A stretch of 64,000 bases of DNA from Desulfosporosinus acidiphilus SJ4 (GTDB lineage: Bacteria > Bacillota > Desulfitobacteriia > Desulfitobacteriales > Desulfitobacteriaceae), in assembly GCF_000255115.2 (NCBI RefSeq), contig NC_018068.1, positions 2,947,977 through 3,011,976 of the forward strand, given 5' to 3'. The stretch's first letter is position 1; each line of letters begins with the position of its first letter. The notes beneath the pieces are model-generated. The model saw nothing but the letters and a program-made list of their open reading frames with translations. It was not told the DNA's origin and made no database searches. The position numbers and the translations under genes were made by a program. This document shows positions 1 through 64,000 of the stretch, in pieces.

Positions 1-60
1 TTCTAATAATGCTATGGCTTGTTCTCGAGTAAGATCGTCCTTAGAGTTTAACAACGCCAC
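1..60 (-). CDS. partial unidentified ORF at left edge, downstream of mcmA2
   Basis: An open frame runs off the left edge. It begins at a GTG (58-60) eight bases after a GGGG-type ribosome binding site. The visible peptide starts MALLNSKDDLTREQAIALLE and looks hydrophilic and helical. The frame also stays open upstream of the GTG, so the start is uncertain. It would be the gene after the methylmalonyl-CoA mutase B12 subunit, about 37 bases past its stop codon. Nothing here identifies a family; a metabolic partner such as the epimerase is possible by position only. Confidence is low because only 20 residues are visible. Confidence 0.35.
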   Translation of the reverse strand, partial: MALLNSKDDLTREQAIALLE

Positions 61-97
61 GTAATCAACCCCTTTTTCCTGAATTGAACTCCTCGTA

Positions 98-502
98 TCA
101 TAAAACCTCTAGTCTCTTTTCGATCCAACCTACTATCTCTGCCGTAGTTGTGCCCGGCGTAAACAAGGCCTCTGCGTGTCCTCCCTCCAAAAGTGAATCA
201 ATGTCCTCCTCAGGAAGCGTTCCTCCACCCATTAATAATATATCATCCGCGTTTTGCTCTTTGAGTAATTCTTTTATTCTTGGGAAAATTGTCATGTGCG
301 CTCCAGATAAAACACTGATACCAATGATATCAACATCTTCTTGAATTGCAGCTTCCACGATCTGCTCCGGTGTCTGATGCAATCCTGAATAGATAACTTC
401 CATTCCTGCATCACGTAATGCCCGGGCAATTACTTTCGCCCCACGGTCATGTCCGTCTAAACCTGGCTTGGCAACTAGAACACGAATGCGACTTGTCTTC
501 AT
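98..502 (-). CDS. mcmA2: methylmalonyl-CoA mutase, cobalamin-binding subunit
   Basis: This 134-residue protein is the separate B12-binding subunit of a split methylmalonyl-CoA mutase, which interconverts (R)-methylmalonyl-CoA and succinyl-CoA. The base-off cobalamin motif DGHDRG sits at residues 16-21, with His18 as the expected cobalt ligand. Later glycine-rich segments ([18 protein letters not shown]) fit the Rossmann-like B12 fold. Its length matches stand-alone small subunits, so it is not a truncated long mutase. It lies 23 bases after the catalytic subunit gene in the same minus-strand operon, which also encodes the MeaB chaperone and an adenosyltransferase. Confidence 0.95.
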
Positions 503-525
503 CGCTTCTTCCCTCCCCCTATGAT

Positions 526-2163
526 CTAAAATACAGCTTGTTCGCGATACTCTCCGAAGACGTCTTTAAGAACAGCGATCATTTCCCCTTCTGTGGCATA
601 AGCCCGCACGGCATCAAGGATTTTAGGCACTAAATTGTCTGTTTCCAGAGCTGCTTGCTTTAAGCCTTCTAAGGTGGTTTGGACTCGGAGATTATCACGG
701 CTTTGTTTCAGCGCCTGAAGCCCGCGTACTTGAGCCCTTTCAACCTCCGGATCAATTTTCAGTAAATCGATTTCTGCTTTCCCTTCATTGATAAATTCAT
801 TAACACCGACAATAATTCGGTCTTTGCTTTCTATCTCTTGTTGATAGCGGTAGGCCGCATCAGCAATTTCCTGCTGGAAGAAGTTCTTCCGAATGGCTTC
901 CAGTACCCCGCCCAATTCATCAATTTTCCGGAAGTATTCCTCTGCTCCCTCCTCCATCTGATTTGTCAGGGTTTCTACAAAATATGAACCGGCTAAAGGA
1001 TCAATGGTATTCACTACACCTGTTTCATAAGCGAGGATTTGCTGGGTTCTGAGAGCAATTTGGACGGATTTTTGAGTCGGTAATGCTAAGACCTCATCCA
1101 TGGAATTGGTATGCAAAGATTGGGTTCCACCCATGACTGCCGCCATTGCCTGATAGGCAGTTCTCACGATATTATTCTCAGGTTGTTGTCCGGTCAGAGA
1201 ACAACCGGCCGTTTGGGTATGGAAACGCAATAATAAGCTTTCTTCTTTTTTGGCGCCATACTTCTCCTTCATATGACGCGCCCAAATCCGACGAGCGGCT
1301 CGATATTTGGCGATTTCTTCAAAAAAATCCGTATGAGAATTGAAGAAGAACGATAACCGAGGCGCAAAATCGTCAACATCCAAACCGGCCTTGATACCTG
1401 CTTCAACATAAGCAAATCCATCGGCTAGGGTAAAAGCAAGCTCCTGGAGCGCGGTTGCTCCTGCTTCTCGTATGTGATAGCCGCTGATACTGATAGTATT
1501 CCACTTAGGAACATGTTCTTTAGCAAAACCAAAGATATCGGTGATAAGGCGCAAAGACGGTTCGGGAGGAAAGATCCATGACTTTTGGGCTATGTATTCT
1601 TTAAGAATATCATTCTGGATAGTTCCGGTTAGCTTATGAGCGGGAACGCCCTGCTTTTCGGCAGCGACAATATACATGGACCAAACAATAGACGCCGGGG
1701 CATTGATAGTCATAGAGGTACTGACTTTATCAAGGGGGATATCCTTAAACAATATTTCCATGTCAGCCAGCGAGTCGATTGCCACACCCACCCGGCCAAC
1801 CTCCCCGAACGCACGGGGGTGATCCGAATCATATCCCATGATGGTGGGCATATCAAAAGCAACACTCAACCCTGTTTGACCCTGTTCGAGCAAAAACTTA
1901 TACCGTTCATTAGATTCTTTCGCTGTAGCAAAACCTGCAAACTGTCGCATGGTCCATAGCCGGCCGCGATACATATTGGGACGGACACCTCGAGTATAAG
2001 GGTATACTCCGGGATTTCCCAAGTCTTCCTCGTAATTGATCTCTGCCATATGCCCGGGAGCATAGAGCGGATCAATAGGAACACTTGAAACAGTCATAAA
2101 CGAATAGTTTCGCTCCTTCTGAGCATCGTAGGTTGCTTTCCAACGCAGGAAATTATCCTTCAT
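526..2163 (-). CDS. mcmA1: methylmalonyl-CoA mutase, catalytic (N-terminal) subunit
   Basis: This 545-residue protein is the TIM-barrel catalytic subunit of adenosylcobalamin-dependent methylmalonyl-CoA mutase. It carries typical segments such as [20 protein letters not shown] near the N-terminus, [14 protein letters not shown], and [19 protein letters not shown] around residues 325-345. It ends without a B12 domain, which is supplied by the next gene. The ATG at 2161-2163 lies inside the end of meaB (11-base overlap), so translation is probably coupled. The likely role is propionate/succinate interconversion. Very close relatives such as isobutyryl- or ethylmalonyl-CoA mutases cannot be strictly excluded by eye. 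Confidence 0.95.
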
Positions 2164-3112
2164 CTCCTTTATCCTCCTTAAAACACTCTTTCCAAAGATT
2201 GTGAGTCAATTCATAAGGATTTTCATAATCACAATCCATTAACTTCCCTTTTGCAGCTTCCCAAGCCATGTTAAAGACTGCCAGAGTTTTATCTTCCCAC
2301 TGACGCCAGACCTCAAGGCGTAAGCGCTCTTTATGGCGCTCAATCCTTTGTCCCGATTCGAGTAAATAAGTTTGATGATCTTCAATCTTTGCTAATAATG
2401 TTTCCAGCCCTGTATTATTAACAACACTTGTCATGACAACCGGAGGGCGCCAACTCTTCCCATCGCAACTCAAATTTAACATCATTTCAATATCATTTTT
2501 CATCCGATCAGACCCCGGCAAATCCGCTTTATTAATGACAAAAATATCTGCTACTTCCATGATTCCCGCTTTAATAGCTTGGATTCCGTCTCCTGTTCCA
2601 GGATTAAGCACAACCACCACCGTGTCTGACATTTGCATAATTTCAAGTTCCGACTGACCAACACCCACCGTTTCCAAAAGCAGACGCTCATACCCGGCAC
2701 ATTCTAAAATGTGCAAGATATCTAACGTGGAACGTGTAACACCCCCAAGATGTCCTCGCGTGCCCAAACTGCGGATAAAAACATCCCTATCCGTACCATG
2801 AGCCTGCATGCGAATACGGTCTCCTAATATCGCTCCTCCTGAATACGGGCTGCTGGGATCTACTGCCACAATCCCAACTCTTTCATTTTTAGCCCGGTAA
2901 AGTATTGTCAACGCTTCAACCAAGGAGCTTTTTCCTGCCCCTGGAGGCCCTGTTATCCCCACCACTAAGTTATTTTTAATGGTTTTTAAAATTGAAGACA
3001 TAATATACTCTCGGTCTAAACCGTCTTCAACCCAAGAAATAATTTTGGCGGCTGCCCGACGATCTTTTGCCAAAAGACGAGCAATCCATTGATCAAGTGC
3101 TTCTCTATTCAA
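2153..3112 (-). CDS. meaB: MeaB/ArgK-family GTPase, mutase chaperone
   Basis: A 319-residue G3E-family P-loop GTPase that loads and protects methylmalonyl-CoA mutase, gating adenosylcobalamin transfer and removing damaged cofactor. The Walker A segment [12 protein letters not shown] is at residues 52-63, ETVGVGQSE follows around 146-154, and the guanine-specificity motif NKAD lies near 195. The start is TTG (3110-3112), which shares bases with the TGA stop of the upstream adenosyltransferase gene, so expression is coupled. It in turn overlaps mcmA1. This adenosyltransferase-chaperone-mutase order is a classic functional grouping. Confidence 0.95.
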
Positions 3113-3627
3113 AACTCCATCCCCGCCTTTGCCTCAACACCTTGGTTATATGCATGCTTTATTTCTGTCATTTCGGTGACTGTATCGGCAATTTCTATTA
3201 TCTCAGCTGCTGCATACCGTCCGGTTAAAACCAAATCAAGGTGAGGCGGTTTCTTATGAACTAATTCCAAGACCTGATTAACAGATATTAATTTAAAGGC
3301 TACTGCGACAAGAATTTCATCCAGTACTATAAGATCATAATTATCTTCTTCCAACCATTGTCTGGCTAAAGCCAATCCTTCTTGAGCCATCGTAATATCT
3401 ATGGGGTCAGGATTTTCATAGGAAACAAAGGATTCCCGCCCCGCTTGAACGAGTGTTAATTTCGGGAGCACAGGAGTTATTTTTATTTCACCGTAATTCT
3501 TGCTCCCCTTCATAAACTGTAGAAATCCAACCCTTTGATTATGGCCTAAAGCCCTTAAACTTAAGCCGAGAGCGGCAGTCGTCTTGCCCTTGCCGTTTCC
3601 GGTATAGACTAGTATTAATCCAGCCAT
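3109..3627 (-). CDS. cobO: cob(I)alamin adenosyltransferase, CobO/BtuR type
   Basis: This protein adenosylates cob(I)alamin with ATP, making the cofactor used by the mutase encoded downstream. The P-loop GNGKGKTTAA is at residues 10-19, with VLDEI in the second half and a terminal region resembling the BtuR/CobO family. A longer reading frame exists, but the ATG at 3625-3627 is preferred: it has a full AGGAGGT site at 3634-3640 with six bases of spacing and gives 172 residues, close to family length. It is the first gene of the B12 operon. No cobalamin riboswitch was recognised upstream. Confidence 0.93.
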   Translation of the reverse strand: MAGLILVYTGNGKGKTTAALGLSLRALGHNQRVGFLQFMKGSKNYGEIKITPVLPKLTLVQAGRESFVSYENPDPIDITMAQEGLALARQWLEEDNYDLIVLDEILVAVAFKLISVNQVLELVHKKPPHLDLVLTGRYAAAEIIEIADTVTEMTEIKHAYNQGVEAKAGMEF

Positions 3628-3805
3628 CCAGATACCTCCTTTCTTTAGAGCATTGCCTTGATTATTATCAATAATCTTAATATTCTCAATTGCAAGATTT
3701 ATACCAATTAGGAGCTGCACAATATCCGCACTGCAGAAGTATACGTACTGAGTTGCAGTTTTGCGCTAATCTCCTCCGTTTATCGTCATAACATACTGCT
3801 GCCTA
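3628..3805. other. upstream region of the B12 operon
   Basis: This stretch holds the cobO ribosome binding site (3634-3640) and presumably the operon promoter. I could not pick a convincing -35/-10 pair. No cobalamin riboswitch B12-box was recognised here. Confidence 0.5.
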
Positions 3806-3883
3806 TTGCACTTATGCTAGAGGACGAAGATACTGTCTTCGCACGTCTTAGCCCTTCTTGAAGTCTACAACCTAAGGTTATAT
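3806..3883. repeat. dispersed structured repeat R1, copy a (partial)
   Basis: This segment matches two other places in the window (23547-23684 and 33798-33936). Shared blocks are TTGCACTTATGCTAGA, GACGAAGA, ACTGTCTTCGCACG, CTTCTTG and AAGGTTATA. It contains a near-perfect hairpin (CGAAGATA-C-TGTCTTCG). The left stem-loop seen in the other copies is missing or degraded. It lies between the B12 operon promoter region and the rRNA/tRNA terminator. Confidence 0.7.
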
Positions 3884-3953
3884 GCCTGCCTGGAAAATAT
3901 ATTTATCAGTTAATCGGTGGTGCCGCTCGGCGAACATGGAGATCTGACAGTAT

Positions 3954-4010
3954 AAAAAAACGTCCTGAAAGCGATACACATTCTAACAAATTTGTATCGC
4001 TTTCAGGACG
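3954..4010 (-). terminator. Rho-independent terminator of the 16S-tRNA operon
   Basis: A 17-bp perfect inverted repeat (3961-3977 with 3994-4010, arm CGTCCTGAAAGCGATAC) is followed on the minus strand by seven T residues (3954-3960). It lies 74 bases after the last tRNA gene and so ends the rRNA/tRNA transcript before any 23S gene. Confidence 0.92.
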
Positions 4011-4083
4011 CAGCGTTTCAGTTATTCAGTTAAATTTTCCCCGTGGAATCACTTATAAAGTGAAGATAGATTGATTTAGACGA

Positions 4084-4171
4084 TGGTGCCGATGACCGGA
4101 ATCGAACCGGTACGGGCTATTAACCCGCGGGATTTTAAGTCCCGTGCGTCTGCCAGTTCCGCCACATCGGC
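4084..4171 (-). tRNA. tRNA-Leu (anticodon TAA)
   Basis: The minus strand folds into an 88-nt class II tRNA with acceptor stem GCCGATG/CATCGGC, a long variable arm (CGGGTTAATAGCCCG) and T-loop GGTTCGATTCC. The anticodon loop reads CTTAAAA (TAA). CCA is encoded. It is the last gene of the tRNA cluster. Confidence 0.95.
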
Positions 4172-4175
4172 AAGT

Positions 4176-4250
4176 TGGAGGCGGCACCCTGATTCGAACG
4201 AGGGGATAAAGGCTCTGCAGGCCTCTGCCTTACCACTTGGCTATGCCGCC
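4176..4250 (-). tRNA. tRNA-Cys (anticodon GCA)
   Basis: A 75-nt tRNA with acceptor stem GGCGGCA/TGCCGCC, anticodon loop CTGCAGA (GCA), T-loop GTTCGAATC and encoded CCA. Confidence 0.95.
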
Positions 4251-4261
4251 CTAAAGTATAG

Positions 4262-4335
4262 TGGAGCGGGTGATGAGAATCGAACTCACGTAGCTAGCTT
4301 GGAAGGCTAGTGCTCTACCATTGAGCTACACCCGC
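4262..4335 (-). tRNA. tRNA-Gly (anticodon TCC)
   Basis: A 74-nt tRNA with acceptor GCGGGTG/CACCCGC, anticodon loop CTTCCAA (TCC), T-loop GTTCGATTC and encoded CCA. Confidence 0.95.
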
Positions 4336-4336
4336 A

Positions 4337-4411
4337 TGGCTCCCCGAGTAGGACTCGAACCTACAACCTACCGGTTAACAGCCGGTTGCTCCACCATTGA
4401 GCTATCGAGGA
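4337..4411 (-). tRNA. tRNA-Asn (anticodon GTT)
   Basis: A 75-nt tRNA with acceptor TCCTCGA/TCGGGGA, anticodon loop CTGTTAA (GTT), T-loop GTTCGAGTC and encoded CCA. It is separated from tRNA-Gly by one base. Confidence 0.95.
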
Positions 4412-4418
4412 ATATATC

Positions 4419-4509
4419 TGGCGGAGAAGGAGGGATTTGAACCCTCGCGGCAGTTACCCACCCTAACGGTTTAGCAAACCGTCCTCTTCAGCCACTTGAG
4501 TACTTCTCC
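4419..4509 (-). tRNA. tRNA-Ser (anticodon GCT)
   Basis: A 91-nt class II tRNA with acceptor GGAGAAG/CTTCTCC, anticodon loop TTGCTAA (GCT), long variable arm and encoded CCA. Confidence 0.95.
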
Positions 4510-4515
4510 AGAGTT

Positions 4516-4566
4516 TGGACTATTTGTTACCCACACGTGCGCGTCTGCCAATTACGCCACGCCTGC
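4516..4566 (-). pseudogene. truncated tRNA-Leu remnant
   Basis: The minus strand begins GCAGGCGTGGCGTAATTGG and continues CAGACGCGCACG, matching the acceptor 5' strand and D-arm of a class II tRNA-Leu. It then jumps to TGTGGGTAACA, which looks like a variable arm, and ends near an encoded CCA. The anticodon arm and T-arm are absent, so it cannot work as a tRNA. It sits between intact tRNA-Thr and tRNA-Ser genes. Confidence 0.7.
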
Positions 4567-4570
4567 AGAA

Positions 4571-4646
4571 TGGAGCCATTGACCGGGATTGAACCGGTGA
4601 CCTTATCCTTACCAAGGATACGCTCTACCGACTGAGCTACAATGGC
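4571..4646 (-). tRNA. tRNA-Thr (anticodon GGT)
   Basis: A 76-nt tRNA with acceptor GCCATTG/CAATGGC, anticodon loop TTGGTAA (GGT), T-loop GTTCAATCC and encoded CCA. Confidence 0.95.
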
Positions 4647-4652
4647 ATAACA

Positions 4653-4741
4653 TGGCGGAGGGGGTGGGATTCGAACCCACGGCCCCTTGCGGAGTCACTG
4701 GTTTTCAAGACCAGCTCCTTAAACCACTCGGACACCCCTCC
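4653..4741 (-). tRNA. tRNA-Ser (anticodon TGA)
   Basis: An 89-nt class II tRNA with acceptor GGAGGGG/CCCCTCC, anticodon loop CTTGAAA (TGA), a variable arm around ACTCCGCAAGGGGC, and encoded CCA. Confidence 0.95.
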
Positions 4742-4747
4742 AGCAAA

Positions 4748-4823
4748 TGGCGACCCCGATCGGACTTGAACCGACGATCTCCTGCGTGACAGGCAGGCAT
4801 GTTAACCACTACACCACGGGGCC
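4748..4823 (-). tRNA. tRNA-Asp (anticodon GTC)
   Basis: A 76-nt tRNA with acceptor GGCCCCG/CGGGGTC, anticodon loop CTGTCAC (GTC), T-loop GTTCAAGTC and encoded CCA. It is the first tRNA after the 16S gene. Confidence 0.95.
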
Positions 4824-4877
4824 ACTTGAAGGTTGTGGGCAGGGATGGAACTTAAAATTGAGTTACCGCTTCGGGTC

Positions 4878-4909
4878 TCTCAAAACTAAACAACAGCTTT
4901 GCCAATGAG
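4878..4909 (-). other. 3' arm of the pre-16S processing stem
   Basis: On the minus strand this arm reads CTCATTGG followed by GTTGTTTAGTTTTGAGAG. It pairs with the arm upstream of the 16S gene (6783-6815: AAAACTAAACAAC and CCAATGAG). Such flanking stems are the usual RNase III processing site for 16S precursors. Confidence 0.75.
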
Positions 4910-5037
4910 TTGCCGATCCCTCGGCTCGAGTCTTTAGACTCTCTTCATCTCTTATCAAAAACTTAAGTTTAACCTTCGTTTTCTTCATAAGAGCATCGAC
5001 CCATAGGATGTTCGTTTAAAGCCTAAGCTCTAAACCG

Positions 5038-6704
<1,667 letters not shown>

Positions 6705-6782
6705 AAAGTTATTCAACTTCTTCGTAAGAAGATGATTTCTTGCTCATGATTTCATGATTCTTTTGAAACTCTTGCGAGTTTC

Positions 6783-6815
6783 TCTCATTGGCTGTCCTTG
6801 TTGTTTAGTTTTCAA
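6783..6815 (-). other. 5' arm of the pre-16S processing stem
   Basis: On the minus strand this leader segment contains TTTGAAAACTAAACAACAAG and then CCAATGAG. Both are complementary to the segment just after the 16S gene (4878-4909). It lies about 80 nt before the mature 16S start. Confidence 0.75.
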
Positions 6816-6990
6816 AGACCAAAGACCATGGACGACGACACAGGATGTGCCTAGTGTCGAATATGTCACGGATGACAAAATATTCGACGGGTCTGGGTGT
6901 CGCGAAGGACAAATAAGTGCTATGCTCTCCAATGGAGACTATTAGGATGTCCGAGTGCGACCAGAGACCTCTTTTTACGACCAGAATGTT

Positions 6991-7019
6991 ATTTTAACAT
7001 TGGTGTTTTACATTGTCAA
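6991..7019 (-). promoter_or_regulatory. rRNA operon promoter (sigma-A type)
   Basis: The minus strand has TTGACA (7014-7019) and TAAAAT (6991-6996) with a 17-bp spacer, a near-consensus housekeeping promoter. Transcription would start near 6984, about 280 nt before the mature 16S. The leader between contains several self-complementary segments, for example TCGAATAT...ATATTCGA around 6858-6893. Confidence 0.85.
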
Positions 7020-7045
7020 GGGCAAGAAACCGAACTATTATAATT

Positions 7046-7086
7046 AAATTTCTTAAATTTCTTAAACTTAAATTTCTTAAATTCTT
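7046..7086. repeat. short tandem AAATTTCTT repeats upstream of the rRNA promoter
   Basis: The 9-mer AAATTTCTT occurs at 7046, 7055 and 7070, with a degenerate form at 7079. They lie just upstream of the 16S promoter in an AT-rich stretch, where an UP-element-like role is possible but unproven. Nothing else convincing was seen between 7020 and 7290. Confidence 0.5.
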
Positions 7087-7294
7087 ATACAATGACCAAA
7101 TTCACATGCTAACACTTAAATAACAAATTATAAAACAATAAATATCTATATTAGAATAACCCTAAAGCCTAAATCATTTATTGTCTTTACAACGTTGACT
7201 CATTTCATTATTATATCTTTTTCTTTTGATTGTTTTATATCCAATAAACCGAGCAAAAGTATGAAATATATTTAGATTCTTACAAAAGGTAGCA

Positions 7295-7329
7295 GGGACC
7301 GTTTAGAAACTTTAGTTTCTCACGGCCCC
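7295..7329 (-). terminator. terminator-like hairpin after the receptor gene
   Basis: AGGGACCG...CGGCCCCT arms extended by TAGAAAC/GTTTCT form a strong stem-loop downstream of the 7355-8218 gene. The T-run after it is weak. Confidence 0.55.
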
Positions 7330-7354
7330 TAAAAGAAACATGTGACGTTATATT

Positions 7355-8218
7355 TCATTTATTATTCATGATTTCTTCAACTGTATGAACCTTTGCAATC
7401 ACCGATAACTGCTTCGCAATTGATATAATTTCATCTGTCAGAGCAGCAATCTCCTCAGTAGCAGCAGCTTGGTTTTCCGACGAAAGGTATGTTTTATTAA
7501 TCCTTCCGCTGATTAATTCAATGGCCCCCTTTATATCCAAAAGGGACCTGGCAACCTTTTCAGTCGATTCCTTGCTAAGGCCCGAGAATTTGCCCATTTC
7601 TGTTGCAACGACACTAAATCCTCTCCCGGCCTCACCCGCTCTTGCTGCCTCTATTGACGCGTTTAAGGCAAGGAGATTAGACTGTTTAGATATATTTTTT
7701 ATATCCTCAATGATACTGTCAATGGCCTTAATTTTGTTTTCTGTTTCCAAGCTAAACTCATCAATTTCTTTAATAAAAGTTGATAATTGCTGGGAACTCG
7801 AAGCAACCTCCTCTATACTTGCGTTTAATTGTTCCATAGAAGAAAAGAGCTTTGTAGTACTTTCTTCAATTCTTGTCTCTTTTTCTATACTCTTAGAAAC
7901 AGATACAATGGCAACAACTTCTCCTTTGTCGTCAAAGACTGGGGTGAGAAGACCTTTGGCAGGAATTCCAAAAAATCTTTTGGGAACCACCGACGGTAAT
8001 TGCTTTTTACTTTTCTTAACAAAATTATAAGTTTCCATATTTTTAATTGGGTCCCCAACTTTTGAGGGCATTTTAAGTTCACCCGGTGCATAAGCGGCGA
8101 TAATTTCTTTTCGAAGATCAAATACAATTATGGTGATATCATCCTGCATAACCTCATTTAAGATTGGCATTAACTCTATAAATTGTTGAAGGTGTTTTTC
8201 TTCCATTACCATCACCAC
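7355..8218 (-). CDS. soluble methyl-accepting chemotaxis-type protein
   Basis: A 287-residue cytoplasmic protein with no membrane segment. Residues 1-110 form a small sensor-like domain with the feel of a PAS or Cache fold ([36 protein letters not shown]). Residues 120-285 form a short MCP signalling domain with a hairpin tip resembling [21 protein letters not shown]. That motif is the CheA/CheW contact region. The start is ambiguous: GTG at 8218 or in-frame ATGs at 8212 and 8206, none with a strong ribosome binding site. Its signal is unknown; nearby methyltransferase genes suggest, but do not show, a link. Confidence 0.9.
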
Positions 8219-8260
8219 TTTTTCATGTATTTGGCACTTATAACGACAGCATTAATTAAG

Positions 8261-8286
8261 GAGAGGGATGACGCATCATCTCTCTT
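8261..8286 (-). terminator. hairpin after the GPH transporter gene
   Basis: GAGAGGGATGA and TCATCTCTCTT form an 11-bp stem with a four-base loop, about 45 bases past the transporter stop codon. The T-tract is poor, so termination strength is uncertain. Confidence 0.5.
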
Positions 8287-8328
8287 TCAAGTTTAATGAA
8301 GCCTCATAATCTTGTCAAACCCAATAAT

Positions 8329-9684
8329 CTAGGCATTTCTGTCAGCAATTTCCTTCTGTAATTGTACGAGTTTCGCAGGTGTGATTTTATATAGGAGAAC
8401 GATAAATAACAACCCTATGAGCATGATAATTGCAGGAACTAACGCAATTCCGTCCTTTATGCCATTTGCCAGTACCGGAGTAGGCTTCATATTGGCTACA
8501 TATCCCGCTCCGGCAAGAACAGCAGTGATTATAACACTTCTCACAAGGATAGCTGCCTTAATGGGGAAACTGATTAAAGACATGATAAAACCTCTTGCGT
8601 TCTTTCCTGTTTTCCATTCACCGTAATCAACCGTCGCCGAATACATCGCAACACCTAAAGCATCGGGCATCCCATATCCCAGATAGGCGATGAACATTAT
8701 TACCATGAAGGAAATATAATTCATCGGCAGTGCCCATACTGCCAACAACCCGATGATAAATATTAAGAGCGACAAAATATAAGTATTTCGTTCTCCAATC
8801 TTTTTGGCAAGGGGATTTGTTATTGCTGCTCCAAAAAAGGTTACCACGTTGAGTCCTGTCATGAAAATCGTAATCGCTGCTAAATTATTAACGACATATT
8901 TAAAATAATAGAAGGCCAGGCCGAAAATAACAAACCGTCCTAAATACCTTCCAAGTTCACCTAACATTAGCCCAATGAGTGGCGGATTGACAACGATCTG
9001 TTTAAGCATCTCGCCGATGGACATTTTCTCTTCAGATTTACCTGTTGACACTGCAGTACCATGGAAAGCGTAGTCTTTGGTCATAAAGAACAATACATAA
9101 TAAGAAATAATCATAACGGCGCCGGTACATACAACGGTAAGCGTATATCCCATCGGAGGATTGCCTTTACCTAAAGCCAAAATCATCGGCATACCGATCA
9201 AGGAAAAGCTAATGGCCCCTAACGAATTAAACATCCCCCTGTTTGATGCCATAGCAATTCTTTCTTCTCTGACAGTGGTCATTGAGGAGTTCAAGGCGAT
9301 ATGTCCCCCGTAGTAAATGTTCCAAATTAAATGACTTATGACAAATCCAAGAGTAATAATAATAGCGTTGAGTGTCGGAGAGCCGATCTTAGAAAATTGC
9401 AGAATAAAGAATAATGCGGCAAAAGGAGGTCCCACTAGCAGCCATGAACGGTATTTTCCCCATTTCATATTGCTCTTTTCCAAGATTACTCCTGCAGTAG
9501 GAACCCATAAGATATCGAAGATACTTGTAATCATCAATACGCTGCCGGCCAGGGCCATTGGCAGCTTGGCATAATCCGTTAAAAACGCCGCGAAATAAAA
9601 TACTTCCATACTTACAAACAATTGAAATCCGAAGGATGGCAAACCGTAAAGATTAATAATCGACTTCTTCAAACGCGTCTCCAT
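8329..9684 (-). CDS. GPH-type (MFS_2) cation symporter
   Basis: A 451-residue, twelve-helix transporter resembling the glycoside-pentoside-hexuronide:cation symporter family. The segment MKWGKYRSWLLVGPP (about residues 73-87) and the mid-loop DYGEWKTGKNARG (about 350-362) are family hallmarks. The start has a strong GGGAGGAG site eight bases upstream. It follows the UroD-type methyltransferase and a 47-residue ORF on the same strand, so it probably imports the methylated substrate or exports the demethylated product. A stem-loop at 9844-9915 may separate or attenuate it. The substrate cannot be read from sequence. Confidence 0.88.
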   Translation of the reverse strand: METRLKKSIINLYGLPSFGFQLFVSMEVFYFAAFLTDYAKLPMALAGSVLMITSIFDILWVPTAGVILEKSNMKWGKYRSWLLVGPPFAALFFILQFSKIGSPTLNAIIITLGFVISHLIWNIYYGGHIALNSSMTTVREERIAMASNRGMFNSLGAISFSLIGMPMILALGKGNPPMGYTLTVVCTGAVMIISYYVLFFMTKDYAFHGTAVSTGKSEEKMSIGEMLKQIVVNPPLIGLMLGELGRYLGRFVIFGLAFYYFKYVVNNLAAITIFMTGLNVVTFFGAAITNPLAKKIGERNTYILSLLIFIIGLLAVWALPMNYISFMVIMFIAYLGYGMPDALGVAMYSATVDYGEWKTGKNARGFIMSLISFPIKAAILVRSVIITAVLAGAGYVANMKPTPVLANGIKDGIALVPAIIMLIGLLFIVLLYKITPAKLVQLQKEIADRNA

Positions 9685-9843
9685 AATATTCTCCTCCCTA
9701 AATTAAGTTTCTAACTTTAAATTTTTAGCATCAATAAATCCTTCTCACCTCCAGTTTTAAACTAAAGATTCATAACTCTGGGTCTCTAACACTGACCAGG
9801 TACTAATCTAAAGAATATTCGGATACTTTTTGAGAAAAATAAA

Positions 9844-9915
9844 GGGCAACCTCGACCCCGACAATTCCTTTTTGCAGCAACAGAAACTAATTCCTAGCGA
9901 GGTCTAACGTTGCCC
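9844..9915 (-). terminator. large stem-loop, possible terminator or attenuator
   Basis: GGGCAAC (9844-9850) pairs with GTTGCCC (9909-9915), and inner CCTCG pairs with CGAGG. On the minus strand the stem is followed by TTTATTTTT. It lies between the 47-residue ORF and the transporter, so it may end or throttle read-through into the transporter gene. Confidence 0.55.
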
Positions 9916-9945
9916 AATCATTACAGCATGGATAATGAAATCCAC

Positions 9946-10089
9946 TTACAGCAATAAATCCATAATGAACGTAAATAATACGTCCTCGTATTTTTCAATT
10001 TTGGCTGCGATCGCCTCCGACGGTTTCCCTTCCAATTCCGGATGCACAGCTAAATATTCTTCCCAAGTTGCGTAATACTCTGAATTCAT
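9946..10089 (-). CDS. small acidic protein (47 aa) of the methyltransferase operon
   Basis: A short frame with ATG at 10087-10089, a GGAGAGG site at 10095-10101 five bases upstream, and a TAA stop at 9946-9948. The peptide starts MNSEYYATWEEYLAVHPELE and ends FTFIMDLLL; it is helical, acidic at the start and hydrophobic at the end. It starts 20 bases after the UroD-family methyltransferase stop, on the same strand. I do not recognise a family. The clean ribosome binding site, codon use and operon position argue it is real. A role as a small subunit or accessory factor is inference. Confidence 0.75.
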   Translation of the reverse strand: MNSEYYATWEEYLAVHPELEGKPSEAIAAKIEKYEDVLFTFIMDLLL

Positions 10090-10109
10090 TTCAACCTCTC
10101 CTTCAAACT

Positions 10110-11264
10110 TTAATAAGTCCCGTTTTCAGATACGTACTCTAAAACAGCTTTCAAGTTTTCAACCACCGGCGAATTGACATCTAAATTAATGATGCTCTTA
10201 TCGGCTTGCCACCAATACCCCCCACCCGGAGCGAGAATGTCCAATAATTCTTTCGCTTTGTCAATGCACTGCTCCTTAGTCCCCGTTTGCAGCAAGGTTA
10301 TGGGATAGAATCCGGAAATTATATGTTTCTTGCCCAGTTTCTCCTTAACAAGTCTTGGATCTCCGTATTCAAACCTCATGATTGTATTCTCTGGTAATTC
10401 ATATAAATAATCGAGGTACCTCATCCAATCATTTTCCACAAACAAGTAGACAGTTTGTCCCATATTTGACAGAGCTTCAACTAACTTTTTAAAGGTTGGC
10501 CAATATAACGACGCAAAATCTTTATCCCGCAAATATGGCGCCATATGCAGAGGAATAAATGAATAACCAAGCATCGAAGGATTCGGCAGTGTGCCTTTCT
10601 TTATCATCAAGGGCAACACTGCTTCACAAGCTGCCGCAACCTTATCCGGATAACGCCTGACATCACCAGAAATCCCTTTAAAACTTCTGAGAAAGTCAGC
10701 CATAAAATCGAAGGGAGCTTCGGTTAAAGCAACCCCCATCGTTGCGTAGCCATATTGGGCAGTCATTTTTGCTCTAATTGTTCCTAGAAAAGCAAGGTCA
10801 TCAGACTGGGCCCGTACTGCTTTAGCCAAAGCCATAGCTACTTTGCCCGGTTTTCCGTTAAACTCAGTGTACAATCGAGGGAGAATCGTTTCGATAATAC
10901 AGTCATAGGGTGAAGAAATAAATTGATCATATTCCTCGGCCAACAAACCTACGACTTCCGGATGCTGCATAAATCCGCTGGAACTCATCACAATAGGTTT
11001 TGACCCTAAAAGCTGATAATGAGAAGGAATTCTGATAGAACCTCCGGGATATGTGTCCGTTCTAAAATCCTGACAGAACTTCTCATAAACTGGCCCCAAT
11101 TTCGTTAGGTCCCATTGACATTCAGCCAAATTCAAGCCGGCATATTCAATCGCAAAATCCTGAGTAGCCGGATTGCTGAGTGGTACTCTTTTAGGAATTT
11201 TACCGCTGAAAAGATTACGAAATATCTGATTTCGTTCATTCGTCAATGAAACAGCGTCAGACAT
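10110..11264 (-). CDS. UroD-family methyltransferase (MtvB-like substrate methyltransferase)
   Basis: A 384-residue protein of the uroporphyrinogen decarboxylase superfamily, the fold used by corrinoid methyltransferases such as MtaA, CmuA and MtvB. It probably moves a methyl group from a methylated substrate to the corrinoid protein encoded one base upstream. The His-x-Cys zinc motif of MtaA/MtbA is not evident; the comparable strand reads YLFVENDWMRYLDYL and a later one HIISGFYP. Pairing with a corrinoid protein and a methyl-THF methyltransferase matches the MtvABC O-demethylase layout. The substrate is unknown: a methoxy-aromatic or another O- or N-methyl compound. Confidence 0.85.
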   Translation of the reverse strand: MSDAVSLTNERNQIFRNLFSGKIPKRVPLSNPATQDFAIEYAGLNLAECQWDLTKLGPVYEKFCQDFRTDTYPGGSIRIPSHYQLLGSKPIVMSSSGFMQHPEVVGLLAEEYDQFISSPYDCIIETILPRLYTEFNGKPGKVAMALAKAVRAQSDDLAFLGTIRAKMTAQYGYATMGVALTEAPFDFMADFLRSFKGISGDVRRYPDKVAAACEAVLPLMIKKGTLPNPSMLGYSFIPLHMAPYLRDKDFASLYWPTFKKLVEALSNMGQTVYLFVENDWMRYLDYLYELPENTIMRFEYGDPRLVKEKLGKKHIISGFYPITLLQTGTKEQCIDKAKELLDILAPGGGYWWQADKSIINLDVNSPVVENLKAVLEYVSENGTY

Positions 11265-11265
11265 G

Positions 11266-11910
11266 TTAATTCACCCACCCTTGACAAATTTTTAGGCCTT
11301 CAGCGGCATTTGTCGTGAAAGCGTCTGCACCGATTTGCTTACATGCGTCTTCATTAACTGGATTACCGCCAATAATAATTTTGACGCTATCTTTTAAACC
11401 CCCTTGCTTTAAGGCACTGATTGTATTTCTCATTGAGTCGATAGCGAGAGTCAGAACGCCGCTCATCCCGACAATTTGAGGGTTCACTTCTTTGACCTTC
11501 TCGACAAACGCTTCGGGTGAAACGTCAATTCCCAAGTCATAGACATCAAAGCCTGCAGCCTCTGCCATACTGCCAAAAATATTCTTGCCAATATCGTGTA
11601 AATCTCCCTGAACCGTGCCAATAACTATCGAGCCTATTTTTTGTGTACTGACCTCGCTTAAGACCGGTTTCAATATATCAATCGTTTTTGACAATAACTC
11701 TCCGGCAAATATCAAATCGCCAACGTAATATTCGTTTTTTTCAAACAAGTCTCCCACGATCGCCATACCCTGCTGGCAAGCGAAAACAATCTTCTGAGCA
11801 TCTTCCCCACTGGGGTTTGTGGAAACAAAATCATTGATCAAAGTTAACATAGTATTTTCATCAAGATCACCCACGGCTTGAGTTAGCAATTGCAAATCGA
11901 TCATGTTCAA
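11266..11910 (-). CDS. corrinoid methyl-carrier protein (MtvC/MttC-like)
   Basis: A 214-residue protein that carries the methyl group on cobalt between two methyltransferases. An N-terminal helical cap (residues 1-90) precedes a B12-binding Rossmann domain with the DxHxxG motif at Asp103, His105 and Gly108 in GTVQGDLHDIGKN. The later GMSGVLTLAIDSM and GGNPVN segments fit the fold. It ends one base before the UroD-type methyltransferase and follows the methyl-THF methyltransferase gene by about 70 bases. A second corrinoid protein is encoded at 17239-17910. Confidence 0.93.
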   Translation of the reverse strand: MNMIDLQLLTQAVGDLDENTMLTLINDFVSTNPSGEDAQKIVFACQQGMAIVGDLFEKNEYYVGDLIFAGELLSKTIDILKPVLSEVSTQKIGSIVIGTVQGDLHDIGKNIFGSMAEAAGFDVYDLGIDVSPEAFVEKVKEVNPQIVGMSGVLTLAIDSMRNTISALKQGGLKDSVKIIIGGNPVNEDACKQIGADAFTTNAAEGLKICQGWVN

Positions 11911-11983
11911 TCCTCCTCAAATTCAATGATCTGCCCGTACCTTTATATCCTTCTGTTCTCATTAACATTCACATTTATACTTA

Positions 11984-12802
11984 TTAAATTGCATCAACTT
12001 TTACAGGACCAATTTTATTCTTTCGGTAAGCTGTTAAATAATTTCTGCATAAACGATCCTTTCCAAGCAAGGCATTTGTTATATACATGGTAGTGACCAT
12101 ATCCCGATTACAGGGGTCTAAGATAGCAGAATCCATACCCGCCTCAATTGCCAAGGTCAAGAAATGTTGATTAACCACTTTTCTTAAAGGCATTCCAAAG
12201 GATATATTGCTTAAGCCAGAAGTTACTTTGATCGTGGGATACAGAATTTTAACTTCTTTTAATGTCTCAATGAAATTTAAGAGCGATTGATTATCGGCTG
12301 ATAAAGCCATGACCAGGGGATCGATGTGAATTCGATCAGGGGTGATGTCATACATCGAAGCCTTATCAACCATGATTTTGGTAATATCAACTCTTGTTTG
12401 GACATCCCTTGGTATGCCTCTATTGTCACAAGTCAGTGCAATAACTTCCCACTCTGTTCCTCTAATGAGCGGGTAAATGATTTCGCATTTCCCACCTTCT
12501 TCTGATACTGAGTTAATAACTCCTGGCCGCCTGGCATACGGAAAGACTTTCTCAATAACTCTTGGATTTGGGCTGTCAATACATAAAGGCGTATCCACAG
12601 TGTCTTGGACAATGTCCATTAACCATAATAACGTGTCTGCTTCGACGTCCGGAGCAGTACTAGCACATACATCAAGATAATCCGCGCCTGCTTCTGTCTG
12701 CTTTACAGCGAGGCTGCGGATAAACTCCGCATCTCTTTGCTCTATGGCTTTTTTAACGCTCGGTATAGTTCCGTTAATTTTTTCGCCAATGATAATCATC
12801 AA
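11984..12802 (-). CDS. methyltetrahydrofolate:corrinoid methyltransferase (MtgA/MtvA-like)
   Basis: A 272-residue pterin-binding TIM-barrel protein like AcsE, MtvA and MtgA. It should pass the methyl group from the methylated corrinoid protein to tetrahydrofolate. Supporting segments are IIGEKINGT at the start, ADYLDVCAST (about 40-49), LCIDSPNP (about 73-80), IHIDPLVMALS (about 158-168) and TSGLSNISFGMP (about 194-205). It is the first gene of its unit, with its own promoter and a palindrome upstream (12831-12887). An IS element now lies just upstream of that promoter. Confidence 0.92.
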   Translation of the reverse strand: MMIIIGEKINGTIPSVKKAIEQRDAEFIRSLAVKQTEAGADYLDVCASTAPDVEADTLLWLMDIVQDTVDTPLCIDSPNPRVIEKVFPYARRPGVINSVSEEGGKCEIIYPLIRGTEWEVIALTCDNRGIPRDVQTRVDITKIMVDKASMYDITPDRIHIDPLVMALSADNQSLLNFIETLKEVKILYPTIKVTSGLSNISFGMPLRKVVNQHFLTLAIEAGMDSAILDPCNRDMVTTMYITNALLGKDRLCRNYLTAYRKNKIGPVKVDAI

Positions 12803-12830
12803 AATGCCCCCTTCCTAAATCATATCTATC

Positions 12831-12887
12831 CATGTATATACATGTATTATCTGATTTAATATTATCAATATTCAATTATCATGTCAA
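12831..12887 (-). promoter_or_regulatory. promoter with palindromic operator of the methyltransferase unit
   Basis: Minus-strand TTGACA (12882-12887) and TAATAT (12859-12864) are 17 bp apart. Just downstream lies the perfect 14-bp palindrome CATGTATATACATG (12831-12844), overlapping the predicted transcript start. The corrinoid/gntR unit at about 18.0 kb has the same -35 and -10 sequences and related TATATACA half-sites. The nearby GntR-family regulator is the obvious candidate ligand. Confidence 0.65.
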
Positions 12888-12916
12888 ACTATTATTTTCA
12901 CTAATTGGATAAGTGA

Positions 12917-14508
12917 ATTAATTTATAATTGAGTTAGTTTCATAATTCATACCCCTTGATATAAGCGGGCTTTTTACCCGTAAAAAAAGGAGTACCTCCC
13001 CAAAATCTCGAAAGTGTAAGTGACCAAACAAACACCGAGAGGTTGAAAGGAGAACTCCCAATGTTTAGTATTCGCCAAGAACGTCTATTTTCCTTGGAAG
13101 AAATCTTAGAAATGTCACCGAAAGAATCGTATCCGCTTCTATTGGAACCGCTGAATATTACTCCTTTGTTGAGAGTGGTTTCAAAAAGGGCATTTTTGGG
13201 AGCTCCAACCACGCTTAACTATTCAGCCATGATCTATTCTTTATTCATTCGAGTGATCGAACGAATTCCTACGATCAAAGATTTACGAAAACGATTAAAA
13301 AACAGCTTGGAATTCCGTTTCGACTGCGGCTTTACGATGGCTGATGCAGTTCCTAGCGAGTCCTCTTATACTCGAATGATTCAAAAAATCAAGGGTTCTT
13401 CTGCTTTGGAAAAAATTCAAAATGAACTAGTCTCTCAGGCGTTTCAAGAAGGCTTCATCGATGGGGATGTTATAGCCATCGATGCTACTCATATTGAAGC
13501 GAGAGACCGTAAACCTGAGAAAAAGAAAGACGAAGAGGTTCCAGTCAAGCAAACCTCCAAAAAACGCGGACGAAAACCCAAATCGGAACGGGAGAAATGG
13601 CTCAAAGAACAACAGGAACTGGAAGAGAATCGACCCCTCTTTGAGAAGAAAATTGAAGCTCAACTTCCTCTTGATTTCAAGACGATCGAACAGCAAATCC
13701 CGCAAGATCCTCACTGGGGAATTAAGAAAAACTCCGAGGGCAAAAACGTCTTTTGGTTCGGGTTCAAAGGTCATCTTCTCGTGGACTGTAAAAGCCAATA
13801 CATTTTAAAGTCCTTACTTTCCTCGGGAAATGTCAATGATGGCAAAATGGCGATTCCTCTACTCAAGGCTCTTCATGAACTTCACCCCCAGCTGAAGCCT
13901 TCCTATTCGCTTTTGGATGCTGGTTACGATTACAGCTCAATTTACCAACAAGCAAAAGCCATGGGGTCAAGGGCCCTGATTGATTACAATCCACGCAATG
14001 AACAACTACCCGAAGACAAGGACAAATACTTTTGCCCTAAGTGTCAAGAAGGTCATTCCTACCGATATGATAGCTATGATTCCCGATACGACACGTTGAA
14101 ATATACTCAACCCAAGGAGTGCAAAGAGTGTCCTCTGAAAGAAAACAACCAGTGTCAAAAGGTATTCAAGGTTAAGGTTTCCTCAGACCCCAGAAAATAC
14201 ACCGTTCCAGCCAGAGGAAGTGGGCGCTACTTTGAACTCTATAAACAGAGAACAGCCGTAGAACGTGTTAATGCTTATCTCAAAGAGTACTTTCAGTTAA
14301 ACAACATTCGACATCGAGGAAACGTAGCCAAAGTCGACTTCGAGTTTTCTATCCTGACCTATACCCTCTGCAAATTAGCCGTAGACCGATTGAACAAGTT
14401 CAAACGTATAGCTGCAGCATAAATCTTCAAAAAATGTTACTAACGAAATTCTGAAGGTCTGAGCTTTAACAATTAAACATTATGAAATTGACTCAATTGT
14501 CAATTAAT
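12917..14508 (+). mobile_element. IS1182-like insertion sequence
   Basis: Imperfect terminal inverted repeats bracket one transposase gene: AATTGAGTTAGTTTCATAAT (left, 12927-12946) against AATTGAGTCAATTTCATAAT (right, reverse complement of 14479-14498), extending outward through ATTAATT. The element is about 1.59 kb and looks intact. It lies between the RACo terminator and the methyl-THF methyltransferase promoter. I could not define a target duplication. Confidence 0.85.
13043..14422 (+). CDS. IS1182-like DDE transposase
   Basis: A 459-residue transposase of the IS4/IS5/IS1182 superfamily. A DUF772-type N-terminal region precedes a DDE_Tnp_1 catalytic domain: first Asp in AIDATHIEA (about 147-155), second in LLDAGYD (about 290-296), Glu in TAVERVNAYLKE near the end. 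A basic, lysine-rich insert lies around residues 155-200, and a Cys/His cluster (CPKCQEGH, CKECPLKENNQC) at about 330-375 may bind zinc. The ATG has a strong AAAGGAG site. The reading frame is intact, so the element may be active. Strand is opposite to its neighbours. Confidence 0.93.
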   Translation: MKGELPMFSIRQERLFSLEEILEMSPKESYPLLLEPLNITPLLRVVSKRAFLGAPTTLNYSAMIYSLFIRVIERIPTIKDLRKRLKNSLEFRFDCGFTMADAVPSESSYTRMIQKIKGSSALEKIQNELVSQAFQEGFIDGDVIAIDATHIEARDRKPEKKKDEEVPVKQTSKKRGRKPKSEREKWLKEQQELEENRPLFEKKIEAQLPLDFKTIEQQIPQDPHWGIKKNSEGKNVFWFGFKGHLLVDCKSQYILKSLLSSGNVNDGKMAIPLLKALHELHPQLKPSYSLLDAGYDYSSIYQQAKAMGSRALIDYNPRNEQLPEDKDKYFCPKCQEGHSYRYDSYDSRYDTLKYTQPKECKECPLKENNQCQKVFKVKVSSDPRKYTVPARGSGRYFELYKQRTAVERVNAYLKEYFQLNNIRHRGNVAKVDFEFSILTYTLCKLAVDRLNKFKRIAAA

Positions 14509-14581
14509 ATTTCTTTCATAAAGCCAATATAAAAGACAATTTGAGAATAATTTCCCAGCTATTTGCAATTGGAGGATCAAA

Positions 14582-14619
14582 AGGGGAGGTAACAAACATA
14601 AAGTAATGTTACCTCCCCT
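14582..14619 (-). terminator. terminator after the RACo gene
   Basis: AGGGGAGGTAACA and TGTTACCTCCCCT form a 13-bp perfect stem (14582-14594 with 14607-14619), with TTTT following on the minus strand. It closes the corrinoid-gntR-RACo unit upstream of the IS. Confidence 0.88.
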
Positions 14620-14644
14620 AAACATTATCCGAAGCTTTTCCTCT

Positions 14645-16495
14645 TTATTTTACGGTAAAGTACGTACATTCACCGAAAATACTATTAAACTTGGGATAAC
14701 TGCCCAATTCAACAAAATCAACTGTCTCAGCGATATCAGCTGCTCTTCGAAATTGACTCAATGACAGCAAAGCTAATTTCGCACCGGTGCCCGCCGCATT
14801 GCCAATCATTTGAATTTTACTTTCCAGATCCTCAGGGATCAACCCTATGGCACATGCACTATGCGGATTAAGGTAATTTCCAAAGGCTCCGGCTAAAAGA
14901 ACTTCTTTAATGTCCTCTGTTTCGACACCACAAGTTTTCATCAATATTCTGATACCCGCTGCTATGGCACCTTTAGCCATTTGCAGCTCCCGTATATCTT
15001 TTTGTGTAATCATTATCGGTCTGCCATGACCGGTTATACCAGCATCAGCCAGCAAAAATGCTCCCTGTCCCTCATGTTGTATAAGATTTTCCTTGTATTT
15101 TTTAGCCGCTTGGTCATTTAATTGTTCGTAGGCGATAAATTTCCCTCTTTTGTTGATAATCCCAAGTTCAACTAGACCGGCTACTGTATCCAGCAAGGCA
15201 GAGCCGCAAATTCCCAGAGGTTTTCCCCCGCCAATAACCGTGTATTCCAGTTTATCTCGATAATAAACATGGTCAATTGCTCCCACGGCACCTCTCATCC
15301 CGCTGCTTATTTGCGCTCCCTCAAAGGCAGGACCGGCGGCGGCAGAACAGGCAACTATTTTTCCTCTTGAGCCAAGCGCAATTTCTCCGTTAGTACCAAT
15401 ATCTATGACAAGCTTGACATCCTCGCTTCTATCCAACTCAGTGGCCAAAAGTACTGCTACCGTATCGGCACCTACAAAACCCGCGATATTTGGCAGCACG
15501 AAAACTTTTCCAGCCTGGTTAATGTCAATCTTTAGTTCTAAAGCGTCCACGACCAAAGGTTCACTAACAGCAGGTACGTACGGTGCAACAGCAATACTCT
15601 GAGGATTTATGCCCAAAAAAAGGTGATGCATACAAGTATTCGCCGCAATAGAAATCCCATAAATCTGACTTCTAGTTACCGCTGCCCTTTCTGCAGCCTC
15701 CGCGATTAATTTATTGATGGCTTCAACCACAGCAGCTTGCAGTTTCATCAGACCCTTTTCCTCATGTCCCACAAAAGTGAGACGGGAAATGACATCTGCT
15801 CCAAAGCTTGTCTGTGGATTTAGTGTAGAAACAACACATAACTCTGCCCCTGAATAAAGATCGAGCAAATACCCCACAATGGTTGTTGTTCCAATATCAA
15901 AAGCCATACCGAGCATTGATTTCGATGTATCCTGCGCTTCTAATCCGGCCACAACATTTTCGAACATAACAGCCGTAATGCGGTAATTGGCAGCTCTAAA
16001 CAAATCTGGCATCTGGCGCAAAATAGCAACCGAAGACTCTAATTCGCTGCCCATATACCCTTGCTTAACAAGACTTTTCTTCAGCCGGCGCCAATCAGAG
16101 CTATGGGTCTCACGTGAAGGCTTATCCACTTCAACAAACACTTTCTTAAGATGCGGATCAACTTGCATATCCTTTTTTTCCGAGTCTATGAGAATGTGGT
16201 GCTGAAGTTTCGTTTGATCCGGAAGTTCCACTGTCAGATCGTTATATACAGCTGTCATGCAAGCTAAGCGAACACCTGCGTCTAATTCCTTCGACGGTAT
16301 CAGTTCTTGTTCCTTGGCAACCGGGGTACCAACTCCCTTAGAAATCTTAACACGACATTTTCCGCACGTCCCTCTGCCACCACAGGGGAAATCAAACACT
16401 AACCCGGCATCATTCATGGCTTCTTTTAGGGTTCTGCCTTCTGCCACGTCTACCAGTACATCTTGAGGTTTTAAAAGAAGTTTGTAATAGTTCAT
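14645..16495 (-). CDS. RACo-type corrinoid activation protein (ferredoxin-ASKHA)
   Basis: A 616-residue protein that, by family, reductively reactivates corrinoid proteins oxidised to Co(II), using ATP. A plant-type [2Fe-2S] domain carries Cys38, Cys44, Cys47 and Cys79 (PCGGRGTCGKC, RLACM). A linker and an ASKHA ATPase domain follow (AFDIGTTTIVGYL about 193-205; LVIDIGTNGEIALG about 361-374; LLAGAFGNYLNP near 537-548). This matches the DUF4445/RamA-like RACo group. It is the third gene after a corrinoid protein and a GntR regulator and ends at a strong terminator. It likely serves both corrinoid proteins of the region. Confidence 0.94.
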   Translation of the reverse strand: MNYYKLLLKPQDVLVDVAEGRTLKEAMNDAGLVFDFPCGGRGTCGKCRVKISKGVGTPVAKEQELIPSKELDAGVRLACMTAVYNDLTVELPDQTKLQHHILIDSEKKDMQVDPHLKKVFVEVDKPSRETHSSDWRRLKKSLVKQGYMGSELESSVAILRQMPDLFRAANYRITAVMFENVVAGLEAQDTSKSMLGMAFDIGTTTIVGYLLDLYSGAELCVVSTLNPQTSFGADVISRLTFVGHEEKGLMKLQAAVVEAINKLIAEAAERAAVTRSQIYGISIAANTCMHHLFLGINPQSIAVAPYVPAVSEPLVVDALELKIDINQAGKVFVLPNIAGFVGADTVAVLLATELDRSEDVKLVIDIGTNGEIALGSRGKIVACSAAAGPAFEGAQISSGMRGAVGAIDHVYYRDKLEYTVIGGGKPLGICGSALLDTVAGLVELGIINKRGKFIAYEQLNDQAAKKYKENLIQHEGQGAFLLADAGITGHGRPIMITQKDIRELQMAKGAIAAGIRILMKTCGVETEDIKEVLLAGAFGNYLNPHSACAIGLIPEDLESKIQMIGNAAGTGAKLALLSLSQFRRAADIAETVDFVELGSYPKFNSIFGECTYFTVK

Positions 16496-16533
16496 AAAAT
16501 GCCCCCATTTTCCCCAAAACGTTCAAAACTTTA

Positions 16534-17232
16534 TTAATCGCTGCGGCCTTGTAATTTTATATAATCTCCGCGATAACTAGTAACACTTACGCCAATCGGC
16601 TTATTTTCATGATTATATAGCTTTTGTTCAACAACTAATAAGGCAAGTTCATCGTAAATATTCAGATAGCGTTTCGTCTCTTCGTTAGGAATCTGAGCAC
16701 TAATACTTATATTTTTCTTTAGGGCAAAAATAGACGTACTATTGGAAACCATTTCTTGAAATGTCGCTTGTTCAATCTCTTTTTCTACGATGGGCATCCC
16801 TTTACTATAAAGCAGATATTTAACATCATAAGCCACAGGGATTCCATCCGTATAGAACAGCCTGCGAATCATAATAACATGTTTACTTCTGGTTGTTTGC
16901 AGCTCATCAGCTAACTTATCGTCCGGCATAATAATACTTACTTCTAACAATCTTGCATTATCAACACTATTAATAGGATTATTCATTTCGTCAAAGTCTA
17001 ACGTATACTTATTAATTTCTGGTTTTTGGACGTAACTTCCTTTACCTGGAACGGAATAAATGTACCCCTCATTTGCCAGAATGGCTAAACCTTTTCTTAC
17101 TGTCATTCGACTGACACCATATTCTTTACAAAGTGCCATTTCAGACGGAACTGTATCGCCTGGTTTTAACACCGCATTCGTTACTTTTTTCTTTATATCT
17201 TCAACGATTTCAATATAAACCGGATTAGCCAT
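16534..17232 (-). CDS. GntR/HutC-family transcriptional regulator
   Basis: A 232-residue regulator. An N-terminal winged helix (residues 1-70, GDTVPSEMALCKEYGVSRMT) is followed by a UTRA ligand-binding domain (about 90-230, with MIRRLFYTDGIPVAYDVKYL). HutC-type regulators usually release DNA when they bind a small-molecule inducer, here possibly the methylated substrate or its product. The gene lies six bases after a corrinoid protein gene and 38 bases before RACo. Related TATATACA-type sites lie at the promoters of both transcription units (12831-12844 and 17995-18012). Confidence 0.92.
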   Translation of the reverse strand: MANPVYIEIVEDIKKKVTNAVLKPGDTVPSEMALCKEYGVSRMTVRKGLAILANEGYIYSVPGKGSYVQKPEINKYTLDFDEMNNPINSVDNARLLEVSIIMPDDKLADELQTTRSKHVIMIRRLFYTDGIPVAYDVKYLLYSKGMPIVEKEIEQATFQEMVSNSTSIFALKKNISISAQIPNEETKRYLNIYDELALLVVEQKLYNHENKPIGVSVTSYRGDYIKLQGRSD

Positions 17233-17238
17233 TACCTT

Positions 17239-17910
17239 CTACTCCTTACCATCTATCCATTCCCTACACACTTTCGCCCCTTCTGAAGCATCAGTAGCAT
17301 AGCTATCCGCACCAATATATTTGAATGAATCTAGAGTGAGATGGTTAGCACCTATAATTATTTTCACCTTGTCTCTAAGACCAGATTCTTTCAAAGAATT
17401 TACCACTTCTCTCATTTCTTTAACTGTGCTTGTTAATACACCGCTAAGGGCCAGAATATCCGGTTTATGCTTCTCAACATTTTTCACAAAGACCTCTCTC
17501 GATACGTCCACCCCAAGATCAATCACTACGAATCCATAGGCTTCCAGCATGTGTCTAAAGATATCCTTTCCTATGTCGTGAATATCTCCACTTACTGTCC
17601 CGATGACGACTTTCCCAACTTTCTTATCACAGGTTCTATGGAAAAACTCAGTCATTTTTTCCAATTCTAATACCTGTCTAAAAATCAGCCCTGCCATGAT
17701 CAAATCAGCGATATAATAATCTTTACTATCATAAAGTTTCCCTACTCGTCTCATCCCTTCATTCATCACATCAAGCAAATAGATAGGATTAATTCCCTCA
17801 AGCAAAGCCTCATTTGCCAGTTTTATAGCATTTTCTTCATCGAGCTGCTCTACAAATCTTAATAACGCTTCACTTGTTTTGCTGAAGTCTTCCATTTTCT
17901 CCTCCGCCAA
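17239..17910 (-). CDS. second corrinoid methyl-carrier protein
   Basis: A 223-residue paralogue of the corrinoid protein at 11266-11910. A helical cap domain is followed by the B12 domain with DxHxxG at Asp109, His111 and Gly114 (GTVSGDIHDIGKD). It leads the unit with gntR and RACo but has no methyltransferase gene beside it, so it may share the UroD-type or methyl-THF enzyme of the downstream unit or accept methyl groups from an enzyme encoded elsewhere. The two corrinoid proteins differ clearly in sequence, so they are not a recent duplication. Confidence 0.93.
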   Translation of the reverse strand: MAEEKMEDFSKTSEALLRFVEQLDEENAIKLANEALLEGINPIYLLDVMNEGMRRVGKLYDSKDYYIADLIMAGLIFRQVLELEKMTEFFHRTCDKKVGKVVIGTVSGDIHDIGKDIFRHMLEAYGFVVIDLGVDVSREVFVKNVEKHKPDILALSGVLTSTVKEMREVVNSLKESGLRDKVKIIIGANHLTLDSFKYIGADSYATDASEGAKVCREWIDGKE

Positions 17911-17994
17911 ACCTTTGTTTAGGCTTATTTAACAATAATTTGTCTTTAGCTCTTAAAAGATACTTTTTCTAACTTGTTTATAAACATGACCATA

Positions 17995-18045
17995 TATATA
18001 CAAGGATATACAAATTATATTATAATTTAGAGAATGTTTTGTCAA
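17995..18045 (-). promoter_or_regulatory. promoter and candidate GntR operator of the corrinoid-gntR-RACo unit
   Basis: Minus-strand TTGACA (18040-18045) and TAATAT (18017-18022) are 17 bp apart; an alternative TATAAT overlaps at 18019-18024. Downstream, TATATACAAGGATATACA (17995-18012) repeats the TATACA half-site also found in the palindrome at 12831-12844. The remaining sequence to 18160 shows no gene I can support. Confidence 0.6.
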
Positions 18046-18161
18046 ATAACTCCCAAGGTTCGTCTTCCCTATGAGCCGAAGTTTTCGCTTCTGCACTTCA
18101 TAGATTGTGGCAGTACATTCTATGTCTGATTTACCACCTTGAGCGGACCACAAGAGAAAAC

Positions 18162-18189
18162 AATCGCCAGATCAAGCGGTCTGGCGATT
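18162..18189 (-). terminator. terminator of the membrane protein gene
   Basis: AATCGCCAGA and TCTGGCGATT form a 10-bp perfect stem with an eight-base loop; a T-rich tail (GTTTTCTC) follows on the minus strand. Confidence 0.75.
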
Positions 18190-18262
18190 ATAGGAATGGA
18201 TTTATTCTTCTTGAATTATTCTCGAAGCCAAAATGAAATTCCTAATCTCTCAATCTAGATAC

Positions 18263-19507
18263 TTACATTTTCGTGGTCTTCCCTTTAGATACTCGTGAAG
18301 TACTTACCTTTAAAGCATTAACTCCAGAACTGTAGAAGGGGAATTTCCCCATAAACCAATCATTGAAGAGAAGAGGAATAATGGCCCAGAATAACCAGAC
18401 CAATGGTTTGTTAATATGATTGGATAGTTCCGGCTTCAGACCGAGTAAAGGCTGGCAGACCATATAATAGACGAAGTATGATATTGCACCTAAAATATAG
18501 ACCCAGACCGTACGTACAATCCATCCAACAACACTTCCCCATTTTTGAGGCCAATTATCGAAATAATGGTTCCAAATCAAAAATGGGAATAAAGTAAATC
18601 CGGCAATGGATGCCGTGTGATAATAACGCCAGGCAAGCGAGCTTGGACCATCGGCTGATTTCGGATCGACTGCTCCCCAGATGGCCGACATTCCGAACAT
18701 CAGGAATTTAACTGTCAGGTAAGCCAGAATAATAATGGAAAGAATAGCAACCAGACCGCTCCAGGGCTGTTTTTTAATTAGATGAAAAGGTTTTCCTGAC
18801 CAGACATTGGCAGTCATGAAGAGATAGACAACCATCCACTCCCAGATTCCCACAATATAATTGAGATGTGGAATTCCATCAATGAATCCCCACCATGGTG
18901 CCTGAGCGGCTAGGGGTTGTTTAAAAACTACAGCGACATAAAAGGGATAAATTAACATTCCATAAGCCAGCAGAGTAATGACAGTTGTTAAACTCCACTC
19001 TGCTAATCCCAGCGCTGGCTGGCTGAGTTTACCTCCCCACGGCCACTTTTTGAATAAAATCGACCAAAACGTGTAGGTAACAAAACCCATCAGAACAAAC
19101 ATAACAATTGCCCCACCCGCGTATTCACGAGCAGCTTCTTCACCTAAACCGCGCAATTCTAGTGCTTCAACACTCCAAAGCGGCAGGATCATTTTGCCGA
19201 GGAAATTTTGAAAGACCCCATAAACAATGACATAACTCGCAAGAACATTTACCAACGTCATAACAATTCCGCGTTTGATAGGTTGAAGCTTTTCAAATGG
19301 CCAATTTCCAAAGACAATATGCTGCCAAGCACCTACTAAAATCATCCAAGCTAAAAACTCAATCATAGGGTGTTCATAGAATTTAAAAATTCCTTGGGGT
19401 GATGAAAAAATGTACCAAGTTATGAGGGCGATAAGTAAAAATGAGACCGTGGCCAGAATACCGGTTAATGGCTGCCCCCAGCGGGCTTTTAAGCTTTGAT
19501 CTGACAT
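18263..19507 (-). CDS. tryptophan-rich multi-spanning membrane protein
   Basis: About 414 residues with roughly 10-12 predicted hydrophobic helices. The start at ATG 19505-19507 (MSDQSLKARWG) is chosen because a GGGAGG site lies directly upstream; the longer frame has no such signal. The short motif F-x-x-W-P-(F/W/Q) recurs at the ends of helices (FGNWPF, FKKWPW, FDNWPQ) with a related MGKFPF near the C-terminus, suggesting internal repeats. I do not recognise a characterised family. It is transcribed alone, with a terminator after it, and diverges from the sensor kinase gene at 20091. Confidence 0.85.
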   Translation of the reverse strand: MSDQSLKARWGQPLTGILATVSFLLIALITWYIFSSPQGIFKFYEHPMIEFLAWMILVGAWQHIVFGNWPFEKLQPIKRGIVMTLVNVLASYVIVYGVFQNFLGKMILPLWSVEALELRGLGEEAAREYAGGAIVMFVLMGFVTYTFWSILFKKWPWGGKLSQPALGLAEWSLTTVITLLAYGMLIYPFYVAVVFKQPLAAQAPWWGFIDGIPHLNYIVGIWEWMVVYLFMTANVWSGKPFHLIKKQPWSGLVAILSIIILAYLTVKFLMFGMSAIWGAVDPKSADGPSSLAWRYYHTASIAGFTLFPFLIWNHYFDNWPQKWGSVVGWIVRTVWVYILGAISYFVYYMVCQPLLGLKPELSNHINKPLVWLFWAIIPLLFNDWFMGKFPFYSSGVNALKVSTSRVSKGKTTKM

Positions 19508-20090
19508 ATCATTCCTCCCTTTAATTAGTAAAACTAAGATAACAAGGAAATAGAGACGTGTCAATAAATATTCAGAAATTTCAGTCCTCATGATTTCCAA
19601 TTTATACCTGATCATTTATGATTCTAATCTATATATTTCCTATGGCGATTATTAATAAAATATTATAGCCATTAAGAAAAAGCTTAGAAGTCTCAATTAC
19701 TAAGCTTTGAAGATTCAGTTTATTGGTATTAAATTAATTGTAAAAAATAAAATCAATAAGTATTAATCTTAAACTATGCAAACTTATCCATTAATAATTA
19801 AAAAGTTAAATTACGGGCTATTATTCCACGTTTTAATCCAGATCGTAATGAGACTTTTGGAGCTTAAGCCAAACTATCGACTCTTCAATACAAATTAATA
19901 CTCAATACAGATTAATTCTGAAGAAGGCTTTACAATATTTCAATATGCGAAATATGAAAGCAATTAAATGTGAGCTATTTTTCTAATCATTGCAATAATG
20001 CGACACAAAAATATGACAAAATTTTACTCCTTATGGTTGTACAATTGATATTGTTGACGTTTATACTTGCAAAATGGGAGGGAAGAATCT
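19508..20090. other. AT-rich intergenic region between divergent genes
   Basis: No gene is evident. It holds a hairpin (AAAGCTTAG 19679-19687 with CTAAGCTTT 19700-19708) and a pair of direct repeats 17 bp apart (TCAATACAAATTAAT at 19885 and TCAATACAGATTAAT at 19902). Promoters for both flanking genes should lie here; none is clear. Confidence 0.4.
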
Positions 20091-22778
20091 TTGTACTACG
20101 ACCTTGTAAGCAATGCACTTGATGTCCTATTCTTCTGTGGTTTCGCAATATGGATCAAGCATTCTCTCCATAAAAAATACTCCATTTACGTCTTAGGTAT
20201 TTTCTTCGGGTTAGTTACGACTTTTGTAATCAAAGGAAAAATTACTATTGTTCCGGGCTATTTCTTTGACTTTCGTAATATTACCATGACTATGGCTGGG
20301 TTTATTGGAGGTCCTTTATGTGCTGTAATAGCAACTTTCCTTGGCGCTCTATACCGATATATAGTTGGTGGAAACGGTTCTATGGGCGGAATTGCCAGCA
20401 TTATAGTTTTTGCATGTTTGGGAAGCATTTTAGGCTGGCGAGTCAAGAATTGTCTGAATAGAAAGAAGCCCCTCTTTGGTATCCCTCTTGGTATTTTCAT
20501 GGCCTTTACTTCACTATTTATTATTTGGTGTAATCATCCGATGAATAACAATTCGATAACAATTCTCAGAGAAATTGCTGTTCCTATTATGGTGGTTAAT
20601 TCACTGGCAACCACCATAATATTTAATTTCTATTTCAGGATTTGCGATTTCTTTAGTAAGGGATCCATTCTAAACAAAATTATCAATGACAGCCCTATAA
20701 ATCTCCTAATATATAATCCAAATGGTCCAATGATGGTCAGTAAAAGTTTAGAAAAGCTCAATAATTCTTCGGCAGAAATAAACAAATTGTTGGAATTAAA
20801 AGACTCAGATATTGAAAGCCTGAATATGACAAAACAGCTCCATAGAAAACTAAAAACCGAAGATAATCGACACATTGTGGCCGACTTGTCAGGTTTTCAA
20901 ATGCCTAGTGGCGACTATGCGTATGTAGCAGTTGTTAATGATGTTACTGATGGAAAAAAGCAAGCTGAAAAGTTGAAAGGTGCAAATGAACGATTCAGCA
21001 AGGCGTTTCAGCTTGGCCCCCATATGATGACGATCCTTCGAAAGTCTGATCATCAATATCTGTATGTTAACGATCGTTTCATAAAAGAAAGGGGGTTTAC
21101 TCGAGAAGAGGTCATTGGCAAAACGCCCATTGAATTGGGGGTCCCTGAACATGAATTTAATCGATTCCTAGAAGCGATAGAATTACACGGCTCAATTCGA
21201 AACATTGAATGTACTCTTGTTACGAAATTTGGATCAATTGGTACCGGAATTCTGTCGGCGGAAACAATTGAAATCGATGATCAAGATTGCATATTGTTCG
21301 CGTATATTGACGTAACGGAAATGAAACAGATGCAAAAAGAACGAGTTGAACAACTTACTAAATACTTATCTTTAGAATCTGCTCTGTCTCGAAGTAATCA
21401 ACTAATAGCAGATATTATTCATCAGATGCCTGATGCCTTCTATGTGTTAGACCATCAATGGCGATTTACCTTTGTCAATAACGCGGCAGTTAGACTATTT
21501 CAGAAGACACACGAAGAGCTCTTAGGTAAGGTAATATGGCAGGTAATTCCGCAAGCACGAGGGACATTATTAGAACAAAACTCCTTAAAGGTGATCAAGG
21601 GGTGCACCCCCATAATCTTTGAATATCATAGTTTTTTACAGGATGATACCTGGTATCGAGTCAAAACCTACCCCTCCGGAAACGGATTATCTGTTTATTA
21701 TCAGGACATCACGGAGCGAAAATTGGCGTGTGAAAATTTAATTAAATCTCAAGAAGAAATGCTTTCAATCCTCGAAAGTATGACGGATTGCTTTCTTACA
21801 GTTGATAGTGACTCAAAATTGACCTACATTAACCGTGCTGGAGAAATCGCTTTTGGAAAATCTCGTGATGAGTTGTTAGGCAAAATAATAACGGAAGAAT
21901 TTAAGATTGACGACAAAGCTCTAGCACATTATCAAGAAGTACTTTACGGAAAAAAATCGGTGACTTTTGAGATTCTTTCTGAAGTGTTAGGTAATAAATG
22001 GTTTGAGATAAGTGCCTACCCTGCCGATATCGGTATGAGCTGTTATTTTCGGGAGATTACCAGTCGAAAAATCGCTCAAGAGGAAATGGCTAGACTTGAT
22101 CGCCTTAATCTTGTGGGCCAATTAGCTGCGGGAATAGGGCATGAAATCAGGAATCCTATGACAACCGTTCGTGGCTATCTTCAATTATTGGGGATTAAGT
22201 CTGAGTATGAAGCTCAAAAAACAACATTTGACCTGATGATTTCGGAACTTGATCGAGCAAACTCGATTATTACAGAGTTTCTATCGTTGGCACAAACGAA
22301 GAAGACTCAACTTCAGTCTCAAAACTTAAACGATATCATCAGTGGTCTATATCCCCTATTAGAAGCTGATGCATTTACCCAAAATAAACAAATACGCTTT
22401 ATACCAGGGGAGATTCCCAATCTAGAACTGAATACAAAAGAAATCACACAACTGATTCTAAATCTTGCCCGAAATGGACTTGAATCAATGAAGGATGGGG
22501 GTTGTCTTACTATTGAAAGCAATTTACAGGAAGGCAGGGTAGTACTGGCAATTGAGGATGAAGGATGTGGAATACCACAAGAAAATTACAATAAGCTGGG
22601 AACTCCTTTCTTTACGACGAAAGATTTCGGAACTGGATTAGGTTTGGCAACCTGTTACAAAATTGTGGAATCTCATCGGGCGAAGATCTGTTTTGATTCT
22701 AGTTCAATGGGAACTACATTTTACATATTCTTTCCAATCTCACTCATAGAGAAAGAACATAAATGCATGATTGCTTGA
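20091..22778 (+). CDS. membrane sensor histidine kinase with 5TM-LYT and PAS domains
   Basis: About 895 residues. The TTG at 20091 is preferred because GGGAGGG (20076-20082) lies eight bases upstream. Residues 1-195 form a LytS-like five-or-six-helix sensor. Three PAS-like regions follow (about 285-400, 415-530, 540-650). The phosphoacceptor segment GIGHEIRNPMTTVRGYLQLL (near 680-700) and the ATPase segments NGLESMKDGG, DEGCGIP and GTGLGLATC complete the kinase. The H-box closely resembles sporulation kinases acting on Spo0F/Spo0A. No response regulator gene is adjacent, so it is an orphan kinase; a role in sporulation initiation is likely but inferred. Confidence 0.93.
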   Translation: MYYDLVSNALDVLFFCGFAIWIKHSLHKKYSIYVLGIFFGLVTTFVIKGKITIVPGYFFDFRNITMTMAGFIGGPLCAVIATFLGALYRYIVGGNGSMGGIASIIVFACLGSILGWRVKNCLNRKKPLFGIPLGIFMAFTSLFIIWCNHPMNNNSITILREIAVPIMVVNSLATTIIFNFYFRICDFFSKGSILNKIINDSPINLLIYNPNGPMMVSKSLEKLNNSSAEINKLLELKDSDIESLNMTKQLHRKLKTEDNRHIVADLSGFQMPSGDYAYVAVVNDVTDGKKQAEKLKGANERFSKAFQLGPHMMTILRKSDHQYLYVNDRFIKERGFTREEVIGKTPIELGVPEHEFNRFLEAIELHGSIRNIECTLVTKFGSIGTGILSAETIEIDDQDCILFAYIDVTEMKQMQKERVEQLTKYLSLESALSRSNQLIADIIHQMPDAFYVLDHQWRFTFVNNAAVRLFQKTHEELLGKVIWQVIPQARGTLLEQNSLKVIKGCTPIIFEYHSFLQDDTWYRVKTYPSGNGLSVYYQDITERKLACENLIKSQEEMLSILESMTDCFLTVDSDSKLTYINRAGEIAFGKSRDELLGKIITEEFKIDDKALAHYQEVLYGKKSVTFEILSEVLGNKWFEISAYPADIGMSCYFREITSRKIAQEEMARLDRLNLVGQLAAGIGHEIRNPMTTVRGYLQLLGIKSEYEAQKTTFDLMISELDRANSIITEFLSLAQTKKTQLQSQNLNDIISGLYPLLEADAFTQNKQIRFIPGEIPNLELNTKEITQLILNLARNGLESMKDGGCLTIESNLQEGRVVLAIEDEGCGIPQENYNKLGTPFFTTKDFGTGLGLATCYKIVESHRAKICFDSSSMGTTFYIFFPISLIEKEHKCMIA

Positions 22779-22846
22779 GGACAATAATTAGCACTAGATT
22801 GGCTTGCAAAAATAATTGTATTATTATTAAGGATTTGTTTTCAAAT

Positions 22847-23449
22847 TCATCTTCGAGAATCAAGTATAAACAAAGATGCGTCATGATTCATGAATAGTTT
22901 ACTTCCAAAATAAAACGTTTTAGATTGAATTTCTCTATACCCTATTTTAGTCATAAGTTCAGTAAGGTTATTTTGATCAAATCCGTTATGAACCTTATCT
23001 GAGACTATTTCATCATTTTTATTAAAATCTACGATTAGTAAATGCCCTCCTACATTTAGAATATCGTATAATCTTGATAAAACTAACTCAACATCATTAA
23101 TATGGAGGAGAACCTGAGCCATAAAAATATAGTCAGCCTGTAAATTTGTTCTGCTTTCCTTTTCGAAATCAAAGCATAATGTGTCTGCATTCCGGATATT
23201 AAAGTCGTCAATTTTTTGTTTTATTTGTTCGATCATCTTTTGTGAGGGATCCAGAAAAAGCATAGAATTGAAATCATTTAACAAGTTCATTCCAACAAGA
23301 CCAGTTCCGCACCCAAAATCAATAGCATTCTTATCATGAGTGTCAACTAAATATTTGCGAATAGCATCTGCTGTGGCCTTCGAAATTTGGATTCTTTCAG
23401 GAGTATCATATCTATTAGCCATCATTTCAAAGATATCGACATTTCCCAT
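22847..23449 (-). CDS. class I SAM-dependent methyltransferase
   Basis: About 200 residues with a Rossmann-type SAM-binding fold. AIDFGCGTGLVG (motif I) lies near residue 45, a MLFLDPS-type motif II follows, and YIFMAQVLLHI near 115 matches motif IV of small-molecule methyltransferases. The ATG at 23449 is chosen because GGAGAGG (23455-23461) sits five bases upstream; a start three bases earlier is equally possible. It stands alone between the kinase gene and a dispersed repeat. The substrate cannot be predicted. Confidence 0.88.
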   Translation of the reverse strand: MGNVDIFEMMANRYDTPERIQISKATADAIRKYLVDTHDKNAIDFGCGTGLVGMNLLNDFNSMLFLDPSQKMIEQIKQKIDDFNIRNADTLCFDFEKESRTNLQADYIFMAQVLLHINDVELVLSRLYDILNVGGHLLIVDFNKNDEIVSDKVHNGFDQNNLTELMTKIGYREIQSKTFYFGSKLFMNHDASLFILDSRR

Positions 23450-23546
23450 CATTACCTCTCCGATCATAAACTTAGGAGGTTTCCTTGCCTCCTCTCTAAG
23501 CTAATTTTACCAATTAAGAGTTAATCTACACAAGTCACTTAAAAGT

Positions 23547-23684
23547 AAAGAAAACTTAGCTGTCGCTAAGCCTCTGGAGAAGGCGACAGCTAAGTTGCAC
23601 TTATGCTAGAGGACGAAAACACTGTCTTCGCACGAATTAATTCTTCTTGCAGTATTTAACCGAAGGTTATACTTTCTGATAGTA
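23547..23684. repeat. dispersed structured repeat R1, copy b (full length)
   Basis: A full copy of the repeat also found at 33798-33936, and in part at 3806-3883. It starts AAAGAAAACTTAGC and ends CTTTCTGATAGTA. A 14-bp perfect stem (AACTTAGCTGTCGC with GCGACAGCTAAGTT) opens it, followed by an imperfect CGAAAACA-C-TGTCTTCG hairpin and a short AACC-GAA-GGTT hairpin. There is no room for a protein gene. Confidence 0.85.
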
Positions 23685-23691
23685 CTAAAAG

Positions 23692-23727
23692 GCGTTGAAG
23701 AGAATGATTTTATCTTCTCATCAACGC
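23692..23727 (-). terminator. terminator of the SHOCT protein gene
   Basis: GCGTTGA-GAGAA and TTCTC-TCAACGC pair across 23692-23727, with one mismatch; CCTTTTAG follows on the minus strand. It ends the 23738-23983 gene. Confidence 0.75.
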
Positions 23728-23737
23728 TTTTACTAAC

Positions 23738-23983
23738 TTAGGACAACAAATCATGTTTCCTTCTGTTAAATTCCTCACCGTCAATTTCGCCTTGGGCAAA
23801 TCGTTCCCGAAGAATTTCTAAGGCGTAGTCAGATTGTCTTGTAACAACGTTAGGCCTATGACTATGACCCCGGAATATTCTTACGACCATCATAATTAAG
23901 AAAACCCATATAATCAGATGTATAGCCACGCTGAGAAGCCCAAGACCCATGAGACCACCGCCCAGAAGTCCAAATCTAAGCAT
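23738..23983 (-). CDS. small membrane protein with SHOCT domain
   Basis: An 81-residue protein. Residues 1-40 are a glycine-rich hydrophobic segment with one or two membrane helices (LLGGGLMGLGLL, IIWVFLIMMVV). The C-terminal SHOCT motif (short C-terminal domain) reads ALEILRERFAQGEID and EEFNRRKHDLL. SHOCT domains are thought to mediate oligomerisation; the function is otherwise unknown. A ribosome binding site AGGAG lies just upstream. It has its own terminator. Confidence 0.85.
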   Translation of the reverse strand: MLRFGLLGGGLMGLGLLSVAIHLIIWVFLIMMVVRIFRGHSHRPNVVTRQSDYALEILRERFAQGEIDGEEFNRRKHDLLS

Positions 23984-24178
23984 GTTGACTCCTCCTTAAA
24001 ATTCTTGAATTCACAATGAACTATACTCCTAATCTAGCGATTATTGATGAATGAGTTATGAATAATTTGTCAAAGATTTTATAAGATTAGACCCGCTTCA
24101 ACAGTTACTATAATTTGAATTTGCATTGCACGGGTAACTGGTCTTTAATCTTTAATAGTTTTAGTCTCATCGAACAGC

Positions 24179-24271
24179 TCATTTGGAATCTAGTTTGCGC
24201 TCTATGGCCCTAACAGATTCAATCAGGTCCTGGTTGGCTTCATGCACCTCCATAATATCAGTATTAATCAC
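24179..24271 (-). CDS. tiny ORF translationally coupled to its upstream neighbour
   Basis: A GTG start (24269-24271) overlaps the TGA stop (24268-24270) of the 45-residue ORF in the GTGA arrangement typical of translational coupling. The 30-residue product begins MINTDIMEVHEANQDLIESV and ends with a charged helix RAIERKLDSK. An internal ATG (residue 7) could also be the start. No family is recognised; the overlap is the main support. Confidence 0.4.
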   Translation of the reverse strand: MINTDIMEVHEANQDLIESVRAIERKLDSK

Positions 24272-24405
24272 TTTTCCCCATCAGTAATTGCTTCTTTGTG
24301 TTTGACTTTTCGTGTATAGTCCTTGATCGATTTATGGGGACGAGTACCGGTATTGAATAAAGCCTGAGTTCTTGGTTTTCGAGTTGCTTTTGGTTTCTTT
24401 TTCAT
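24268..24405 (-). CDS. small basic protein (45 aa)
   Basis: An ATG at 24403-24405 with a GTGAGG site five bases upstream starts a 45-residue frame ending TGA. The product is rich in Lys and Arg (MKKKPKATRKPRTQALFNTG at the start) and would be strongly basic, suggesting nucleic-acid binding. It was found by reading the gap between larger genes. It is followed by a second tiny frame overlapping its stop codon. I do not recognise a named family. Confidence 0.65.
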   Translation of the reverse strand: MKKKPKATRKPRTQALFNTGTRPHKSIKDYTRKVKHKEAITDGEK

Positions 24406-24482
24406 GACTGCCTCACCAAGTTTATAAAATAGTCTTTCCGTTAAAATAATTTTACCAAAAAAAGCCTAGGATGAACATCCAA

Positions 24483-24518
24483 AAGGTGCCGTCTCATTAT
24501 GCTATAAGACGGCACCTT
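24483..24518 (-). terminator. terminator of the efflux operon
   Basis: AAGGTGCCGTCT and AGACGGCACCTT form a 12-bp perfect stem, followed on the minus strand by TTTTGG, 24 bases after the RND pump stop codon. Confidence 0.88.
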
Positions 24519-24541
24519 ATTAATTAATTCTTTGGGAACTT

Positions 24542-27500
24542 TTAAAGACTTATCCCTTTTCCCTGAACTGCTCTCTGTTCTATTTTCGTATTAACTACGG
24601 AATAAATTACCGGTATGGCGATAAAGGTAAGGAACGTGGCAGTCAAAAGACCAAACATAATGGTTACCGACATGGGGCCAAATAAAGCGCTATTTGATAG
24701 GGCTAAGGGAATAAGCCCTGTGATCGTTGCGGTTGAGCTCAGAATAATAGGTCTGAATCTTTGACTAACAGCATACAGACAAGCTTCATTAATAGATAAT
24801 CCCTCTTCTCTCCCGCCGTTAATATATTCAATCAGCAGGATTGCATTTCTGATAACAACCCCAATAAGACTTATAATCCCCATGACAGCTGTTAACGATA
24901 GTGGCATTCTAAAGATCATCAGCCCTATAACTACACCAATTAAGGATAAGGGTAGTGAGCACATAATAATTAAAGGCTGGACGAATGATTTGAATTGAAC
25001 AAATAAGAGAACGTAAATAATTAGAACTGTAAACACCCCAGCCACCGCAAGACTGGTAAAGTTCGTTTGAATTTGATGTTTTTCTCCATCGTAGAGAACA
25101 TTCACCCCATTTAAATCCATTTTCTTAATTTGTTCACTTAGAGCGTTTTCGATATTCACTGAATTGTACCCAGTTTTTACATCACTGTAGACGGTTACCG
25201 TTCTTTCTTTTTTGTAGTGTTTTATTTGATCCAATTCAGGAGTAAGTTTTACGGATGCTACCTGAGCCAAGAGTACCTTATTATCAGTAATGCTTGATTT
25301 AATTTGCAGATTTTCCAAATCCTTTACAGACGAAACATTTGTTTTTACTAAGATATCATATTCCTTGCCATTTTTTCGATAGACGGAACTACTATACCCA
25401 TTCAAAGCAATATTAATTTGCTGAAGAATATCTGATTTGAGCAAACCAAGCTGTGATGCTTTAGCATCATCAATGTTTACTTCATATTCATAAGATTTCT
25501 TAGCGGCATCATCTCTGACATTTAAAGTTCCGGGTATGTTCAATAATTGTTGCTGAATTTTATCTGAAGCCGCATATAGTTTATCTAAATCATCCCCGGT
25601 AAGTCTCAAGCGTATGGGGGCTCCTATGGGCTGCGCTTGTTCCAACTGTTTTACCGTAGCTGTCCCTTCCGAAATTTTACTGTCCAACAAACTCTGTAGA
25701 TGCTCGGCCAATTCTTGTCTTGTTTTAAACTGTTTCGATTTATTAAGATCTATTCTTACCATGATTTGTGCAGTATCCTTGGAACCTGCGACTGTAGGCA
25801 TCGTTATATAAAATTTCGGCATTCCGCCCCCAATAGCTGATGTATATCCCGTTACATCCTTCTCTGTTTTTAGGATAGCTTCTATTTGTTTTACCAAACT
25901 AGTTGTGCTGTCAATATCCTCCATTTTCTCGTTAGCTACATCAATATAGATTATATTTTTGTCTGCATAGGGAAAAAACTGCATCCCCAACGTTTTCAGC
26001 AAACCTATCGCCACGATGAAAACTCCCAGAGCTACCGCAACAATCGTCTTCTTGTGCTTAAGACCATAGCTTAAGAGATTACGGAACATTTTGCGCACAA
26101 TGCTCTCTTTATCAACGTTTTTGCTTTTTCTAAAAAATAAAGAAGACATGGCAGGAGTTACAAGTAAGGCCGAAAGATACGAACAAGTAACACAGATCAT
26201 AACAACCTGAGGTAAGCTTCTCATAAATTCCCCAACAGCTCCGGGAATCGTCAGAAGCGGTGCGAAGGCACCAACGATAATCAAGGTGGACGTGAATACG
26301 GGAACAAACAGCCTCTTGATTCCCTGAAATGCTGCTTCATTTCCGGATAATCCTTGATCAATACCTACTTGAATAACATCACCGATAACGATCGCATCGT
26401 CAACCAGAATCCCAAGGGCAATGATCAGAGCTGTGGTAGACATTTGCTGAACTTTAATCCCCAGCACGTACATTGCCAAGAAAGACATTGAGATTGAGAT
26501 CGGAATCACTGCGGATACCACCATGGCATTCCTAAGACTCATGCCTATAAGCACCGTGATAATAACAAGAATAATACCTTCTCTGAGATTTTTCATGAAA
26601 AAGGAAACAGAATCACTGACATCTTTAGGTTGAAAAGTAACTTCATCAATCGTCAAATCACTGGGAAGCTGTTTTTTTATAGTGTCTAATTCTTTTCTAA
26701 CATCATCGCCCACGAGTACGATATTCTTGTTGTCTTGAAAATAACCCGCAAGCAGTACTGCATTTTCCCCATTATCCGTGAATTTAAGGTCTGAATTATC
26801 ATCATAATCCATATAGACCTTAGCAATGTCTTTAATCCTCACAGTTTCCCCTGTCGTCTTGGAAACTCCGACAATGGTATTTTGTATATCCTGCAGTGAG
26901 GTAAATGTACCTGGTGTTTCAACCTTTATTTTCCCTGTTTTTAGGTTCAAAGATCCTGAAGGGATATTGATGTTTTGAGCTTTAAGTACATTACACAAAT
27001 CAACTAAGGAAATACCATATTTATTTATTTCCGTCCAATCAACATCAATCTTGACTTGCTTATCTTGCTTACCGTCGACATCAAACCTCGAAATTCCATT
27101 AACATTGTTCAAAGATTTTTTTATATCGTCCGCATAATTACCTAGCTGTTCATAAGAATAGTTTTTTCCCGAGATACTTAATATCATCCCGGCGGTCTCA
27201 GTGAGGTTAGTATTAATGGTACTTGCTTGACATCCGTCTGGAAGTTGTGGTTTCAAATCATTAATTTTATCTCTTAAATCCCGCCAGGCTTTATCCTTAT
27301 CGGCATCATTGTTTAAATAAACGATAACGATTGAGGCACTATTTTTAGAGTACGATTCTGCGTAATCATAACCATCTATTTCCTCCACTTTGTCTTCAAT
27401 CTTCTTGGTAACAAGAGTTTCAATATCTGCAGGAGAAGCTCCCGGATAAATAGTCGTAATCATAGCTGCCGGAGAGGATACATCAGGGCTCTCTTGTTTC

Positions 27501-27598
27501 GGGACTATGTAATAACTATAAAAGCCTCCAATAATAACTAATATGACTAGAAATAAGACAATTTTTTTGTTCTCGATAGCTGCTTTAATCAATCCCAT
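24542..27598 (-). CDS. RND-family efflux transporter (AcrB/SwrC-like)
   Basis: A 1018-residue inner-membrane pump with the RND layout. One N-terminal helix precedes a large periplasmic-type loop (about 35-330), then a block of six helices (about 335-530), a second loop (about 555-850) and the last five helices. Family motifs include GIKVQQMSTTALIIALGILV with Asp-Asp (DDAIVIGD, proton relay) near 398-405. It follows the membrane fusion protein gene by 14 bases, under a TetR regulator. No TolC-like outer-membrane gene is present, as in Gram-positive RND pumps such as SwrC. The substrate is unknown. Confidence 0.93.
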   Translation of the reverse strand: MGLIKAAIENKKIVLFLVILVIIGGFYSYYIVPKQESPDVSSPAAMITTIYPGASPADIETLVTKKIEDKVEEIDGYDYAESYSKNSASIVIVYLNNDADKDKAWRDLRDKINDLKPQLPDGCQASTINTNLTETAGMILSISGKNYSYEQLGNYADDIKKSLNNVNGISRFDVDGKQDKQVKIDVDWTEINKYGISLVDLCNVLKAQNINIPSGSLNLKTGKIKVETPGTFTSLQDIQNTIVGVSKTTGETVRIKDIAKVYMDYDDNSDLKFTDNGENAVLLAGYFQDNKNIVLVGDDVRKELDTIKKQLPSDLTIDEVTFQPKDVSDSVSFFMKNLREGIILVIITVLIGMSLRNAMVVSAVIPISISMSFLAMYVLGIKVQQMSTTALIIALGILVDDAIVIGDVIQVGIDQGLSGNEAAFQGIKRLFVPVFTSTLIIVGAFAPLLTIPGAVGEFMRSLPQVVMICVTCSYLSALLVTPAMSSLFFRKSKNVDKESIVRKMFRNLLSYGLKHKKTIVAVALGVFIVAIGLLKTLGMQFFPYADKNIIYIDVANEKMEDIDSTTSLVKQIEAILKTEKDVTGYTSAIGGGMPKFYITMPTVAGSKDTAQIMVRIDLNKSKQFKTRQELAEHLQSLLDSKISEGTATVKQLEQAQPIGAPIRLRLTGDDLDKLYAASDKIQQQLLNIPGTLNVRDDAAKKSYEYEVNIDDAKASQLGLLKSDILQQINIALNGYSSSVYRKNGKEYDILVKTNVSSVKDLENLQIKSSITDNKVLLAQVASVKLTPELDQIKHYKKERTVTVYSDVKTGYNSVNIENALSEQIKKMDLNGVNVLYDGEKHQIQTNFTSLAVAGVFTVLIIYVLLFVQFKSFVQPLIIMCSLPLSLIGVVIGLMIFRMPLSLTAVMGIISLIGVVIRNAILLIEYINGGREEGLSINEACLYAVSQRFRPIILSSTATITGLIPLALSNSALFGPMSVTIMFGLLTATFLTFIAIPVIYSVVNTKIEQRAVQGKGISL

Positions 27599-27612
27599 AA
27601 CTACGTTTCACC

Positions 27613-28827
27613 TCACTTTTCAGAAACCCGATAACCTGCTTTTATTTCCTTCATTCCTTCAATAACAAGTTTATCCCCAGCTTTCAAGCCTTCGACGGAA
27701 ACCTTATCCTCGTGAGCATCCCCCAGGGTAATATTTTTTCGGACTGCACGTCCATTCTCGACTACATAGACGTAATCTTCGCCATCATTTAATATGCTGC
27801 TGATGGGAATCAAAATGGATTCTTTTTCACCGGCATCTAAGTATACTTTTACACTTTCACCGATATAAAACTGATCATTATCAATAGGATTTAAAAGCTT
27901 GATTTCTGCACTGAAGGTCCCGGATTGCTGATCCGCCATTTGCACGATATTGATAACCTCTCCATCTGCTGTCGTATTATCAATTTTAACCTGTGCTTTT
28001 GTACCAACCTTGATTTTCTTTACATCGTTATCGGACAATCCAACAGTAATGACTTGATTTTCACTTCTCATCAAAACTACGGGATTTCCGGCTGCCTGTA
28101 ATTCACCTTCTTTGCAGAGAACGTCTACCACATAACCATCCGTATCAGCAACTAAGGAAGCATCCTGAACCAAGTCCATTTTAGATTTATAATCGGCGGT
28201 TGCCGTATTTAACTGGGCTAACAGCGCTTCCTTGTCCTCTGCTCTGGTACCATTTTGTAGCTGCTCCAAGCTTTGCTGGGCACTGTTCAAGGCAGCTTCG
28301 CTGCTGTCCAATTGTAGTTTCGAGCTGTCTAAAGCCTGTTGAGAAATCGCCGAACTATTATATAAGGCAACATTTTTGTTATATAAATCCTGATAATAAT
28401 TATAATTATCTTGGGCATTTTTGACCGCGATCTCAGCCTTATTTATATCCTCAGACTGTGCTCCATTCACGGCTTTCGTATATTGAGCTGAAGCAGCATC
28501 CATTTGAGATTTGGCAGCTTCCAAAGCAAAATTTAAATCAGTTTTATCGAGATCAACCAAGGGATCGCCCTTTTTTACATGTTGGCCTTTGGTTACATAG
28601 ATTTTTGCTATTTTAGCCGAACTTTTAAAGGATAATTTTCTTACTTCGCTCCCACCGGTAATTCCCTCATACTCCAAAGAAACGGGATAGCTTTCTTCTT
28701 TGACTTGTAATGTTTTGACTGGATAAGTTTTAATATTCGAATTAACTGTATCTGTGTTTCCTCCGCATCCACTGAGCATAACAACAACGAAGATTAAAGC
28801 ATAAATAAGCCAAGCTCTTTTTTTCAT
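27613..28827 (-). CDS. membrane fusion lipoprotein of the RND pump
   Basis: A 404-residue HlyD/AcrA-type adaptor. The signal peptide ends in the lipobox LSGC (Cys21), so the protein is lipid-anchored outside the membrane. A lipoyl/barrel-sandwich half (KIYVTKGQHVKKGDPLVDLD, about 73-92) leads into a long alpha-hairpin (about 95-210), then the second lipoyl half (ADTDGYVVDVLCKEGEL) and a beta-barrel. It lies between the TetR gene and the RND pump on the same strand and should couple the pump to the cell surface. Confidence 0.93.
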   Translation of the reverse strand: MKKRAWLIYALIFVVVMLSGCGGNTDTVNSNIKTYPVKTLQVKEESYPVSLEYEGITGGSEVRKLSFKSSAKIAKIYVTKGQHVKKGDPLVDLDKTDLNFALEAAKSQMDAASAQYTKAVNGAQSEDINKAEIAVKNAQDNYNYYQDLYNKNVALYNSSAISQQALDSSKLQLDSSEAALNSAQQSLEQLQNGTRAEDKEALLAQLNTATADYKSKMDLVQDASLVADTDGYVVDVLCKEGELQAAGNPVVLMRSENQVITVGLSDNDVKKIKVGTKAQVKIDNTTADGEVINIVQMADQQSGTFSAEIKLLNPIDNDQFYIGESVKVYLDAGEKESILIPISSILNDGEDYVYVVENGRAVRKNITLGDAHEDKVSVEGLKAGDKLVIEGMKEIKAGYRVSEK

Positions 28828-28934
28828 ACCCGACTCCTCCCATTGTATCCAAAGAAATTAAATTATTTGCATCTTATTTTTTAGATCTCGTAATAAACCA
28901 AATACCGTTAAGTTCTAAACATTCTTCTCATTTA

Positions 28935-29546
28935 TCAATCCCGTTTTATTAAACCCGCTGCCAAAACTTTGGATGCACCTCGACATAATCTCTGAATTTC
29001 TACCGGGATAAGGTCTCCTTCTAATCTGTTCTGAACAATGAAAAGACCAATTAAAGATTCCACATACATTAAAGAAATCGTAAAAAAGTCATGCTTATCC
29101 AGCTTTCCTGCTATGTATAAGGATTCTAGCTTTTTCTCGAGAACTTCAACAATAGATTTAAGCGTATTTGTTACATTAGTAACTAATTCAGATCTTCTTT
29201 TTGATTCAATAATTGCGACGATTAAAAGTCCTTTGCTTTCAACGATTCTCCTGTATAACCCCAATCCAAATTCATAAAGCAGATCTTCCACGGGGAGTTC
29301 ACTTTCCATGACGCTTTCAAGTTTTGAATTGCTATATCGGGTTAATTCTTTGGATAGTTCCAGAAATACTCCCTCTTTATTTTTAAAATGTCGAAATATG
29401 GTTGCCTCATTGACCTTTGCTTCTTCGGCGATCATTTTAGTTGTCGTGCCTTTAAAGCCATGCTCCATAAAAAGTTTTTTGGCAGCTTCAATAATCCTAA
29501 TGCTTAAAGCATTATCAGTGACAATAGCTTTTTCAAGGTTCTTCAT
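28935..29546 (-). CDS. TetR-family regulator of the efflux operon
   Basis: About 203 residues. The ATG at 29544-29546 is preferred to an upstream frame because GAGGTGG lies nine bases before it and the HTH then starts at the usual position. The helix-turn-helix reads TKMIAEEAKVNEATIFRHFK (about residues 36-55). The C-terminal half is the variable ligand domain. It is the first gene of a TetR-MFP-RND set and probably represses its own operon through the two palindromes directly upstream (29571-29631). The inducer is unknown. Confidence 0.9.
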   Translation of the reverse strand: MKNLEKAIVTDNALSIRIIEAAKKLFMEHGFKGTTTKMIAEEAKVNEATIFRHFKNKEGVFLELSKELTRYSNSKLESVMESELPVEDLLYEFGLGLYRRIVESKGLLIVAIIESKRRSELVTNVTNTLKSIVEVLEKKLESLYIAGKLDKHDFFTISLMYVESLIGLFIVQNRLEGDLIPVEIQRLCRGASKVLAAGLIKRD

Positions 29547-29570
29547 GAATTTTGACCACCTCTTTTGAAT

Positions 29571-29631
29571 GCAAGTACTTACTTGCTTAAGTTTAATGTA
29601 TTTTATGTGCAAATGCAAGTGATTGCTTGCA
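29571..29631 (-). promoter_or_regulatory. two palindromic TetR operator candidates
   Basis: GCAAGTACTTACTTGC (29571-29586) has 7-bp arms around CT. TGCAAGTGATTGCTTGCA (29614-29631) has 6-bp arms. Both share GCAAGT half-sites, are centred 44 bp apart, and lie directly upstream of the TetR gene, the usual place for autoregulation. Confidence 0.75.
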
Positions 29632-29714
29632 TTATTTAATTTTATTTCCTAATATATAGTTCTGTACTTATCATCAGTAATGCTCACAGCAGTATAAGGT
29701 TATGCTTCTGAAAG

Positions 29715-29749
29715 CAAAAAATAGCCTACGCCGAAGTTATCGACGTAGG
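29715..29749 (-). terminator. terminator downstream of the nucleobase permease
   Basis: CCTACG-CG and CG-CGTAGG arms (29725-29749) form a stem followed on the minus strand by TATTTTTT (29715-29722). It lies about 120 bases past the permease stop. Confidence 0.75.
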
Positions 29750-29763
29750 ACTCATAGTTCAAT

Positions 29764-29796
29764 GAAAGCCCCAATGTTCAGCTTTAGCTGAATGAG
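29764..29796. repeat. palindromic intergenic repeat R3, copy c (short)
   Basis: The segment GAAAGCCCCAATGTTCAGC continues into a perfect TTCAGCT-TT-AGCTGAA palindrome. It matches the tails of two longer copies at 37923-38003 and 41443-41537 (CCCCGATGTTCAGCTTT). It lies between the permease stop and its terminator. Confidence 0.6.
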
Positions 29797-29868
29797 TTGA
29801 CTTAGTTTAAACTATACGTTTATGGGCGAATTCCCAACGAGCTTGTTTTCAAAATAGAATTGCAAACT

Positions 29869-31212
29869 TTAAACTTCCATACCAGAGTTAGCAGCTAATT
29901 CCTTTTCGATATTATCTCCGCCTTTACTCCCATTAAAGAAGGCGTTGAGGATAATAGCCGTCAGTGAACCAAGGGTAATATTACTGTGAACAATAGTTTG
30001 ACTCCAATTGGGAAAATACTTAAAGAAGTTTGGTTCAACTAGAGGAATTAGTCCGATTCCAACACTTATTGCAACAATATAGATATTGTAGCGATTCTTT
30101 TGGAAGTCTACCTTCGAGAGAGTTTTCATGCCGCTTGCTGCCACGATGCTGAACATAGCAATACCGGCACCACCGAGGACAGCATTGGGAACAGAGGCGA
30201 TAATTGTCGCCAATTTAGGAAGGAGACCCATGAGGACTAGTATGACTCCCGATGTTGCTACAACGAAACGACTCTTCACGCCTGTTAAACCCACTAAACC
30301 GACGTTTTGGGCAAAAGCCGTATAAGGGAATGCGTTGAGGATACCTCCCAGCATCGTCGCCGCACCATCGGCACGTAAGCCACGGGTTAAATCTTCCGGT
30401 CCAATAGGTTTGTCGATGATTTCTCCGATGGCAAGAAAATCGCCGGTTGACTCAACCATAACGACTAACATCACCAAAATCATAGAAATAATTGCATCCA
30501 TGTGAAAGGTTGGATACCCAAAATGAAAAGGTGTATCTAATCCAATCCAGGGCGCGCTGCTAACACCTGAAAAATTAACCAAACCAAGGGGAATTGCTAC
30601 AATCAAACCAATGAACAATCCTAGTAAGACCGCAATATTTCCAATAAACCCTTTAAAATATTTCGTTATAAAGAGAATAGCGATTAGTACCACGAAAGCA
30701 ACAAGAAGGTAGGTGGGAGACGCATAGTTTTTATCCCCCACCCCGCCGCATGCCCATTGCACACCAACAGGAAGCAAGGAGAGACCAATGACTGTGATTA
30801 CGCTTCCCGTGACCACAGGCGGGAAAAATCGTAATAACTTACTAAAATAAGGTGCTAAGAGAAACGTGACAAGGCCGGCAACAATAATAGATCCATAAAT
30901 AGCAGTCATCCCGCTGTTCTGAACGATCATAATCATTGGAGTAACAGCAGCAAACGTAACCCCCTGGATAACCGGTATTCTGATCCCCATTTTCCATAGT
31001 CCAAGAGTCTGAAGAAGAGTCGCGATTCCGCAGGTAAATAAATCTGCATTAATGAGAAAAGCAATTTGTTCTTTCGAAAAATGGGCAGCTCCGGCAATAA
31101 TAAATGGAACTGCTACTGCACCGGCATACATAGCTAAGACATGCTGTAAACCATACAGGAAAAGCTGTCCTGGCGGAAGTACTTGATCAACTGGATGCTT
31201 CGATTTATCCAT
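29869..31212 (-). CDS. NCS2 xanthine/uracil-type nucleobase permease
   Basis: A 447-residue transporter with about 14 hydrophobic segments. Family motifs are visible: the N-terminal QHVLAMYAGAVAVPFIIAGA, the motif ESTGDFLAIGE (about 254-264), and QNVGLVGLTGVKSRFV (about 299-314), typical of NCS2 purine permeases. It imports a nucleobase with protons or sodium. No purine riboswitch was seen in the 31213-31440 leader. Choosing among xanthine, uric acid and uracil is not possible by eye, though the signature leans to xanthine/urate. Confidence 0.92.
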   Translation of the reverse strand: MDKSKHPVDQVLPPGQLFLYGLQHVLAMYAGAVAVPFIIAGAAHFSKEQIAFLINADLFTCGIATLLQTLGLWKMGIRIPVIQGVTFAAVTPMIMIVQNSGMTAIYGSIIVAGLVTFLLAPYFSKLLRFFPPVVTGSVITVIGLSLLPVGVQWACGGVGDKNYASPTYLLVAFVVLIAILFITKYFKGFIGNIAVLLGLFIGLIVAIPLGLVNFSGVSSAPWIGLDTPFHFGYPTFHMDAIISMILVMLVVMVESTGDFLAIGEIIDKPIGPEDLTRGLRADGAATMLGGILNAFPYTAFAQNVGLVGLTGVKSRFVVATSGVILVLMGLLPKLATIIASVPNAVLGGAGIAMFSIVAASGMKTLSKVDFQKNRYNIYIVAISVGIGLIPLVEPNFFKYFPNWSQTIVHSNITLGSLTAIILNAFFNGSKGGDNIEKELAANSGMEV

Positions 31213-31440
31213 ATTCTTTGCTCCTTTACCTGATTATATTGCTTCATTCAATATTTGATAGCCAGTCTTTCTATTATAAGCAATTTCGTTTTTCTTACAC
31301 CTTTAAGGAACCATTATTTTGCAAACTGAAATATCTATTACATTCATTACAGGTATCTTAATTAAGCTTAGATTAAGCAATTGATCTAAGCCTAATATTT
31401 TAATTTCAAGGAGAAAAACTCTTAAACCATTTCATACTTA

Positions 31441-31472
31441 AAATATCCTCGCCGGTAAAGGCGGGGATATTT
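31441..31472 (-). terminator. terminator of the ferredoxin gene
   Basis: AAATATCCTCGCC and GGCGGGGATATTT form a 13-bp stem with one wobble or mismatch and a six-base loop; on the minus strand the stem ends in TTT. Confidence 0.75.
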
Positions 31473-31493
31473 ACTCTTCAATACATACTTTGC

Positions 31494-31685
31494 TTATTCT
31501 TCAATAGAAATACAATGAGCCGGACAACCTTCAGCAGCTTCTTTGGCAGCTTCTTCGCATTCGCTAGGCACGGGATTAGTATAAGCTTCTGCCAAGCCAT
31601 CGGCTCCCATTCTAAACACCTCCGGACAGAACGCGGGACAAGATTCGCATCCTATGCACTCATTTTGATCTACTTCAGCAATCAT
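31494..31685 (-). CDS. [4Fe-4S] ferredoxin
   Basis: A 63-residue acidic ferredoxin. The segment CIGCESCPAFCP places cysteines at 10, 13, 16 and 20, and EGCPAHCI places cysteines at 54 and 58; one further cysteine lies at 43. The pattern and the intervening FRMGADGLAEAY fit single-cluster ferredoxins of the Thermotoga/Bacillus type, with spare cysteines. It carries electrons in the cytoplasm; its partner is not evident from neighbours. AGGAGG lies upstream of the ATG, and it has its own terminator. Confidence 0.9.
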   Translation of the reverse strand: MIAEVDQNECIGCESCPAFCPEVFRMGADGLAEAYTNPVPSECEEAAKEAAEGCPAHCISIEE

Positions 31686-31796
31686 GACATAACCTCCTTA
31701 TGTTTTTAGGGTTTTCTCATTTAATAGTTTAACATGAGATGCATGTGTTGGATAGGCCGGAAAGGGTCTGCGAATCAAGTTATCTCTGTATACATG

Positions 31797-32891
31797 CTAA
31801 TCGTCTCTCTCTTTTTGCTTACCCGATTTTTGGCTGTCGTCCCCTGGTCTTTGATTTGTTCCCCTGTCAGACTGATCTGTTCTCTTATTGGTCTTTGGGA
31901 GATCATGCTGCTCATTCCCCTTATTGTTATCCCCTGATTGCTCTTTATTATCCTTTATTTGCCCTTTCTCCTTGCCTATACCTGGTTTATTCTGATTCTT
32001 ATCCGGCGAAGAAGGCTGCATGTTAGACTTTGATTTATCGTTTGACTCTATAGTTGGTTTATTCGTCAAGTCCGAATCAGGTTTTTTTGTTCCAGTTGTT
32101 AGAGGTAACCCTAATTCTATTCCTCGCTTTTCTGCCTTTATTTGTGCTTGAACTTGAGGGTTTTCTAATAACCGAACTCGTTCTTGAGTGTCCTTCAGAT
32201 TCTGATCCCCCGTCACAACACCTGCATTTTGAGCAGTCTGCCATAGAGCATACTCACCGAGAGTCAAATCTTTTTTTTGAGCAAGCTCACTCTCTTGTGA
32301 AGTCAAAGGAAAAACTGCAATCTGAGGTGTAAACCCATTTTTCTGAGCAGCTCCTGTAATCCAATTGGCGATTTGCTGATCATTAAGTTCTTTAGGCATT
32401 TGAGCAGAGGTTTTATCTGACATCGGAGAATATCCCACCACAACCCAGTGCTGCTGAGAATTAAGGAATTTTTGATTATAGGACTGGGTGATAATCTGAC
32501 CTATGGCTTGTTCCATAGGCAGCCCTGTAAGATTGACCTGACTCAGGATGCGCTTTGCATCATCATTTTGAGATTGGAGCTTCAACAAATTGCCCTTGGC
32601 ATCAATTGTAAATTGTAAACTGGGGTTAATATCCACTGAGAGCAATGCAACTGCAGTTGGCGCTTGATATAGGTTCCACCCAAAACAAGCCATAAAAACC
32701 AAAAGAAATACGGCTGCGATTCCTGCCCATAGGCGCAATCCATGAGAGTTCACTATCCCCGTATGGATTTCAATTTCTTCGCCTATCCCCAAATTGCCTC
32801 TGCGATAAATGTGGCGAAAGGTCCCGTCATTTCCCAGAACTGTGTAACGCAGTCCGGACTTTTCCAACACCACAGCTTTTGATTTACTCAT
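31797..32891 (-). CDS. rsgI: RsgI-type anti-sigma-I factor
   Basis: A 364-residue single-pass membrane protein. The N-terminal RsgI_N domain (residues 1-50) should bind SigI in the cytoplasm. A helix at about 53-73 crosses the membrane. The extracellular part has a conserved region with ALLSVDINPSLQFTID (about 81-96) and ends in a long disordered Lys/Asn/Gln/Pro-rich tail (about 265-364). No carbohydrate-binding module is evident, unlike clostridial biomass-sensing RsgI proteins. It lies four bases after sigI. Confidence 0.92.
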   Translation of the reverse strand: MSKSKAVVLEKSGLRYTVLGNDGTFRHIYRRGNLGIGEEIEIHTGIVNSHGLRLWAGIAAVFLLVFMACFGWNLYQAPTAVALLSVDINPSLQFTIDAKGNLLKLQSQNDDAKRILSQVNLTGLPMEQAIGQIITQSYNQKFLNSQQHWVVVGYSPMSDKTSAQMPKELNDQQIANWITGAAQKNGFTPQIAVFPLTSQESELAQKKDLTLGEYALWQTAQNAGVVTGDQNLKDTQERVRLLENPQVQAQIKAEKRGIELGLPLTTGTKKPDSDLTNKPTIESNDKSKSNMQPSSPDKNQNKPGIGKEKGQIKDNKEQSGDNNKGNEQHDLPKTNKRTDQSDRGTNQRPGDDSQKSGKQKERDD

Positions 32892-32895
32892 ACTC

Positions 32896-33600
32896 TCACC
32901 CCTTTTCTCGCGGGAGCACGTATTCCCTTAAATAAATATAATCATGTTGATTAGCTATAAGTAGAGCAACAGCTAAGATATACTTTCTACCCCGTTCTAA
33001 GACCTTCGGGTGAATTTGAGTTTTCAGCGCTAAGGCTTGCATGGGAATTTTGCCGGTACGTTCTACGTTAGACCATAGTTCTTTATCAAAGGCTAATTCT
33101 CTGGCGGCACGAAGCAATGTCTCACGAGAATCCCGATGTTTGGGGGAAACTGCCACTAAATCCTGAAAAGTAAGTTTAACGGTCGCTAAGGCTTTGTTGA
33201 ACTGTTGAATTTCTTCTGCTCTCTCACGGGATTGTTCGTTTTCTTTAAATTCATCTAAACTAAGATGGATTTCCACGTCTCGCCCATAATCCTCTTGATC
33301 TAGGGAATTAGAAAGAGGAACACGTTGTTTTCGATGATAATCAATCAGTCGCCGTTTAATTAAAATCCGTGCAAAGGCTAGAAACGGTACACCTTTATCG
33401 GCTTTAAACAAATCAATCGCTTCATTAAAAGCGATTAAAGCCTCAGATAATTCTTCATCCCTGCCCCATTCCAGAAAACGAAAACACACTTGACTAGCCA
33501 CATGACAGATAAACATTTGTGATTTAGCTAAAAAATCCTCGCGAGCTTTCGAATCCTCTTGTAAACGCTGCCAAGACAATTGGTCTTCCCATTCTGGCAT
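32896..33600 (-). CDS. sigI: RNA polymerase sigma factor SigI
   Basis: A 234-residue sigma-70-family protein with the SigI layout. A region-2 core includes LSEALIAFNEAIDLFKADKG and FARILIKRRLIDYHRKQ (about 50-98). A C-terminal DNA-binding region follows (about 130-230), including RTGKIPMQALALKTQIHPKV. SigI responds to heat or envelope signals in relatives, under the partner RsgI encoded next. The start has an AGGAGG-like site (33609-33614). A C-rich candidate SigI promoter lies upstream, consistent with autoregulation. Confidence 0.92.
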   Translation of the reverse strand: MPEWEDQLSWQRLQEDSKAREDFLAKSQMFICHVASQVCFRFLEWGRDEELSEALIAFNEAIDLFKADKGVPFLAFARILIKRRLIDYHRKQRVPLSNSLDQEDYGRDVEIHLSLDEFKENEQSRERAEEIQQFNKALATVKLTFQDLVAVSPKHRDSRETLLRAARELAFDKELWSNVERTGKIPMQALALKTQIHPKVLERGRKYILAVALLIANQHDYIYLREYVLPREKG

Positions 33601-33623
33601 GCTTTTTTCCTCCTACACGGTTA

Positions 33624-33653
33624 TACGATGGGGCTAAAGCTTTTAGGGGGGGT
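33624..33653 (-). promoter_or_regulatory. candidate SigI-dependent promoter of sigI-rsgI
   Basis: On the minus strand, ACCCCCCC followed by TAAAAGC (33640-33653) and CGTATAA (33621-33627) are spaced like the C-run -35 and CGxA-type -10 elements I recall for SigI regulons in Bacillus and Clostridium. It lies directly upstream of sigI. The match is by eye. Confidence 0.45.
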
Positions 33654-33756
33654 AGCCCGAATTAAGACGTAATTAATTTTAAATGTTCGACATTAAATCC
33701 TTTTTTCCCTTTCAAAGCAATATACCAATAATTCAGGAAAAATTAACCATGCAAAA

Positions 33757-33987
33757 ATGGGACCGTTGCATAATGAGTATTTATACGTTTTTATAAAGAA
33801 AACTTAGCTGGCGCTAAGCCTCCGGCGAAAGCGGCAGCTAAGTTGCACTTATGCTAGAAGACGAAGACACTGTCTTCGCACGAATTTGTTCTTCTTGCAG
33901 TATTTAACCGAAGGTTATACTTTCTTCTAGTATAAATAAAACCCTGCATATAAGTGGATGATTTTAACCACTATTTATGCAAGGTTT
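33757..33987. repeat. repeat R2 (copy a) interrupted by repeat R1
   Basis: Outer segments 33757-33797 and 33931-33987 match 62123-62214 almost base for base: ATGGGACCGTTGCATAATG and GAGTATTTATACG on the left, ATAAAACCCTGCATATAAG and GTGGATGATTTTAACCACTA on the right. Here they are split by the 139-bp R1 element. The right part holds a terminator-like hairpin, CCTGCATATAAGTGG with CCACTATTTATGCAAGG. Confidence 0.88.
33798..33936. mobile_element. R1 element, copy c, inserted into repeat R2
   Basis: Comparison with the uninterrupted site at 62.15 kb (TTTTATAAATAAAACC) shows 139 bp added here, with TATAAA on both sides (33792-33797 and 33931-33936). This is either a 6-bp target duplication or shared end bases. 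The insert has a 13/14-bp stem (AACTTAGCTGGCGC with GCGGCAGCTAAGTT), a perfect CGAAGACA-C-TGTCTTCG hairpin, an AACC-GAA-GGTT hairpin, and no coding potential. Confidence 0.82.
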
Positions 33988-34095
33988 CGTTTTAATAGGG
34001 GACGCTTATGCATTTTGCAACATCCCCATCTAACTTTAGCAGGGAGTACTCATTAACAAAATCCCGATAAATCAACCTGAATTTCAAGAAGTCAT

Positions 34096-34872
34096 TCAAT
34101 CATTGTTTTGGTTATCGTCGGATTGGTTTAAAAAGGTTTCCATAGATGTCAGGTCATTGGAAGTAACAGCGCCATTTTTAACCTTATCTAAAAAACTCCC
34201 GATTGGGTCTGTGGTACTTGAGGAGGAACTGCTGGACACACTTGAAACAGTACCACTGTCTGCACTTGAGATCGTCTGGTCATCACTGGAATTTAATAAA
34301 CTTTGCATTGCAGAAATATCATCAGCTGTGACTGTTCCATTTTTCACTTTATCCAGAAAACTTCCGATGGGGTCTGTAGAATTGTTGTTATTGCCCGGTG
34401 GCGGACCTTGAGGAATTTGACTCAAGGTCGTTTTCATTGATTTAAGATCGTCTGCGGTAACCGTACCGTTTTTGACTTTCTCTAGAAAACTTCCTATTGG
34501 ATCTGTGGAATTTGATGATAAACTGTTGTCCTCTGTAGAAGTTGTCTGAGTCGTATTGGAATTTAATAGACTTTGCATCGCAGCAATATCATTATCCGTC
34601 ACTGTCCCATTTTTTACTTTATCAAGAAAATTCTTGATCGGGTCTGAGGACCCCCCGCTAAAATCGTATGAAATATTACTATTACTTGCCGATGAAGAAG
34701 AACTTAACTCAAAGGTATCCCCATCACCATTGCTTTGAACAGTGTCCGCATTTAATAGAGATAAAAGTGAGTTACTGGATTCTCCATCAGTACTAATTTT
34801 TGATGATGTTTTATTTTGAGAGGTTAGAAAGGAATTATAAGAATAATTGGTTATAGATGATATACTGCTCAT
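34096..34872 (-). CDS. secreted or flagellar-like protein with four 27-residue repeats
   Basis: A 258-residue protein rich in Ser, Asn and Asp, with no cysteine and no classical signal peptide. Four copies of a 27-residue unit of the form DPIGSFLDKVKNGTVTADD followed by a short helix lie at residues 77-103, 124-150, 167-193 and 222-248, separated by Ser/Asn linkers of 16-28 residues. Each unit looks like a helix-turn-helix with an acidic TADD/TDND turn. The N-terminus (MSSISSITNYSYNSF) resembles flagellar or type-III-exported proteins. No known function. It diverges from the atypical response regulator gene, with 11-bp tandem repeats between them. Confidence 0.85.
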   Translation of the reverse strand: MSSISSITNYSYNSFLTSQNKTSSKISTDGESSNSLLSLLNADTVQSNGDGDTFELSSSSSASNSNISYDFSGGSSDPIKNFLDKVKNGTVTDNDIAAMQSLLNSNTTQTTSTEDNSLSSNSTDPIGSFLEKVKNGTVTADDLKSMKTTLSQIPQGPPPGNNNNSTDPIGSFLDKVKNGTVTADDISAMQSLLNSSDDQTISSADSGTVSSVSSSSSSSTTDPIGSFLDKVKNGAVTSNDLTSMETFLNQSDDNQNND

Positions 34873-34988
34873 TTAAACATCTCCTTCATTTTAGATTCAT
34901 TGTTTATATCGTGTTTTTTTCTTGGAAAATCCTTTGAAGATTATTCATTTTTTAAAGATTTTCGATTTAGAAAAGATAAAATGGGTTT

Positions 34989-35037
34989 TTCAGCAAACTT
35001 TCAGCTAATATTCAGTTTCACTTCAGCTAGGATTCAA
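34989..35037. promoter_or_regulatory. five tandem 11-bp TTCAG direct repeats
   Basis: TTCAG begins at 34989, 35000, 35011 and 35022, exactly 11 bp apart, and a fifth degenerate copy (TTCAA) starts at 35033. Units with N5-6 spacers are the classic target form of OmpR/PhoB-type regulators, which bind direct repeats on one DNA face. The array lies between the repeat-protein gene and the response regulator gene. The rest of 34873-35165 is AT-rich and shows nothing else. Confidence 0.75.
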
Positions 35038-35165
35038 TTTTTAGTAGTAATTTAGTATTAAATGCAATTTCTATATTAGTATTACCGGATTACTAGGCAC
35101 AACGGCAATCTTTACGCACCGGACCTATGCCTTAGAAAATGCAATGAGCCTTAGGAGTGAGTTAG

Positions 35166-35834
35166 ATAAGGATTTTAATCGTCAATAATGGAAACGAATT
35201 TGATCAAAGACTGTCTCAGATACTCAAAGTAAACGGATATGCTTCCGACACAGCTTTAGATGTTGAGAATGGAATTGAGATGGCTTTAACCAAAATCTAC
35301 GATGTCATTATTATCGAAGAAACAACTTCCGTGAATCTTCAAGGAGAACCTTCAATGTTAGAAGTAATTCGCGCCAATAAACTAGATACCCCTATTCTGA
35401 TTCTAGTGGCAAACAATGCCCCGAAGGAACGGGCCGATGCCTTGGATGCAGGGGCCGATGATTGCCTGAGCAGACCCTTTTCAGAAGAAGAGTTTGCGGC
35501 TCGGATTCGTGCCTTGACTCGAAGAAAGAACAAAGAATTAGTTGATTCGGTCATTGTTATCAAAGGCCTGACCCTTGATTTGTTACGACGTGAAATTCGA
35601 AACGGAAATACAGTATATCGATTAAGCAACAAAGAAGCACTCATTCTAGAATTGTTAATGCGCAACTATGGTAATGTCGTTACGAAAGAAACTATTTACT
35701 TTAAAGTCTGGGGATTAAACTCAGAAACAAGCATAGCAAATGTAGATTTGTTCATTCATTATCTTCGCAAAAAGTTAGGCAGTCACTTAATCAAAACTAT
35801 TCGTAACACCGGGTATCTTTTACAACCTGTTTAA
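35166..35834 (+). CDS. atypical OmpR-family regulator with degenerate receiver
   Basis: A frame with receiver (1-115) and winged-helix (125-222) domains. Homology to MRILIVDDE-type receivers begins at an ATA codon (35166), eight bases after AGGAG (35153-35157), with an in-frame stop just before; the first ATG is 38 codons later. So either AUA is the start or the start codon has mutated. All five phosphotransfer residues are changed: Asp-Asp to Asn7-Asn8, phospho-Asp to Glu51, Thr to Val81, Lys to Arg103. The DNA-binding half looks intact (TKETIYFKVWG, VDLFIHYLRKKLG, NTGYLL). It is probably phosphorylation-independent and may act at the TTCAG repeats upstream. Confidence 0.8.
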   Translation: MRILIVNNGNEFDQRLSQILKVNGYASDTALDVENGIEMALTKIYDVIIIEETTSVNLQGEPSMLEVIRANKLDTPILILVANNAPKERADALDAGADDCLSRPFSEEEFAARIRALTRRKNKELVDSVIVIKGLTLDLLRREIRNGNTVYRLSNKEALILELLMRNYGNVVTKETIYFKVWGLNSETSIANVDLFIHYLRKKLGSHLIKTIRNTGYLLQPV

Positions 35835-35898
35835 TTTTCTGTAGTCGTTTATATCGATTCTCGCTTCAAAATCGTTCTTGCGAAAGGATGTTATTATC

Positions 35899-36222
35899 AT
35901 GAACATTTCAGCAATTTTATCAGAACTAAATAATGATTATTCTTCATCAGTCAGCGATGCCCAAATTAAGAAAATCCAAAATCAAATACAAACGCTCGAT
36001 CAAGATTTAAAATCTGAAAATCAAAGCAAAGATGATGCCCGAACCAAACAGATAAAAGTGCAACAAATACAAACTCAAATAGAACTACTGGAAGCTCAAT
36101 TAAAACAACTTGAATCAAAAAAAAATCAAAACAATACTTCAAATCAGCAAGCAGAAAATATTAGTCCTCAGCAAAGCTTACGGAGTTCGCTGAATAATAG
36201 TACTATTGACATAAGGGCTTAA
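35899..36222 (+). CDS. FlxA-like coiled-coil protein
   Basis: About 107 residues starting at ATG 35899 (MNISAILSELNNDYSSS), with AAAGGA 11 bases upstream. Residues 20-85 form a Gln/Lys-rich coiled coil with repeated heptads such as IKKIQNQIQTLDQDL and QTQIELLEAQLKQLE, like FlxA-family proteins found near flagellar or export genes. The ends are Ser/Asn-rich. It follows the atypical regulator gene by 64 bases and ends at a strong terminator, so the two are probably co-transcribed. The function is unknown. Confidence 0.82.
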   Translation: MNISAILSELNNDYSSSVSDAQIKKIQNQIQTLDQDLKSENQSKDDARTKQIKVQQIQTQIELLEAQLKQLESKKNQNNTSNQQAENISPQQSLRSSLNNSTIDIRA

Positions 36223-36241
36223 TCTTTCTTTAATCTTAAGC

Positions 36242-36290
36242 AAAAATGCCAAAATACCCATCATATAAATGATGGGATTTTGGCATTTTT
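36242..36290 (+). terminator. terminator after the coiled-coil gene
   Basis: AAAAATGCCAAAAT-CCCATCAT pairs with ATGATGGG-ATTTTGGCATTTTT around a short loop, a stem of over 20 bp ending in a T-run. Confidence 0.92.
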
Positions 36291-36376
36291 GTTTTCCAGA
36301 TATTACACATCCGTTTGAGCAGGAAATAACGGTATTTTGTCGAATTTTTTACTTATGCAAATTGAACAACAAAAAA

Positions 36377-36500
36377 AGCTGAATCTAGAGTCTGCTCTAG
36401 AGCGGGGGATTTTACTTCTGATATTGGGGTGAATCGCTTCCATGCGTAGGGCTATACCTGCTGCCCGAATCCGTCAACTAACCTCGTAAGCTATGAAAGG
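36377..36500 (+). ncRNA. c-di-AMP (ydaO-yuaA) riboswitch
   Basis: Conserved ydaO segments are present in order: GCTGAATCT, GCTCTAGAGCGGGGGA, TTGGGGTGAATC, GTAGGGC, GCCCGAATCCGTCAACTAAC and CTCGTAAGC. The aptamer ends just before the ribosome binding site of an NlpC/P60 hydrolase gene, a well-known ydaO target class that is usually switched off by high c-di-AMP. Confidence 0.92.
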
Positions 36501-36510
36501 TGAAGAATTA

Positions 36511-37257
36511 ATGAAACTGTCTCCAGGACTATCACGCCTATCGGGAGTCATTCTTTCCGGAATGCTTTTGATAGGTGGCAATACCCTTCTGCCATCAACG
36601 TCTCAAGTCTCAGCCGGCGATCCTCAAATTGTGCCCATTGCCTTTAATCTTAAATCAACGTCACCCTTAGTCCCTCAGTTTATACACCAAGAGTTGCCTT
36701 TGAATACCACAGAAGTCAATCTTAAAACCTTAACATCCAATGAACGTTTGAAAACTGCACAAACAGAACAAGTTCAGACTGCAAACAATCAAGAAGCAAG
36801 CAAACTTACACAAACAGTACAGGCGGTGCAAATAGCTCAAGTTACACCAAACGAATCTCCGGTTGACACACACATATCCCGCGGAAGCAGTGACTTTAAT
36901 GTACTCATTGATCATGCTGTCAGCCTAGTAGGCAGACCCTACATCTTTGGAGGAACATCTCTCAATGGATTCGATTGTTCTGGATTCACCCAGTATGTTT
37001 ATGCAGGCTCGGGCATTTCTCTTCCTCGAACCTCCTATGCACAGTATTCTTCGGGCAATGCTGTAAGTAAAGATAAACTACAACCGGGTGATTTAGTTTT
37101 CTTTTCGACCTATTCTAATGGAGCATCTCACGTTGGTATCTATATCGGTGGCGGCCGTTTTGTTCATGCTGATAACCCACGTAAAGGTGTAACTATTACC
37201 AGTCTAAGTGATAGCTTTTACACTGAACATTATCTTGGAGCCCGAAGATATTCTTAA
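36511..37257 (+). CDS. NlpC/P60 peptidoglycan endopeptidase
   Basis: About 248 residues starting at ATG 36511, with AAAGGTGAAG upstream, overlapping the end of the c-di-AMP riboswitch. A signal peptide (about residues 1-35, cleaved near VSAGD) and a Gln/Thr-rich linker (about 70-120) lead to the NlpC/P60 domain (about 130-248). Catalytic Cys lies in GFDCSGFT, the His in ASHVGIYIG, and a further His in RFVHADN. It cuts stem peptides in peptidoglycan. Control by c-di-AMP ties wall hydrolysis to osmotic or wall signals. A terminator follows. Confidence 0.93.
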   Translation: MKLSPGLSRLSGVILSGMLLIGGNTLLPSTSQVSAGDPQIVPIAFNLKSTSPLVPQFIHQELPLNTTEVNLKTLTSNERLKTAQTEQVQTANNQEASKLTQTVQAVQIAQVTPNESPVDTHISRGSSDFNVLIDHAVSLVGRPYIFGGTSLNGFDCSGFTQYVYAGSGISLPRTSYAQYSSGNAVSKDKLQPGDLVFFSTYSNGASHVGIYIGGGRFVHADNPRKGVTITSLSDSFYTEHYLGARRYS

Positions 37258-37352
37258 CTTACCCCATCATTCGTTTACCGTATAAACGGCACAGATGGCT
37301 AAACGGGGACCATTCCCACTTATAGAAATGAGAGTCTCACGATTTTGTAAAG

Positions 37353-37394
37353 CAGATACCCGGTACGTGTCCTTACGGAAGTACCGGGTATCTG
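37353..37394 (+). terminator. terminator after the NlpC/P60 gene
   Basis: CAGATACCCGGTAC and GTACCGGGTATCTG form a 14-bp perfect stem with a 14-base loop, followed by TTTACTT. Confidence 0.88.
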
Positions 37395-37445
37395 TTTACT
37401 TAATATGTTCCAAAAATTAGTTGATAAAACCAAGTTGCAAAGAAG

Positions 37446-37667
37446 TTATTGATCGAATACTGTTTGCAAAAGTTTTACTCTTTCTTCAAGTTCCAAACTA
37501 AATCGAAATTTATCGACCAATTCTCCTTCTAAGCCGAGACGATCTAACGTACACTTACCTTTCAGAAACCAATAGATACATCGACAGTCTTGGATTTTGC
37601 AGCCAGACTGCAAAAGTTGTAAACCTTCTTCAATCAAACTGGGCAAATCCTGCTCCGATATTTCCAC
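37446..37667 (-). CDS. small Cys-containing hypothetical protein
   Basis: About 73 residues. GTG at 37665-37667 is chosen as start because AGGAGGG lies eight bases upstream; the longer frame would translate that site. The product begins MEISEQDLPSLIEEGLQLLQ and holds four cysteines in SGCKIQDCRCIYWFLKGKC, suggesting metal binding or disulfides, followed by a charged helix. I do not recognise a family. It lies alone between the NlpC/P60 gene and a palindromic repeat. Confidence 0.7.
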   Translation of the reverse strand: MEISEQDLPSLIEEGLQLLQSGCKIQDCRCIYWFLKGKCTLDRLGLEGELVDKFRFSLELEERVKLLQTVFDQ

Positions 37668-37922
37668 TCTATCAGCCCTCCTATGCAATCGATCAAACAA
37701 TCATTAAAATAAATACTTGTTAAAGCTTGGCTCGTTTGTTGAACTAGTGAAAAATGGTGCCTATCAAATAACTAATTTTTCCTTTAATCATAATTTAAAT
37801 AACAGGTACTGAATAGTGACCTTTGGCACAAAAATATGTGCCAAAAGCACTAATTTTCATAAAACTTCTTTCAAAAACAAATCCAGCCCACTTTCATCCA
37901 ATCGTGAGACTGCCGCTTCAAT

Positions 37923-38003
37923 AAGTGGGAGTGGTCCCCGTTCTCTGCTTCGGTGGGGTAGACTCCCCCCACCGAAGCCCCGATGTTCAGCTTTTGTCGA
38001 AAC
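37923..38003. repeat. palindromic intergenic repeat R3, copy b
   Basis: It opens AAGTGGGAGTGG, has a 12-bp perfect hairpin (GCTTCGGTGGGG 37947-37958 with CCCCACCGAAGC 37967-37978), and continues CCCCGATGTTCAGCTTTTG. The order of blocks matches 41443-41537, with different bases but a kept stem in the hairpin. It lies just past the CWB2 gene stop and may serve as its terminator. Confidence 0.75.
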
Positions 38004-38011
38004 GCGCCTTG

Positions 38012-39652
38012 TCAATCAATCTTTGTAAATATAAAATTTACCGGATCAGTTGAAGGCGGGAAACCAATGGGATGATTGAGAAAACCCGAATAAGCGGCAT
38101 CGCCGGCAATAATATTATCACCCGTAGTTCTGGGAATACCCATATTATAAATCTCCAAGTAATTCCCCATTAACAAAAAATTATCTTCTTCAGTACCGCT
38201 AGAAGTTGATATTTTAATGATTGTGGAATTAGGGAATGAATAACTTGCTTTATAATTATTCGTATATCCCGTTTCTACATCTGTCACTTCCAATGTTCCA
38301 TCACTGTCAAATTTTAGTGTGTTCTTCATATCAGAAGTCCTCCAAGTTCCCACAATTTCTTGTTGTACTTGGTCTACTGTCAAAGTGGAAACTGGAGTTT
38401 TATCTTGAACATAAACCGTTGCGATAGGTTCAACGGTTGTAGATTCAGCAATCGAACCTCTGACGCAAAAACTTCCAATATATTGATATCTGCTTGAATC
38501 AATGTACGGCCAAGTGACATTGACCGTTTTTGTAGTTCCATCATACATAGTCGCAGTCACTGTTGACGGCAGCTCCGGAGCAACTCCCATGGTCGTCGAT
38601 ACATTCACGACACTTAAACGGCTTACTCCGGCATTTCCTTGCCCTAACCCAGTTACAACGCTATCCGGGATAACAGCGGTTCCGCCAAATACATAAACAC
38701 AAGGGGATACATTACTGCTGCTGTTTAAGCTTTTGGATATTCTGTTTTGGTAATAGCTTCTTGTCACATCCGCAGGAGAATCATTGATTAAAATAATGGG
38801 CGCAGCCATTTTAGCTGCCCAAACACTTCCGCTTAAGGCATCCGGAAACTGTTCACCTGAAGCCATGGCGATAATTTTATCGCTGAAAGCGGTAGCAAAT
38901 TGATTGTTGACCGCAATATTTGTGCTGTATCTGTCATTTCCTGAAATTCTTTCAGAATCAGGGAACTGACTCGCTGTATTATTATCAATTTCATCTAAAG
39001 TACCTATAACATAGGTCTTAACGATGCTCTTGTTCGCGGATATATAGTTTTGAACTGAGTCAGGAATATTATTTTGAGGAACTAGGATGATGGGATCTTG
39101 CTTTATGGCTGCAATAGGAGAGATGGACAGTGCATCCGCGAAATCATCGGCAGGACAAACAAACAACATCGAAGGGGTTGACGTGACTTGTTCTGCCACT
39201 GCAATGGCAGTCTCATATTTGTCATTGCCATAGATTCTGTTAGTCGTTATTCCCATGGATTGCAATTCAGAATCAATAGAAGCTGAAATTACTCCTGTGC
39301 CGCCAATAATTGTGACATTTTTCGTTTTTAAATCAATTAATGCTTTTTGGGTAGCAGCCGGCAGTGTAGTGCTGTCAGTAAGTAAGATCGGGGCATCGTA
39401 TTTTTTGGCTAGGGGGGCAGCAGCGAGGCTGTCGGTGTAACTGCCTCCATACGTCAAAATACAGTTTGGCGAACCATTTGGCCAACCTTGTTCAGCGATT
39501 GCGCTTGAAGTATCATAACGATCTTGACCTGCAATTCTATTAATGATTGGAGAAATGGTCGAATCATTGGTTGTAGCTGATGCCGGAAGTGCCGATGAAA
39601 ATGTAAAGAGCACAATTAGTAGCATAGACGTTAATTTCTTCATAGAAAGCAT
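38012..39652 (-). CDS. secreted CWB2 cell-wall binding protein
   Basis: A 546-residue secreted protein. A signal peptide (about 4-27, ending PASAT) is followed by three cell-wall-binding type 2 repeats (about 35-345) with motifs RIAGQDRYDTSSAIAE, RIYGNDKYETAIAVAE and RISGNDRYSTNIAV. A Bacterial-Ig-like segment follows (about 365-425, TATMYDGTTKTVNVTW), then a C-terminal lipocalin-like region (about 430-540). CWB2 repeats attach proteins to anionic wall polymers. The start may be ATG 39652 or the ATG three codons later. Its neighbours are glycosyltransferases, suggesting a shared envelope function. Confidence 0.9.
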   Translation of the reverse strand: MLSMKKLTSMLLIVLFTFSSALPASATTNDSTISPIINRIAGQDRYDTSSAIAEQGWPNGSPNCILTYGGSYTDSLAAAPLAKKYDAPILLTDSTTLPAATQKALIDLKTKNVTIIGGTGVISASIDSELQSMGITTNRIYGNDKYETAIAVAEQVTSTPSMLFVCPADDFADALSISPIAAIKQDPIILVPQNNIPDSVQNYISANKSIVKTYVIGTLDEIDNNTASQFPDSERISGNDRYSTNIAVNNQFATAFSDKIIAMASGEQFPDALSGSVWAAKMAAPIILINDSPADVTRSYYQNRISKSLNSSSNVSPCVYVFGGTAVIPDSVVTGLGQGNAGVSRLSVVNVSTTMGVAPELPSTVTATMYDGTTKTVNVTWPYIDSSRYQYIGSFCVRGSIAESTTVEPIATVYVQDKTPVSTLTVDQVQQEIVGTWRTSDMKNTLKFDSDGTLEVTDVETGYTNNYKASYSFPNSTIIKISTSSGTEEDNFLLMGNYLEIYNMGIPRTTGDNIIAGDAAYSGFLNHPIGFPPSTDPVNFIFTKID

Positions 39653-39747
39653 TTCCCCACTTTCAGGTTTCTTAAATTTACTATACCACTACCTTCTCGT
39701 AAGAACAACAAAGGCAGGGACAATCGAAACCGGAAAAATCTCTCAGA

Positions 39748-41391
39748 TCAAGAGACGAATAAACTCGGATCGTTTTTGGAGGAATTATCGTAAGTTACTT
39801 TTATCAAGCAAAGAAATAATAGTATATTAAACGCCGAGATCACATTCGGTAAATAGGCCGAAATCGCTTGACTGCCTGCGGTTACGTTTTGATATAAAAT
39901 TGCGAAGGTATTAGCAAAGGACGTCATGCTGAACCCAACCGCCAGCAGAATTAGCCTTCTATCCCTCAAATATATAGAAGCCAATGTTGCTAGAGCTGCT
40001 GCCGGGAATAAATAGCGTTCATGCATTCTTGCAGAAAAAATGAACACTCCGGATATTAAAATAAGCGCTGAAACTGCAGCGATGCCTTTCCCTTTTCCCC
40101 GGGCATACATCAGCCACGATATTAAGGTTGAGAGAACGATGAATACCATTCCCCAGGTATGATAACTAACCAGTAATAAGGTTGATGCATCTTTTGTATA
40201 GTTAGCACCCACTAAATAAAAAAAATTAAAGGCATTTACCGAAGCGTATGGGTATTCTCCCAAGGTATTCATATAGAGCTTCACTATCCAAAGAAAATTT
40301 AGGTTGCTTGAGCAGGGAAGAATAATGACTAGAGACGTTGCCATCGACGCCAAGAGGACTTTTAGGAAAACCTTGATGCTTTTTCTCCTGACTAATTCAA
40401 AAAACAGAACCGGTAAAAAAATGATCCCTTGAGGCTTCATAAGTACGGCGGCTGTAAAAAGCATCGAGGAAAAGACAATTTTCCGTTCCGCCAATAATAC
40501 TATTCCGGCAACGACGATCAAGGTAAAGAAGGAATCAACTTGTCCCCAAATTGTTGAATTGATAAATACCGCGGGATTGAGGATATAGAAGGCTGCTGCC
40601 GCGATACTTAATTCAGGGGAAAGGTATTTTCGCGCCAATCTGTAAAGCAGTAAAGCTGTTCCCATATCCGCTGCGATAGAAGGTATTTTTAATAACAAGG
40701 TAAAATACGGCGTTAGCATTTGGACACTTCCAATTTTGCCAACCATATACAATACATAAATATATAAAGGCGGATAGTCACTGGAACTGCCGCCGAAATA
40801 AAATTGCGACAGATTGTTTGCCGCGGAAGATGCCCAGGACTTAAATAGCATGAGGTCTGAAGTATAGCCTTGAATCAGACAGCCCAGGGCAATTCTTAAC
40901 AAAAAACCCACGACAAACAGAGTAATGACCAGAAGCTTTCGGTTATGTTCCGGGATTTTAAACTTCGCCCATAACTTCTTTCGTATTATTAGTACGTAGA
41001 TCGCCAGAATTGCTAAAAAGAAGGTTATTGTATAGGCCAAGACTTGTAGTCCATAGCTACTTGAAGAATTACCGCCCTTTCTCCCCATGGGTTGCATCTG
41101 CTGTCTTGAGGCTCCACCGTTAGTCACATATTGATCCCTGTTGGAATTTTGGCCGTTTGTCGAACCCCCTGACCAAGTTTGCCACTGGTTATTGAACTGC
41201 TGCTCATCCGGATGGCCAAAGGAATTTGGTAGTTGATTTTTTGAGTACTGTTCTTGTATCTTGATACTCTGAGAGGCTGTATTTCCCGAGTTATGGTTAA
41301 TCAAAACGTAGAGACAAACTACAAATGACATCACGATTAACAAAATTGACCCAATCCTAAATAGGTTACTTTTAAGCCTCACCCCCATCAA
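39748..41391 (-). CDS. GT87/Gpi18-like membrane glycosyltransferase
   Basis: A 547-residue protein with one N-terminal helix, an extracytoplasmic Gln/Asn/Gly-rich insert (about 35-105), and about ten more helices. The segment YTSDLMLFKSWASSAANN (about 172-189) is typical of C-type polytopic transferases that use a lipid-linked sugar: an acidic residue in the first external loop. DYPPLYIYVLYMVG follows. By fold it should move a mannose or glucose-type residue from a polyprenyl-phosphate donor to an envelope acceptor. It follows galU on the same strand, and a YkcC-like synthase of lipid-linked sugar lies a few genes upstream. Confidence 0.82.
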   Translation of the reverse strand: MMGVRLKSNLFRIGSILLIVMSFVVCLYVLINHNSGNTASQSIKIQEQYSKNQLPNSFGHPDEQQFNNQWQTWSGGSTNGQNSNRDQYVTNGGASRQQMQPMGRKGGNSSSSYGLQVLAYTITFFLAILAIYVLIIRKKLWAKFKIPEHNRKLLVITLFVVGFLLRIALGCLIQGYTSDLMLFKSWASSAANNLSQFYFGGSSSDYPPLYIYVLYMVGKIGSVQMLTPYFTLLLKIPSIAADMGTALLLYRLARKYLSPELSIAAAAFYILNPAVFINSTIWGQVDSFFTLIVVAGIVLLAERKIVFSSMLFTAAVLMKPQGIIFLPVLFFELVRRKSIKVFLKVLLASMATSLVIILPCSSNLNFLWIVKLYMNTLGEYPYASVNAFNFFYLVGANYTKDASTLLLVSYHTWGMVFIVLSTLISWLMYARGKGKGIAAVSALILISGVFIFSARMHERYLFPAAALATLASIYLRDRRLILLAVGFSMTSFANTFAILYQNVTAGSQAISAYLPNVISAFNILLFLCLIKVTYDNSSKNDPSLFVS

Positions 41392-41442
41392 CTCCTTTCA
41401 TAAAATCTCGCCGCGAATTCAAGGTTTATCCGGTTTTTAAGT

Positions 41443-41537
41443 CCCCCACTTCTTGTAAGTGGGGGTGGGTCCTTTGAAAACTTCAGGTGGGCTAGAGTTC
41501 CCATCTGAATCCCCGATGTTCAGCTTTCGCAGAACGA
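41443..41537. repeat. palindromic intergenic repeat R3, copy a
   Basis: Three hairpins in row: CCCCCACTT-AAGTGGGGG (41443-41465), TTCAGGTGGG-CCCATCTGAA (41482-41509), and GTTCAGC-GCAGAAC (41518-41535) after CCCCGATG. Same layout as copy b at 37923-38003. It ends 13 bases from the galU stop, so it could also terminate that gene. The structure recalls IS200/IS605 end hairpins, but no transposase is near. Confidence 0.75.
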
Positions 41538-41549
41538 GTTCTCTTGTTT

Positions 41550-42464
41550 TTAAAAACTCGAACACAATGCTCTTATCTTTGTCTCCGTTAGGCTCTGCTT
41601 TCTGTTTATAATGTGCAGCAAATATGCCATAAGCTGTGGTTCTAATTCTTCCCTCTGCAGTCCCATTTCCACAATTGCTTTTATATATCCAAACTTATCA
41701 CCAATGTCATATCGCTCCCCCAACAACTCCCAAGCTAAGAGACCTTCGTTTTTGCAAACCTGGCGCAAGGCATCAGTTAGTTGATATTCATTTCCCGCTC
41801 CTCTGTCCAACGAGTGAAGAACCGGGAAGATTGACGGTTTTAAAATATACCTGCCCATAATTGCCAGATTAGAAGGGGCCTGAAAACCTGACGGCTTTTC
41901 AATGAGGTCTTTAACCTGATACGTTTGAGTTTTATAGGCTGTTGGGGCGATAATTCCATATTTGCAAACGTCATCCGTTGGTACCGGCTGTACACCCACT
42001 ACCGTAGTATTGTAACTCTCATAAACCTCTATCAATTGTTGCAGGCCTGGTGTCTGGGAAACCATGATATCATCCCCCAACAAAACTGCAAAGGGCTCAT
42101 TGCCAATAAATTGCTCGGCGCAGAGGACGGCATGCCCTAATCCTAACGGTTCTTTCTGACGAATATAATGGATATTAGCCAGTTCGTTAATCCGTTGCAG
42201 CTCACTGAGGACCTCTGTCTTCCCCTTATCTTTCAAGGTTTGTTCCAGTTCTACTGACTTGTCAAAATGGTCTTCAATGGACTTTTTATTACGACCGGTT
42301 ACAATGAGAATGCTTTCAATACCGGATTGAACAGCTTCTTCAACGATATATTGAATGGCCGGTTTATCGACAATCGGCAGCATCTCTTTAGGCTGAGCCT
42401 TTGTTGCCGGTAAAAATCTTGTCCCTAAACCGGCGGCCGGGATAATGGCCTTCTTTATCTTCAT
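41550..42464 (-). CDS. galU: UTP-glucose-1-phosphate uridylyltransferase
   Basis: A 304-residue nucleotidyltransferase that makes UDP-glucose for wall polymers and glycosylation. The N-terminal signature AGLGTRFLPATKAQPKEMLP (residues 11-30) and EKPSGFQAPSNLA (about 191-203) are GalU hallmarks, and length fits. The start has GAGGAG upstream. It precedes a GT87-like transferase gene on the same strand; upstream lie a structured non-coding block and an IS110 element that separate it from the GtrA/YkcC/YkcB genes. Symbols galU, gtaB and hasC are used for this enzyme. Confidence 0.95.
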   Translation of the reverse strand: MKIKKAIIPAAGLGTRFLPATKAQPKEMLPIVDKPAIQYIVEEAVQSGIESILIVTGRNKKSIEDHFDKSVELEQTLKDKGKTEVLSELQRINELANIHYIRQKEPLGLGHAVLCAEQFIGNEPFAVLLGDDIMVSQTPGLQQLIEVYESYNTTVVGVQPVPTDDVCKYGIIAPTAYKTQTYQVKDLIEKPSGFQAPSNLAIMGRYILKPSIFPVLHSLDRGAGNEYQLTDALRQVCKNEGLLAWELLGERYDIGDKFGYIKAIVEMGLQREELEPQLMAYLLHIINRKQSLTETKIRALCSSF

Positions 42465-42628
42465 GTCAATTCACTCCTCGTATAATTAATTTAGTTCCTG
42501 CCCCACGAGTCCAAAAAACTAATGGAACGTGGGGTATTTAAATGACCAAAGAAAACTGGAAATTCGGTTGGTTGGTCATCATCAACAAGATGCGCGCAGA
42601 ATAACGCATACCCCATGCAGTCGTCGTG

Positions 42629-42754
42629 CCTGTGGGCAGTGTGGACAAGTCAACCCCAAAGCACACTTCAAATTCGACTTGTCCAAAGCCTGAGGGAAAG
42701 CTCTTTTAAGACAGACCCATAAGGGCTTTTCCATAGGCTGGCACTGTCCACAGG
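42629..42754. other. structured non-coding block between galU and the IS110 gene
   Basis: Two nested pairings are visible: CCTGTGGGCAGTG (42629-42641) with CACTGTCCACAGG (42742-42754, one mismatch) and GGACAAGTC (42643-42651) with GACTTGTCC (42676-42684, perfect). No coding frame is supported from 42480 to 43090. It may be part of the IS110 element's non-coding end or an independent RNA or repeat. Confidence 0.6.
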
Positions 42755-42779
42755 CTCAGGATAAGGATAAGGAATACCT

Positions 42780-44460
42780 GAGTAATGATTCCTTAAGTCG
42801 TTCTTTGATAACAAAAAAGTATTTAAGTTTGTTGGGGTTTCAGGCAAAATGATACCGTGAGGTTCGTTCTGGTAAGGCCTTTCACTCCTTGAGGCTATGA
42901 CCTCTTATTAAGTCTGACTGCCAGCCCACAATTTGAACTTTTAACTCGAAGGTTGCACAGCTTAAAGGGAACCCCTCCGATGGTAGCAGATCGGCTGGAT
43001 CCGAGGTCTTTTTAAGACAAGTGCTGATTCGGCGAGGTTGTTGACCTGTTGTGGTGCCTGGTCCCAACGTTAATCTTACAAATTCTTCGACTCGGAAAGA
43101 GAGGTGATTTTACTTGAGTTTATTTGTCGGTATAGATGTGAGTTCCAACGATTTTAAAGTGCGAATCTTAGATGAGCGTGGTAATGAACCTGTTAAAAGG
43201 CTAAGGGTTTTGAATGATCAGCCTGGTTGTGAGCAAGTTGCCCGATATCTCTCTGAAGCCTGTAATAAAGAAAATGAGGATCGGCTGGTTATTGGTTTAG
43301 AGGCCACTTCCGTATACAGTTGGCCGTTACAAATGTTCTTAGCGGAAGACCATTGTTTAGCACCTTTACAACCCCAAATTTATTCCTTTAACCCCAAGGT
43401 CGTTGCTAATTTCAAAAAGGCTTATGTGGACCTTCCGAAGAACGACTGGATTGATGCCTGGGTCATTGCCGAACGTTTACGCTTCGGCCGGCTTCCGGAG
43501 GGCTCTCAGGTCGATTTCCGCTACTTACCGTTACAGCGACTCACTCGCTTTCGTTGTCATCTGATCGAGATGATCTCCAGAGAGAAGAATTATTTCCTCA
43601 CGAACTTGTTCTTAAAGTTTAGCACTCTTGCCCAAGGTACGGTTTTTAGTAATACTTTCAGCGCTACTTCTGAATCCTTGACACTTGAGTTTTTTTCTCC
43701 AGAAGAGGTTGCGGCTCGACCGCTTGATGAACTGATTGATTTCCTCATGGAGAAAGGAAGAAGTCATTTCGAGGATCCGGAATCCAAAGCCAGAGAGTTG
43801 AAGGAAGCCGCTCGCAAGGCCCATCGACTACGTGGAAGCCTATTGCAACCAATTAACCTTATCCTGGCCACGAGCATCGAAACCATCCACGCTTTGGAGA
43901 AGCAGGTAAAGAAAATCGATAAGGCGATCGAAGCTGAAATCAGGCATTTCCCTAATACGCTCATTACCATTCCCGGTATTGGCCCTGTGCTTTCAGCTGG
44001 TATTATTGCTGAGATTGGAGACATCCGCCGTTTTCCGAATGAAGGAGCCTTAGCAAAGTTTATTGGGCTAACCTGGCGTTCTCACCAGTCCGGTGATTTT
44101 ACAGCCGATGACACGCCCTTAACTCGAACTGGCAACACCTACTTGCGAAGTTATATCATCCAGGCTGCTAACCTAGTACGCCAAAAAGAGCCGGAGTACA
44201 AAGCCTTCTACCAACGTAAATTCTCGGAAAGTAAGACTCACCATCATCGCCGTGCTCTCGTGCTTACTGCACGCAAACTCGTCCGTATGGTTGATGCTCT
44301 GCTACGCAGCAACCAAATCTATATGCCACATGGCAATAGGGGGATTGCAAACTAGGCACGAACTAAGAGAATTGAAGTCCCATTTTTGCAACTTATTCCC
44401 ATTCAATTTTAGGAATAAGAGGGCTTTCTATTGCCTTTTTTTGCCAACGGATAACTAACT
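42780..44460 (+). mobile_element. IS110-family insertion sequence (ends approximate)
   Basis: The intact IS110 recombinase gene (43114-44355) is preceded by 300 or more non-coding bases and followed by about 100. Elements of this family lack inverted repeats, so the ends cannot be set by eye. Members of the IS110 group encode a bridge RNA in the non-coding end upstream of the gene, which fits the stretch about 42830-43100. Confidence 0.5.
43114..44355 (+). CDS. IS110-family recombinase (transposase)
   Basis: A 413-residue DEDD-type recombinase. The N-terminal RuvC-like domain has FVGIDVSSNDFKVRI (first Asp at about 8), GLEATSVYSW (Glu at about 63) and KNDWIDAWVIAERL (Asp pair near 109-112). 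The C-terminal Transposase_20 domain has TIPGIGPVLSAGIIAEIGD (about 286-304) and the serine-containing stretch LTRTGNTYLRSYIIQAANLV. The start is TTG with GAGAGGTG upstream. The frame is intact. It lies opposite to the flanking glycosylation genes and separates galU from gtrA. Confidence 0.93.
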   Translation: MSLFVGIDVSSNDFKVRILDERGNEPVKRLRVLNDQPGCEQVARYLSEACNKENEDRLVIGLEATSVYSWPLQMFLAEDHCLAPLQPQIYSFNPKVVANFKKAYVDLPKNDWIDAWVIAERLRFGRLPEGSQVDFRYLPLQRLTRFRCHLIEMISREKNYFLTNLFLKFSTLAQGTVFSNTFSATSESLTLEFFSPEEVAARPLDELIDFLMEKGRSHFEDPESKARELKEAARKAHRLRGSLLQPINLILATSIETIHALEKQVKKIDKAIEAEIRHFPNTLITIPGIGPVLSAGIIAEIGDIRRFPNEGALAKFIGLTWRSHQSGDFTADDTPLTRTGNTYLRSYIIQAANLVRQKEPEYKAFYQRKFSESKTHHHRRALVLTARKLVRMVDALLRSNQIYMPHGNRGIAN

Positions 44461-44475
44461 TACCGAAAATTTGAC

Positions 44476-44934
44476 TCACTTAGGGTCTTGACATATTACC
44501 GAAGGACTTAATCTAGGCTGCCTGAAAACCCATAAACGGCTGCCTAAAAAGTTAATTGCTAAACTTGCTCCAACAGCGAATAGCCGGCTCGCGATCATAG
44601 GCCATCCCCAGTTATTATGAACCCATATTAAAAGGCCATAGGTTAAAGCCAAGGTCATGATATTCAGCGCCAGAAACTGAAGTATTTGCTTAAAGGAACG
44701 GCCGGTGCCTGATTCATCCGGAGAGAACCCGCCCGCTTTGCTCTTAAACGTCCATCTTCTGTTGAGCCAAAAGCTGTTTACAATCCCGCAGCTATAGGAA
44801 AATGTATGGGCGGGAAGCAGAGGAACTCCCCATGCAAACAAAACTGCAAATACCCCAAAATCTATCCCGGTATTTATTCCTCCAACGGCACAAAACCTAA
44901 GAAATTCGAGTTGGCGTTTTGTTATTTTAACCAA
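44476..44934 (-). CDS. GtrA-family membrane protein
   Basis: A 152-residue protein with four helices and the GtrA signature: FLRFCAVGGINTGIDFGVFA near the N-terminus and FWLNRRWTFKS at about residues 53-63. GtrA proteins are thought to flip or channel lipid-linked sugars made by a partner glycosyltransferase. Its start overlaps the end of the GT2 gene by eight bases, so the two are co-translated partners. Confidence 0.92.
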   Translation of the reverse strand: MVKITKRQLEFLRFCAVGGINTGIDFGVFAVLFAWGVPLLPAHTFSYSCGIVNSFWLNRRWTFKSKAGGFSPDESGTGRSFKQILQFLALNIMTLALTYGLLIWVHNNWGWPMIASRLFAVGASLAINFLGSRLWVFRQPRLSPSVICQDPK

Positions 44935-45898
44935 TCTTCATCACGTTCCGTTCTTTCTCTTCCTGACGATAAGATTCTCTTACGATATAAAGAGGACGGT
45001 TTCTTGTTTCATCATAAATACGTCCCATATATTCCCCCATGATTCCCATCATAATGAGCATAACTCCTGTCAAGATTAACTCAACAGCCAGCAAAATAGT
45101 CCAGCCATCGAGAACAGCCGAGCCTAGGACATTGAAAAGTGCTAAGAAAATCGAGTAGACAAACCCTAGGGCGATCAACACAGCCCCTGCATAACTGGCC
45201 AATTTAATCGGTTTAAAGGAAAAGGAAGTCAGACCATCAAGGCATAATTTTATCATCTTTTTCAGAGGATATTTGCTTTCCCCAGCGAGCCTAGGATCTC
45301 TATCATATTCTACAGCTGTTTGCTTAAAACCCACCCAACTTACCAAACCACGAACATACCGATTTTTTTCCGGACATTGTTTCAGCACATCACATACCTT
45401 GCGGTCAATCAAGCGAAAATCACCGGTATCGATGGGGATGTCGATATCCGTAGAAGCCCGCAGAAGCCGATAGAATAAATGAGCCGTTTGTTTCTTGAAG
45501 AATGTTTCACCACGACGCTGCCTGCGCTTAGCATAAACAACCTCATAACCTTCCTGCCATTTGCTGATCATGTCTAATATAAGTTCAGGCGGGTCCTGGA
45601 GATCCGCATCGATTACCACAACTGCCGACCCGTTTGCATAGTCCATTCCCGCTGTAATTGCAACCTGATGGCCAAAATTGCGCGAGAAGGAAATGAGTTT
45701 TACCGAACGGTCTCCATCGCAAAATTTCTTAATCAAGTCTGCTGAGCGATCGCTGCTGCCATCATTGACAAAAATCAATTCGTAGGGTCCGTCCGTTGAG
45801 GTCATCACCTGTTTTAAACGCCGGTAAGTCTGCTCAAGAACAGCTTCTTCGTTATACACCGGAATAACCACAGAGTAACGAATGTCACTAGTATTCAT
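44927..45898 (-). CDS. GT2 polyprenyl-phosphate glycosyltransferase (YkcC/GtrB-like)
   Basis: A 323-residue DPM1/GtrB-type enzyme that puts a sugar from a nucleotide donor onto polyprenyl phosphate. The GT-A domain (1-225) starts SVVIPVYNEEAVLEQTYRRL and has the metal-binding DADLQDPPE near 95-103. Two C-terminal helices (about 235-300) anchor it. It lies between a GT39 protein gene and a GtrA gene, giving a donor-synthesis, flipping and transfer set. UDP-glucose from GalU is a plausible donor, but the sugar is not certain. Confidence 0.92.
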   Translation of the reverse strand: MNTSDIRYSVVIPVYNEEAVLEQTYRRLKQVMTSTDGPYELIFVNDGSSDRSADLIKKFCDGDRSVKLISFSRNFGHQVAITAGMDYANGSAVVVIDADLQDPPELILDMISKWQEGYEVVYAKRRQRRGETFFKKQTAHLFYRLLRASTDIDIPIDTGDFRLIDRKVCDVLKQCPEKNRYVRGLVSWVGFKQTAVEYDRDPRLAGESKYPLKKMIKLCLDGLTSFSFKPIKLASYAGAVLIALGFVYSIFLALFNVLGSAVLDGWTILLAVELILTGVMLIMMGIMGEYMGRIYDETRNRPLYIVRESYRQEEKERNVMKIG

Positions 45899-45912
45899 AA
45901 GTTTACCTCCTT

Positions 45913-48054
45913 TTACGGGTTAACTTCATATAACGTTCCGGCTCCATTCATGCCCATGCCTCCGCCAGAATTGCCGCTTGAACTTGCATTAGATTGCCAT
46001 TCAGACTGAGGTATCTCTGTACCATTTTGTTGAATCCAAGTTTGTATATCCGAACTGCCTCTGCCAGGGCCGCCCCCTGAAAGCAAGAAATATTTCACTT
46101 CTTTATTGGCGACCATTTGTTTCAGTTTGTCTACGGTAAGGATTGGATCCGAACCGGAAAATCCCCCCATAGCCATTACAGCTTTACCCGTTTGAATTAT
46201 ATAAGCTTCCGCGGTCCCTGCATTCGTTGTAGCAAAGAGGTACTTTTCACCGGTGTTGTGCGTTTCCAAATAAGCTAAGAGCTGAGTATTAACATTTCCC
46301 TGCATCGGGCCTGCGCCCTGACCTGAAGCGCCATCTCGTCTTTGATTCTGCGCTTGTTGATCCGTCGAACTGGAATCTTGGTTAAAGGATCGGTCCTGAT
46401 TCCAGTTTTGCCCTTGGCCGATTCTAAAGGTTTGCTGCGGTCCGGCTGCCGGCATCATTGCGTTATCTCCATAAATTAAAGGGGTTGCAGCCCAATAAAG
46501 AGGACCGGCCAGTAAAACCAGTATCCCGCCAAAGGCAGCGGTCTTGGCTAAGAACGCAGAGACTTTGTTTCTCTGAAGGGGTGTCTCTTGGCTATCTCCT
46601 TTTCGCAATGGCAAAGCAAAGTAGATCGTCAAGAGGCTGCCTAGGACTCCTAATGAGATTGGTAAACCCCAACCAATGGATTCCCTATAAGGTACGAGAA
46701 TATAGAGTTGAAAGGCGGTGGTTCCAAGGATCCCGACAGGCAGCAGCCAACGTTTCCAACCTTCTCGATTTTGGCTGAACCCCAATAACTCAACCCATCC
46801 CGTTCCTGTTAAAGCTGCAATGGCCGGTGCCAGCATGACAAGGTAGTATTGGTGAAAAAAACCCGCAATACTGAAGAAACCCATCATTGGCAGTAACCAA
46901 GCTAACCAAAATAGACTCTCCTTCTGTTTGTCCGTCAGCGGCTTCCGCCTGCGTATCCCTATTAATAACCCAAAAGCTGATAACAAAGCGAAGGGAAGCA
47001 TCCAACTTATTTGTCCTGATAATTGTGCTTGGAATAATCGGAGGGGCCCAGCGGTACCAGTATTGAACATACCTCCCCCGCCCCTATTGCCTCCAGGCCC
47101 TCCATTTCCCATCCCAGCCGGTGGGTTACCGCCATCCGGCCTTGCCCAGTGACTGTCTTGTGAAGAACTTGTTCCCTCAACCTCTGGCATAGAGTTCAGC
47201 TGCCCTTGGCTGCGCATTTGTCCGTCGCCAAAGATTTTCAAGTTGCTGCCTCCTCCGCCCGGACCGCCTTGACCCGTTAAGCGGGAAACACCGTTATAAC
47301 CGAAAGCCAGCTCAAGAACAGAGTTTGTCTGACTGCTGCCGATATACGGGCGATCTGCTTGCGGAATACTGTCGACGATGAGAGCCCAGGAAAATGTTAG
47401 AGTGAGCATAACTGCCGTTGCAGCAGCCAAAACTTTTATTTTCTTCTTCCAATCCACTTTATAGGCCAACCAAGTGAAGAAATAGAAGGCCGGAAGTACC
47501 ATATAAGCTTGCAGCATTTTGATATTGAAAGCGACACCAATGAGAGAAAAAGCTCCTATAACCCGTAGGGCTTTACTCTTTCTGATTCCCGTAAATAACA
47601 ACCAAGTCGCCGCTAAAAGCGTAAAGACTAACAAACTATCCACATTATTTGAGCGGCTGACTGCGGCTGCGATGGGAGTACAAGCCATAACCAAGGCGGT
47701 AATTCGAGCTGCCCTTCTGCCAAAACTCGGTTTAACCAAGACATAAACTAAGATCACGGAACCAACTCCAGCCAACGCCTGGGGTAAAACCACGCTCCAG
47801 CCATGGACCCCGAAGACGGAAGCAAACAGTGTCTGTATCCAAAAAGCAATGGGCGGCTTATCCACCGTAACAAATCCCACAGGATCAAAAGAAGCGAAAA
47901 AGAAATTGTGAAAACTTTGGAGCATACTTGTTACTGCAGCAGTATAATAGGCGTTAGCATATTGGTCTTTCCAAATGTTAAATATATTTAAAAATGCCGC
48001 TAGCAACGCAATACCCATAAGAACCGGATCTATGCGTTTTTCCTTTAATCTCAT
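45913..48054 (-). CDS. GT39/ArnT-like membrane glycosyltransferase (YkcB-like)
   Basis: About 713 residues. ATG 48054 is chosen because AGGAG lies eight bases upstream; a TTG just before it is unlikely. It has about 12 helices. The first loop holds SFDPVGFVTVDKPPIAFWIQ, with acidic residues typical of PMT/ArnT catalysis. External Gly/Asn/Gln-rich low-complexity loops lie at about 265-335 and 545-590. The C-terminus has a mixed domain (ETHNTGEKYLFATTNAGTAE). It should transfer the lipid-linked sugar made by the next gene to an envelope acceptor, as proposed for B. subtilis YkcB/YkcC. Confidence 0.9.
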   Translation of the reverse strand: MRLKEKRIDPVLMGIALLAAFLNIFNIWKDQYANAYYTAAVTSMLQSFHNFFFASFDPVGFVTVDKPPIAFWIQTLFASVFGVHGWSVVLPQALAGVGSVILVYVLVKPSFGRRAARITALVMACTPIAAAVSRSNNVDSLLVFTLLAATWLLFTGIRKSKALRVIGAFSLIGVAFNIKMLQAYMVLPAFYFFTWLAYKVDWKKKIKVLAAATAVMLTLTFSWALIVDSIPQADRPYIGSSQTNSVLELAFGYNGVSRLTGQGGPGGGGSNLKIFGDGQMRSQGQLNSMPEVEGTSSSQDSHWARPDGGNPPAGMGNGGPGGNRGGGGMFNTGTAGPLRLFQAQLSGQISWMLPFALLSAFGLLIGIRRRKPLTDKQKESLFWLAWLLPMMGFFSIAGFFHQYYLVMLAPAIAALTGTGWVELLGFSQNREGWKRWLLPVGILGTTAFQLYILVPYRESIGWGLPISLGVLGSLLTIYFALPLRKGDSQETPLQRNKVSAFLAKTAAFGGILVLLAGPLYWAATPLIYGDNAMMPAAGPQQTFRIGQGQNWNQDRSFNQDSSSTDQQAQNQRRDGASGQGAGPMQGNVNTQLLAYLETHNTGEKYLFATTNAGTAEAYIIQTGKAVMAMGGFSGSDPILTVDKLKQMVANKEVKYFLLSGGGPGRGSSDIQTWIQQNGTEIPQSEWQSNASSSGNSGGGMGMNGAGTLYEVNP

Positions 48055-48162
48055 CAATGTTTACTCCTTTGTAAATTTATTTCGGTTATTTTCTTCTGTT
48101 TACTATAACCTCTATTGCTGAATTGCTTCTAAATATAAGCTGAAAATTTGCTGAAAACTAAT

Positions 48163-48203
48163 AAGCAGCCTCAGTTCCATCAATTCTGGAACCAAGGCTG
48201 CTT
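48163..48203. other. hairpin in the divergent region before ykcB
   Basis: AAGCAGCCT-AGTTCCA and TGGAAC-AGGCTGCTT form a long stem (48163-48171 with 48195-48203 and inner pairs). It lies between the divergent starts of ykcB and the deacetylase gene, so it may be an attenuator or a terminator for a short transcript. No T-box features were recognised. Confidence 0.5.
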
Positions 48204-48302
48204 CGTGATTAAAATCCATACATTCTTTAAGAATCTTATGTCTGACTCTTTGTCCCATTCAATATACTCAAATAAGAATTAAAAATGAGGTGACGCGTAA
48301 CA

Positions 48303-49130
48303 ATGGATCACCACAAAAAAATCTTAATTATTCGCCGTCCTATTTCGTTGATTTCGGCCCTAATCATTACGTTATTGGCTGGCTTAGGACTCGCTCGTAT
48401 TGCAGGACCTGTCATTAGCTCCATGAGCTCACAACCGGACAGCCGGGAAATTGCAATCGTTATTGATGACTTCGGCATTGATAATCCCGGAACAAAACAA
48501 ATGTTGGAACTAGGCATCCCTTTAACTGCGGCAATCATGCCTAATTTACTTTACACTAAACAGGAAGCTGAATTAATTCACAATCTGGGATATGAAATTA
48601 TTATCCATATGCCTGTTGAGGCAAAAACAGGACGTCCGGAATGGCTTGGGCCCGGTGCCCTTACAACCAATTTATCGTCTCAGGAACTACGAACCCGACT
48701 CGAAGAAAGTTTCAGGCAGATTCCTTATGCTGTTGGGATCAGTAACCATATGGGCTCGAAAGGTACGGAAAATCCTAAAATTGTCGCAACTTTAATAGCA
48801 ATGGCTAAAGACCATCATTTATTCGTTCTGGACAGCAAGACCACTGAATCAACAATCTTAGCTCGAGAGGCTAATAATGCAGGTGTTATCTCAGGTACCC
48901 GAGATGTATTCCTAGATAATTCGTCGGACCTGAATTCTATTAAGAAACAAATCCGGCTCTTAATTTCGAAAGCCAAAACTTCCGGCAAGGCTATAGGTAT
49001 CGGGCATGTTGGCCCACAAGGTCCCAATACAGCTAGAGCAATCAAGGAGATGCTGCCGGAAATAAAAGCCCAGGGAATAGAAATAGTCTCATTATCCAAA
49101 TTATTAAAATCTCAGGCAAAAAGTCCATAA
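48303..49130 (+). CDS. divergent polysaccharide deacetylase family protein
   Basis: A 275-residue membrane-anchored protein with one N-terminal helix (about 15-38). The domain matches Polysacc_deac_2 (YibQ-like): EIAIVIDDFGIDNPGT (about 49-64), EIIIHMPVEAKTG (about 97-109), GISNHMGSKGTE (about 143-154) and AIGIGHVGP (about 230-238). The family shares the NodB fold but its substrate is unproven; a role in envelope polysaccharide or septal wall metabolism is suspected. It stands alone after a divergent promoter region. Confidence 0.88.
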   Translation: MDHHKKILIIRRPISLISALIITLLAGLGLARIAGPVISSMSSQPDSREIAIVIDDFGIDNPGTKQMLELGIPLTAAIMPNLLYTKQEAELIHNLGYEIIIHMPVEAKTGRPEWLGPGALTTNLSSQELRTRLEESFRQIPYAVGISNHMGSKGTENPKIVATLIAMAKDHHLFVLDSKTTESTILAREANNAGVISGTRDVFLDNSSDLNSIKKQIRLLISKAKTSGKAIGIGHVGPQGPNTARAIKEMLPEIKAQGIEIVSLSKLLKSQAKSP

Positions 49131-49303
49131 TCCTTTGTTAATAAAGCACTCACTTTGACTTAGAATGCATTCACATTGGCAAATCGACGAATATAGGATA
49201 AGAGGTGAATCAGCGGGCAAACTACAAGATACCACGTTTATTTCCGGGAGTTTATCTAGCAATACTTCCGTATTACGTGAGACTCTTTCGCCGGAAGGGA
49301 ACC

Positions 49304-50413
49304 ATGGAAAGAATTTCAGTACATCAATTTATGACCTTAGGGGCATCTGTTCTCATGGGCGGAACGTTCCTTCTCATTGCAACATTCGTTACAGAGGCGG
49401 GAGGGCGAGATGGTTGGATGTCTATCATGCCAGGATTTGCTCTGACTATTCCCTATGGTATTATGGTGCTTTCTCTTTCAGCCCATTACCCAGAAAAAAA
49501 TTTATTGCAGATCTCTGAATTAATCTTAGGGAGATGGGTCGGCAAACTTATTGGTTCTGTCTATTTCATCATCTCTTGCTACTATGGTGGATTATTATTA
49601 GCCTTTATTGGTATTATTTACGAACAATCCATCATGCCGTTAGTTCCCCGTTGGGTTCTTTACCTTGGTGGGCTAATTCTTGTGTTTTATTTGGCAACTT
49701 CAGGTATAGAAGTGTTTGCACGTTTTTCCGAAGTTCTCTTGCCTATCATTGTTGTTGCCTTAGTTCTTAATATTTTCCTAACGATCCCACGAATTGAACA
49801 AGGTGCTCTCCTTCCATTTCTGGAAAACGGAGTTATCCCTCTGCTTTGGGGAGTCTTTAAAGTGATCCCCTTTCCCATGGTCTATATCCTGTTCTTGGCG
49901 GGATTTATTAGATTTTTACCTCACAGTAATAGGCAAGATTTCGCTCAATTAAAATCTGCAATTTGGCGAATTGGATTTCTTGTGGGGATTTTAGATACAG
50001 TTGTTGTTGTTATCCAGATTCTCGTCTTTGGTCCGACGGAAACCATCCGATTATTATTCGGTATTCTAGAATTAGGAAAAATGGTAGAAATAAGCAGGAC
50101 GGTTGCCGGAGTCGAATCCCTATTTATGGGAGTTTGGCTTGGAGCCTTAGTTATTAAATGCAGCGCCTATTTTTTTATGACAAGTTGGGGATTAGAAACC
50201 GTCTTTAATTTGAAAGGCCTCAAATGGAGGCTCATCACAAGTGTCGTCTTTCTTACAATAGCTTTCGGGGTTCAGAAAGGATTTTATTTAAGTACTAAGC
50301 TTTCTTTTGTCGAAAGTTATTTAATTTTTCCATTTGCCCTTGTTTGGATCCCAGCACTCTGGGCAGCCTCTCATTGGAAAATCATATTCCACACGACCAA
50401 TAAACCTAGTTAA
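49304..50413 (+). CDS. GerAB-family spore germination permease
   Basis: About 369 residues when started at ATG 49304 (MERISVHQFMTLGASVLMGG), the usual GerAB beginning; GGAAGGGA lies just upstream. A longer frame from GTG 49205 adds 33 residues unlike the family. Ten helices of the APC-like germination permease fold are visible. GerAB proteins are the inner-spore-membrane subunit of Ger(A/B/C) receptors. No GerAA or GerAC gene is adjacent, so it is an orphan copy here. Its last 93 bases overlap the end of the convergent HD-GYP gene. Confidence 0.9.
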   Translation: MERISVHQFMTLGASVLMGGTFLLIATFVTEAGGRDGWMSIMPGFALTIPYGIMVLSLSAHYPEKNLLQISELILGRWVGKLIGSVYFIISCYYGGLLLAFIGIIYEQSIMPLVPRWVLYLGGLILVFYLATSGIEVFARFSEVLLPIIVVALVLNIFLTIPRIEQGALLPFLENGVIPLLWGVFKVIPFPMVYILFLAGFIRFLPHSNRQDFAQLKSAIWRIGFLVGILDTVVVVIQILVFGPTETIRLLFGILELGKMVEISRTVAGVESLFMGVWLGALVIKCSAYFFMTSWGLETVFNLKGLKWRLITSVVFLTIAFGVQKGFYLSTKLSFVESYLIFPFALVWIPALWAASHWKIIFHTTNKPS

Positions 50414-51469
50414 ATCTTGCATTAAATCTACATACTGAGTTTTATTGATTGTCCTGCCTTTATTATCAAGTAAAAGACGAACCAAAGGACGTGTCGGCAT
50501 CTGCATCGGAACTGCTGCAACTACTCCAATTTCACCGGTATTGAGAGTCACCACTGAATTTTCCGGGTATAAAATTAAACTCTCTCGAAAAGCTTTCACA
50601 ACTTGTGGATTATAGGCTTTATCTGCTCCTGCTATAATCATTTCCAGGGCATAATAGGGAGGTAAACCTTTTCGATAGGGCCTGTCTGCCGTTAAAGCTT
50701 CGAATACATCCGTAACAGCGACAATTTGTGCATCCAGATGAATTTTTTGCTTATTCAATCCAAAAGGGTACCCAGTCCCATTCCAACGTTCATGATGTTT
50801 AATCACCGTATCCATTATGCTTGTCAATAAGTTGCAATTCTCCAGCATTTCTGCTCCAAGCTGAGGATGACGTCTCATAATAGCTAATTCGTTCTCGGTT
50901 AAATTACCCGGTTTATTCAATATTTCCTTGGGAATATTCAATTTGCCTAAATCATGCAGGAGGGCACCCAAGGTTAAATGCTTAAGTTTTGTCTCAGGGT
51001 ACCTTAAACGCATACCTGTCATGGTTGCCAAAATAGCTACGTTCAAACTATGCACGAATGTACCGTAATCATAGTTTCTAAACTGTTCAAGGTCCAAGGG
51101 TACAACATCTAAGTTCAAATAAACATTGAGTGGTTTTAGTTGTTCAACGATTGTTTCCACGAGAACGATGGTTTTTTCTATTTGTTCGGCAGTAATCAGT
51201 TTTGCTTCATGAAAAATATTCCATAAGGAACCAACTAAACCTTCATAGACATCTTTGGGGAATGGTTTCCCACTGTTTCTAGAGGGATATTCATCATCCT
51301 CTTGTTTATCCCAAATATAAACTTTTCTCTTCCTTAAAAGATCTCCTATACCTTCTGTCACTGGCTGTCCTTTATGAAGTAATAATACACCGGCTTTATC
51401 AAATAGATCTGCACTTGCAGGCATTCCTACCGTAAGATTTAATTGTGCAGGTTTTAATAACCAATTCAA
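50321..51469 (-). CDS. HD-GYP domain c-di-GMP phosphodiesterase
   Basis: About 382 residues. TTG at 51469 is chosen because GGAGGGGG lies directly upstream; the longer frame would translate that site. An N-terminal domain (about 1-130) is followed by HD-GYP (about 140-300): GALLHDLGKLNIPKEILNKP, KHHERWNGTGYP and DVFEALTADRPYRKG. These enzymes cut c-di-GMP. A short C-terminal domain ends CPECW. The leader carries a c-di-GMP riboswitch with a terminator, which makes a feedback loop likely. The 3' end overlaps the convergent gerAB-like gene by 93 bases. Confidence 0.93.
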   Translation of the reverse strand: MNWLLKPAQLNLTVGMPASADLFDKAGVLLLHKGQPVTEGIGDLLRKRKVYIWDKQEDDEYPSRNSGKPFPKDVYEGLVGSLWNIFHEAKLITAEQIEKTIVLVETIVEQLKPLNVYLNLDVVPLDLEQFRNYDYGTFVHSLNVAILATMTGMRLRYPETKLKHLTLGALLHDLGKLNIPKEILNKPGNLTENELAIMRRHPQLGAEMLENCNLLTSIMDTVIKHHERWNGTGYPFGLNKQKIHLDAQIVAVTDVFEALTADRPYRKGLPPYYALEMIIAGADKAYNPQVVKAFRESLILYPENSVVTLNTGEIGVVAAVPMQMPTRPLVRLLLDNKGRTINKTQYVDLMQDLTRFIGRVEYDFPMRGCPECWDPNKGKWKN

Positions 51470-51592
51470 AGAGTTTCCCCCTCCCTCCGTCTCTTTGCTC
51501 TCTATATGTAAATTCCCTTTGAGAAACATTAAATGTAGTGTCTCTTAAACTCTTGTTGTTTTGTTTTACCTGTTAATGTTGGTTCTTAACCA

Positions 51593-51627
51593 TAAAAAAA
51601 ATAAAGCACCGAACTCAACGATCGGCG
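51593..51627 (-). terminator. expression-platform terminator of the c-di-GMP riboswitch
   Basis: On the minus strand CGCCGA...TCGGTG forms a stem followed by CTTTATTTTTTTT, directly after the aptamer and before the HD-GYP gene. Confidence 0.85.
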
Positions 51628-51639
51628 ACACAATTTTAT

Positions 51640-51718
51640 ATGGTAACCCGGCTATCTTATCAAGAATCTAAGACCCGTGGCTTTGCGTCCTCAGCTCTCA
51701 CTGAGTTTGCCTTTAGCA
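51640..51718 (-). ncRNA. c-di-GMP-I (GEMM) riboswitch
   Basis: The minus strand reads AAAGGCAAAC, a variable hairpin, AGGACGCAAAGCCACGGGTC, a second variable stem, AGATAGCCGGGTTACC. These are the conserved GEMM-I blocks, including the GCAAAC and GACGCAAAGCC ligand-binding core and the tetraloop receptor/GGTTACC end. An intrinsic terminator follows before the HD-GYP gene. No other feature was recognised in 51719-52061 apart from the dacA ribosome binding site. Confidence 0.93.
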
Positions 51719-52061
51719 CTGAAGTTTAATTAACTTTTATTCCTACTAATGTTTAAGGGATTAATCTCCACTGAAAGGTAGTATATTATACAATATTCTA
51801 AAGAACAACATTTTTTGCCCATTATAACAAATTTTTATCCTTTTATTACAATACTACTAATTCTGGAACACTTTACAAACTTTTTTGACATTTAAGTACT
51901 GTATATCACTTATTATTCGTCGTCTAAAATACTTTTTACCAATAAAAACTTATGTAAAAACGATGCCCAAATGAAAAAGTTATGATTACCCATTTGTCGA
52001 ATCCTTACTCTTCCTGTAAAATTAAACTGTTCACATTAAATATTATTAAGGAGGTTATTTT

Positions 52062-53297
52062 ATGTCTGGGACTCCGTCCACTTCCCCGTCTCGCAAGGTT
52101 CCTATGTTTCCCATCAGAGGAATATTATTCTTAGTCATTGTTTTGTTAGTCTGCGTGCTAGCTTATGGTCGGTTTACTGGTGCTCTCCCTTCCATGGAAG
52201 CGAAAGTGACATCAACGTCTTCATCGTTACCCGGCCACTTTTCGGTAACATTTCCCACGCAGGGTGAATCAGCTGTTGGTACAGAAAATTTAGGTGTTGT
52301 CGCTTCAACTTCTAACCAAAGTCCTGTTCCTATTGCTAGTGTAACAAAAATAATGACTGCCTATTTGGTCTTAAAAACTCATCCATTGCAGCCTGGTGAA
52401 AACGGTCCCACATTAACCATGACTGCTCAGGATGTCGCAAGCTACCAAAGCGATTTAAGTAATGGCTATTCCGTCTTAAAGGTTGCAGAAGGAGAAACTC
52501 TTACTGAAAAACAGCTTCTTGAAGGTCTATTACTTCCGTCAGGAGACAATGTGGCAGATACCTTAGGGCGCTGGGTATCAGGATCTAACGAGAATTTTGT
52601 TGCCAAGATGAACGAAACTGCCAAATCCCTTGGTATGACTAAAACTCACTATGCGGATGCCAGTGGTGTCAGTGAAACTACTGTCAGCAATGCTGTTGAT
52701 CAAATAAAAATTGCTCAAGCTGCAATGCAGGATCCTGTTTTTCGTCAAATTGTTGCTATGCCGCAAGTGACCCTGCCCGTAGCCGGAACTGTCTATAATG
52801 TAAATGGTATGCTCGGAAAGCACGCAATTGTTGGTATAAAAACAGGTTCTACATCAGCTGCAGGGGGCTGCTTCATCTCTGCAACACCTGTTCAAGCGGG
52901 CGATGAAACTCATTACATTATTGGTGCTGTGTTAGGTCAAGTTACACAACAATCTCTCCAAAGTGCTCTTGAGGCTAATGTCAACATACAGGATCAGGTT
53001 CGATCTCAATTTAAGCTATATACTCTCGATCAGCCCACCTCAGGTTATGGCGAACTAACCACTGCATGGCAAAACAACAGTCCGTTAAAAGCTACAGAAC
53101 CCGTTAAAGTATTTGGCTATCCTGGAATGAAAATTAACTATTCCATAAATCTGAAAAATACAGAACTTCCTTTGCCAGCAAACACGAACATCGCCACTCT
53201 AAAAATCCAAACCGGCCAAGGGGTTCAATCTGTTCCGCTTCAGAATACTCAAGCCATCAACCAACCTGGATTACTATGGAAACTGATTCGTTTCTAA
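52062..53297 (+). CDS. D-alanyl-D-alanine carboxypeptidase (DacA/PBP5-like)
   Basis: A 411-residue wall enzyme. A membrane helix at about 17-35 anchors or exports it. The S11 peptidase domain has SxxK at Ser93-Lys96 (IASVTKIMTAY), the second motif LLPSGDN (about 157-163), and KTG in GIKTGSTSAAGG (about 268-279). A C-terminal beta-rich domain (about 320-400) follows. It trims the terminal D-Ala of peptidoglycan stem peptides. A GGAGG site precedes the ATG and a terminator follows. The SGD form replacing SGN is found in some subgroups. Confidence 0.92.
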   Translation: MSGTPSTSPSRKVPMFPIRGILFLVIVLLVCVLAYGRFTGALPSMEAKVTSTSSSLPGHFSVTFPTQGESAVGTENLGVVASTSNQSPVPIASVTKIMTAYLVLKTHPLQPGENGPTLTMTAQDVASYQSDLSNGYSVLKVAEGETLTEKQLLEGLLLPSGDNVADTLGRWVSGSNENFVAKMNETAKSLGMTKTHYADASGVSETTVSNAVDQIKIAQAAMQDPVFRQIVAMPQVTLPVAGTVYNVNGMLGKHAIVGIKTGSTSAAGGCFISATPVQAGDETHYIIGAVLGQVTQQSLQSALEANVNIQDQVRSQFKLYTLDQPTSGYGELTTAWQNNSPLKATEPVKVFGYPGMKINYSINLKNTELPLPANTNIATLKIQTGQGVQSVPLQNTQAINQPGLLWKLIRF

Positions 53298-53350
53298 GAA
53301 TTCCCAAGTCTAATAAATCGTGCTGCTTTATAAAATAAATATCGAAACAT

Positions 53351-53405
53351 AAAATAGCCCTCTGCCTGAAACAGTCATGAGACATTTCAAACAGGGGGCT
53401 ATTTT
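53351..53405 (+). terminator. terminator after the carboxypeptidase gene
   Basis: AAAATAGCCC-CTG and CAG-GGGCTATTTT pair across a 27-base loop, ending in a T-rich tail. It could serve both strands. Confidence 0.82.
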
Positions 53406-53477
53406 ATTTATGCCCTTCTAAGACCTTTACTCTAAGTATGGGGACTCCGATTTCTATTAAAGCTAGAAACGTGTCGC

Positions 53478-53846
53478 TTATTGGTAAATATAATTGTTGA
53501 CGATAAAACGTACAATGTCTCCGCGGCTAATAATACCAACAAGTTTCTCCTCAGACACAACAGGAACTTTTTTGATTTTCTTGTTGCCTAGAATCTTAGC
53601 CACTTGATCAAGATCTTCGTTTACATCCACCGTTATCACTCGTTTAGTCGCTATTTCCATGACATTACGATTCATGAGGTTTTTTATTTTCTCATCAAAG
53701 GGTTCAGTATCAACCCATGAAGCAGAGTTAAAAGCATCGATAAAGAAAATCTTCGGATCTTGATAACCTATATTCTTCATAATATCACCATCACTGACAA
53801 AACCTACCGGTTCATTTTTAGCATTAATAAACAAATTTTCCGCCAT
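53478..53846 (-). CDS. CBS-domain protein, apparently 5'-truncated
   Basis: A 122-residue frame. It begins in the middle of a first CBS motif (EPVGFVSDGDIMKNI, residues 12-26), missing the usual first half of that domain. The second CBS domain is complete (NRNVMEIATKRVITVDVNED to GIISRGDIVRFIV). An in-frame TGA lies four codons before the ATG, and no strong ribosome binding site is visible. CBS pairs bind adenosyl ligands. This is most likely a remnant or a shortened gene; no upstream fragment in another frame was found. Confidence 0.7.
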   Translation of the reverse strand: MAENLFINAKNEPVGFVSDGDIMKNIGYQDPKIFFIDAFNSASWVDTEPFDEKIKNLMNRNVMEIATKRVITVDVNEDLDQVAKILGNKKIKKVPVVSEEKLVGIISRGDIVRFIVNNYIYQ

Positions 53847-53911
53847 CTTTTTGAACCATCAAGCATCAATTAAATATTATCAGTGAGGTAAGCTCCTTGA
53901 TAAATAAATTC

Positions 53912-53937
53912 AGACTGCCAGCAAATACTGACAGTCT
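53912..53937 (-). terminator. terminator of the YjcZ-like gene
   Basis: AGACTGCCAG and CTGACAGTCT form a 10-bp stem with one wobble; on the minus strand GAATTTATTTAT follows. Confidence 0.65.
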
Positions 53938-53975
53938 TCCAGGGGCTTTAGAATTCACATACAACCCTCTAATTT

Positions 53976-54098
53976 CTAAAAGATTACTCCCAGGGCAATC
54001 AAAATAAGAACCGCAATGGCAATGATTCCTGCACCTATGCAGCTGCCGCCGTATCCGTAGCCGCCGCCAAAACCGCCGAAGCCTCCATATCCGTACAT
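53976..54098 (-). CDS. YjcZ-family small sporulation-type protein (40 aa)
   Basis: A 40-residue frame from ATG 54096-54098 to TAG 53976-53978 with GGAG upstream. The N-terminal half is Gly/Tyr/Phe-rich (MYGYGGFGGFGGGYGYGGS) and the C-terminal half is one hydrophobic helix (AIAVLILIALGVIF). This is the YjcZ/YczN-like layout of tiny spore-associated membrane peptides. A second member lies 29 bases upstream. Confidence 0.85.
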   Translation of the reverse strand: MYGYGGFGGFGGGYGYGGSCIGAGIIAIAVLILIALGVIF

Positions 54099-54127
54099 AG
54101 TTTATTCTCCTTTTTCTTTATAATTTC

Positions 54128-54235
54128 TTAGAAAACGATACCCATAGCAATTAAAAGCAAAATAATAACTACAACAATCCCGATGCCTGCTCCCCAACCA
54201 TAACCTACTCCACCGCCAGCTGCTCCAAATGCCAT
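54128..54235 (-). CDS. YjcZ-family small sporulation-type protein (35 aa)
   Basis: A 35-residue frame from ATG 54233-54235 to TAA 54128-54130, with AAAGGAGG upstream. It starts MAFGAAGGGVGYGWGAGIGI and ends in a hydrophobic helix IILLLIAMGIVF. It is a paralogue of the peptide at 53976-54098, with the same Gly-rich head and membrane tail. Both are probably expressed during sporulation. Confidence 0.85.
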   Translation of the reverse strand: MAFGAAGGGVGYGWGAGIGIVVVIILLLIAMGIVF

Positions 54236-54399
54236 ACTCTTTTCCTCCTTTCATGCAAGCCTAGTACAAAATATGCATTATATCCATATATTTCCACTTG
54301 ATTAAAAAATATTTCATTCTCATTGCTTACTCCTTCCAATCCCTGTCCTTTATGAAGCTAAAATGATTTATTAACATAATTAACGGGATATTGATAATC

Positions 54400-55491
54400 C
54401 TATACCCTCTTAAGGAGGTATGGTCTTAAAACGAATCCTAAGAACCCTAAAAGGTTTAAGTTGGGGGTTGTGATTAAACTGTTGGCTAAATTTGTGTTTA
54501 TTAATTTAACCAACAAATCCAGCTTATGATTATCCAGTTGTTCCACGGCACGACGTAACGCTAAAGAATTCTTGTAGCTTTGCCGCAAAGGTTTTGTTAA
54601 TTCAAAGTAATTACCTAAGCCACATAGGTCTTGCGCCGCATAGATGCCTGTCAATATTGCAGCAAGCTGTCCAAAACCGTAGGCAGGCATAATTGCGCCA
54701 AAACAATTGCCGGTAAAAAAGGTATTTGCCAGACGAGGGGCGGAACAAATTCCGATGATATAGCGAGTTACTTCAAATTGATCGGTTATTCGCAGTTCTT
54801 GTTCTATTTCTTTACATACTCGGTGATAAAATTTATTCCATAAGGACTTTATGTCAAACTTTTGATTATGAGGGTAGTCGGGATATCCTAGGGCAATCGT
54901 GGCTTCTTTTTCGGAAAAAGGAAGCAAATAGGCGTAACCTTGGGGAGCAATAGTATTGTCGAGCCAGATTCCAACATGACGCTTATCAAAAGTTCCTTCT
55001 ACCGTTGCACCCTTAAGGGTGACAGTAAGATCCTGTGTGAAATCCTGTATTTTAGCGGTATAAGCAGCATCTCCGGTTGCAACGATAACATGGGTGAAAT
55101 TTTGGAGAAGGTTTTCATAGGTATATTGGGAATTGAAGATTATCTCTGATTTCACTTGCTTATAAAGCTGAAATTCTAGCGAATCTTCGTCTCTTCCTCT
55201 TATATTAAGGAAACCCAATTGGCCGTGTAAGACAGCTCGATCATTTTCCGATGAAATAATCATTTTTCGGATATTGTTTAAAGGCTGTAAATAGATGCCA
55301 TGCTTTTCTGCTAAATACGCATAACAATCCTTAATGGGTCTGTTTAAGGCGGGCAAAAATGCCTCACCATTGACAAACCGATCACCAACTTTTGACCTCT
55401 TTTCAAAAATGGTTGGAACTACTCCCTGTTTTTCTAAAGTAATGGCACATGCCAATCCCGACAAACCGGCACCCATAATGGCAACTTTCAA
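54400..55491 (-). CDS. FAD-dependent oxidoreductase (geranylgeranyl-reductase-like)
   Basis: About 363 residues. TTG at 55491 (MKVAIMGAGLSGLACAITLE) is chosen because AGAGGTG lies seven bases upstream; the longer frame is unsupported. The N-terminal dinucleotide motif GAGLSGLACAITLEKQG and a second GD-type motif (GNCFGAIMPAYGFGQLAA, near 275-290) match the FAD-binding oxidoreductase group related to geranylgeranyl reductases and lycopene cyclases. It ends at 54400, before a poorly conserved tail. Neighbours give no pathway. Confidence 0.85.
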   Translation of the reverse strand: MKVAIMGAGLSGLACAITLEKQGVVPTIFEKRSKVGDRFVNGEAFLPALNRPIKDCYAYLAEKHGIYLQPLNNIRKMIISSENDRAVLHGQLGFLNIRGRDEDSLEFQLYKQVKSEIIFNSQYTYENLLQNFTHVIVATGDAAYTAKIQDFTQDLTVTLKGATVEGTFDKRHVGIWLDNTIAPQGYAYLLPFSEKEATIALGYPDYPHNQKFDIKSLWNKFYHRVCKEIEQELRITDQFEVTRYIIGICSAPRLANTFFTGNCFGAIMPAYGFGQLAAILTGIYAAQDLCGLGNYFELTKPLRQSYKNSLALRRAVEQLDNHKLDLLVKLINTNLANSLITTPNLNLLGFLGFVLRPYLLKRV

Positions 55492-55786
55492 GTACGACAC
55501 CTCTTCTTTTCCACAAACTCCAAAAATGACGGGACGCATTGCCTCAAGACCCGTTTCCTAGACTAGTTTCAGCATTTCCTGAAGAACTATGCAGCCTCAA
55601 CTTTGCTAGGGGCCAATTCTTTCTAACAACTAATGCTTCACGCAAAAAAAATGTATCCAGCATATGCCAAATACATTTATGTTTCTAACGCAGCTTTATG
55701 GGTTACTATCAATGATTGAGAATGTTACTTAATGAATTGTCTTTGATCCTATGGCCAATTTACCATTTGCGATTTTGATTTTATGC

Positions 55787-56836
55787 TTAGTAGGCAATTT
55801 TTTTTACAGCCTTATAAAGGATTTTATTAGCTAGAGCGACTTTCTCGGGGTTCACAAAATCAGGAACATCATCAGGAGTGTGGTTTTTGTTAAGCCAATC
55901 CCTTGCCATCAAAGTTACTGCTGGGAGATGATCCAGATTGAAATAAACTTGGTCACTGTTGTAACCTTCATGTGAGGCTAAGGGAATGCTGATATTATGC
56001 TCCGAAGCGGCTGATTGTATCGCTTGAACTGCCTCATTGTCACTGCTTGCCCATACGGAAAAGTCATTGAGTGCACCGTTCCCAATGGTGTCAACATTAA
56101 ATACTGCTTTGAGTCCGCCAAGAGAAAAGGTTGGATTTTGCAAAAAGGAAAAAGACCCTACGAAACCCATCTCCTCTGCACTCCAAAAAGCGAGTACTAT
56201 GTTGCATTTTGGTTTAACGCCTTCCTGCACTAACTGGCGCACAAGATCAAGGATGCACCCTACTCCCGAGGCATTATCGTTAGCCCCTGGATAAAGATGA
56301 CCTTGAAAAATGCCCAAATGATCAAAATGAGCGGATAAGATTACCGATTCACTTTTGTTCTTTCCCATGATACCCCCTATGACATTGGCACAGGGGGTAC
56401 GCAAGTCTTGGGAATTTCCCGGGCGAAATGTTAACCGGCCATTATAAAATTCCTCTATCACCGGATAAACCGTGAAGGCATTTGAATAATTTCGGGTGTT
56501 CTTATTTATTAAATCCCCCAGAGGTTCTAAGCCTAAACCCTTCATTTGTTCTATTAAGTAGGCCGCAGCTTTTTCCTCACCAACAGTTCCGGCTCGGCGA
56601 CCCTGGAAGTCAGACGCTGTAAGGGCTGAGATATCGTCCGCCGCAGTGTGGTATAAATAAGAAACATCTTTGGGATGGATCAAGTCAAGAGTTTTAGCAG
56701 ATGAATCGTTGGTTAGAATAGCTGCTTGTGCGGCTTGATGGTTGACGATCTTTAGCATTTCTGACCAACCTGACCAAGGGAGTAATCCTGCGCCTAAAGC
56801 AATTAAGCATTTAATAAAACGTCTTCTTGTGGGCAT
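55787..56836 (-). CDS. M28-family zinc aminopeptidase with Tat signal
   Basis: About 349 residues when started at ATG 56836 (MPTRRRFIKCLIALGAG), which puts a twin-arginine motif RRRFIK at the N-terminus, followed by a hydrophobic stretch. GGAAGG lies nine bases upstream. The M28 metal site is visible: SAHFDHLG (His, near 178), GANDNASG (Asp), AEEMGFVGS (Glu pair) and VFNVDTIG (Asp). A final His ligand lies near the C-terminus (NKNHTPDDVPDF). It should be exported folded and cleave amino acids from peptides outside the cell. Confidence 0.9.
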   Translation of the reverse strand: MPTRRRFIKCLIALGAGLLPWSGWSEMLKIVNHQAAQAAILTNDSSAKTLDLIHPKDVSYLYHTAADDISALTASDFQGRRAGTVGEEKAAAYLIEQMKGLGLEPLGDLINKNTRNYSNAFTVYPVIEEFYNGRLTFRPGNSQDLRTPCANVIGGIMGKNKSESVILSAHFDHLGIFQGHLYPGANDNASGVGCILDLVRQLVQEGVKPKCNIVLAFWSAEEMGFVGSFSFLQNPTFSLGGLKAVFNVDTIGNGALNDFSVWASSDNEAVQAIQSAASEHNISIPLASHEGYNSDQVYFNLDHLPAVTLMARDWLNKNHTPDDVPDFVNPEKVALANKILYKAVKKIAY

Positions 56837-56927
56837 CACGAACTTCCTTCCATCCAAAATTACCGCTACTAAGAATATCGGCAAGTTCGTGCTAAAGTTT
56901 TAGCAAAAATCCTTTGAACGTACATCA

Positions 56928-57407
56928 TTAAATCCATTCTTTCAAGCATGCCTGAACTTGATCAACCGCTTCAGGTATACGTCTCTGTAATGTATCCGTT
57001 AATTCAGTGCCCCAGTCCAGACTCTCCGGCTGAACGCCGATGATTACAATTTCATCCGGCGAATGGCCCTGAAATTCTGCCCAGTACAAAACTTCAGCGA
57101 AGCTCATTTGATGCACGGAAAGCTTATTGCCAGTATATTTCGGAACCTCTTCCCCACGCCAAACTACCAATTCACCAGGCTTTTTCCCCGCATCAACCGC
57201 ATCCAAAACAATAAGACGTTTCGTTTTTTCCACGAAGTCTAATAGTCTTAATCCATCTGTTCCACCATCGAGAAGATCAATTTCCGGAGGAAGATTATTT
57301 CTAAGTCGTTCTAAAAGGTGAATACCGAAGCCTTCATCTTGCCTTATGGAATTTCCAAGTCCGAGTATTCCAATTTCTATTCGATCTTCAAAATCAGCCT
57401 CAGTCAA
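56928..57407 (-). CDS. [NiFe]-hydrogenase maturation protease (HyaD/HybD family)
   Basis: A 159-residue endopeptidase that removes the C-terminal tail of a hydrogenase large subunit after nickel insertion. GLGNSIRQDEGFG (Glu near 25), LLDGGTDG (Asp near 46) and KLSVHQMSF (His near 98) supply the expected nickel-sensing residues; LIVLDAVDAG also fits. No hydrogenase structural gene is in this window, so it is separated from its substrate here. It lies 91 bases after the M28 peptidase start, on the same strand. Confidence 0.92.
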   Translation of the reverse strand: MTEADFEDRIEIGILGLGNSIRQDEGFGIHLLERLRNNLPPEIDLLDGGTDGLRLLDFVEKTKRLIVLDAVDAGKKPGELVVWRGEEVPKYTGNKLSVHQMSFAEVLYWAEFQGHSPDEIVIIGVQPESLDWGTELTDTLQRRIPEAVDQVQACLKEWI

Positions 57408-57480
57408 AATACTTCCTCCTTAGTTTCCTGTGAATGTTTATTTAACTGTTATGAGTGTTAATTAAGGGGGTAGACTAAAA

Positions 57481-57927
57481 CTATTTATTCATTGATTGGG
57501 GAGGTCTCTCTAACCATCCTTCTTTAGTCATTAAAAGTACACCATGTCCATAATATCGCCTCACATCATTCATAATCTTGTTTACTTTCATGACAATATC
57601 TGACCTAAAACTGGAGGTCAAAGCCTGTAATACTATATTAAAGCAGAAAAGTCCCAAACACATATTAACAAAAAACAGCATTAATCGGTCGGAAAAAGGG
57701 GGGAATTTCACTTCATAGATCTGATAATCACTGGATGCAGAAATCGGAATGTTTTCTTCTTCAAGGACTTCTTGAAGGGAATCAAATACTTTTTGGATTT
57801 CATCCCTACCCTTCTTAAAATGTTTCTCCATCTCTTTTGAACTTGTTATTTTGCTGAAGGCCACAAAAATCATTTTAGAAAATTGTGCGCGATGCAGTAT
57901 TCTTGTTATTGGCAATCTGAGCAACAT
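57481..57927 (-). CDS. DUF3231-family protein (half-length)
   Basis: A 148-residue protein. Residues 55-145 match DUF3231: YEVKFPPFSDRLMLFFVNMC, then ALTSSFRSDIVMKVN and the end GHGVLLMTKEGWLERPPQ. Full DUF3231 proteins usually hold two such bundles (about 330 residues), so this looks like the C-terminal half only, or a single-domain member. The first 35 residues are unlike the family. DUF3231 proteins are common in sporulating Firmicutes; function is unknown. Confidence 0.75.
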   Translation of the reverse strand: MLLRLPITRILHRAQFSKMIFVAFSKITSSKEMEKHFKKGRDEIQKVFDSLQEVLEEENIPISASSDYQIYEVKFPPFSDRLMLFFVNMCLGLFCFNIVLQALTSSFRSDIVMKVNKIMNDVRRYYGHGVLLMTKEGWLERPPQSMNK

Positions 57928-58080
57928 TTACCGGTCGAATCTTAATAACTTCTTAAGATGATTATGATAAGATATCAACATCTGTATTGTAGTATTAGTA
58001 CAGAGGATATCACTTAAGATAAACAGATAGAAAAAGAAATAGAAAAAAGTATTCTAGAACTATACTGACATGAAAAAGAT

Positions 58081-58112
58081 GAAAAGTCGCCCTTGCTGTA
58101 GGGCGACTTTTC
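58081..58112. terminator. bidirectional terminator-like hairpin
   Basis: GAAAAGTCGCCCT and AGGGCGACTTTTC form a 13-bp perfect stem with a six-base loop and T-rich sides on both strands. It lies between the GNAT gene and the DUF3231 gene. The open frame across 58014-58205 is not considered a gene. Confidence 0.82.
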
Positions 58113-58253
58113 TATTTTAAATTCGTTATAAAGTTCGTTCATTGAAGCAGAATTCGTATAAACTTTCCCAAAATTCAACATCATAGGTTTATTATGATTG
58201 AACACAATACCACTGAAGGTACCGGAACAAAATCCCCAAACTATTATCTATCT

Positions 58254-59159
58254 CTAGTCAAAAGCTAAGCCCAAATACCCAAAATTGTTAGAAGTAATAG
58301 TCCCCTCGATTTCTCCAGCCATCCTAACCATTCCGAAGGGACGCACGGTGCCTTCCAATTGCGCTCCCAAATGCGGATGGGTCCGCAAACTATAGTCATC
58401 TGCCTCAATTTCTGTGCTTATCGCTTTAAGGGCGGCGGTCATGCAGTTCTCAGGAAGTAAAATTTCTTTTATGAGTACCTTATCGGAACTCAGTCTTTCA
58501 ACAGCGAAACAGCCTTGGCTATCTCCAACATCCACCCCATAGATATCTGCTCCGGACAATTGGGACAGTTTTTTCTGGTAAGCAATGTCTTCATCGGAGT
58601 AGGAAATATACACTTTTCCCTTCAGTTGATTATTTCTCCGCCGATTATACTCTTGAGGCGTTATTGCAGAAATCGTGCACTCATCCCGTGTCTGAATTGG
58701 CATGCGATCCATGTTGCTCCGAAAAAATTGAGCCTCCTTTATATAGAACCCGTTTTGAAATCCAAGCTTACGATAGAAGTTAAATAGTTGTAAACTGGCT
58801 GGAACCAATACAGAAAGTTGAGTCTTACAAGTTTTAAGATAGATATCACAATAATCAATCAACTTGGTTGCTAAACCTTTGTTCTGATGTTTAGGATCGG
58901 TCGCAATAGCATAGAGCATGGCAGTTCTAAAATTTCGCTTCTCAACCGTTATTGTTCTAACAGGGATCATCGTAAGCATTGCCAAAATAGTTCCTTCTTC
59001 AAGTAAAACGGCGGTCTCGTCTGCTTTGTATCTATTGGTATAGAAGAAATTAATATAACTTTCAGGATCACCAAAACAGAGCTTCCATAACTCTTTTAGT
59101 CGTAGTTCCTCGCCTTTTAACGCTAATCTAAGTTCTTGCATCGCAAACTTACTCTCCAC
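58254..59159 (-). CDS. GNAT acetyltransferase of the Eis type
   Basis: A 301-residue protein with an N-terminal GNAT fold: AIATDPKHQNKGLATKLIDY (about 90-109) is the acetyl-CoA motif. The C-terminal part (about 150-300) resembles the second GNAT and sterol-carrier-like domains of Eis, which acetylate amines such as aminoglycosides or polyamines. Substrate unknown. It lies 20 bases after the DUF2156 gene, suggesting a two-gene operon. Confidence 0.87.
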   Translation of the reverse strand: MESKFAMQELRLALKGEELRLKELWKLCFGDPESYINFFYTNRYKADETAVLLEEGTILAMLTMIPVRTITVEKRNFRTAMLYAIATDPKHQNKGLATKLIDYCDIYLKTCKTQLSVLVPASLQLFNFYRKLGFQNGFYIKEAQFFRSNMDRMPIQTRDECTISAITPQEYNRRRNNQLKGKVYISYSDEDIAYQKKLSQLSGADIYGVDVGDSQGCFAVERLSSDKVLIKEILLPENCMTAALKAISTEIEADDYSLRTHPHLGAQLEGTVRPFGMVRMAGEIEGTITSNNFGYLGLAFD

Positions 59160-59179
59160 CTGACTGCTTTATAATTCCA

Positions 59180-60082
59180 TTATCCTTCAAAATAAGTGCC
59201 GATATATTTTTCCTCCATTTTGTCCGGGTGATAGGAAAGTTTGGCCTTTCTTAAACCTTCCACCCCCATATCTTCTTCACGATTAACATAAACTATCTGA
59301 GGGTATTGCTTTTTAATTACAGCAGCAAACTCCCGATTAATCATTTGATAAGCTCCCGGCATATGGCCAAAAGCCTTTTCTACGTGGATTACATAGGTAT
59401 CAGAATTAAGCCTTTCCCCCAGAGTGTAAGCAATTACTTTTCCTTCTAAACGGATAAGCCCACCCTCGATGCCAAGTCCGGCATAGTTATTGAAACAGCG
59501 GCGAACTGCACAGTTTTCCTCGGCAATACTACCCTCATCACAGGGATTTATTTTACACCATTCTTTATTCATTTCCCAACATTCCGACAGGTTATCTGAG
59601 GTAATCAGCTCGAAAGACCAGTTCTTATTTTCCTTCATAAATCTGTTGATATAATTTCTTTTAGAATGAAGGGAATTGCCTGAAAGGGACACAAGCTTGT
59701 CCAAAAGATAAACGTAATCGTAACTATCACGCATCTCTTTATACTCAAAGTGCTCCGGATATATGGAATTTAGCTCTGTAATTTGTTCCGGTGAGAGTCC
59801 TGCTATAACAAATTCATGACCACTGGAAGCTGCGTCTTGTTTCATAACTTCCAATATCGGTTTAATATTTCCTGGCCCTGCCGGATAAAAATAGTATGGT
59901 AAATCATCTAAAATTCCTTTCACCACAAGATAACCATCTATCTGAGCAACACGATAGTGATAAATTTTCGACCAGGCAAATATGTTTGTGAAGTTTTGAT
60001 GACATCCCCGCATGTCAGCTGCAGTAAGAAGGGGTTTAATCCATTTTTTATCTTCCAAGTCTACATCTTTAAAGTCAATCAT
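59180..60082 (-). CDS. DUF2156 (phosphatidylglycerol lysyltransferase C-terminal-like) protein
   Basis: A 300-residue GNAT-fold protein of the DUF2156 type: FTNIFAWSKIYHYRVAQIDG (about 31-50), SLSGNSLHSKRNYINRFMKE (about 133-152) and YPQIVYVNREEDMGVEGLRK (about 263-282). Relatives include the aminoacyl-lipid transferase domain of MprF and stand-alone cytosolic proteins of unknown substrate. There are no membrane helices here, so a lipid flippase role is excluded. It is the first gene of an operon with the Eis-type acetyltransferase. Confidence 0.88.
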   Translation of the reverse strand: MIDFKDVDLEDKKWIKPLLTAADMRGCHQNFTNIFAWSKIYHYRVAQIDGYLVVKGILDDLPYYFYPAGPGNIKPILEVMKQDAASSGHEFVIAGLSPEQITELNSIYPEHFEYKEMRDSYDYVYLLDKLVSLSGNSLHSKRNYINRFMKENKNWSFELITSDNLSECWEMNKEWCKINPCDEGSIAEENCAVRRCFNNYAGLGIEGGLIRLEGKVIAYTLGERLNSDTYVIHVEKAFGHMPGAYQMINREFAAVIKKQYPQIVYVNREEDMGVEGLRKAKLSYHPDKMEEKYIGTYFEG

Positions 60083-60587
60083 TATTTCTCCGCCTATCTA
60101 TCTTAGTTCATTTATTTCGACCAAATTATACTATACCACAGCTTGTACGGAATAAAAAAATTCAAGTTACTTCTGACCTGTCCCTATCTTTACATCTATT
60201 TCAAAAATCCCCAAACGCCAGATAATTTATACCCTCTGCCTAAGTTCCAAAGATGCTTTCAAGACTCTTTAAGCAAAACAAACCCTATATTCTTTTCTGG
60301 TTAAATTCTTTTACATAGTCTTTATAACTTTTTGAATTTCGACATGTTTCGAAATAACCCTTTTACTATAGTTACGTTTCATAAAAGATTTTAATTGTCC
60401 TCATTTTATATACATCTCCTAAATTAGATAAGCTTTAACTTACACTTTTTCTTATTTATACCATATTTTTGCTTTTTGCTTTTTGGAGGTATATAATCAT
60501 TAAAAATACATATATCTTCTTCACTAAATAATACGTCTAAGTTTAGAAAAATAGTTTCCATATCTATATTTAAGAAGGGAGTTAGCT
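60083..60587. other. AT-rich intergenic region, no gene seen
   Basis: About 500 bases between divergent genes with no supported coding frame and no riboswitch I recognise. Only the ribosome binding site GAAGGGAG before 60588 is clear. It should contain promoters for both neighbours. Confidence 0.4.
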
Positions 60588-62078
60588 ATGAAAATCCTTT
60601 TTGTTTACCCACAGTACCCCGTTACCTATTGGGGATTTCAGTATGCCTTGAAATTTGTTTCAAAGAAGGCTAGCTTTCCGCCTCTAGGTCTGGCAACCGT
60701 TGCTGCAATGTTCCCGAAAGATGATGAAAAACGGCTCATTGATATGAATGTAACCGCACTAAGGGACAAAGATTTATTATGGGCAGACTATGTAATGCTC
60801 AGCGCCATGGCTGTTCAGAGAGAATCAACCCGGGAAGTTATTGATCGCTGTAAGGCTCTGGGCATCAAAACAGTTGCCGGCGGACCTCTTTTTACCTCAG
60901 AACCTGAGTCATTTGATGATGTTGATCACCTTCTGTTAAATGAAGGGGAACTTACCATCCCTAAATTTATTCGTGATCTAAATGCTAAAAATGCTCAACA
61001 CATATATACATCCGATCAATGGGCAGATTTACGTGATACTCCTGTGCCTATATGGAAACTTATCGATCAAAAGAAATATTCAACCATGAATATTCAATAT
61101 TCACGCGGTTGTCCTTTTAACTGCGATTTTTGTAATGTAACCAGCTTATTCGGACATGTCCCCAGAACCAAAGATGCACCCCAACTGATCAATGAGTTAA
61201 ACTCCCTTTATGAATCCGGTTGGCGCGGAGGAGTCTTTTTCGTTGATGATAATTTCATCGGTAATAAGAGAAAACTTATGAATGATATTTTACCTGCCCT
61301 CATAGATTGGATGGCGGGGAAAAATTATCCCTTTGCATTTTTAACTGAAACCTCGATCAATCTTGCTGATGACGAGAAGCTCATGGAGATGATGGTTAAA
61401 GCCGGGTTCAATACCGTTTTTGTAGGTATCGAATCTCCCAATGAAAGCAGTTTAGCCGAATGCAACAAAACGCAAAACAAAAACAGAGACTTAATTTGGA
61501 GCGTGAAAAAAATTCAGCACTCCGGCCTTCAGGTTCATGGCGGCTTCATTGTCGGTTTTGATAATGATAATTCTTCGATATTTGATAGTCTTATAGATTT
61601 TATCCAACAAAGCGGGATTGCTGCTGCTATGGTCGGATTGTTAAATGCACCCAAGGGAACGAAACTATATCAGCGTTTAGCAGGTGAAGGCAGATTATTG
61701 AAAGGATTTACCGGTGATAACACAGATTACAGTATGAATTTTATTCCCAAGATGGATCAAGAACTTCTAGTCAAGGGATATCATAGGATTGTCAACACAA
61801 TCTATTCCCCCAGTCGTTACTATGAAAGAATCCTGGTTTTTTTGAAAGAATACAATCCCATTGCTTCCTCGACTGGACCTCTAAGCTTTAACCACATCAT
61901 GGCTTTTCTGAAATCAATGGTTCGCTTGGGAATTATTGAAAAAGAAAGACGCTATTATTGGCGGCTCGTCCTTTGGTCTCTACTTAAAAGGCCTCAAGTT
62001 TTTCCCTTAGCAATTACTTTGTCTATTTATGGCTATCATTTCAGGAAAGTTTTTGAAAAAACGGCCCTCGAGAGCTAA
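60588..62078 (+). CDS. B12-binding-domain radical SAM protein (DUF4070/HpnP-like)
   Basis: A 496-residue enzyme. An N-terminal B12-binding-like domain (1-140) starts MKILFVYPQYPVTYWGFQYA and lacks the DxHxxG cobalt ligand motif, as is usual for radical SAM methylases. The radical SAM core has YSRGCPFNCDFCNVTS (CxxxCxxC, about 170-185). The C-terminal region resembles DUF4070, as in the hopanoid C2-methylase HpnP and relatives. No hopanoid genes are near, so the substrate is open. A terminator-like repeat (62123-62214) follows. The gene stands alone. Confidence 0.88.
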   Translation: MKILFVYPQYPVTYWGFQYALKFVSKKASFPPLGLATVAAMFPKDDEKRLIDMNVTALRDKDLLWADYVMLSAMAVQRESTREVIDRCKALGIKTVAGGPLFTSEPESFDDVDHLLLNEGELTIPKFIRDLNAKNAQHIYTSDQWADLRDTPVPIWKLIDQKKYSTMNIQYSRGCPFNCDFCNVTSLFGHVPRTKDAPQLINELNSLYESGWRGGVFFVDDNFIGNKRKLMNDILPALIDWMAGKNYPFAFLTETSINLADDEKLMEMMVKAGFNTVFVGIESPNESSLAECNKTQNKNRDLIWSVKKIQHSGLQVHGGFIVGFDNDNSSIFDSLIDFIQQSGIAAAMVGLLNAPKGTKLYQRLAGEGRLLKGFTGDNTDYSMNFIPKMDQELLVKGYHRIVNTIYSPSRYYERILVFLKEYNPIASSTGPLSFNHIMAFLKSMVRLGIIEKERRYYWRLVLWSLLKRPQVFPLAITLSIYGYHFRKVFEKTALES

Positions 62079-62122
62079 TCATAAGAAAAAACGGCGAACA
62101 CTTTAGAGTCCTCAGAGAAAAC

Positions 62123-62214
62123 ATGGGACCGTTGCATAATGAGTATTTATACGCTTTTATAAATAAAACCCTGCATATAAGTGGATGATTTTAACCACTA
62201 TTTATGCAAGGTTA
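62123..62214 (+). repeat. repeat R2, copy b (uninterrupted) with terminator hairpin
   Basis: It matches 33757-33797 plus 33931-33987 and lacks the 139-bp R1 insert. The 3' half is a hairpin, CCTGCATATAAGTGG (62169-62183) with CCACTATTTATGCAAGG (62195-62211), followed by TTATTGTTTT, and probably ends the radical SAM transcript. Confidence 0.88.
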
Positions 62215-62280
62215 TTGTTTTCTAAATTCGTGTACAAACACAAACAATTTGTGTACTTAAATCACCTTTGCCAAAACCTA

Positions 62281-63342
62281 CTAGGATACAGTTGTGAGTT
62301 TTTCCCCTAGTACTTTGAGACTGTCTAATTTCCGAGCCAATTCTTGAGTGGAAGTTGCCTGTTCCTTAGTGATCACATTGCTCTGTTCGACATTTTTTTG
62401 CACCCGTATAACTGACTCTCGAAACTTTTTAAGCATTTCATCAATATTTTTGGCCGACTTATTGCTTTCAACAGCTAGCTTGCGCACTTCCTCAGCTACC
62501 ACCGAGAAGCCTTTCCCTTGTTCCCCCACACGAGCGGCTTCAATAGCAGCATTGAGTCCTAATAAGTTAGTTTGCTGTGCCACCCGCCGGATAACTTCCA
62601 ATATATCGGTAATGCCTTTCACCTCATCAGCAGCAATTTTAGCAATATTAGACGATTCTTCGCTCGTAGCAGCAAGTTCCTCTGAAGAGGCCGCTAATTC
62701 TTGTACAAAGGCTGCTGACTGCTCCAGCTCCCCGTAAAGTTCAGATAACACCTGCTCGTAGCGGCGCATTTTCTCTCTCTCTAATTCCTGCACTTGAGCA
62801 ATTTTCAAGGCCTCATTAATTGCTCGCTTCACAGCCAGTTTTCCCGATTCCAGAAGATCCACGATAAAATTACTCTGCTCCTTCGCCGCAGTGTAACCAC
62901 CTTTATCACCCGTAATTGCGTTCACACCTATTTTATTCAACTGCTCTAATATCTTCGGAATATCCTCAAGAGTATTCCATGGTCTCACAAAAATCATTGT
63001 TTCTCCCACAGCAAAGTCCGAATCATCCATATCCAAAAACCCACGATGAGCCACCACACCCACTTTTACAGCTCCGTTAACGATCAAACGCTGGACTGCC
63101 TCAAGCATTTCGGCAATAGTCATAGTGAGACCTACAACTGGTTTGTCCGTATGATCCCGCAAAAGATCTACCATTAGACCTCTGCTGATCATCACATCGA
63201 TCTGAGGATTAGCTCTAACCACATCCGGACCTCTATCGAAACTCACCACTTCAATGGGAAAGGACAAATTGAGTTCACGCCTTACCTGTTCCGCAATTTG
63301 AGCCATATCAGGTGTCAAAGCTGCAAAAAAAATGGATTTCAT
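62281..63342 (-). CDS. PrpR_N-methyl-accepting chemotaxis fusion protein
   Basis: A 353-residue soluble protein. Residues 1-185 resemble the PrpR_N receptor domain of propionate-catabolism activators (VEVVSFDRG-type region, [39 protein letters not shown]). A coiled-coil linker (about 190-215) leads to an MCP signalling domain with a tip around [20 protein letters not shown] (about 255-275). It probably reports an intracellular small molecule to the chemotaxis kinase. Methylmalonyl-CoA mutase at the left edge hints at propionate metabolism, but that link is speculation. Confidence 0.9.
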
Positions 63343-63542
63343 ATTAGCTTCCTCCCTTGAAAACTTACCTCTAAAATTTTGCTTTTGCTATAATAACTTT
63401 AACTATTCTGTAACCATTTACATTTTTTTATAATTCTACCTCAATCAACAATTATCCTTTAATAATCTAAAAATTCGCCTGCAAATTTCACAAAGTGCCT
63501 TAAAACACAATCTTATGATGATCAGCAGAAGTTTAGTTCATT

Positions 63543-64000
63543 TTAATGGTTAACTTGAATATTCTGATTTAGATCTCCAACATTGATTATTTTTGCAGTG
63601 ACTGAGACATCATAGGTTATATCCGGAAATTTCCTGTCCCACTTATCTTTCCATAAATGCCAGATCTCTGGATTCTGGCGATGTAAGAAATATCCAAAAC
63701 CTACAAAGTCCGAATTTAAAGTTTGGGCCTTATCAATTGTGTCTTTAACAATTGCACTTATTTTTTCTCCCACCTCATTTTCTAAATCTGGAATGCTCTT
63801 TGAAGAAACCTGGATACCACTTACATCAACGACGCTCCCCATTGTCTTTAGAATTATTTTTACATGCATAGAATCTCCCTGAATCTCAGGAACGATCTTG
63901 CATTGATCTGTTCGGAGAAGATACGTGTATTTCTCTTGGTCGCTTCGTACAATGGCAATGGGAGTACGGCAGTTTCTGAATTTATTCCAAAGTAACAGCG
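63543..64000 (-). CDS. Ger(x)C-family germination protein, partial (runs off the right edge)
   Basis: The frame is open through the right edge of the window, giving 151 visible residues of the C-terminal GerAC domain. Segments such as KISAIVKDTIDKAQTLNSD, FVGFGYFLHRQNPEIWHLWK and WDRKFPDITYDVSVTAKI are typical of the Ger(x)C C-terminus. The internal ATG at 63869 is not the real start, because homology continues upstream (FRNCRTPIAIV). Ger(x)C proteins are lipoprotein subunits of spore germinant receptors. An adjacent GerAA/GerAB set should lie beyond the window. Confidence 0.88.
   Translation of the reverse strand, partial: LLLWNKFRNCRTPIAIVRSDQEKYTYLLRTDQCKIVPEIQGDSMHVKIILKTMGSVVDVSGIQVSSKSIPDLENEVGEKISAIVKDTIDKAQTLNSDFVGFGYFLHRQNPEIWHLWKDKWDRKFPDITYDVSVTAKIINVGDLNQNIQVNH

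Follow-up and report, generated by a model that had tools for sequence, protein, structure and literature searches.

A modular non-coding element of Desulfosporosinus that appears to insert directly behind terminator-like hairpins

What kind of element can lie inside one copy of a repeat, be missing from another copy of the same repeat, and encode no protein? The question is raised by two copies of a repeat, R2, in the window, by which we mean the whole 64,000 nucleotide stretch of DNA that was analysed, part of a contig of Desulfosporosinus acidiphilus SJ4. One of the copies is split by a second sequence, R1, and the other is not (Table 1). The first-pass annotation had described an uninterrupted R2 at 62123-62214 and a copy at 33757 split by 139 bp with TATAAA on both sides. 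The comparison bears this out, with the unsplit copy starting at 62119. The interruption is real and not a chance resemblance. The net gain in the copy at 33757 is 139 bp relative to the copy at 62119, and TATAAA is found at 33792-33797 and again at 33931-33936, bracketing R1.

Table 1. Coordinates of R1, R2 and their parts (window positions unless another locus is named).
Feature	Position	Strand	Basis or remark
R1 element, 137 bp, CTAGAAGAAAG...TTTTCTTTA	33794..33930	-	Conserved block common to 30 aligned own-genome copies
Module A, left end, hairpin AGTAT..ATACT	33899..33930	-	Helix 1 paired in 97.8% of cells
Module M, 37 nt, hairpin CGAAGACAGTGTCTTCG	33862..33898	-	Helix 2 paired in 98.1% of cells
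Module B, 46 nt	33816..33861	-	Missing from the A-M-Z short form; IS110-family insertion point in three other copies
Module Z and stem, CTTAGCGCCAGCTAAG hairpin and TTTTCTTTA, terminator-like right end	33794..33818	-	Compensating changes
Second full R1 copy	23546..23682	-	Directly 3' of hairpin GCGTTGA..TCAACGC, then CTTTTAGTA
Partial R1, mainly M and B	3803..3882	-	Same strand, upstream: another body beginning T-tract-ATA, then CTGTCAGA
R1 copies split by an IS110-family element	L146, G000:C3 about 3035-3037 kb; L147, 2928-2931 kb; L148, 40-42 kb		
R2 copy interrupted by R1	33757..34020 (halves 33757-33793 and 33931-about 34020)	+	Right boundary from R2-copy alignment
Empty R2 copy (no R1), truncated at its right end	62119..62214	+	Repeat comparison, R2 alignment
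R2 palindrome AACCTTGCATA..TATGCAGGGT, then TTTATTTATA	33941..33986	-	Hairpin plus T-tract taken as R1 target; imperfect
Window			Placed within a contig of 4,926,837 bases

It could be argued that the R2 without R1 is simply a separate family, but this does not hold, as there are 12 uninterrupted R2 copies besides the split one in the same chromosome. Among 26 aligned copies (12 from this genome and 14 from relatives, both halves of the split copy, L040/L043, being left out) none carried another insertion at the point where R1 is found, and one (L042) had a short deletion there. The alignment places the true right end of R2 near 34020, beyond the coordinates first given for it, and the copy at 62119 is devoid of this end. 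In the relatives, the orthologs of the R2 site of the window could be aligned over the neighbouring gene only. R2 is found in 4 of the 29 Desulfosporosinus genomes, unlike R1, and it does not show the replication-strand bias found for R1 (right arm 4 and 4, left arm 3 and 2).

R1 itself, at 137 bp, is 2 bases (TA) shorter than the 139 bp first annotated. On the minus strand the unit runs from CTATCAGAAAG to TTTTCTTTA, and is composed of four modules, A (CTATCAGAAAGTATAACC..ATACT), M (GCAAGAAG..CGTGCGAAGACAGTGTCTTCG), B (TCTTCTAGCATAAGTGCAAC..GGAGGCTT) and Z (AGCGCCAGCTAAGTTTTCTTTA). By eye, we recognized the orders A-M-B-Z, A-M-Z, A-B-Z, A-M-B-M-Z and B-M-M-Z, module M being missing, repeated or relocated in copies other than the one studied here. 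At one orthologous locus two forms are found, A-M-B-Z in D. hippei (L172) and A-M-Z in G012 (L295). Of 30 own-genome copies, which had been chosen by overall similarity and not by their tails, 24 have the tail TTTTCTTTA without any change, and therefore the right-hand letters belong to R1. We consider C(T/A)(A/G)TC...TTTTCTTTA the best definition of the unit, which would be placed after NTA without duplication. Inspection of the alignment revealed no terminal inverted repeats, the two ends (CTATCAGAAAG and TAAAGAAAACTT, read inwards) being unlike, and one strand has hairpins close to the two ends (helices 1 and 3).

The A, M and Z hairpins are preserved in 96.3% of the alignment cells, and in the stem of Z, 7 of 38 sequences have G-C in place of A-U at one pair, both sides having changed. 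Three measures of covariation and the paired percentage were above all 500 shuffles, and a fifth measure, covering further pair types, was not above the control (101 of the 500 shuffles reached its value); this shuffle control ignores the relatedness of the sequences. Folding stability was similar on both strands (20 of 36 sequences more stable on the terminator strand), and so folding does not indicate which strand acts. Rfam gave no match to R1 at the gathering threshold, and a sub-threshold miRNA match at 33927-34002 was taken as chance. A terminator scan scored the Z hairpin as terminator-like together with the host hairpin in locus L017, and found the host hairpin only in L012.

The genome of this strain contains at least 44 R1 matches, fragments included (40 of 163 candidates were scored), and matches were found in all 29 genomes of the genus, in 41 of 45 genomes of the family and in eight of its nine genera. 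An exact pattern of one R1 module retrieved 44 stretches from the named genome collection, all of them from Desulfosporosinus. Collections of plasmids and phages, from which the record of the window itself, or very similar ones, may be missing, gave no R1 match. The possibility that R1 always occurs within the same flanks does not hold, since the flanks of the copies are unlike.

What most of these flanks do have in common is a terminator-like hairpin. We have analysed 71 unique copies, each with 260 nt of flank and with its two ends identified by a pattern, so that degenerate and truncated copies are excluded; the end letters within the patterns are conserved by choice, and the loci had been fetched for matching R1 or its neighbours. 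A terminator-like hairpin was detected within 60 nt upstream in 51 of the 71, compared with 1, 2, 2 and 2 in the four windows used as controls (1 and 2 in those upstream, 2 and 2 in those downstream). When the 60 nt upstream were read on the other strand, 21 of 71 had such a hairpin. When only own-genome copies were considered, a hairpin in terminator position preceded 30 of 42 vs. none of 42 in the control. A second detector, based on a T-rich tail and folding energy, was positive for 57 of the 71 copies vs. 1173 of 19,984 random positions (6%) and 99 of 1,420 downstream windows. The copies without a scored terminator upstream were 20 of 71. In the letters preceding R1, T reaches 85-92% at positions -8 to -6 and -4, and 61-69% at -9, -5, and -3. 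The order at the left junction is a T-tract, one free base, TA and then C(T/A)(A/G)TCAG, with T at 92% in -4 and 85% in -1, looser letters between them, and A at 89% in position 0, which lies inside the copy-selection pattern.

The R2 site looks like one more of these terminator-like targets, as judged from the letters. Read on the minus strand, R2 is a palindrome followed by TTTTATTTATA, and the point of insertion of R1 is the T-tract after this palindrome. The terminator scan scored nothing between window positions 33600 and 34110, neither the R2 palindrome nor Z, which in the case of R2 we attribute to its imperfect stem. Along similar lines, terminators of T-box leaders are found as R1 sites upstream of leuS (Rfam T-box matches in L012, L235, and L254). 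The terminators at hisS (L135) and at L098 resemble those of T-boxes by eye; Rfam reported no T-box in L135, L098 or L074.

The leuS leader is also informative about presence and absence. In this genome the T-box terminator is followed by TTTTTGCCA and then by R1, and the same place without R1 reads TTTTTGCTATAAGCC in G017 and TTTTTGCTATAGTCC in G001. On the right side, about 59 nt after R1 could not be aligned with the relatives, and therefore leuS provides presence/absence and the left junction only, and not an exact pair without duplication. Among the 26 leuS loci displayed (L232-L257), G009 has another R1-like copy at the same place, and by eye there are degenerate R1-like copies in G005, G008, G021, and G022. 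D. hippei carries R1 (L060) behind the same hairpin that lacks it in G006, with flanks that are 90-94% identical. At locus L179, TTTTTTGTA precedes the element and CAGTTAAAATCC follows it, and joining both flanks restores exactly the absent form TTTTTTGTACAGTTAAAATCC of G012 (L293). Given the direct repeat ACAGT found in this pair, a deletion in G012, or else a short duplication, could account for it too. Rejoining was inexact in L213, where the left junction is the same as in G006 and G012 and the right side has diverged, and in L190, a degenerate copy in which no hairpin was seen. A further pair at a RAYT locus (G003/G006) looks like an internal deletion that left the first bases. These differences between related species and strains (leuS, L060/G006, and L179/L293), together with the unlike flanks, support that R1 is mobile, and agree with what had first been proposed for it in spite of its lack of coding capacity.

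Would R1 have to be mobile to give this picture? Its copies might be functional RNAs passed on by descent, acting as attenuators or as back-ups for terminators, which ordinary recombination duplicates and selection keeps at gene ends without their being strictly mobile. The conserved structure, in which pairs have changed on both sides, the presence across the family and the location behind terminators and T-box leaders are all in keeping with this. However, presence varies between near relatives at the loci compared, a second terminator between the T-box and leuS has no obvious use, and there are copies inside R2 and others joined tail to head, features that make us regard an immobile R1 as improbable.

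The TATAAA at both sides of R1 had suggested a 6-bp target duplication, and the joined flanks at the R2 site (TTTATATAAAAACG) are indeed 2 bp (TA) longer than in the R2 family (TTTATAAAAACG). The first-pass proposal fails as a rule, because the tail letters, exact in most own-genome copies as described above, travel with R1 and because no correlation was found between the left and right neighbour letters of 68 copies (the 71 minus three tandem ones). Of 52 combinations of length and offset, one reached 9 of 400 permutations, as chance allows. For the R2 pair itself we find a duplication of 6 bp very hard to believe, and the extra 2 bp could be a 2-bp duplication or reflect an earlier R2 variant. 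No fixed-length target-site duplication was detected over the 68 copies, and single pairs are ambiguous (the 2 extra bp at R2, ACAGT in L179/L293). With the leuS pair weakened, the claim of insertion without duplication rests on this permutation test. Lacking terminal inverted repeats, a fixed duplication and a parent insertion sequence among the places listed, R1 is unlike a classical MITE moved by a DDE transposase.

The tail of R1 (hairpin and TTTTCTTTA) is built like its target (hairpin and TTTTTTNNTA), a resemblance that would explain the copies found in tandem, tail to head (3 of 71 in the flank survey and others in the own-genome alignments). Integron gene cassettes also have a folded recombination site at their 3' end and form head-to-tail arrays. 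R1 could be a cassette of this kind, with a 3' recombination hairpin and a circular form that a tyrosine or serine recombinase would move, using terminators as general attachment sites. The 3'-terminal hairpin similar to the target, the tail-to-head joints and the shuffling of modules would fit, but no attC core letters were seen by eye at the R1 ends, the modules have no uniform 3' site, R1 contains no gene, and we know of no tyrosine or serine recombinase that would suit this role, all of which leaves an integron-like origin rather unlikely. A broader and still tentative possibility is that terminators are general attachment sites for protein-free cassettes, with a recombinase or a retro-mechanism reading the hairpin and T-tract in tail and target, and with modules being shuffled among cassettes that start with CTATCAG.

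The copies also show a bias in orientation. Of the exact R1 tails in this genome, 53 of 58 are co-directional with replication, the GC skew of the loci switching sign between 2.50 and 2.71 Mb. This is weak evidence because 39 of 56 listed ORFs of at least 100 aa in the window (overlapping frames included) are co-directional too, and terminators share the bias. We have set aside the orientation as proof of a lagging-strand mechanism, as terminators alone would partly give the same bias.

Taken from the DNA letters, R1 is a non-coding element, dispersed, modular and apparently mobile, whose target rule is unusual and can be tested. The reading that we favour, with a probability of roughly 0.6, is that of a non-autonomous, non-coding mobile module that inserts 3' of a hairpin, a T-tract and NTA, probably as single-stranded DNA and through a recombinase acting in trans. 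R1 would insert in fixed orientation directly 3' of these features, so that in practice it would land just downstream of intrinsic terminators or of look-alike palindromes such as that of R2, and its right end (hairpin and TTTTCTTTA) would re-create a possible landing site with each insertion. The single strand would be exposed mainly on the lagging-strand template, and the recombinase would read the hairpin and T-tract both at the end of the element and at the target, with a logic similar to the one followed by the Y1/HUH transposases of IS200/IS605. Our best guess is a trans-acting single-strand recombinase, because it combines this IS200/IS605-like logic with a target whose geometry resembles the sites of group IIC introns.

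In the single-strand transposition of IS200/IS605 elements the right end resembles the target as well. These elements and the PATEs share with R1 the lack of terminal inverted repeats and of target duplication, as well as hairpins close to both ends; they insert 3' of a short fixed sequence, as R1 may also do, and short forms of IS200/IS605 mobilised in trans are known (PMC7290912). The R1 target differs by including a hairpin and a T-tract, where IS200/IS605 use a tetra- or pentanucleotide (PMC7290912), and, unlike the case of a PATE derived from IS200/IS605, no TnpA-bearing element with the ends of R1 appeared among the loci examined. The first-pass suggestion of an IS200/IS605-type insertion without duplication, with ends TAAAG...TAGTA, thus stands as far as the anatomy goes, to within 2 bp, and found no counterpart in a parent insertion sequence at the Y1 and reverse-transcriptase loci examined. 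A full-length parent sharing the R1 ends, the search for which had also been suggested, was absent among the loci and places covered. No pair of start and end 0.3-6 kb apart in this genome, among the places listed and inspected by eye, could be taken as a parent. The sole wide-spaced pair among them was an R1 copy split by an IS110-family element. A 4.4-kb pair of ends (L149) was discarded because it consists of two separate elements with other genes between them.

Y1 matches are found in 24 of the 29 genomes of the genus, and the one-contig genome G010 has none, despite its 36 R1 matches. No hit of the R1 model was obtained at the 23 Y1 and reverse-transcriptase loci examined, where a single tail-like match with one mismatch was detected (L154), and no R1 ends at eight Y1 loci (L163-L170) or at L215 and L227. 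REPs and REPINs are similar to R1 in being abundant non-coding palindromic repeats, some of them inside other palindromes and some without an identified transposase, and the CGTC REPs, which have no dedicated one, provide a precedent (PMC3733652). R1 is longer (137 nt vs. 20-40 nt for the REP palindrome), modular, and has neither the GTAG nor the CGTC end tag (PMC3733652). Besides, R1 does not as a rule flank the RAYT-like genes of the genus, at variance with the REP/RAYT association. Hits of the R1 model were found at 2 of 11 RAYT loci (L218 and L220, the latter on the 3' side of the gene only), and we have rejected this link as not systematic.

Reverse transcriptases offer another candidate. 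Target stem-loops of group IIC introns are often terminators. R1 could be a retro-mobile RNA, comparable to a bacterial SINE. Its transcript would end at Z, and a group II intron reverse transcriptase, with the stem-loop target of the IIC class, would insert it behind terminators. Like R1, these introns insert 3' of a DNA stem-loop, and they have a connection to the lagging strands at replication forks, as R1 would (PMC10190682). RVT_1 matches are present in 29 of 29 genomes of the genus, group II intron RNA was matched at 9 of the 10 reverse-transcriptase loci scanned, and copies consisting of the 3' part only were seen by eye behind T-tracts (L111, L119, and L133). However, R1 is only 137 nt long, encodes no reverse transcriptase, has no intron match in Rfam and does not start with GUGYG, the start motif of group II introns. 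Besides, the reverse-transcriptase loci examined had no R1 model hit, the tail in L154 being the lone trace, this genome has a single reverse-transcriptase match, and the 5'-truncated copies may be deletions. We consider a retro route unlikely, and retain single-stranded DNA with a recombinase in trans as the preferred reading.

The nearest in kind to R1 are the small interspersed repeats BOX, RUP, and SPRITE of Streptococcus pneumoniae (PMC3049150). BOX is composed of A, a variable B and C, the pneumococcal repeats insert into one another, and one BOX is found in a composite with T-box riboswitches; SPRITE is terminator-like, and a mover has been proposed, without proof (PMC3049150). The forms of R1, as seen by eye, follow the same plan of A, variable B and C. 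The terminal inverted repeats of BOX are discussed as similar to ISSpn2, whereas R1 has none, and R1 is located directly behind terminator T-tracts, a placement that the parts of the pneumococcal account used here do not report for BOX, RUP or SPRITE (PMC3049150). In the open-licence PMC literature we found no published description of the R1 family, which is no proof of absence.

To our knowledge, the choice of target by small bacterial repeats is mostly unexplained. In R1 a candidate rule can be read from the sequence and tested, i.e., a position immediately after terminators and a tail resembling the target. Such a rule would explain how repeats gather at the ends of genes with little harm, how they stack in tandem and why they appear in the interval that separates a T-box leader from an essential gene such as leuS. 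The rule also prompts a hunt for the enzyme that moves such repeats in this bacterial family.

Other repeats are found around R1. An IS110-family element (with PF01548 and PF02371 in the L146 copy) is located at the same point of module B, between GCATAAGT and GTGCAAC, in the three copies seen. Some relatives of IS110 use REPs as targets, and this one would seem to use R1. The start of another body (CCCCCCATG or CTCCATG..GCGGCAC and similar) is likewise a T-tract and NTA followed by CTATCAGA-like letters, at window positions 3827-3960 (minus strand) and in L030, L022, and L149, and there may be several cassettes with a common left end and target rule. A different family of small repeats (CCCCGATGTTCAGCTTT..) is found at window positions 29766-29811 and 41508-41553 and adjoins an R1 copy in L094. 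Letters similar to those of a 43-nt inverted repeat (37302-37344 and 37900-37942, with 555 nt between) flank R1 in L095. Next to the split R2, the ORF at 34096-34872 contains four internal repeats of 90 nt and matches the effector-associated domain EAD10 in Pfam with 47.7 bits, no single stretch passing alone. Finally, Rfam identified two riboswitches in the window, for c-di-AMP at 36367-36507 and of the c-di-GMP-I class at 51638-51720.
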